IMG/VR virus record: IMGVR_UViG_3300046002_007999
Span: 1-22,119 of that record
Reading direction: 5' to 3' (one strand)
From: a virus
Length of the DNA: 22,119 bases
Below the pieces are notes generated by a model. That model made no database searches. It was not told the origin of the DNA and worked only from the letters and a program-made list of their open reading frames with translations. Made by a program: the position numbers and the translations under genes. Positions 1 to 22,119 of the stretch are shown in pieces (within the stretch, counting starts at the first letter, position 1; every line of letters starts with the position of its first letter).

Positions 1-281
1 TTAATATTACCTAATTCAATAGGGGTATATTTACGTAAAAATTCATCATGGTTACCTGAAATCCAAATAATTTCTTTATCTTTAGATAATTTAAGTAAAC
101 GACGAATTACTCTAGTATGTTGGTAAGAAAATTTCTTATATTTTTGAAATAACCATCCATCAATAATATCACCAACTAAAATGTAACGAAGATAAGATTC
201 ATCTTTTAATAATTCTAAAATCTCATCCGTTTTACAACCTTTAGATCCGATATGCAAATCAGATATTACTAATGTTTTCAT
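1..281 (-). CDS. Metallophosphoesterase (calcineurin-like, LpxH-like), 3' end cut by window edge
   Basis: The first 93 residues are present, beginning at an ATG at 279-281; the C-terminal part lies beyond base 1. Visible calcineurin-like motifs are D8-x-H10 (ISDLHIG), the GD motif with D38 and D41 (VGDIIDGW) and GNHDE at 76-80. These are the metal-binding blocks of binuclear metallophosphoesterases. The GNHDEFLRKY stretch and spacing resemble UDP-2,3-diacylglucosamine pyrophosphatase-like proteins of Bacteroidota more than phage serine/threonine phosphatases or Mre11/SbcD nucleases, but the truncated C-terminus prevents a firm choice. The start is 2 nt downstream of the stop of the preceding gene, so it is co-transcribed with it. 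Confidence 0.85.
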   Translation of the reverse strand, partial: MKTLVISDLHIGSKGCKTDEILELLKDESYLRYILVGDIIDGWLFQKYKKFSYQHTRVIRRLLKLSKDKEIIWISGNHDEFLRKYTPIELGNI

Positions 282-283
282 AA

Positions 284-544
284 TTAAAATCTAGCTAAAG
301 GGTCTGTTTTTGGAACTGTCATTTCGGGTTCGTTCTTAGAGTTTAATACTTTCATAGCAGGTATTACCTCAACCTTCACACCCTTAATATTAAATGAACC
401 ACCTTGTTGTAAAAGTTTTTTAAACAACGTTTCGTGGTTCGGAGACCAAGTCTCACTTGCCATTATCACTGTTTGTTTATCAACATCTACGTTATCGAAT
501 TTAACGATAACACCTTTTCTAATTGATTGTGGTTTAATTGCCAT
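284..544 (-). CDS. Unknown small protein, 86 aa
   Basis: I do not recognise this protein. It is 86 aa, soluble and mixed in charge, with no signal peptide or membrane segment. The N-terminal half looks like alternating beta strands (residues 10-30), followed by a helix around HETLFKKLLQQGG and another strand pair (FNIKGVKVEVIPAMKVL), then a proline-rich tail. It sits between the 34-aa membrane peptide gene and the metallophosphoesterase, with a 2-nt gap to the latter, so all are probably one transcription unit. ATG 542-544 has an A-rich upstream region (AAATAAGAAAAATT) and no Shine-Dalgarno sequence. Confidence 0.75.
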   Translation of the reverse strand: MAIKPQSIRKGVIVKFDNVDVDKQTVIMASETWSPNHETLFKKLLQQGGSFNIKGVKVEVIPAMKVLNSKNEPEMTVPKTDPLARF

Positions 545-552
545 AATTTTTC

Positions 553-657
553 TTATTTAAAAATCCCAAAAAATACTAATGCTATTGCTATTGCTCCTAC
601 CAGCAATATCTCAAATATTGCTCTTACTTCCTCTGGAAGTTGTTTATACTTTTTCAT
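553..657 (-). CDS. Small single-pass membrane peptide, 34 aa
   Basis: This short ORF fills the gap between its neighbours. It encodes a charged N-terminus (MKKYKQLPEEVRAIFEI) followed by one hydrophobic segment at about residues 18-33 (ILLVGAIAIALVFFGIF) ending in a lysine. Its ATG at 655-657 lies inside the last codons of the DUF2452 gene, a 14-nt overlap typical of translational coupling. Function is unknown. Small single-span peptides in phages are often lysis or inner-membrane proteins, but nothing here identifies a role. The call rests on ORF placement, A-rich start context (GTGAAAAATG) and the clean hydrophobic segment. Confidence 0.55.
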   Translation of the reverse strand: MKKYKQLPEEVRAIFEILLVGAIAIALVFFGIFK

Positions 658-1057
658 TTTTTACTCTTACCCATTTATTATCTGATTCTAATCTAGCTGA
701 ACCAACATATTTAACATTCCATTCACTTGGTTTTATTAACGAAAGAAATACATCGCCATTATTTTTCTCATACAAATAATATGTTTCCCCAATTACCGGT
801 ATAAAACTACAATTAGCTAAATATACAAATTCATTCCAGTTAACCTCATCAATTAATTCCTTAAATTCGTCTTTAATTTCATTAAATTTTTTAGTAAAGA
901 TTTTATTAACTTTTCCCACTTGTGCCTGTTTCCATCCACCCACGTTATCCATTTTGATAACCGGTGCTCCCAAGTCAGTTCCATATGTTAATGTTTTAGC
1001 ATAGTAACCTTTTTCCTCGCTCCAAACAGCCAAATCTGGTTTTTTGTCTTTACTCAT
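644..1057 (-). CDS. DUF2452 (C1orf50-like) protein
   Basis: A 137-aa protein whose C-terminal half carries the pattern I associate with DUF2452, the family of human C1orf50 and bacterial homologues. A helical region (about 50-75, KVNKIFTKKFNEIKDEFKEL) precedes a conserved block at 85-129 containing FIPVIGETYYLY, a glycine turn, FLSLIKPSEW, then a YVGSARL stretch and a terminal DNKW motif. The family has no established biochemical function that I know of. The gene begins 2 nt after the stop of the upstream 95-aa gene and overlaps the next small ORF, so it lies inside an operon. The family assignment is from memory of the motif pattern, not a search. Confidence 0.7.
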   Translation of the reverse strand: MSKDKKPDLAVWSEEKGYYAKTLTYGTDLGAPVIKMDNVGGWKQAQVGKVNKIFTKKFNEIKDEFKELIDEVNWNEFVYLANCSFIPVIGETYYLYEKNNGDVFLSLIKPSEWNVKYVGSARLESDNKWVRVKNEKV

Positions 1058-1059
1058 TT

Positions 1060-1347
1060 TTACTTATTATATTCTTCCCAATTACTATATGTTAACCCCC
1101 ATTGTAAATTAAACCATGACATTTCACGTTCGGCGGCTTTAGCATACATTCTTAAATTTTTCATAAGGTATTTTTTACCCCATTTTTTAAATTCTTCTGC
1201 TTGTTCAACAGTCATTGTATATTCTTGAAACCAGTTTTCTTTACCTAAAACATCATCATACGTTACTTGGTGTCCTGCAATAATAAACATTTGGTTAATC
1301 AAGTCAATTACTGCTTGTTCGCGTTTTTGTTCTATATTTAATCTCAT
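1060..1347 (-). CDS. Conserved-type phage protein, 95 aa, unknown
   Basis: A 95-aa soluble, helical protein rich in Glu, Lys, Trp and Tyr. The N-terminus (NIEQKREQAVIDLINQMF) looks like an amphipathic helix; the C-terminus (MSWFNLQWGLTYSNWEEYNK) is rich in aromatics. It resembles short hypothetical proteins found in large T4-like phages of aquatic bacteria, but no function is known to me. It lies 44 nt downstream of the peroxiredoxin stop and 2 nt upstream of the DUF2452 gene. Only a weak TATATACA box precedes ATG 1345-1347, so read-through from the peroxiredoxin promoter is the simplest explanation for expression. Confidence 0.8.
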   Translation of the reverse strand: MRLNIEQKREQAVIDLINQMFIIAGHQVTYDDVLGKENWFQEYTMTVEQAEEFKKWGKKYLMKNLRMYAKAAEREMSWFNLQWGLTYSNWEEYNK

Positions 1348-1391
1348 TTTTGTATATACGGATTAAGGTGTGTGGTATGGCTGTGCAAGCT

Positions 1392-2003
1392 TTAGATATT
1401 TTTTAAATAATTAATTAAACTTCCTATATCTTCTTTTATTGCTTCTGCACCATTTTTCCAATTGGCAGGACACACTTCACCTACGGTTTGTACATGTGTA
1501 TACGCGTCTATTAAACGCAAATACTCATTTATGTTACGACCTAACGCCATGTGATTTACGCTTTCATGAAACACTATACCATCTTCGTCAATCAAATAAG
1601 TTGCTCTATAAGTTACGTTATCTCCCATACTATCATCATTTTCATTAAAATCTAGAATATCTAGTTCAAATGCTAATGATCTAAGTGAATCGGATAAAAT
1701 TGGGTAAGTAACACCTTCAATACCACCTTTATCTTTTGGTGTACGAAGCCATGCTTGGTGTACTTCTACACTATCACAACTTGCTCCAATTACCATTGTA
1801 TTACGAGCTTCAAATTCGGATAGTGCTGCTTGAAAAGCATGTAGTTCGGTTGGGCAAACAAATGTAAAATCTTTTGGATACCAAAATAATAATATTTTTT
1901 TACCTTGTTTTTTAGCTTCATCAAGAATATCAATTCGCTCGTCACCAATATAATTTACTGCTTTTAGATATGATTCGGGAAATAATTTGTTTACGTAACT
2001 CAT
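1392..2003 (-). CDS. 2-Cys peroxiredoxin (AhpC/TSA family)
   Basis: A full-length 203-aa typical 2-Cys peroxiredoxin, which reduces hydrogen peroxide and organic peroxides through a cysteine sulfenic acid. The peroxidatic motif is P43-x3-T47-x2-C50-P-T-E53, and R133 (TYRATYL) is the likely third catalytic-pocket residue. The resolving cysteine is C178 in GEVCPANW. A glycine-containing loop (DKGGIEGVTYPILSD) is present, but the C-terminus (LINYLKNI) lacks the YF motif that makes eukaryotic enzymes prone to over-oxidation. No peroxiredoxin reductase (AhpF or thioredoxin) is seen nearby, so host reductants are probably used. The gene has its own promoter-like element just upstream (2017-2049), implying separate control. 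Confidence 0.96.
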   Translation of the reverse strand: MSYVNKLFPESYLKAVNYIGDERIDILDEAKKQGKKILLFWYPKDFTFVCPTELHAFQAALSEFEARNTMVIGASCDSVEVHQAWLRTPKDKGGIEGVTYPILSDSLRSLAFELDILDFNENDDSMGDNVTYRATYLIDEDGIVFHESVNHMALGRNINEYLRLIDAYTHVQTVGEVCPANWKNGAEAIKEDIGSLINYLKNI

Positions 2004-2016
2004 GTTTTTTATTTAA

Positions 2017-2049
2017 CGGAATATACAAATAATTTTTTAATTACCCAAG
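2017..2049 (-). promoter_or_regulatory. Phage promoter (Bacteroidota-type) for the peroxiredoxin gene
   Basis: On the minus strand a -33 CTTGG (2049-2045) is separated by exactly 19 nt from a -7 TATATTCCG (2025-2017). ATG is about 22 nt downstream of the first T of the -7 box, leaving a leader of roughly 10 nt (TTAAATAAAAAAC). Spacing and sequence match the other promoters of this window, although the -7 box is one base short of TATATT(T/C)ACG. Confidence 0.6.
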
Positions 2050-2050
2050 T

Positions 2051-3082
2051 TTATTTTAAAAGGAAATATGACCAATGATTCCATAATATTTCCTCGGTAG
2101 TTCTTTCTACTTGAGTAAGTAATTTTTTATTATGATAAATTTCTATTCTCCATGATTTTATATTACCCTGATCAAATGACCAATAATATAAAGGACCAGC
2201 TCCAATTTCATTAGATACTACTAAGTTATCATCTGTATAAATTTTAACATCAATTTTTTCATTTTTAATACTATTAGGGATAACAAAATATATTTTATCT
2301 CCATTTTTTTCCGTAACAATATCTGGTTCAATTGTGAATTTGCTTTCTAAACCAGGTATTTGAATATTACCTAATGAAGATATACCTAACCATTCACTTG
2401 TAAATAAATCTCTAGGTCTAGTGTTTACCATAATACCATTTGGAGATGGGTTATATAAAAATTTAGATGCAACAAATCCCTCTAATGAATAAGCATTAAC
2501 TTTTTTACCTACTTCTAAGTATTCTTCAGGTGTTGTAATTGTATCTAATGATGTATTAAAGAAATCTATATTACCTCCAAATATTGATGTTACTGGAACT
2601 ATAAGATTAGATTGGTTTTCAATCATAAACCAATAATCTTTTTGATCAAATTGATATTTAGTAAGTTCAGATTCTAATATTTTATGGTCTTCACTGTTTA
2701 AAAATGTATCACATTCAACATATAAAAAATGAGTATAATGTTTATTTTTTAGTAACCATAAAGCATTTTTTAAATTCATTAATATAGAATATGAATGTGC
2801 TCCTAATTTATTACCATTATTTGTTTGATATGTTATTTTATCATCAGCATAGAATATAGCTAATGAGGATGGTTCTGGGAATTTTAAAGTATAATTTTCA
2901 TCTGAGTAGATAAAATATTTACTTACTTGTTGTAATTCTGTACTTACAGGTGTATGTGAAGTTAAACATACATCATAACCATGTCGTTTAAAACTTTCAA
3001 TTGTTAAGCTAACTAAAGCTGAATCTAAATGGTTTTGTGGATAACTACCTACAATAACACATATATTATTTTTGTTTATCAT
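2051..3082 (-). CDS. Probable GT-A-type glycosyltransferase with C-terminal beta domain
   Basis: A 343-aa protein. The N-terminus (NNICVIVGSYPQ) starts a nucleotide-sugar-binding Rossmann-like fold, and YVECDTFLNSED at 121-132 has the position and look of a GT-A DxD-type metal/nucleotide-sugar motif at the end of a hydrophobic strand. The C-terminal third (about 255-343) is predicted to be beta-rich with many alternating hydrophobic residues and Trp, possibly an added sandwich domain. The exact family is not clear; acceptor and sugar are unknown. ATG 3080-3082 lies inside the 58-aa gene upstream (17-nt overlap), so the two are coupled, and with the GT2 gene before them they form a three-gene unit. 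Confidence 0.65.
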   Translation of the reverse strand: MINKNNICVIVGSYPQNHLDSALVSLTIESFKRHGYDVCLTSHTPVSTELQQVSKYFIYSDENYTLKFPEPSSLAIFYADDKITYQTNNGNKLGAHSYSILMNLKNALWLLKNKHYTHFLYVECDTFLNSEDHKILESELTKYQFDQKDYWFMIENQSNLIVPVTSIFGGNIDFFNTSLDTITTPEEYLEVGKKVNAYSLEGFVASKFLYNPSPNGIMVNTRPRDLFTSEWLGISSLGNIQIPGLESKFTIEPDIVTEKNGDKIYFVIPNSIKNEKIDVKIYTDDNLVVSNEIGAGPLYYWSFDQGNIKSWRIEIYHNKKLLTQVERTTEEILWNHWSYFLLK

Positions 3083-3242
3083 ATTCTTCGTTGCATTTTA
3101 CGTATGCTAATATAAAATGGTCATATGGATTAGCATTTGGGTTTGTAACTTTATAAGTTAATATTGTTTCCATCATTTTATTATAAAACCCCTTTTGATG
3201 AGCTTTATGAAGTAATTCTTCTATAATTTCTTCATTTGTCAT
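3066..3242 (-). CDS. Small protein between two glycosyltransferases, 58 aa
   Basis: This 58-aa ORF (MTNEEIIEELLHKAH at the start, NEEYDKQK at the end) fills what would otherwise be a 156-nt gap. Its ATG overlaps the stop of the upstream GT2 gene as ATGA, and its 3' end overlaps the next gene start by 17 nt, strong signs of genuine coupled translation. It looks all-helical and acidic at its N-terminus, with no membrane segment. Function is unknown; position suggests an accessory to the flanking glycosyltransferases, which is inference only. Confidence 0.75.
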   Translation of the reverse strand: MTNEEIIEELLHKAHQKGFYNKMMETILTYKVTNPNANPYDHFILAYVKCNEEYDKQK

Positions 3243-4351
3243 ATTGCTGTAATAAAATAAACTTCATAACCACCTACTAACCAACCATAACCTCCAAATG
3301 AATTATTAATTTTTAAATGGACTTCATCATAATCTAAATTTTCTCTTTGATCTAACTTAAATTTAATAAATGTTCCTTTATTTGTTTGATCTAAAATTAA
3401 TTTAATATTATCTAATTCATTTAAAGTTTTTTCATTAATATGAACTATAACTTCATCAAATATTTCTTGTGTATTATAATCAAAATATAAATCGTAATCA
3501 AAAAATAATTCTTTTAATAATTGTCTTTCATATGGTTTAATATCTTGTTTAATATAAAGTATTTTTTTACGACCTTTATTAATATTAAATTCTCCTAAAG
3601 CAAAATCGCGTGCTTGTTTAGTAATAGGTAAATAATATAATGAACATGAAACTTTATCAGGATTATTTAAATAAGGAAATTTTGATTCAATAAATAAACG
3701 TTCATTTTCAATATCAGCATATTGTTCAGCTGTACGCCCTGGTTCTCTTGAAAATGTATCTTGAGAATAATAGTATTTATATAACACTCTAGGTAAATAT
3801 AACCATTTACCTTTAGTTTCAACATGACGAACTATATTTGTATCATTTTGATACCATTTTAATATACCGTTATCAAATTCATCAATTATATTTCTCCAAG
3901 CACGTCCCATTGGAGTATAATTAAATGTAGGTGAGTTTTCAAAATCATATGTACCACCACCTTGGATTTCAATCCAATTACCATTAGCATCTACAGTATG
4001 AGATAAACAACTAATACCTGCTACTTCTGGGTGTTTTAAAAAGAAATGATTATAAATTTCTATAATTTTAGGATAAGCATAATCATCACTATCAAATTGA
4101 ATTATTATATCTCCTGTACATCCACGTTGTGGGTTATAAAAACATTCTTTTTTACGGGACTGGTTATAATATTTTACTCTAGGATCTTTAGCACAAATTT
4201 CTCTTAATATTTCCTCAGCATTATTATAATCTGAAAAATCGTCTGTAACAATCCATTCCCAATCAGTATGGGTTTGATCTAGAATTTGTTGGTATAAATT
4301 TTCAACTAAATGACTTCTTCTATAAAATGATGTGCTAATGCTAAATTTCAT
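3239..4351 (-). CDS. Family 2 glycosyltransferase (GT-A fold)
   Basis: A 370-aa protein with a canonical N-terminal GT2 domain. KFSISTSFYRR opens the first strand, WEWIVTDDFSD (32-41) is the nucleotide-binding aspartate region, and IIIQFDSDDYAYP has the DSDD metal/sugar-nucleotide motif at 87-90. The domain runs to about residue 230; the remaining 140 residues are not recognised and may form an acceptor-binding region. It would transfer a sugar from an activated nucleotide donor, with acceptor unknown. It is the first gene of a three-gene unit with the 58-aa ORF and the GT-A-like protein, preceded by an ATATTTATAA element. Confidence 0.88.
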   Translation of the reverse strand: MKFSISTSFYRRSHLVENLYQQILDQTHTDWEWIVTDDFSDYNNAEEILREICAKDPRVKYYNQSRKKECFYNPQRGCTGDIIIQFDSDDYAYPKIIEIYNHFFLKHPEVAGISCLSHTVDANGNWIEIQGGGTYDFENSPTFNYTPMGRAWRNIIDEFDNGILKWYQNDTNIVRHVETKGKWLYLPRVLYKYYYSQDTFSREPGRTAEQYADIENERLFIESKFPYLNNPDKVSCSLYYLPITKQARDFALGEFNINKGRKKILYIKQDIKPYERQLLKELFFDYDLYFDYNTQEIFDEVIVHINEKTLNELDNIKLILDQTNKGTFIKFKLDQRENLDYDEVHLKINNSFGGYGWLVGGYEVYFITAI

Positions 4352-4367
4352 TTAAATAACTACTGGG

Positions 4368-4385
4368 TTTATAAATATGTTTAAA
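4368..4385 (-). promoter_or_regulatory. Possible promoter element, ATATTTATAA type
   Basis: The minus strand reads TTTAAACATATTTATAAA about 27 nt before the GT2 start at 4351. A nearly identical block occurs before the gene starting at 6877. It sits at the distance of the main -7 boxes but no TTTGG is found 19 nt upstream, so it may be a weak or differently regulated promoter. Confidence 0.4.
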
Positions 4386-4386
4386 T

Positions 4387-4686
4387 TTAGTCTAAGAAAT
4401 GTCTTTCGTGAGGTCTTAACACTGCTTCGCGTCTTGGGTGTTGAGCTGAGTAGATTATTTTACATGTATTTTCTTTAGGTGCTACTTTATTAGTACCATA
4501 GTAATAAACACTACCATCATATGGTTGGTGATCATCACCTACACCAAATCTACGTTCAGTATCATAACTTCTAAATTCGTTAGGTGTAACCCTATACCAT
4601 TTTCCGTTAGGTAATTTCACCTCAAGACATTTCTGTGTAGGGAAATCATAATGTAATTTACCTGTAAATCCTTTTTTCTCTGCCAT
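4387..4686 (-). CDS. Unknown protein, 99 aa
   Basis: Not recognised. The 99-aa protein is basic and rich in Tyr, His and Arg, with a beta-rich centre (KCLEVKLPNGKWYRVTPNEF; KVAPKENTCKIIYSAQHP) and a positively charged end (RREAVLRPHERHFLD). No signal peptide, membrane segment or metal-binding cluster stands out; the single pair of cysteines is widely spaced. It starts 2 nt after the stop of the 89-aa gene and is the last gene before the GT2 transcription unit. Confidence 0.75.
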   Translation of the reverse strand: MAEKKGFTGKLHYDFPTQKCLEVKLPNGKWYRVTPNEFRSYDTERRFGVGDDHQPYDGSVYYYGTNKVAPKENTCKIIYSAQHPRREAVLRPHERHFLD

Positions 4687-4688
4687 AA

Positions 4689-4958
4689 TTAAAACGGTAA
4701 GTCTTGATCATCATAAGGTGTAACATCCCAAAAATCATTATGCATTTCATAATCAGCTGTATCTTTATTGATAATAATACCCTCAAGATAATAAATCATT
4801 TTTTCAATTTCTTCTTTACTTTCAATTACATTTATTGAAGTACTATTACTAAGTACAATATGTGTATATGATGTTTCAAAAGATATTTCTGAAATAGCTT
4901 TAATGTTAACAAAATGTTTAATTTTATTTCCGTAACCGGTTAATTCTAAAAATTTCAT
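4689..4958 (-). CDS. Small protein with SSB-like acidic C-terminal tip, 89 aa
   Basis: An 89-aa protein. The first 60 residues look like a compact beta-beta-alpha domain (LELTGYGNKIKHFVNIKAI, then THIVLSNSTSINVIESKEEI and a helix), somewhat reminiscent of FlbD-type small domains. The last 25 residues are acidic and apparently flexible, ending in DDQDLPF. That ending closely matches the acidic tip of bacterial single-stranded DNA-binding proteins (DDDIPF type), which docks replication and repair proteins. It may therefore be a DNA-metabolism protein or an SSB-tail mimic; no OB fold is obvious. ATG 4956-4958 overlaps the preceding stop as ATGA. Confidence 0.75.
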   Translation of the reverse strand: MKFLELTGYGNKIKHFVNIKAISEISFETSYTHIVLSNSTSINVIESKEEIEKMIYYLEGIIINKDTADYEMHNDFWDVTPYDDQDLPF

Positions 4959-5089
4959 AATTGGTCGTATTGAATTTTATTAATTAAATCTTCAAGTTTT
5001 ATAATAGCCATGTTATGGTCCATATCTTCCATTAGCATAAGAATCTCCTGGAGTTCATTATACAATGTTTCTTTAGTTTCTGGATCCAT
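4955..5089 (-). CDS. Small acidic helical protein, 44 aa
   Basis: Unrecognised. I choose ATG 5087-5089 (MDPETKETLYNELQEIL) because it comes 1 nt after the stop of the upstream gene and the ORF then ends with an ATGA overlap into the next gene. A longer 68-aa reading from GTG at 5159-5161 would overlap the upstream gene by 71 nt and use a rare start, so it is less likely despite a chance GGAGG before it. The peptide is helical, acidic in the middle (EDMDHN) and could form a small coiled structure. Confidence 0.6.
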   Translation of the reverse strand: MDPETKETLYNELQEILMLMEDMDHNMAIIKLEDLINKIQYDQL

Positions 5090-5090
5090 A

Positions 5091-5318
5091 TTAGTCAAGT
5101 AAAAATCCGTTATTTTCAATTGAATACCAAACACGTTCTTTCCAGAGGTCAACTCGTACACCTCCTAATTCAACATTGCCTCGTAAGGTAGCTGTTCCTA
5201 AAATAACTAAACAATAATCAAGCAAATCATTTGCTTCATCCATGTTCTTAGCTTTCAAAGCTTCATTAGCTTTTCTCCAATAATTTTTGATTGATGTATC
5301 TAGATCTAAATGATTCAT
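5091..5318 (-). CDS. Unknown helical protein, 75 aa
   Basis: A 75-aa protein with two predicted helices in its first half (TSIKNYWRKANEALKAKNMD, then a leucine-rich LLDYCLVILGTATL) and a Trp-containing end (VDLWKERVWYSIENNGFLLD). The AKNMDEANDLLDYCL stretch has the look of a TPR-like helix pair, but it is too short to call. No function is recognised. ATG 5316-5318 is preceded by an A-rich leader ending in AGTTATG, and the gene lies 20 nt downstream of the 115-aa gene in the same direction. Confidence 0.75.
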   Translation of the reverse strand: MNHLDLDTSIKNYWRKANEALKAKNMDEANDLLDYCLVILGTATLRGNVELGGVRVDLWKERVWYSIENNGFLLD

Positions 5319-5338
5319 AACTGTTTTTTTAGGTTTAA

Positions 5339-5686
5339 TTAATTAAGTACGTTTTGATTATCTTTTACAAATGTAAATGCAATGGTTGGATACCAGTAAC
5401 GGTCATCATCCATTTCAAAATCACCAATATCAAGTAATTTAACTTCATAGCCATCAATACGAATATCAAGAGCTCGTTTAATGTCTTCAATTTCTTTGGA
5501 ATTGAAGTTTCCCATTTGGTTTACTCGGAAATACATTCCTTCTTCACTACCAATATGAGCACCTGCTAATACAGGCATACCATCGGTGTGGTCTCTTTCC
5601 ACTTCGATGCCTTTTAAACCTAATAAATGGGCAACTGATCTAATCAGACTTCCATTTTCTTTTTCAAACTTAATTTGTTTGTTCAT
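5339..5686 (-). CDS. Unknown protein, 115 aa, first gene of an operon
   Basis: Not recognised. The 115-aa protein is acidic and probably alpha/beta: an N-terminal helix (GSLIRSVAHLLGLKGIEVE), a glycine-rich turn (AGAHIGSEEGMYFRVNQMG), a helix (SKEIEDIKRALDIRI) and a C-terminal strand region (YEVKLLDIGDFEMD; YPTIAFTFV). No cysteine clusters, membrane segment or signal peptide. It is the first gene behind the strong promoter at 5732-5765 and carries the shared leader AAAATAAAGGTTATG, so it probably heads the five-gene unit down to 4387. Confidence 0.78.
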   Translation of the reverse strand: MNKQIKFEKENGSLIRSVAHLLGLKGIEVERDHTDGMPVLAGAHIGSEEGMYFRVNQMGNFNSKEIEDIKRALDIRIDGYEVKLLDIGDFEMDDDRYWYPTIAFTFVKDNQNVLN

Positions 5687-5731
5687 AACCTTTATTTTTT
5701 ATATTATTAATTTATTTAATTCCTTATTATA

Positions 5732-5765
5732 CGTGAATATACGAACAATCTCTCAGTTCTCCAAA
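5732..5765 (-). promoter_or_regulatory. Phage promoter (Bacteroidota-type) for the 5686-4387 operon
   Basis: The minus strand has TTTGG (5765-5761), a 19-nt spacer ending in GTTCG, and TATATTCACG (5741-5732). The TTTGG lies just before the stop codon of the upstream 46-aa gene. About 45 nt of AT-rich leader lie between the expected transcription start and ATG 5686, longer than for the other promoters. Confidence 0.75.
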
Positions 5766-5893
5766 TCTTTCTTCAGATTTTTGCGAGAATAGTTTTTCTT
5801 TGATTGCTTAGTACGTGTAATCATTTTACGTCGTACTATTTGAGCTACGTGCCTAACACTCAAACCGTCTAATTTTCTATCATCTTTTATCAT
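5753..5893 (-). CDS. Small very basic protein, 46 aa
   Basis: A 46-residue, strongly basic protein (MIKDDRKLDGLSVRHVAQIV, then RRKMITRTKQSKKNYSRKNL and a KKDLEN end). A longer reading from ATG 5954-5956 would translate straight through a terminator hairpin and promoter, so I place the start at ATG 5891-5893. The -7 box of the promoter lies only 12 nt before that ATG, so the message may be leaderless. The charge suggests nucleic-acid or ribosome binding; the REST of the sequence gives no family. It is possible that this is not a protein-coding gene at all but leader sequence. Confidence 0.5.
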   Translation of the reverse strand: MIKDDRKLDGLSVRHVAQIVRRKMITRTKQSKKNYSRKNLKKDLEN

Positions 5894-5895
5894 AC

Positions 5896-5929
5896 CGTAA
5901 ATATACGAAAAAGGGGTGGCAAAGCCACC
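5896..5929 (-). promoter_or_regulatory. Promoter overlapping a terminator, for the 46-aa gene
   Basis: TATATTTACG (5905-5896) on the minus strand exactly matches the -7 box of the other promoters, and CG precedes it as elsewhere. At the expected -33 position stands GGTGG (5929-5925), a 3-of-5 match to TTTGG, inside the terminator stem. The expected transcription start falls at or next to ATG 5893. Confidence 0.5.
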
Positions 5930-5931
5930 CC
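5908..5931 (-). terminator. Intrinsic terminator after the 7346-5972 unit
   Basis: On the minus strand a perfect 8-bp stem GGGGTGGC / GCCACCCC (5931-5924 and 5920-5913) with a TTT loop is followed directly by TTTTT (5912-5908). It stands 40 nt after the stop of the 152-aa gene at 5972. It is by far the most GC-rich stretch of this AT-rich window and the only convincing intrinsic terminator seen. Confidence 0.85.
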
Positions 5932-5971
5932 TGTTGTTCATTTGGAATGATTCCAAATAATATTATTTTTA

Positions 5972-6430
5972 TTATGTAGATTTATATTGAAATCCTTTAC
6001 CAGACATAAGTTGAGCACCTTTTTTATCTAACCATTTTTTAGCTTTATTTAATGATGGTGATAGATTATATCTTCCATAAGATTTTTCACCAGGAATATC
6101 TCCTAATTCTTTTCCATTTTTATCATATACTAAAGTTTTAATATAAAAAAAATAATGGGATTTATTATCAAAATCTAATTTTTCACCTTTAGGAATCATT
6201 ACATTACCAACAGTTTTAAGTTGAAAAGTTAATCCATCAGGTGTAGTATATGTTTCATTTTTTAACTCAAGATTGTAAATATCATCCTTAGTTTTATTAT
6301 CAAATTCTGATTTTTCTGTTTTTTTAGAAATAACTTTATATGGTTGGTTTTCTTCGTTTAAACGAGATTGAAAAGTTACTTTATTTTCTACTAGCCATTT
6401 GCTAGAGTCAAAGTTATCTGCTTTTTTCAT
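5972..6430 (-). CDS. Unknown protein, 152 aa, last gene before the terminator
   Basis: Not recognised. The 152-aa protein is lysine-rich, soluble and likely beta-rich in the centre (YTTPDGLTFQLKTVGNVMIP; SHYFFYIKTLVYDKNGKEL) with a C-terminal helix (SLNKAKKWLDKKGAQLMSG). No signal peptide or membrane segment. It starts 6 nt after the stop of the 146-aa gene and is followed by the only convincing terminator, so it closes this transcription unit. Its closest link is positional: it belongs with the 146-aa, 144-aa and SWIM-protein genes, all of similar size. Confidence 0.8.
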   Translation of the reverse strand: MKKADNFDSSKWLVENKVTFQSRLNEENQPYKVISKKTEKSEFDNKTKDDIYNLELKNETYTTPDGLTFQLKTVGNVMIPKGEKLDFDNKSHYFFYIKTLVYDKNGKELGDIPGEKSYGRYNLSPSLNKAKKWLDKKGAQLMSGKGFQYKST

Positions 6431-6436
6431 ATTATA

Positions 6437-6877
6437 TTATTTAATAATACCAGCTTTATATTTCATTTGACGTACAAATGCTTCGTTTAATTCTTCTTCT
6501 TTTGTAATTACTTCTTTATCATTACCAACATGATAAGCTTCCATAGTTTGGCCTGGAACAACACTAAATCCAAAAGCTTTAGCTGATTCAACTGCTTGTG
6601 GATTTTGACCTCCTATACTAAATTCAAATTCTTCTTGAAAATTATCTTCATCTCCTGGGTCTAATCCAAATTTATAATCGTATACAGCAAAAGGTTCCAT
6701 TCCGTTTTTAGGAATAATACGCCATTCATAATTTGATTTTCCATCAGATGATGGTCCGAAAGATTGAACTGTAGCTTTACCTGAATCTTTAATATATTCG
6801 GCTATACTTGAAATACCATATACTGAATCTTTAATGGTTCCAACTCTATGAGAGTGGTTAGGGAATTTTAATGCCAT
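6437..6877 (-). CDS. Unknown protein, 146 aa
   Basis: Not recognised. The 146-aa protein starts MALKFPNHSHRVGTIKDSVY and contains a possible DNA- or ligand-binding beta region (SNYEWRIIPKNGMEPFAVYD), an acidic loop (GLDPGDEDNFQEEFEFSIGG) and a C-terminal helix (EEELNEAFVRQMKYKAGIIK). The mix of a short helix-forming N-terminus and repeated aromatic strands is typical of compact phage accessory proteins. ATG 6875-6877 is preceded by an A-rich leader (TTATAAAAAACATG) and, 33 nt up, by an ATATTTATAA element. Confidence 0.8.
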   Translation of the reverse strand: MALKFPNHSHRVGTIKDSVYGISSIAEYIKDSGKATVQSFGPSSDGKSNYEWRIIPKNGMEPFAVYDYKFGLDPGDEDNFQEEFEFSIGGQNPQAVESAKAFGFSVVPGQTMEAYHVGNDKEVITKEEELNEAFVRQMKYKAGIIK

Positions 6878-6900
6878 GTTTTTTATAATTTAATTATATG

Positions 6901-6916
6901 TTATAAATATGTTAAA
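6901..6916 (-). promoter_or_regulatory. Possible promoter element, ATATTTATAA type
   Basis: Minus-strand TTTAACATATTTATAA overlaps the stop of the 144-aa gene and lies about 33 nt before ATG 6877. It nearly duplicates the element before the GT2 gene at 4351. No TTTGG stands 19 nt upstream, so this is at best an extra or weaker promoter inside the unit. Confidence 0.4.
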
Positions 6917-7346
6917 GAGAATATTTATTACGGAAAGCTTCAATGTAACTCTCACCAACACCTAACTCTACTATAATAGCTGTTTCTGGAACACCTGGTA
7001 GTGATGGAGCTGATAATATATAGTCAACATTTTCGTTATTCCAAATTTTCATTTTAGTTTGAGCATTTGAACGATTTGATGTTTTAAATACCATTACTAC
7101 AGGTTGACCATTATATGCTTTACCTTTATCCGCTTTAAATGTTTCATGTTTATAGTCTTTAGGATAAGTTACTTCGGTTTTATAAGGACCGTTAGCATTT
7201 TTTGACTTGTCATAGTAAAAAGTAGTTGATCTACCTTGATCCCTATAATCTTTGTTTGGGTACTCGTAACACGTTAGTTCCCATTTTTCTCTAGCTTCAG
7301 TACTTCCCTCAGCTGGTCTACCTCTACGTTCTGTTTTTTCTATCAT
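6912..7346 (-). CDS. Unknown protein with AT-hook-like N-terminus, 144 aa
   Basis: Not recognised as a family. Residues 7-13 (RRGRPAE) include the RGRP core of an AT-hook, a minor-groove DNA-binding motif, so weak DNA binding is possible. The rest is a beta-rich, Tyr- and Lys-rich domain (STTFYYDKSKNANGPYKTEV; QPVVMVFKTSNRSNAQTKMK; TAIIVELGVGESYIEAFRNK). It heads a unit behind the promoter at 7364-7397 and uses the leader AAATAAAGGTTATG. It could equally be a structural or regulatory accessory protein; one AT-hook core is short enough to arise by chance. Confidence 0.8.
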   Translation of the reverse strand: MIEKTERRGRPAEGSTEAREKWELTCYEYPNKDYRDQGRSTTFYYDKSKNANGPYKTEVTYPKDYKHETFKADKGKAYNGQPVVMVFKTSNRSNAQTKMKIWNNENVDYILSAPSLPGVPETAIIVELGVGESYIEAFRNKYSL

Positions 7347-7363
7347 AACCTTTATTTATATAC

Positions 7364-7397
7364 CGTGAATATACGAACTTTATTTTACAATTCCTAA
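7364..7397 (-). promoter_or_regulatory. Phage promoter (Bacteroidota-type) for the 7346-5972 unit
   Basis: Minus strand: TTAGG (7397-7393, 4 of 5 to TTTGG), a 19-nt spacer ending in GTTCG, and TATATTCACGG (7373-7363). ATG 7346 follows after a short leader, about 27 nt from the first T of the -7 box. The -33 lies inside the end of the SWIM-protein gene. Confidence 0.7.
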
Positions 7398-7841
7398 TTT
7401 TTGTTGAACTTCTTTCATATGCTTGCACTGTCTGTCTTTTGCTCTGTACTGACCAGCACAATTACATTTTACTTTATTACCTATTACTTGAACAACATAA
7501 AAACTACCTGGTTCGCTTTTTGATTCGAATTTCCAAGTTTGTGGTTCTTGTTTTACTGTTACTGATTTTTTAATTTCAGGTTTAATCCACTCAATATCAT
7601 TTAATGTAGTTTCAGGTAATACCTCCATCCATGCTGGTACTATATAAGTTTTACCAGTAGTTGGTGATACAATTATTGATGGTGGTAATAATGGATGTTC
7701 ATAAGTGTATTTAAAACGACTTACACTAACTGATGTTCCAAAACCTGGACCATGTGAAAATGGTTTATTATCTAGAGTTGCAATGATGCGATGTCTCCAA
7801 TTACCATACTTGTTTTTGTTACTAAATTTCCAAAGTGCCAT
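7380..7841 (-). CDS. SWIM zinc-finger protein
   Basis: A 153-aa protein whose C-terminus carries a SWIM-type zinc-binding motif, C126-x-C128-x10-C139-x-H141, preceded by the typical WKFESKSEPGSFYVVQV lead-in strand. SWIM fingers bind zinc and take part in DNA or protein contacts. The first 95 residues form a separate unrecognised region with a glycine-rich loop (SHGPGFGTSVSVSRF) and proline-rich strands. Such small SWIM proteins occur in several large phages without known function. It has its own promoter (7865-7898) and the shared leader AAATAAAGGTTATG. Confidence 0.82.
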   Translation of the reverse strand: MALWKFSNKNKYGNWRHRIIATLDNKPFSHGPGFGTSVSVSRFKYTYEHPLLPPSIIVSPTTGKTYIVPAWMEVLPETTLNDIEWIKPEIKKSVTVKQEPQTWKFESKSEPGSFYVVQVIGNKVKCNCAGQYRAKDRQCKHMKEVQQKLGIVK

Positions 7842-7864
7842 AACCTTTATTTATTTTTATTATA

Positions 7865-7898
7865 CGTAAATATACGAACAATATTTACGGTCTCCAAA
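7865..7898 (-). promoter_or_regulatory. Phage promoter (Bacteroidota-type) for the SWIM protein gene
   Basis: Minus strand: TTTGG (7898-7894), a 19-nt spacer ending in TTGTTCG, TATATTTACG (7874-7865). ATG 7841 is about 33 nt from the first T of the -7 box. The -33 lies inside the last codons of the methyltransferase gene upstream. Confidence 0.75.
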
Positions 7899-8502
7899 TT
7901 CCTATGCCACCAAAGTGTTCTTTTTGACCAAAACACGTGGTTTTACCAGAAGATTTAATAGTAACTATATTAGTTTTTGACCCATATGGTATATCTTGCC
8001 AAAATTTATATACTTCACCACCAGCACCATCTCTAAATATATGTTCTGGGTCAATGTCGTGGAATACTATATAACCACGTGGTGATAATAATTTTTGGTA
8101 TAATTCAAAATCACGTTGTACACCATCATATGAATGATCACCATCAATAAAAATTAAATCATATTGTGGACAAAATTCCTTAACTTTATCTCTTGTTTCT
8201 GGGGTTTGTGAATCGGCTATGAATAATTTAAAATCTTCATCATACATCATATAATGAGACCAAATTGTACGTCCATTATCTTCTAAATCAACAGCAACTT
8301 TTTTACCTGTTGAAAGTTGAGACATAATATGGAATGAACTACCTTTAAAACCAATTTCTAAAATGTTGTGGGGTTGAAAACCTTTAATCCAATAAGCCCA
8401 AGTAGTTATTTCTTCATATACTTGTTGAAATAAAGTAGGAGCTATAAGAAAATCCTTTACATGATAATCAACTAATTTTTCTACATTTATATCTTTATTC
8501 AT
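7885..8502 (-). CDS. SAM-dependent methyltransferase (Methyltransf_24-like)
   Basis: A 205-aa class I methyltransferase fold. Motif I is LEIGFKGSS (48-56), an acidic residue follows at the end of strand 2 (VAVDLED, 69-75), and the family-typical FIDGDHSYDGV (118-128) and IVFHDIDP (145-152) follow. This set is characteristic of Methyltransf_24-type enzymes in polysaccharide and secondary-metabolite clusters, which methylate small molecules or sugars. The start of this gene overlaps the 48-aa ORF upstream by 8 nt. It is 3.4 kb from the nearest glycosyltransferase in either direction, but its family matches two genes of the glycan blocks, at 13597 and 20546. Confidence 0.88.
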   Translation of the reverse strand: MNKDINVEKLVDYHVKDFLIAPTLFQQVYEEITTWAYWIKGFQPHNILEIGFKGSSFHIMSQLSTGKKVAVDLEDNGRTIWSHYMMYDEDFKLFIADSQTPETRDKVKEFCPQYDLIFIDGDHSYDGVQRDFELYQKLLSPRGYIVFHDIDPEHIFRDGAGGEVYKFWQDIPYGSKTNIVTIKSSGKTTCFGQKEHFGGIGIWRP

Positions 8503-8641
8503 AACTATTTTTATTTTCTTCTTTAACTAATTGAAGATCTAAAGTAAGAGCTATACACAATCTTTTTAATGCTCCCCAATCATCCATTGCTATATTAATT
8601 AAAACATCGTCTGGGATTGAATCAAAAAATGGTATTTTCAT
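8495..8641 (-). CDS. Small protein, 48 aa
   Basis: A 48-aa ORF (MKIPFFDSIPDDVLINIAMD, a DDWGALKRLC core and an EENKNSYE end) fits between the 46-aa basic protein gene and the methyltransferase, overlapping the latter by 8 nt. It has one predicted helix containing WGALKRLCIALTLDLQLV. No family is recognised; its amphipathic helix could mediate oligomerisation. The leader AAAAAATAAGTTATG resembles that of other starts in this window, which supports translation. Confidence 0.68.
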   Translation of the reverse strand: MKIPFFDSIPDDVLINIAMDDWGALKRLCIALTLDLQLVKEENKNSYE

Positions 8642-8658
8642 AACTTATTTTTTATTAA

Positions 8659-8799
8659 TTATCCTTGTCCTACGTTAGGTTTTTTATAGTTAGTAGCATT
8701 TTTTGCTTTTGATACTTTTGTTTTAGCGTGAACTCCAGGACGAGATACTACTGCTTTTGGTTTTTTTGCTACTGCGGTTTGTGTTTTAGTTTTTGCCAT
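8659..8799 (-). CDS. Small lysine-rich protein, 46 aa
   Basis: A 46-residue, Lys-, Ala- and Thr-rich protein (MAKTKTQTAVAKKPKAVVSR, PGVHAKTKVS and a KKPNVGQG end) with no hydrophobic core, probably disordered and DNA- or RNA-binding. Similar tiny basic proteins are known to me from Bacteroidota genomes and phages, but none has a clear role. The gene follows the endolysin gene after 31 nt and is preceded by a 7-bp hairpin that ends 2 nt before the ATG. Translation as a protein is likely given the clean start and stop, but I would not assign it a job. Confidence 0.75.
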   Translation of the reverse strand: MAKTKTQTAVAKKPKAVVSRPGVHAKTKVSKAKNATNYKKPNVGQG

Positions 8800-8801
8800 T
8801 G

Positions 8802-8824
8802 TTAGGGTTTTTAAGTTACCCTAA
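8802..8824 (-). promoter_or_regulatory. Hairpin immediately before the 46-aa basic protein gene
   Basis: Minus strand TTAGGGT (8824-8818) pairs perfectly with ACCCTAA (8808-8802) around a 9-nt A-rich loop. Only CA separates the stem from ATG 8799. There is no T-tract after it, so it is not an intrinsic terminator; it could be a protein-binding site or a translational control hairpin. Confidence 0.35.
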
Positions 8825-8830
8825 TACATA

Positions 8831-9394
8831 TCAAAACAAATCTTTTAGTTTTTCTTTTTCAACTACATTTTTAAGTACTTGAACATAATTACCTGCTTGA
8901 GCATAATTTTGACCTAAATAAGCATAGTAATCTTCTTCAGTACTAATTCCACCTAAATACCTACATTGATAAAAAGCATAATCATAAACAGATTGATACC
9001 AATCATCATAATAAGCATGGCCATTTTGAGTACCATTAGCTGTATTAATTCGAACTGTTGCTTGTTTCATTCCAAACAAGTTGTGGTTTTCTTTACATAC
9101 ATTACTTGTCCAATGTCCAGTCTCAATAATTGATTGGGCCATTACAATGTGAGGAAATTTTACATTTAATCGTTCAAGTTCAGCTGCAAATTTTTCTTGA
9201 GTGAACTTATTTTTTTCAGCAGCTAAATTTACTACCAACAATTCTCTTTCTTGATCATCTAATGCTTTAATTCTAAGTAAACGTCCAGCACTAAATGTAA
9301 TAAGTGATACCACAATAACTGTTCCTAGAGCAATCTTGTGGGCCAATTTGGTTTTAACAAATTGTAGTTTGTTTGGGTCGTATTTATAAAACAT
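8831..9394 (-). CDS. Membrane-anchored N-acetylglucosaminidase (GH73 type), likely endolysin
   Basis: A 187-aa protein. Residues 20-40 form one hydrophobic segment (KIALGTVIVVSLITFSAGRL) after a basic N-terminus, consistent with a signal-anchor or signal-arrest-release sequence. The C-terminal 110 residues are a glucosaminidase domain: SIIETGHW carries the likely catalytic glutamate E91, and NLFGMK at 105-110 is a family hallmark; a YDDWYQSVYDYAFYQ helix follows. It would cleave the glycan strands of peptidoglycan, most likely for host lysis. A virion-associated or envelope-remodelling role is possible. It has its own promoter (9409-9442), so its expression is timed separately. Confidence 0.9.
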   Translation of the reverse strand: MFYKYDPNKLQFVKTKLAHKIALGTVIVVSLITFSAGRLLRIKALDDQERELLVVNLAAEKNKFTQEKFAAELERLNVKFPHIVMAQSIIETGHWTSNVCKENHNLFGMKQATVRINTANGTQNGHAYYDDWYQSVYDYAFYQCRYLGGISTEEDYYAYLGQNYAQAGNYVQVLKNVVEKEKLKDLF

Positions 9395-9408
9395 AACTTT
9401 TTTATTTA

Positions 9409-9442
9409 CGTAAATATACGAACAACCATTCAGGTATCCAAA
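9409..9442 (-). promoter_or_regulatory. Phage promoter (Bacteroidota-type) for the endolysin gene
   Basis: Minus strand: TTTGG (9442-9438), a 19-nt spacer ending in GTTGTTCG, TATATTTACG (9418-9409). ATG 9394 is about 24 nt from the first T of the -7 box with the leader AAATAAAAAAGTTATG. This is the best-matching copy of the consensus together with the one at 7865-7898. Confidence 0.78.
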
Positions 9443-9443
9443 C

Positions 9444-9749
9444 TTACTTTACTATTTTTAATGACTCTATGGCTTTTGTGATTTCAGCACATTTTTCGTA
9501 TAATTCTTCTTTAACGTAATATGGTAAATTTTCTTCTAATGTTTCAATAAAATGTTTACGTTCAACAGTAATATCATATATTTCACCTTCTTCTAAACAT
9601 GTAATAGATAAAACGTGTACATGTTTTTTCTTTGAACTAACATTATCTAAGATACCCTCTACAATCGCTTGAGCAATTCTAAAGTCCTTGTTGTCTACTA
9701 ACTCCTGAAATTCCTCAGTGTTGTGTACTGTTATTTCTATTGCTCCCAT
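9444..9749 (-). CDS. Unknown protein, 101 aa
   Basis: Not recognised. The 101-aa protein is acidic and alpha/beta: a strand-helix start (AIEITVHNTEEFQELVDN), a helix (FRIAQAIVEGILDNV), a beta hairpin (KKHVHVLSITCLEEGEIYDI) and two C-terminal helices (KHFIETLEENLPYYVKEEL; EKCAEITKAIESLKIV). It has the size and make-up of a small T4-like phage accessory protein. It is the last gene before the endolysin promoter, and its ATG follows the upstream stop after 1 nt. Confidence 0.75.
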   Translation of the reverse strand: MGAIEITVHNTEEFQELVDNKDFRIAQAIVEGILDNVSSKKKHVHVLSITCLEEGEIYDITVERKHFIETLEENLPYYVKEELYEKCAEITKAIESLKIVK

Positions 9750-9750
9750 A

Positions 9751-9939
9751 TTAAAATAAATCTAAAAATTTTGTATTGATTTCTTTACCTTTTAATCTAC
9801 TATTTTTTTCGTCTTTTTCTAACATTTTAGTAGTAAGATTTTCTAAGTGTTTGGATTTTTGAGCATCGTAGTCATTAACTAACTTATCGTGCTTTTTATT
9901 TTTACCTTTTTTGAGTAAAGGGATTCGTTTTGGTTTCAT
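9751..9939 (-). CDS. Small lysine-rich protein, 62 aa
   Basis: A 62-aa protein with 18 lysines (MKPKRIPLLKKGKNKKHDKL at the start, EINTKFLDLF at the end). Its middle looks like one long helix (YDAQKSKHLENLTTKMLEKD), perhaps a coiled coil. No family is recognised. The ATG overlaps the stop of the HTH-HNH gene as ATGA, so it is translated from the same message and might be an accessory of that protein, though this is only positional inference. Confidence 0.7.
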   Translation of the reverse strand: MKPKRIPLLKKGKNKKHDKLVNDYDAQKSKHLENLTTKMLEKDEKNSRLKGKEINTKFLDLF

Positions 9940-10577
9940 AGTCTTGATATTAAGTCCAACCCATCATCAACCGGTTTTGAATCATATAAACCTAATTCTT
10001 TCAATCGTTGTTGAGTGTAATCATCAACTTCCCAATCAACTTTTGATTCATTTTTACCTACATGATCTTCTAAACCACCCAGCTGTTTGTCGGTAAATAT
10101 GTCTCCAATTTGTAGAAAATAATGATTATAACATAACATTTCTAAATTTTCAAGTCTGTAATGTTGTTTATTGCCATCTCTAAAATTTAATATAAGAGGC
10201 ATTTTATAATCTAATACTCGCCTTTCATTAAATCTACAAACAGAACATTCCTCCTGTAAATAACCTTCTTGAATTAAGCGGTATTTTATTTTAGCTGGAT
10301 TAAATGATGATGGGTCGATTCTGCCTTCAATTAAATCTAATAAAGCAAAATCTTTTCTTGGATTACCATTACTTAGAAATTTAGGGATTCCTTTACCACA
10401 TTGGTTTTTATGTTTATCAAATAATACTTCACCTGTTTCAGCATCCTGGTAGAGTTTAGCCCATTTCTTAAAGTGAAGATAAGAAACATTTAAATATCTA
10501 GCAGCGGCTTTATTAGACTTAGTCTTATTCATTGCCGCCACTACCATTTCTTTAGATAGTGGTTTTGCTTTAGGCAT
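9936..10577 (-). CDS. HTH plus HNH-type zinc protein (putative endonuclease or regulator)
   Basis: A 213-aa protein with two modules. Residues 8-42 (SKEMVVAAMNKTKSNKAAAR, then YLNVSYLHFKKWAKLY) look like a helix-turn-helix of the Fis/resolvase type. Residues 111-153 carry an HNH-like zinc fold: C111-x2-C114, then LILNFRDGNKQHYRLENLEM with D134 and N136, and C149-x2-H152. The DGN and LENLxxLC pattern is typical of HNH nucleases and related DNA-binding proteins of phages. It could be a homing-type or recombination endonuclease, or a DNA-binding regulator, since the exact histidines of the classic HNH triad are not all evident. It overlaps the DksA-like gene by 1 nt (TAATG). Confidence 0.78.
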   Translation of the reverse strand: MPKAKPLSKEMVVAAMNKTKSNKAAARYLNVSYLHFKKWAKLYQDAETGEVLFDKHKNQCGKGIPKFLSNGNPRKDFALLDLIEGRIDPSSFNPAKIKYRLIQEGYLQEECSVCRFNERRVLDYKMPLILNFRDGNKQHYRLENLEMLCYNHYFLQIGDIFTDKQLGGLEDHVGKNESKVDWEVDDYTQQRLKELGLYDSKPVDDGLDLISRL

Positions 10578-10888
10578 TAGTCTTCAATTTTAACATCACT
10601 TGGAGATGGAAGATTATCATGTGGGTCTTCATCCCCATTGTATTCTGTTTTAGGAGCACTAGAGGCAATTTTCCTCATTTTATTTTCAGCTGCCATATAT
10701 TGTTGATATTCATCATGTTCTAAAAATATGGTTTCAACCCAAGTATGGTCTCCTTCTCCCTTTAACAATGTTACTGCTCCTTTTTTCTGTACTGTTGAAC
10801 ACGGAACGCATGTTACAGCATTTGGAATAATTTCTAATCGTTTTGGGTGGATTTGTTCACCACATCCTTTACAATATCTTACATTCAT
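10577..10888 (-). CDS. DksA/TraR-type zinc-finger protein
   Basis: A 103-aa protein. The first 30 residues contain a DksA/TraR-type zinc finger, C6-x2-C9-G and C27-x2-C30, with the characteristic RLEIIPNAVTCVPC ending. In the family this finger sits at the C-terminus of a coiled coil that enters the RNA polymerase secondary channel; here it is at the N-terminus without the coiled coil, so a polymerase role cannot be assumed. The middle holds a helix (HDEYQQYMAAENKMRKIAS) and the end is an acidic, apparently disordered tail (NGDEDPHDNLPSPSDVKIED). It has the leader AAAATAAAAGTTATG and sits next to the HTH-HNH gene. Confidence 0.8.
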   Translation of the reverse strand: MNVRYCKGCGEQIHPKRLEIIPNAVTCVPCSTVQKKGAVTLLKGEGDHTWVETIFLEHDEYQQYMAAENKMRKIASSAPKTEYNGDEDPHDNLPSPSDVKIED

Positions 10889-10893
10889 AACTT

Positions 10894-11265
10894 TTATTTT
10901 TTCTCTAATTTTTTAATAAATTCCCACAGTTCTTCTACTGTTTCAATAAATACTTCTTCTTCGGTTTCTTTAATATGATCATTTATGTTAATTGGAAGTA
11001 CACTTCCATCCTCATCAAATCGTTCAAATAACCACCATAACATAATATCACCTTTCCATTCTCCATAGTGCATGTAAATTAAATTTTCAAAAACTAAATA
11101 AAATGGTTCTTCATAATCTGATATACCTAAACCAAATTCATTTTCAATAACGTTAGATCTAATCCAACATTCATCTATTAACCCTACAACCTCTATAAAT
11201 AAATCTTTATCTGTTGGGTCTTTAGTACGGGATTTTATATTTAGGTGTTTACCAAAAGGTATCAT
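10894..11265 (-). CDS. Unknown acidic protein, 123 aa
   Basis: Not recognised. The 123-aa protein is acidic, with Trp and Tyr clusters (YLVFENLIYMHYGEWKGDIM; LWWLFERFDEDGS) and a C-terminal glutamate-rich helix (TEEEVFIETVEELWEFIKKL). No signal peptide or clear membrane segment; the aromatic strip at LIYMHYGEWKGDIMLWWLF is hydrophobic but interrupted. Its ATG overlaps the stop of the 52-aa gene, and the gene ends 5 nt before the DksA-like gene start. Confidence 0.75.
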   Translation of the reverse strand: MIPFGKHLNIKSRTKDPTDKDLFIEVVGLIDECWIRSNVIENEFGLGISDYEEPFYLVFENLIYMHYGEWKGDIMLWWLFERFDEDGSVLPININDHIKETEEEVFIETVEELWEFIKKLEKK

Positions 11266-11420
11266 ATTAGTGGTTTAACAGCGTATATTTTTAAAAATTC
11301 TTTAAGAGGCAACTGCTTGCGTTCAGCAAATGATTTAGCCGCTTGTAGACGTGATAATGTTACTGTGCGATTAATTACCTCTTGATGTTTGTCGTTACGT
11401 GAATAATACCCGAATACCAT
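11262..11420 (-). CDS. Small conserved-type phage protein, 52 aa
   Basis: A 52-aa basic protein (MVFGYYSRNDKHQEVINRTV, SRLQAAKSFAERKQLPLKEF, LKIYAVKP). It resembles short proteins in T4-like phages of aquatic bacteria that share an AAK-FA-RKQ-LK-FLKIY pattern, recalled from memory. Function is unknown. Its stop overlaps the next start (ATGA), and it follows the GT2 gene after 26 nt, making it the first gene of the 11420-9444 block. The ORF is intact, correctly placed, and fills an otherwise empty 181-nt gap. Confidence 0.85.
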   Translation of the reverse strand: MVFGYYSRNDKHQEVINRTVTLSRLQAAKSFAERKQLPLKEFLKIYAVKPLI

Positions 11421-11446
11421 ATTAATAATTATTTAAAGTTAATTTT

Positions 11447-12214
11447 TTATAATAGCTTTGAATTATTTAAGGGATTATGTTTTGCCTGTTGACCCCATTT
11501 ATATTTAAAATAAGTATGACAATATTTTAATTTAGTTAATTTTGATTGTTTTTCTTCGGGAGTAGCTTCAGTACTTAATGAAACAAAATGATAAAAATGG
11601 CAACCATATGTTCTAAGCATCTTCATTCCTGATAATTCACATTTTAAAAAGAAATCCCAATCTACTACCCAAGCACCTGGATAAGATTCATCCCATCCTC
11701 CTACTCTTAAGTAATCTATTTTAGACATAAAAATTGGTAATGTTGATCCTGTCTCTTCTATCTTATCTTCTGCGACTTCAGATTCATATTTCCAAAAATC
11801 ATTTATGTTAAACGTTTTAGGATCTCTACCTAAATCCTTAATATGAAATTGTTCAAACATAGAAATAATAGGTTCAATTTGATTAGGTGCTAGTACACTT
11901 CCTGGTTTATATTGTTCGAGTAATACTTGATCCCATGCTTCTGGAAATACATTATCATCATTCACAATAAGGATATTATCAAACTTAGCATTGTAAACCC
12001 CTATATTTGTTACTTTAGCTAAACCTATATTTTTTTCTAAAACTAAAACATTAATAAAGTCTTTATACTTGTCAAGAACTTCTTTATTAATCTCGTAGAA
12101 ACCATCTACTATTACTATAATTTGATTATTTAGTTTCTGTCCCTTAATAGCTGAATTTAAACATAAATCTAATGCTTCCGGTTCTTTATAGGTAGGTATA
12201 ATTACACTAATCAT
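11447..12214 (-). CDS. Family 2 glycosyltransferase (GT-A fold)
   Basis: A 255-aa GT2 enzyme. MISVIIPTYKEPEALDLCL is the classic first strand and helix, IIVIVDGFY (32-40) the second, and LIVNDDNVFPEAW has the DxD-type motif at 85-88. Near residues 170-195, GGWDESYPGAWVVDWDFFLK matches the GWDE block that places the catalytic base and acceptor in GT2 enzymes. There is no membrane segment, so it acts in the cytosol on a nucleotide-sugar donor with unknown acceptor. The start overlaps the stop of the two-domain protein gene by 4 nt, so the two are co-expressed. Confidence 0.92.
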   Translation of the reverse strand: MISVIIPTYKEPEALDLCLNSAIKGQKLNNQIIVIVDGFYEINKEVLDKYKDFINVLVLEKNIGLAKVTNIGVYNAKFDNILIVNDDNVFPEAWDQVLLEQYKPGSVLAPNQIEPIISMFEQFHIKDLGRDPKTFNINDFWKYESEVAEDKIEETGSTLPIFMSKIDYLRVGGWDESYPGAWVVDWDFFLKCELSGMKMLRTYGCHFYHFVSLSTEATPEEKQSKLTKLKYCHTYFKYKWGQQAKHNPLNNSKLL

Positions 12215-13593
12215 ATTTTACTCCAATCTGTTAAAGGTGATAACCAAGCTGTTTCTCCATGAGTTGAATATCCAGGGATTGGTGTTATTAATAATTCATT
12301 ATTTTCTCTTAATTCTAAAAACATTTGAAAATCATTTGGATGAGTTGTATTTGTATGTTTTCTTAGTATAGATTCTATTCGTTTTAAAGTAGATACTTTA
12401 GCAGCAAATGTCATTGTTGTTGAATTTGTAATTTTCCAATGAGTTGATTTTGAAAGATATACTCTTGTTTCTTCTGCTCCACCTTCACAATATGGATTAC
12501 CACCTTGAGATGGACTTAAATATTTGTCTGGGTGGTCATAAAGTGAGACAAATGATGCTCCTAAATTAAATCCTTCTTCTAATATTTTATCTGAATTTAA
12601 TTTATGTAAATAATCATTTTCTATAAAATAAACTATTTCATCCTCACCATATTGTAGTGCTTCATCTAAAGCCAAGTTAAAAGTACCAGCTCCATGACCT
12701 ACTGAAACATAATTAATATGATCTCTAGGAATATATTTTTGAATCATATTATTTGTTTCTTCAGAAATATTATCTGCTATAATAGACCAATCATATTCAT
12801 TCCATGGAAATACTTCTAAAGCATTTTTTAAACAATTTTCATTATTAATATAATCTGGTTTTACTTTATTATAACCAGTATCTGATATTCTATAGATTAT
12901 TTTTATGTTATTTTGATATTCCATTGGATAAATTGGTTGATAATATAAATCTTTATTAGAGGTATAAAAGTTATAATGTTTATGAGGAAATATTCCTGGA
13001 AGTTTTTCAATACAAAATCTATCTAGAGTAAATTTCTCTTCAAAATATTCTATATTTATTTTTTTAATTAAACTAGCTTTCATCCAAAAGAATGTTCCTG
13101 AATAGTGTCCATTAAATTCAGGTTTCCATTCTACTCCACATGATTCATACCCTTCATTTAATTTTTTTATGCATTCTTTCCAACATGTTATATTAAAATA
13201 TTCCATGTATTTTCTCCAATATTGGGAATTTTCCCAATGTTGGGTTTTATATTTACTTATACCCTTAGTATGGAAGTATAATATGTAAGTACTGTTTAGT
13301 TTTTCTTGAGGTAATAAATCAACATATTTTTTAAAATGAATAGCAGTAATTAATTCAAAGCCATTATTTTTTGTACATATTAATATGTTTATATTACCAT
13401 ATATATCAAATTTATTAATGATATTTTTTAATTTATTTAAATCTTCTTCATTATTATATATAATTCCAATGTTAAGAATAGAATTTTTTAATAAATTTGA
13501 ACTTTGAAGAAGTTGGAGTTGGGAAATTATTAAATTAAAATTTTCATCATCATTATTTGGAAGATATATATGGTAATAAAGATTTAAATCCAT
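12211..13593 (-). CDS. Two-domain glycosyltransferase-like protein (HTKG domain plus GT-A-like domain)
   Basis: A 460-aa protein with two parts. Residues 1-220 match the protein at 19816: both have Y-I/V-LYFHTKG (107-111 here), W-R-KYMEYF, CW-ECI, and a SGTFFW (166-170) or SGNFWW strand. I know similar HTKG-containing domains from rhamnan-synthesis RgpF-like and related glycosyltransferases, but I am unsure of the family. Residues 230-460 look like a second nucleotide-sugar domain with IENDYLH (324-330) as a possible DxD-like motif and DHPDKYL. The protein may therefore carry two transferase activities. It starts 3 nt after the stop of the methyltransferase gene at 13597. Confidence 0.7.
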   Translation of the reverse strand: MDLNLYYHIYLPNNDDENFNLIISQLQLLQSSNLLKNSILNIGIIYNNEEDLNKLKNIINKFDIYGNINILICTKNNGFELITAIHFKKYVDLLPQEKLNSTYILYFHTKGISKYKTQHWENSQYWRKYMEYFNITCWKECIKKLNEGYESCGVEWKPEFNGHYSGTFFWMKASLIKKINIEYFEEKFTLDRFCIEKLPGIFPHKHYNFYTSNKDLYYQPIYPMEYQNNIKIIYRISDTGYNKVKPDYINNENCLKNALEVFPWNEYDWSIIADNISEETNNMIQKYIPRDHINYVSVGHGAGTFNLALDEALQYGEDEIVYFIENDYLHKLNSDKILEEGFNLGASFVSLYDHPDKYLSPSQGGNPYCEGGAEETRVYLSKSTHWKITNSTTMTFAAKVSTLKRIESILRKHTNTTHPNDFQMFLELRENNELLITPIPGYSTHGETAWLSPLTDWSKI

Positions 13594-13596
13594 ATT

Positions 13597-14211
13597 TTAT
13601 TTTTTTCTAAAAATACTAATTCCACATTTTGGTGTAGTAGGAGATACTACTTCAAATGCTAATTCTAAAGACGAATTATTTTTTAATTCATTATGCCATT
13701 CTTTAACTCCTTCACAAACTTCTATATCATGAAATAATAAAAAACCATCTTTATTAAGAAATTCTAAATAATTATTTGTATCATTTTTAACTCCTTCATA
13801 ACTATGATCAGCATCTATAAACATTAAATCAAACATTATGTTAAGATTTTTAATAAATTCCTTAGCTTCAGGACCTTGGGAATTTCCAATAAATTCTTTT
13901 ATTTCAATATGTTTTAATGTATTAGGTCTTAACCCATGTTTTGGATGATTATTATCATCAACTATTACTACATTTGAAGGATTAAAGAAATGATGGAATG
14001 TAAAAGTATTACCACCTCCGGCTGAACCTACTTCAAGGAAATTTTGAAATGTTTTATTTTGAGATAATAAGAAATAAATACATTCAGTAATTTCAAAAGG
14101 AACTTGTTGTAGATTAATACCACCTTCATATTCCCCTCCAAATACACTTAAATTGTCTGAGCCAAATTCTAAGATTTGGTTTTTGATTTGTTCTTTAGTT
14201 AAATTTTTCAT
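13597..14211 (-). CDS. SAM-dependent methyltransferase (Methyltransf_24-like)
   Basis: A 204-aa class I methyltransferase. Motif I is LEVGSAGGGNT (59-69), followed by VIVDDNN (83-88), then FIDADHSYEGV (131-141) and LLFHDIE (158-164), the same four motifs as in the enzyme at 7885. In Methyltransf_24 proteins the aspartate pair and histidine of FIDADHSYEG are thought to hold metal or substrate. It probably methylates a sugar or small metabolite. It lies 4 nt from the GT2 gene at 14216 and 3 nt from the two-domain glycosyltransferase, so its substrate is plausibly the same glycan. Confidence 0.88.
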   Translation of the reverse strand: MKNLTKEQIKNQILEFGSDNLSVFGGEYEGGINLQQVPFEITECIYFLLSQNKTFQNFLEVGSAGGGNTFTFHHFFNPSNVVIVDDNNHPKHGLRPNTLKHIEIKEFIGNSQGPEAKEFIKNLNIMFDLMFIDADHSYEGVKNDTNNYLEFLNKDGFLLFHDIEVCEGVKEWHNELKNNSSLELAFEVVSPTTPKCGISIFRKK

Positions 14212-14215
14212 TTTT

Positions 14216-14851
14216 TTATTTTAATTGACCTGTTTCTATTTTAGTATATCTATCGTTTTGTTTTTCTTGTCTTTCAAGAGTTTTATTATGAATTATACTC
14301 CATTCTTCTGAAATTGGAAAAGTAGCAAATGTTTTATAACCATCAACCATTCCATGTACTTGATGTCCTGACCATTTAATTTCAGGAGTATTTTTATATA
14401 TTCTTTTTTGACAATCCGGCCAATTAACCCATCCTTGATCTGTAACTTTCCAACCCCATTTTAAAATATGTTCCTGTGTTAAACCAGGTACTATATTTTT
14501 TCTAGGTGTGATATATAAATCAACTGGGTTTGATTCAATAACTAAATGTAAATTTTCTATTAAATATTCTTCAGGTATTTCATCAGCATCAATTTGAAAA
14601 ATATAATCACCTGTACATTTACTATTCATAAAATTTTTATTTTCAAGAAAATTTTGTTGAAAGTTAAAAGGATAACTAAATATTTTATCTTGATGTGATG
14701 ATAATACAGATAATACTTCTTCTGTTACTCTGTTTTGGTCGTAAACTACTACTATTTCGTCTTCTGACTTAATTCTTGGTATAAGATAATTAATAAGGTT
14801 ATTAATTTCTTCATGTTCATTACAAACTGTTAATCCGTAGCTAATTTTCAT
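14216..14851 (-). CDS. Family 2 glycosyltransferase (short)
   Basis: A 211-aa GT2-type protein. KISYGLTVCNEHEEINNLI forms the first strand and helix, EIVVVYDQN (32-40) the second strand, and YIFQIDADEIPEEYL the DxD motif (DAD 88-90, followed by E91), typical of the TGDYIFQIDADE pattern in GT2 enzymes that extend glycans. A KKIYKN-like PDCQKRIYKNTPEIKWSGHQ block follows, seen in several family 2 enzymes that act on lipopolysaccharide-like glycans. It is close to the minimal size for the fold, and no acceptor is indicated. Confidence 0.88.
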   Translation of the reverse strand: MKISYGLTVCNEHEEINNLINYLIPRIKSEDEIVVVYDQNRVTEEVLSVLSSHQDKIFSYPFNFQQNFLENKNFMNSKCTGDYIFQIDADEIPEEYLIENLHLVIESNPVDLYITPRKNIVPGLTQEHILKWGWKVTDQGWVNWPDCQKRIYKNTPEIKWSGHQVHGMVDGYKTFATFPISEEWSIIHNKTLERQEKQNDRYTKIETGQLK

Positions 14852-14861
14852 ATTTATCTAT

Positions 14862-15317
14862 TTATTCTGGTAATACCTCAATATACGAAAGTGCTTCCAT
14901 ATAATCACGCTTAACAAACATTTTTAGTGTAGTCATATCCATTCTCCACTCATAAAATTTACCTTTTTGACTTGGGATTGGATATTTTTCTTTTTCTTCT
15001 TCAGTTACAGGAACAGCTTTTACAGCTGCCCAGCCCCAATCATTTTTAGAAGGACCATTAGCAAATATCATACCTTGTTGAGGTAAATTAATTGTTGAAG
15101 GCATCCAAATAATTCCGTCTTCATCTTTTTCAAGTAAATCTTTATAAAGCTCAGGTAAAATTGAAATTTGTTCTTTATAAAACTCACTATCTTCTTTCAT
15201 TAATGAGTTTGTTTGAAAACCACAGCCATAGCAAAAATAAGTTAAAATGTCTGGAGTTGTTTCATCTACAAAACATGCATCTGAGCCACAACACGGGCAA
15301 TTGATTAATTTATCCAT
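14862..15317 (-). CDS. Zinc-ribbon protein, 151 aa
   Basis: A 151-aa protein with an N-terminal zinc ribbon, C7-x2-C10 and C29-x2-C32 (NCPCCGSDACF; FCYGCGF). The rest is an acidic helical region (KEQISILPELYKDLLEKDED) followed by a beta-rich domain with aromatic and tryptophan residues (GWAAVKAVPVTEEEKEKYPI; KFYEWRMDMTTLKMFVKRDY). Similar zinc-ribbon proteins occur in T4-like phages of aquatic bacteria without a known job, as far as I recall. It separates the GT2/methyltransferase block from the two GT-B genes and is probably not a glycan enzyme. Confidence 0.8.
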   Translation of the reverse strand: MDKLINCPCCGSDACFVDETTPDILTYFCYGCGFQTNSLMKEDSEFYKEQISILPELYKDLLEKDEDGIIWMPSTINLPQQGMIFANGPSKNDWGWAAVKAVPVTEEEKEKYPIPSQKGKFYEWRMDMTTLKMFVKRDYMEALSYIEVLPE

Positions 15318-15324
15318 TTGTTTT

Positions 15325-16602
15325 TTATAATTTAGGTAATTCTACTTTTTTTAATTGAGGAAGTTTTAATTCTACCTGAGTTGGGAAATTTGGAATATTT
15401 GTAGTTAAAATTTCATTTATTTTATCTTTCATTTTATCCCAACTAAATTCGTTTTTGCTTTTAAATGCTTGACGTTTAGCTCCTTCAGTATATTTTTTAT
15501 AGTTTTCAAATACATCTTTTAAGTAAAAACCTACTTGACCATGATCAGGTGAAAACCATTGTGATTCAGTTAATAGAAATTGATTTGCTGTACTTGGATG
15601 AACATTAGCTAATTGACCTTTAATTAAATTTGTAAATTCTTGACTTAAAAAATCTGTATGTCCACTCCATCCTGTAGTTATGATTGGTTTTTTTATTAAA
15701 CTAAATTCAAGTAATGGTCTACCAAAACCTTCACCTTTAGTTAAATTAACCATAGCTTTTACTTTAGAATGATTGTAAATTTCATTCATTTCAATATCTG
15801 TAAACTCACCATGTAAAAGATAAATTTTAGGAAGATTTGTTGAATTAACTGTTTTACGAATTAATTTAATTTTCTTTAAAATTTCTTCTCTATCAATATA
15901 AGATGAACCCACTTGAGATGTTTTTAAAATTAGGGCTGGTTTTTTAGCTTTATTTTTAAATGTTTCATAAAACGCTTTAACTAATAAACCTACATTTTTT
16001 CTATCTTCACCTAAATCACCAGGCATCCAATGACCTACAAATAGATAAGCAAAATCTTCTTTAATATTAATATCTAATGAACAAGGTGTATCAAGTATTT
16101 TATAAATATCTGTATTAACACCTTCAAATAATACTTCTATTGGTTTAGTTAATTCAACCATTCCTTCAAGAGCATTTGTTTGCTTATTTCTTTTTTCGTA
16201 CTTAGATTCTTTAAATACTTTTTTAGAATGTTCAGATGAAACAATATTTAAATCCATTCTATTACAACCTTCAATCCATTCAGCAATACATAATGTACTT
16301 TCAATACCAGCTGTAAAACCAATATTATATTTTCCTACAGGTTGAAATTCATCAGGTACAGTTACCTGAGCCCAAATATCTGGTTGTTGTGTAAGCTGAT
16401 TATTGATTAAAGTTAAATTAATCAAAAATTTCCATTCAGGATTGTCTTCACAAAATCCAAAAGGTGTATTTCCCCAACGTTGTGATAATAATTTAACGTT
16501 GTATTTATCAGTTTTAATAATGGCTTTAATTAAATCCCTTGAGCGAGCACCGTAGCCACTGTACGTATCGAAGGGTGAACTTATAACAAATAATGGTTTC
16601 AT
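15325..16602 (-). CDS. GT-B glycosyltransferase, family 4-like
   Basis: A 425-aa GT-B protein. An N-terminal Rossmann-like domain starts with FVISSPFDTYSGYGARSRDL, the glycine-rich acceptor loop typical of GT4. The C-terminal domain begins around 185 (FVGHWMPGDLGEDRKNVGLL) and contains EGFGRPLLEF at 291-300, the conserved E-x7-E nucleotide-sugar-binding block. It would transfer a sugar from a nucleotide donor with retention of configuration, as in GT4. The acceptor is unknown. The gene lies 1 nt from the other GT-B gene, suggesting they act in succession on one glycan. Confidence 0.92.
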   Translation of the reverse strand: MKPLFVISSPFDTYSGYGARSRDLIKAIIKTDKYNVKLLSQRWGNTPFGFCEDNPEWKFLINLTLINNQLTQQPDIWAQVTVPDEFQPVGKYNIGFTAGIESTLCIAEWIEGCNRMDLNIVSSEHSKKVFKESKYEKRNKQTNALEGMVELTKPIEVLFEGVNTDIYKILDTPCSLDINIKEDFAYLFVGHWMPGDLGEDRKNVGLLVKAFYETFKNKAKKPALILKTSQVGSSYIDREEILKKIKLIRKTVNSTNLPKIYLLHGEFTDIEMNEIYNHSKVKAMVNLTKGEGFGRPLLEFSLIKKPIITTGWSGHTDFLSQEFTNLIKGQLANVHPSTANQFLLTESQWFSPDHGQVGFYLKDVFENYKKYTEGAKRQAFKSKNEFSWDKMKDKINEILTTNIPNFPTQVELKLPQLKKVELPKL

Positions 16603-16603
16603 T

Positions 16604-18049
16604 TTAATATAACAATTTGTGGTTTATAACTCTATCTTTTACTTCATTAGCATCAATTAATTCAAATTTTTCTCTTGGTTTCCAAGTTGAAAATAATGTA
16701 TCAAATGCTTCAATAATTCTTTTACCTTGGTATTCACCTGTAAATCCAGCTTCATCTCCTAATGCCCATTCTTTACCTTTTAAACCTTTAGCTTTACGTT
16801 CTTCTTTACTTAAAGAATAAACAGCCATAATTTGTTTAGCAGCATCTTCTGATTCACATCTATCATCGTAAATATAAGGTGTTGGAGGAGAACCTACAAT
16901 TGATCTAGAGGTTGGATAAACGGGAAATGCCCATTCACCATGTTTTTTAATTGTACCTCTATGGTTTGAAGGAAAATCAGCATCAAAATCAATCCAAGTA
17001 CCATCTTCAAATTCAAAACGCATTTGATCTTGCATTCCGCCTGTTACGTTAGCAATAATAGGATTCCCTACTAATAATGCTTCAGTTAAACTTAATCCCC
17101 ATCCTTCATTTGATGTTAATTGAATTTGACAATCTGTAACATTGTACAACAAATTCATTTGGTAACTATTAAATACTTGGTTTGTAAAAACAACATTATA
17201 TTGTTCACCATTTAATAATAATTCTTGTACTGCTGGTAAATCTGTACCATGTTCACTAACTAATTCAGTATGAAGTAATAGACAACATTTTTTAGCTTGT
17301 TCAATAGGTAATTGATCAATAAAATGTCTATAAGCTAACATTGTATCTGGAATTTGTTTTCTACGAATATTTCTTGAATTAAAAAATAATACAAATTCAT
17401 ATTCTTTTCCACCAAACAATTGTTTTTTAAATTCTTGAAGTTCATTCCATTTTTCATGTTTTTCATCAATAGGAAAAATTAATTTACTATTTAATCCATG
17501 AGGTACATAACGAATTACTTTATTAGCTGCTTTATCACCTAATACTAACTTATTAATGTTTACAGTTTGTTTAGAAATCCCCATTAACAAATCACATGCT
17601 TCATAATAAGGTTTATTATAATATGGTGCTGGATAATCATCCCAAATATTTAAATAAGTAATTGGAATTGATTTACGAATTTCATTTTCCATAGCAAATA
17701 ACCAAATAAAATAACGAGGATCAGTAATCAACATGATTGCATCTGGTTTTTCAAATTTAATAATATTCCTTAAAACATCAGGATTACCATAATCATTTAC
17801 CGGATACATCATTACTGATGAATCTGTTAAGCCTGTTGCTTCATTTGTAGATTGAGATAAATCTAAACGTTTACCTTCTTCGGGATGTTTAATAGCACCA
17901 CCAATATTAACCCAATTAAAATGTTGGGATGTGTGGATTACTACTTCTCTTCCTACTGTTGCTACACCTGAATGAACTCTAATGTCATCACAGATAAGTA
18001 GAATTTTTTTGCGCTGCTCTGGTGGCAGGTATTTAAAACTATTATTCAT
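16604..18049 (-). CDS. GT-B glycosyltransferase, family 4-like (large)
   Basis: A 481-aa GT-B protein. The N-terminal domain has KKILLICDDIRVHSGVATVG (a start strand with a glycine acceptor loop) and SIPITYLNIWDDYPAPYYNK. The C-terminal domain has FFNSRNIRRKQIPDTMLAY and the donor-binding block EGWGLSLTEALLVGNP (from 315), matching the E-x7-E GT4 motif. It differs from the GT-B gene at 15325 enough to be a separate specificity rather than a recent duplicate. ATG 18047-18049 lies 21 nt after the stop of the ribbon-helix-helix gene, in an operon whose promoter may lie at 18287-18319. Confidence 0.92.
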   Translation of the reverse strand: MNNSFKYLPPEQRKKILLICDDIRVHSGVATVGREVVIHTSQHFNWVNIGGAIKHPEEGKRLDLSQSTNEATGLTDSSVMMYPVNDYGNPDVLRNIIKFEKPDAIMLITDPRYFIWLFAMENEIRKSIPITYLNIWDDYPAPYYNKPYYEACDLLMGISKQTVNINKLVLGDKAANKVIRYVPHGLNSKLIFPIDEKHEKWNELQEFKKQLFGGKEYEFVLFFNSRNIRRKQIPDTMLAYRHFIDQLPIEQAKKCCLLLHTELVSEHGTDLPAVQELLLNGEQYNVVFTNQVFNSYQMNLLYNVTDCQIQLTSNEGWGLSLTEALLVGNPIIANVTGGMQDQMRFEFEDGTWIDFDADFPSNHRGTIKKHGEWAFPVYPTSRSIVGSPPTPYIYDDRCESEDAAKQIMAVYSLSKEERKAKGLKGKEWALGDEAGFTGEYQGKRIIEAFDTLFSTWKPREKFELIDANEVKDRVINHKLLY

Positions 18050-18070
18050 ATAACTAATTTGGTTGTTTAT

Positions 18071-18262
18071 TTATTCTTTAATATCTAAATTGTTGTGGTT
18101 GTGTACTTTTTTTCTAAAATCTTCATCGGTAAGGTACAAATGAATTGTACGATCGGCAAGCTTTTGTAGTGAAAATTTGTATTTTACACAGGCAATTTTA
18201 AAGTTGTCAAACAAGTCGCTTTTTACTTTCACGCTTGTTAACGTCATATCTTTTTTTTCCAT
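18071..18262 (-). CDS. Ribbon-helix-helix-like small protein, 63 aa
   Basis: A 63-aa protein with the layout of a CopG/Arc-type ribbon-helix-helix: a beta strand (TSVKVKSDLF, about 9-18), helix A (DLFDNFKIACVKYKF), a turn, helix B (SLQKLADRTIHLYLTDEDF) and a basic tail. Such proteins bind DNA as dimers and are often transcription repressors or antitoxins; no toxin gene is next to it. The gene lies 44 nt after the nuclease stop and before the GT-B genes, with the A-rich leader AATAATAAAAGCTATG. Confidence 0.7.
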   Translation of the reverse strand: MEKKDMTLTSVKVKSDLFDNFKIACVKYKFSLQKLADRTIHLYLTDEDFRKKVHNHNNLDIKE

Positions 18263-18286
18263 AGCTTTTATTATTTATTTGTTATA

Positions 18287-18319
18287 TATAAATATATAGG
18301 GATTCCTTAAAGTAACCCC
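18287..18319 (-). promoter_or_regulatory. Possible promoter before the ribbon-helix-helix gene
   Basis: Minus strand has TATATTTATA (18296-18287), 8 of 10 to the window's -7 box, about 34 nt before ATG 18262. At the 19-nt position upstream stands GGGG (18319-18316), only partly matching TTTGG. The -33 is inside the end of the nuclease gene. It is weaker than the other promoters. Confidence 0.35.
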
Positions 18320-19260
18320 TTATCACACAATTCTTTATTATCTTTAAAAGGACAAAACTTACAATTATGAGCTGATGGGTTAGGTAAATGAATTTTATTA
18401 TTATGTGTTCCGTTTGAATTAAATGCTATACCAACAAAATCATTAATTGCTGTATATGCTTTATTCAATTTAACTTTACCACTTGCTGGTTTAAATTCTT
18501 GTATTCTAGATATTGGGAATTCGGATTGTTCCCAAACTTTACGTTTTACAATAAAGAATTCAATATCAATATTATCAATAGGAACATTAAATTGTTGAGC
18601 AAAGAATTTTTTATAGAGTATAAGTTGATATTGTTTAATTTCATCTTTTTTCTCTTTATCGCCCCAACCTCTAGTAGATGTTTTAATATCTAAGATTTTG
18701 AATGAATTTGTACCTTCATGATACAATACTACGTCTAAATATCCTTTATATAAAATGTTTGGATAAGTAGGATTTGGATTAACCATAAGAGGTACTTCAC
18801 ATCCAATTAAATACCATCCTCTTTTACCAAAATAAATGTTTCTTTTTTTCTTAAGAAATCTAATTATTTCAAGTCCATCCTCGTAAAATTCATTTAATTC
18901 TTCTGGATTGGTAAAATGAATATTTTTATTTGATTTAAGATCTTTTCTATAGATTTCACCTAATTTATCATAAAAATATTCTTCTAGGTCAATGCGATCA
19001 GCTTCAGCGCCACTAACGTTGTATATAGTTGTTATATAATGCTGTAATGTTTCATGCAACGCTGTACCAAACGTCATATGAATCGATGATTCAGACGTGT
19101 AGTGACCGTCTCTATACTGTAAACTCCATTTACGAGGACAATGAGCAAATACTGAAAATTGACTATAAGATATTGCTTTTTCTGAAGCGTAATTTATTTC
19201 TCGTAGTGGTTGTTTTTGTATTTGTTTTACAACTTGTGGTATTTTTTTCTTTTTTCCCAA
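18307..19260 (-). CDS. RecB/Cas4-like PD-(D/E)XK nuclease with Fe-S cysteines
   Basis: A 317-aa nuclease of the PDDEXK_1 type. Motifs seen are SYSQFSVFAHCPRKWSLQY with C41, GTALHE with H69, the acidic E155, GYLDVVL with D176, and DIKTSTRGWG with D191 and K193, followed by QYQLILYKK. C300, C303 and C312 (NCKFCPFKDNKELC) plus C41 fit the four-cysteine iron-sulfur site of Cas4/AddB-like nucleases. It would cut or resect DNA during phage recombination or repair. The start is TTG at 19258-19260: a TAG two codons upstream excludes an earlier start, and the next ATG comes only after conserved residues. The leader AAATAGGTT-TTG mirrors the AAATAAAGGTT-ATG leaders. Confidence 0.9.
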   Translation of the reverse strand: MGKKKKIPQVVKQIQKQPLREINYASEKAISYSQFSVFAHCPRKWSLQYRDGHYTSESSIHMTFGTALHETLQHYITTIYNVSGAEADRIDLEEYFYDKLGEIYRKDLKSNKNIHFTNPEELNEFYEDGLEIIRFLKKKRNIYFGKRGWYLIGCEVPLMVNPNPTYPNILYKGYLDVVLYHEGTNSFKILDIKTSTRGWGDKEKKDEIKQYQLILYKKFFAQQFNVPIDNIDIEFFIVKRKVWEQSEFPISRIQEFKPASGKVKLNKAYTAINDFVGIAFNSNGTHNNKIHLPNPSAHNCKFCPFKDNKELCDKGLL

Positions 19261-19279
19261 AACCTATTTATAATATAAT

Positions 19280-19804
19280 TTATATTTTTACATAAATTCC
19301 AATAGAATCTTTCCATACATCATGGTCTGAATCTCCTTTATCATTATCTATATAACTTTCTAATAATTTAATATTTTGATTATTTCTATGTGCCCATTTT
19401 TCTAAAGCTTTCCAACTATCAATATAAAATCTCCAATTATCTCCTGGGTATCCATGATAATCTCCTTCTGAAGGAGCATTAATATAGATAAATCCTCCAG
19501 GTTTAGTAATTCTACATATTTCTAAAAAAGTAACCCAAAACATATCATCATGTTCAAAACAAGATGTTGATAATATAATATCAAAATAATTATCTTCAAA
19601 AGGAATATTATGAGCATCAGATACAATATCTACATTTGGACCTTCTTCCATATCTATTCCAATATAATTTCCTTTTTCAAAAATAGGTTTTACAGTTCCA
19701 TTTACATCGTATGAACCAATGTCTAATATTTTTTTATTTTCAATATTTTCTTCACAATAATTGTGGTAAAATTTTTTTGCGTTTTTGTAAGCTGATGGAT
19801 GCAT
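19280..19804 (-). CDS. SAM-dependent methyltransferase (Methyltransf_11-like)
   Basis: A 174-aa class I methyltransferase. Motif I is LDIGSYDVNG (27-36), strand 2 ends GIDMEEGPNVD (49-59), and the post-motif AHNIPFEDNYFDIILST (64-80) is characteristic of Methyltransf_11 proteins. Then IYINAPSEGDYHGYPGDNWR gives the substrate side. It belongs to a different subfamily from the three Methyltransf_24-like enzymes of this window. The methyl acceptor is unknown; proximity to the HTKG protein 11 nt upstream suggests a glycan. The stop is 19 nt before the nuclease TTG start. Confidence 0.88.
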   Translation of the reverse strand: MHPSAYKNAKKFYHNYCEENIENKKILDIGSYDVNGTVKPIFEKGNYIGIDMEEGPNVDIVSDAHNIPFEDNYFDIILSTSCFEHDDMFWVTFLEICRITKPGGFIYINAPSEGDYHGYPGDNWRFYIDSWKALEKWAHRNNQNIKLLESYIDNDKGDSDHDVWKDSIGIYVKI

Positions 19805-19815
19805 ATTTTTATAAT

Positions 19816-20553
19816 TTATTTTCTATAGTTTTGTGGATCAAAATAAACACAGTAATGATTAGCGTTTGTAGTAGGACTTTCATATAAATTAACCCATTTA
19901 TGAGGTTTAGAACACACCCACATTTCTGATTCTATTCTGTCACCATTAATATTAATTTCTGGGAGTGTTTTTAGATATGAAGATTTACTCCACCAAAAAT
20001 TTCCACTAAAAAAATATTTGTGTTTTAATGCTTGTTCGTTTCTCCAATAAAGAGCTCCAACGATATCTGAATGGAGTAGATTATGTATACATTCTTCCCA
20101 TTTTTCTATAGTAAAATATTCTAATAGTTTTCTCCAGGATGTAATATTTTCTGATTTTAGTTTTTTTAAAGTAATTTCTAATTGATTAGAAGGAATATCA
20201 CTATATTTTTCTTTTATAAAATTATCAATACTAGTACTTCCTTTAGTATGATAATATAAAACATAAGCATCTTCATATTTATTTATATTTTTATAAAGAT
20301 ATTGAATTGTTAAATGTTCATATTTATTTTCTTTATGTCTAATTATTTTTATTTTATTTAAAGGATCATTTTGAGTTACTATATTTACAAAAGCTCTATA
20401 ACTATGATCTTCATGAGCAAAAACACAATAATGTATTTCAGTACTATGTTGATATAATTTAGTTTCTAAAAGTAATAATAATTGTTCTTTAACAATAACA
20501 TCCCAATCATTAACTAAATAATTATGGCAAAAAATTAAAATAGGTTTATTCAT
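19816..20553 (-). CDS. HTKG-motif glycosyltransferase-like protein, 245 aa
   Basis: A 245-aa stand-alone version of the first domain of the protein at 12211. Shared elements are VLYYHTKG (98-105), SWRKLLEYF, KWEECI, and FFSGNFWWSKSSYL (181-194), with similar spacing, plus a NHYCVYF end. The similarity is visible by eye, so the two genes are paralogues or share an ancestor. The domain resembles RgpF-like or related glycosyltransferase-associated proteins, but catalysis is not proven. Its start overlaps the upstream methyltransferase-like gene by 8 nt, and a second methyltransferase follows, making an MT-GT-MT trio. Confidence 0.72.
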   Translation of the reverse strand: MNKPILIFCHNYLVNDWDVIVKEQLLLLLETKLYQHSTEIHYCVFAHEDHSYRAFVNIVTQNDPLNKIKIIRHKENKYEHLTIQYLYKNINKYEDAYVLYYHTKGSTSIDNFIKEKYSDIPSNQLEITLKKLKSENITSWRKLLEYFTIEKWEECIHNLLHSDIVGALYWRNEQALKHKYFFSGNFWWSKSSYLKTLPEININGDRIESEMWVCSKPHKWVNLYESPTTNANHYCVYFDPQNYRK

Positions 20554-21181
20554 TGTAAAATGGATTATCTAACCATAAATCTAAATCTTGTGGGGATATT
20601 AAATTAATAGCTTGATTTCTTTCTTTTTCAAATAATCTATATTCAAAATATGGATTATTAAAACTATATAATTTTTGATTACCTTTTTTTATAATACCTA
20701 CACCTTCGTCCCAATCTAAAACACAAATATCTATATCAGGTTTACTACATCTAAGTTTATAAATTGATTTCCAAACAGTTCCATTCCAAGGTTGGCCCCA
20801 AAAATCTTCTACTGCACGATCAATAGTAGGAGGATTACAATCGTGTAAAATTATTACTCCATTTTCTGATAAATGGTTTAATGAATTTAAAATATCTTTT
20901 TCTACTTGATGTGAAATATGAAGACCATCAATAAAAATAACATCCCATTTATAATCACTAGATTTATCTGTTTGATTTGTTTCTAACAAATTAAAAAATA
21001 AATCTGAGGTATAAGGATAAATAGCGGGGTTATTACTATTTTCATATCCAGGGTCAACTGAATCTTTTGATTCACATTCGATATGGTTAAAACAATCATC
21101 TGGGAATCTAATTCCTATTTCTAAATATTTATTAAACTCATATTTTTTTATAATATGGTTTATGGTATTAATTCTACTCAT
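20546..21181 (-). CDS. Methyltransferase-like protein (Methyltransf_24-like, divergent)
   Basis: A 211-aa protein with a class I methyltransferase layout: YLEIGIRFPDD (19-29) for motif I, FIDGLHISHQV (83-93) where the other enzymes have FIDGDHSYEGV, and IILHDCNPPT (110-119) for the last motif. The glycine-rich loop is reduced and the DH of the middle motif is replaced by LH, so activity may differ or be lost. A C-terminal extension of about 60 residues (LYSFNNPYFEYRLFEKERNQ and beyond) is unrecognised. It probably works with the HTKG protein it overlaps. Confidence 0.75.
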   Translation of the reverse strand: MSRINTINHIIKKYEFNKYLEIGIRFPDDCFNHIECESKDSVDPGYENSNNPAIYPYTSDLFFNLLETNQTDKSSDYKWDVIFIDGLHISHQVEKDILNSLNHLSENGVIILHDCNPPTIDRAVEDFWGQPWNGTVWKSIYKLRCSKPDIDICVLDWDEGVGIIKKGNQKLYSFNNPYFEYRLFEKERNQAINLISPQDLDLWLDNPFYNE

Positions 21182-21182
21182 A

Positions 21183-21593
21183 TTATTTTTTCCATTTACC
21201 TTTCATTACTAACATAGCAATAATACCATAGTTAGCAATATCTATAAAACTATCAATTAATGCTTCACCTTCAACATAATTTTTACCATCACGTTTAATA
21301 AGATTTTTTAAGCGATTAATTTTATCATTACAACGAAGCCAGATACCTGTAATAGATAATTTTATATCTTCAGGTTCTTCAAGATTAGTACCTAATGAAA
21401 TATTTCCTAAACCATAGTCCAACATTTTTTTAGCAAATAATTCATACTGTTCTTGTTGAGTTTCTTTCCATGCTTTAGCTAAAGTAGGATAAGTATTTTC
21501 AAAATCTTCTACTGCTTTTTGAGTATTTTCACTTATAGGAATTGATGGTGAATCAAATATTGTAACTCCCCAAATGTCTGAATTTTTTGTCAT
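21183..21593 (-). CDS. DUF1599/Nmad1-like nucleotide-metabolism protein
   Basis: A 136-aa protein. The KKMLDYGLGN motif (55-64), the R-C-NDKINRLKNL helix (87-98) and the EALIDSFIDIANYGIIAML stretch (E110, D114, D118) match the DUF1599 family, also called nucleotide modification associated domain 1. Members are thought to be all-alpha NTP-pyrophosphatase-like proteins of phages, often seen in DNA-modification settings, with acidic EXXD metal ligands. The first 45 residues are a variable N-terminus. It overlaps the gp62-like gene by 4 nt, linking it to DNA replication. The assignment is by motif recall. Confidence 0.75.
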   Translation of the reverse strand: MTKNSDIWGVTIFDSPSIPISENTQKAVEDFENTYPTLAKAWKETQQEQYELFAKKMLDYGLGNISLGTNLEEPEDIKLSITGIWLRCNDKINRLKNLIKRDGKNYVEGEALIDSFIDIANYGIIAMLVMKGKWKK

Positions 21594-22012
21594 ATAACTA
21601 ATTCTTTTAATAGTTTTTTAATTTCTTTTTCTTCAATACCACGTTGTAAAAGAATATGTTCTACACCTTCTTTTCGTAAAATATACGTAAATTCTTCTGC
21701 TTCTCCAAGCCCACACGTAAAGTGATCAGCAATATGAACTAGCAATGAATCAGACGTTTTTTTACGAGTAGATTTAATGTATTTTAAAAATATTTTCTTT
21801 TTTGGGATCATAGATTTATATGTGTTATAGATGGTTTCTTTTTCAGTATAAGGGAATTTTTGTACAACATTTGTTATATCAATATATCCCTCATACATAC
21901 TAAGAAATCTATGAACCATGTAAGAATTGAACGAAGCTTGTTGATCTTCTGTAAAACTCTTCCAATCTTTCTTCTCGTAAGTAACCTGATTCAGCCAGTC
22001 GAATATTGTCAT
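21590..22012 (-). CDS. 62: Clamp-loader small subunit, T4 gp62-like
   Basis: A 140-aa helical protein resembling phage clamp loader A subunit (gp62) proteins of T4-like phages. Family-like blocks include YMVHRFLSMYEGYIDITNVV, the basic IPKKKIFLKYIKSTRKKT and the C-terminal ILLQRGIEEKEIKKLLKEL. In T4, gp62 binds the gp44 ATPase and the complex loads the gp45 sliding clamp. The protein is shorter than T4 gp62 (187 aa), like the versions in other aquatic T4-like phages. It would act with a gp44-like ATPase, presumably encoded outside this window to the right. The call is from motif recall. Confidence 0.75.
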   Translation of the reverse strand: MTIFDWLNQVTYEKKDWKSFTEDQQASFNSYMVHRFLSMYEGYIDITNVVQKFPYTEKETIYNTYKSMIPKKKIFLKYIKSTRKKTSDSLLVHIADHFTCGLGEAEEFTYILRKEGVEHILLQRGIEEKEIKKLLKELVI

Positions 22013-22013
22013 T

Positions 22014-22119
22014 TTATTCTTCTGTAAATTCTTCTCTTAATTCTTTAGGTAACATTTCTAATAATACTTTACCGGTAGCAATATCATAAAATACTGGAAT
22101 TGGTACTACAGCATCTTCA
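22014..22119 (-). CDS. C-terminal fragment of an unidentified protein upstream of gp62
   Basis: The minus-strand reading continues past the window edge and ends at a TAA at 22014-22016, one base before the gp62-like ATG. The last 34 residues (EDAVVPIPVFYDIATGKVLL, then EMLPKELREEFTEE) are mixed beta and helix and acidic at the end. In T4 the gene before gp62 is the gp44 clamp-loader ATPase, but this C-terminus is too short to recognise and does not obviously look like gp44, so I leave it unnamed. Confidence 0.7.
   Translation of the reverse strand, partial: EDAVVPIPVFYDIATGKVLLEMLPKELREEFTEE

Follow-up and report, generated by a model that had tools for sequence, protein, structure and literature searches.

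The window, that is the whole 22,119-base IMG/VR virus record analysed here, contains among others a peroxiredoxin gene, a glycosyltransferase gene, a small-gene unit, a gene for a basic protein of 46 amino acids, a SWIM-type gene and an endolysin-like gene. An earlier note on this DNA had reported six minus-strand sites at which a -33 box is followed by TATATT after exactly 19 nt, and all six were found where it had placed them (Table 1), with the -33 boxes TTTGG at 5732, 7865 and 9409, CTTGG at 2017, GGTGG at 5896 and TTAGG at 7364. The genes downstream of the six sites also match its description. GTTCG, said to be usual before the -7 box, is present at four of the six sites, the exceptions being 5896 (TTTCG) and 2017 (TTTG, not TTCG). 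The form TATATT(T/C)ACG ascribed to all of them holds for the YACG end of five sites and fails at 2017, which reads TATATTCCG, with CCG behind the box, and is, with its CTTGG, the weakest of the six. No match to the whole window was found in INPHARED by megablast, nor to its SWIM protein by tblastn.

Table 1. Predicted promoter elements and associated features of the window. The late class was defined in genomes G001 and immuto; within the window alone the late-class-like boxes are not significant.
Feature	Position	Strand	Remarks
Degenerate putative early-class promoter, CTTGG-N19-TATATTCCG	2017..2049	-	Upstream of peroxiredoxin gene 1392-2003
Late-class-like box ATATTTATAA, core TATTTATA	4370..4377	-	Just upstream of glycosyltransferase gene 3239-4351
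Putative early-class promoter, TTTGG-N19-TATATTCACG	5732..5765	-	-33 box in 3' end of the 46-aa gene; upstream of small-gene unit, first gene 5339-5686
Gene for 46-aa basic protein	5753..5893	-	ATG at predicted +1 of promoter 5896-5929
Putative promoter fused with intrinsic terminator, GGGGTGGC-TTTG-CCACCCC-TTTTTCGTATATTTACGG	5896..5929	-	Same layout in relatives
Late-class-like box ATATTTATAA	6902..6909	-	Upstream of gene 6437-6877
Putative early-class promoter, TTAGG-N19-TATATTCACG	7364..7397	-	Inside 3' end of SWIM-type gene; upstream of gene 6912-7346 (MIEKTERRG...)
Putative early-class promoter, TTTGG-N19-TATATTTACG	7865..7898	-	Upstream of SWIM-type gene 7380-7841; leader ending ATAAAGGTTATG
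Putative early-class promoter, TTTGG-N19-TATATTTACG	9409..9442	-	GTTCG before -7 box; 0 mismatches to consensus; upstream of endolysin-like gene 8831-9394
Late-class-like box TATTTATATA	18287..18294	-	Upstream of gene 18071-18262
Early-like match, CTTGG-N19-TATATTTTACG	21676..21709	-	Within ORF 21590-22012; role uncertain

The background of the window was estimated from 500 dinucleotide shuffles. The core TTCGTATATTYACG occurred five times on the coding strand and never on the other, with 0.000 occurrences per shuffle, which bears out the earlier view that chance is an unlikely origin. When TTGG, TAGG or GTGG was allowed ahead of N19-TATATT, seven matches were found on the coding strand and none on the opposite one (shuffle mean 0.65, maximum 3), and any other spacing from 10 to 27 gave at most two matches per strand. 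The seventh match, absent from the earlier list, is the one at 21676-21709. On the plus strand, GTATATTTACG is present at 25-35 without a preceding TTC and was taken as a chance occurrence.

When viral loci were fetched and compared, the consensus of the class, referred to here as early, was found to be YTTGGATACCCGAAATATT-GTTCG-TATATTYACGG, with TTTG at -36 to -33 and TATATTYA at -12 to -5. Imposing the two boxes yielded 469 sites at spacing 19 against 6 to 20 at each neighbouring spacing. Half of the loci had been retrieved by a pattern that included the -33 box, which biases the frequencies. Most of these sites carry GTTCG or a near form ahead of the box and YACG after it, and 86% of the 469 have A at -5. 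For forms that had not been imposed, the fetching does not account for the spacing contrast, which, although partly biased, was confirmed by scans free of this bias: in IMG/VR the full motif TTTG-N15-GTTCGTATATTYACG was found in at least 119 stretches, whereas 0 matches were obtained both for the full motif reversed and for the full motif with a spacer longer by 1 nt. Similarly, when the core alone was used to fetch sites, without imposing the -33 box, 88 of the 130 nonredundant sites had TTGG at -18, and no other offset accounted for more than six. GTATATTYACG was almost always confined to one strand in 40 IMG/VR records, the reversed control giving 0-1 matches per record. An ORF start lies within 110 nt of 351 of 371 sites, with a median leader of 21 nt and ATAAAGGTT as the commonest leader ending before ATG. 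Hairpins in the 5' leaders gave no general signal (mean z 0.02), and covariation of the -33 box with the spacer over all sites did not exceed that of shuffled columns. Within the core, CGTA-N4-TACG forms a small inverted repeat.

A terminator hairpin was present in a subset of the sites only, among them the one at 5896, where the GGTGG -33 box is part of the 5' arm of the hairpin and the T-run abuts the -7 box, running into TTCG. From the position of its ATG, the mRNA of the 46-aa gene is predicted to be leaderless. Homologous 46-aa genes in three relatives (L209, L062 and L161) have the same start geometry and the same terminator-promoter arrangement upstream. Such fusions were found at 22 of 318 sites, compared to a mean of 0.85 and a maximum of 3 after shuffling of the flanks. 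The inverted repeat of the core might suggest that the motif is a repeated protein-binding element, an element for packaging or replication, or a product of chance, rather than a promoter. The strict gene orientation, the location upstream of gene starts, the -33/-7 geometry and the terminators lying directly upstream in a subset speak against this, and we give it hardly any credence. Chance itself was ruled out by the window shuffles and by the reversed and longer-spacer scans of IMG/VR.

The motif is virus-specific, and the host-family genomes examined are essentially devoid of it. Bacterial and archaeal genomes totalling 257 Gb gave six matches to the full motif, about the number expected by chance. 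The core TTCGTATATTYACG was found in three Flavobacteriaceae genomes out of 149. Two of these contain a single intragenic copy each, without a -33 box; the third, MAG G041, contains five copies, and those inspected are complete phage motifs on small contigs and look like co-binned phage. This MAG and the isolate immuto point to hosts of Flavobacteriaceae type. An alternative host sigma factor of the ECF type was considered as the reader of the motif, as the spacer of ECF promoters is typically rigid and their -10 box contains CG, and the fixed spacing and the CGTA within TTCGTATATT resemble them in general form. A regulon of this kind should, however, mark host genomes, and the 148 host-family genomes contain only the two intragenic matches without a -33 box; moreover, the -33 TTTGG and TATATT look housekeeping-like. 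Reading by an ECF factor is thus very improbable.

Two whole genomes were compared to determine which genes the motif serves. G001, of 163,571 bases, is a T4-like relative (163.6 kb) that shares with the window a gene order of PD-(D/E)XK nuclease, glycosyltransferases, SWIM protein and endolysin-like gene, and its large terminase shares 59% identity with the one encoded by Flavobacterium phage immuto, whose host is Flavobacterium sp. LMO8. In G001 an early-class site at 107644 accompanies the SWIM orthologue (107678), and the gene of another relative (L112) that starts with MEKTERRG has the same site as that at 7364..7397. In G001, TTGG-N19-TATATT occurs 36 times against 0 in antisense; in immuto, TTG[GC]-N19-TATATT occurs 33 times against once in antisense, and spacings other than 19 gave 0-4 matches in the two genomes. 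The early class of immuto has the form TTG[GC]-N19-TATATTTAGGT and is likewise limited to a single strand and to the 19-nt spacing. According to k-mer counts, TTCGTATATT is present in 19 of the 92 upstream regions of the non-structural region of G001 (0.01 expected) and ATATTTATAA in 18 of the 95 upstream regions of its structural regions (0.15 expected). ATATTTATAA, found 24 times forward and 0 times in reverse in G001, holds no information at -33. The two classes are split across the blocks of G001 (Fisher p = 7e-6), with block boundaries that were drawn after the sites were known; the split was therefore retested on the depositors' annotation blocks of immuto, where 0 of 20 early sites and 15 of 28 late sites fell in structural blocks (p = 6e-5). 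The early class thus avoids the virion-structural genes, and these carry the second motif. In both genomes a sub-class ending in TATATTAAAT is located near several metabolic and replication genes. The specificity for strand and spacing seen across whole genomes, together with the virus specificity, supports the earlier proposal of one expression class with a shared, rigidly spaced promoter, and the motif is not equally frequent in antisense or within genes.

The motif-bearing phages encode, at a constant place ahead of the baseplate genes, a protein of 234-270 amino acids that weakly matches PHROG 234, a family of late sigma factors, in 12 of 24 records and sigma region 2 in 14 of 24. In immuto its ORF lies at around 78130-78828. 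Searched alone against PHROGs, the protein obtained no name, and its profile, searched against PDB sequences, produced a single unrelated match (E = 0.02). Its identity was settled by fold comparison. The AlphaFold2 model (mean pLDDT 66.8, residues 19-119 good) aligned to T4 gp55 in the open complex (7d7c_F) with Z 10.4 over 108 residues (VIA-align); this Z alone would be modest for a helical fold, but nearly all of the structural matches listed were sigma factors. No match to sigma region 4 families was found in the motif-bearing phages. The phages thus encode a protein restricted to sigma region 2 that, in its model, folds like T4 gp55. Lacking region 4, such a sigma factor suits the late box, which has no -33 element, but does not suit the six sites; at these the host sigma is accordingly the most likely one to be used. 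That the motif is virus-specific and that a gp55-like sigma is present might also suggest reading of the six sites by this protein or by a phage-encoded polymerase. A reader without region 4 would nevertheless leave a -33 box at fixed distance unread, the structural genes have their own -33-less motif, and no T7-type RNA polymerase was matched in these phages, in a search that is weak because no control genome was positive either; we hold this explanation to be highly unlikely. The two largest proteins of G001 were rejected as virion polymerases, one having collagen-repeat and the other HINT/intein-type matches only.

Taken together, the sites are probably the early/middle promoter class of Bacteroidota T4-like phages, an assignment that we make with moderate confidence. 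We infer from the sequences that transcription starts at these sites and that host sigma recognizes them; expression is probably early, judging from gene content and from the location of the sites in the genome. Host RNA polymerase with the housekeeping sigma-ABfr would bind through region 4 to the -33 box and through region 2 to the -7 box, while the conserved spacer and GTTCG would provide extra contacts that keep the spacing constant and let the phage prevail over host promoters. By analogy with the 'uber' early promoters of T4, these would be very strong host-type promoters, and the structural genes would later be switched on from the -33-less ATATTTATAA by the gp55-like sigma of the phage. 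The spacer could also be read by an unrecognised phage activator.

Two findings argue against recognition by host sigma: nearly all sites have A at -5, where the host G-5 is nearly invariant, and host sigma was not seen to use the exact box TTCGTATATTYACG in Flavobacteriaceae genomes. Either the strong -33 box, the spacer and GTTCG may compensate, or a phage factor may help. The sites could accordingly be middle-type promoters, at which a phage activator or co-activator analogous to MotA/AsiA, or a virion-delivered modifier of RNA polymerase, reads GTTCG and/or the CCCGAAA spacer so that host RNA polymerase accepts A-5. The conserved spacer with GTTCG, the zero tolerance in spacing, and A-5 in place of the host G-5 together with the absence from host genomes would all suit a dedicated reader, and the TATATTAAAT sub-class suggests that early and middle variants may coexist. 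However, the MotA C-terminal domain (MotCF) was found in none of nine related records, the T4 control being positive, and almost no plain host-type TTTG-N19-21-TAnnTTTG promoters were seen in these phages; as no other promoter that could open the infection is visible, a class dependent on an activator could not be the first. We regard the middle-type explanation as unlikely. It is likewise doubtful, though conceivable, that in a large clade of Bacteroidota phages host sigma alone is unable to use the sites and that a virion-borne or early-made phage factor retargets host RNA polymerase to a 36-nt, zero-tolerance A-5 element whose spacer is read; if true, this would amount to sigma reprogramming, for which the open-access literature searched describes no mechanism in this phylum.

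Under the preferred reading, that of host-type early promoters, the motif is probably the early-gene promoter in a large group of T4-like phages that infect Flavobacterium-type bacteria. No description of it was found in the open-access literature. Bacteroidota have an unusual housekeeping sigma factor and few mapped phage promoters; a virus-specific promoter of 36 nt with a matching late class may allow early and late genes to be predicted in thousands of uncultured phage genomes. The motif may also serve to spot contigs of phage origin that were binned with a host, MAG G041 being a probable example, and is a strong candidate promoter for Flavobacterium genetic tools. It makes testable the question whether A-5 is accepted by host sigma or host sigma is retargeted.

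Compared to known systems, the early class resembles the early promoters of T4, which are of host type (E. coli sigma70-RNA polymerase), carry additional conserved regions and outcompete those of the host (PMC2988021), in belonging to a T4-like genome, in having two host-type boxes at fixed distance with extra conserved blocks, in serving non-structural genes and in being accompanied by a distinct late class and a phage sigma. It differs in its TTTGG and TATATTYACG boxes, its conserved GTTCG and spacer and its spacing of 19 nt; furthermore, T4 early promoters are described as matching the host elements excellently, whereas the present motif departs from the host consensus at -5. The host sigma-ABfr consensus is TTTG at -33 and TAHHTTTG at -7, with the start 4-5 nt after G-5, a base that is almost without variation among promoters of Flavobacterium johnsoniae (PMC6847099). 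The likeness to Bacteroidota promoters seen earlier is real, as the -33/-7 positions and T-12, A-11, T-8 and T-7 are kept and there is no G at -10 or -9, but the ACG end, regarded earlier as an unusual extra, in fact replaces the nearly invariant G-5, with A at -5 and T or C at -6. In addition, the -33 box is strong and the spacing rigid here, whereas the host -33 is weak (the host -33/-7 spacing was not resolvable in 360 kb of host DNA), and hosts lack GTTCG and the spacer consensus. Of the features that would mark a sigma-ABfr promoter, neither the nearly invariant G-5 nor an established presence of the exact core TTCGTATATTYACG in host genomes was found. The second motif, distinct from the six sites, resembles the T4 late promoter TATAAATA read by gp55 in being a -33-less box of 8-10 nt associated with a gp55-like sigma, although its sequence is TATTTATA instead of TATAAATA. 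A further parallel is the early region of vB_FspM_immuto (genus Immutovirus), for which the record carries no promoter annotation: there, too, TTG[GC]-N19-TATATT is found on one strand in non-structural regions, with TTGC as the commonest -33 box and TTTAGGT instead of YACG at the end of the -7 box.

The intrinsic terminator of the upstream gene and the predicted promoter of the next gene overlap at 5896-5929 of the window, the -33 box lying within the hairpin and the -7 box being abutted by the T-run. Fused terminator-promoters were also found in viral loci with homologous 46-aa genes (L209, L062 and L161) and in loci L076 and L160, and terminator and promoter overlap in 22 of the 318 viral sites. 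The seventh early-like match in the window reads CTTGGAGAAGCA, as do the early sites of G001, the 163,571-base T4-like relative, and is either an internal promoter or a coincidence.

Several early leaders of G001 (loci L198-L206) carry a small stem-loop of the GGC-GCGAA-GCC type immediately 3' of the promoter. A general folding signal in the leaders was looked for across all sites and none was found. A 2722-aa protein of G001 (139391-147559, L205) shows HINT/intein-type matches in its C-terminal part.

Examples of early-class features
Feature	Position	Context
Seventh early-like match, window	21676-21709	within ORF 21590-22012
Early sites with leader stem-loop, G001	109710, 116299, 118920	
Leaders of early-class genes, window (frequent end ATAAAGGTT-ATG)	before 5686, 7346, 7841	minus strand

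The full phage motif was detected on small contigs of the Flavobacteriaceae MAG G041 (loci L194, L241 and L244), which look like co-binned phage sequence. In the isolate Flavobacterium phage vB_FspM_immuto (MW353177.1), the presence of queuosine-pathway genes and DpdA, a DNA guanine transglycosylase, at 18607-36971 suggests that its DNA is 7-deazaguanine-modified.

ATAAAGGTT-ATG is the exact leader end at 122 of the 351 early-class sites. AAAGGTT was found upstream of 6/92 non-structural genes of G001, versus 0/95 structural genes. In early leaders with the ATAAAGGTT-ATG end, AAAGG stands only 2 nt ahead of the start codon; Shine-Dalgarno sequences are said to be absent from the phylum Bacteroidota.
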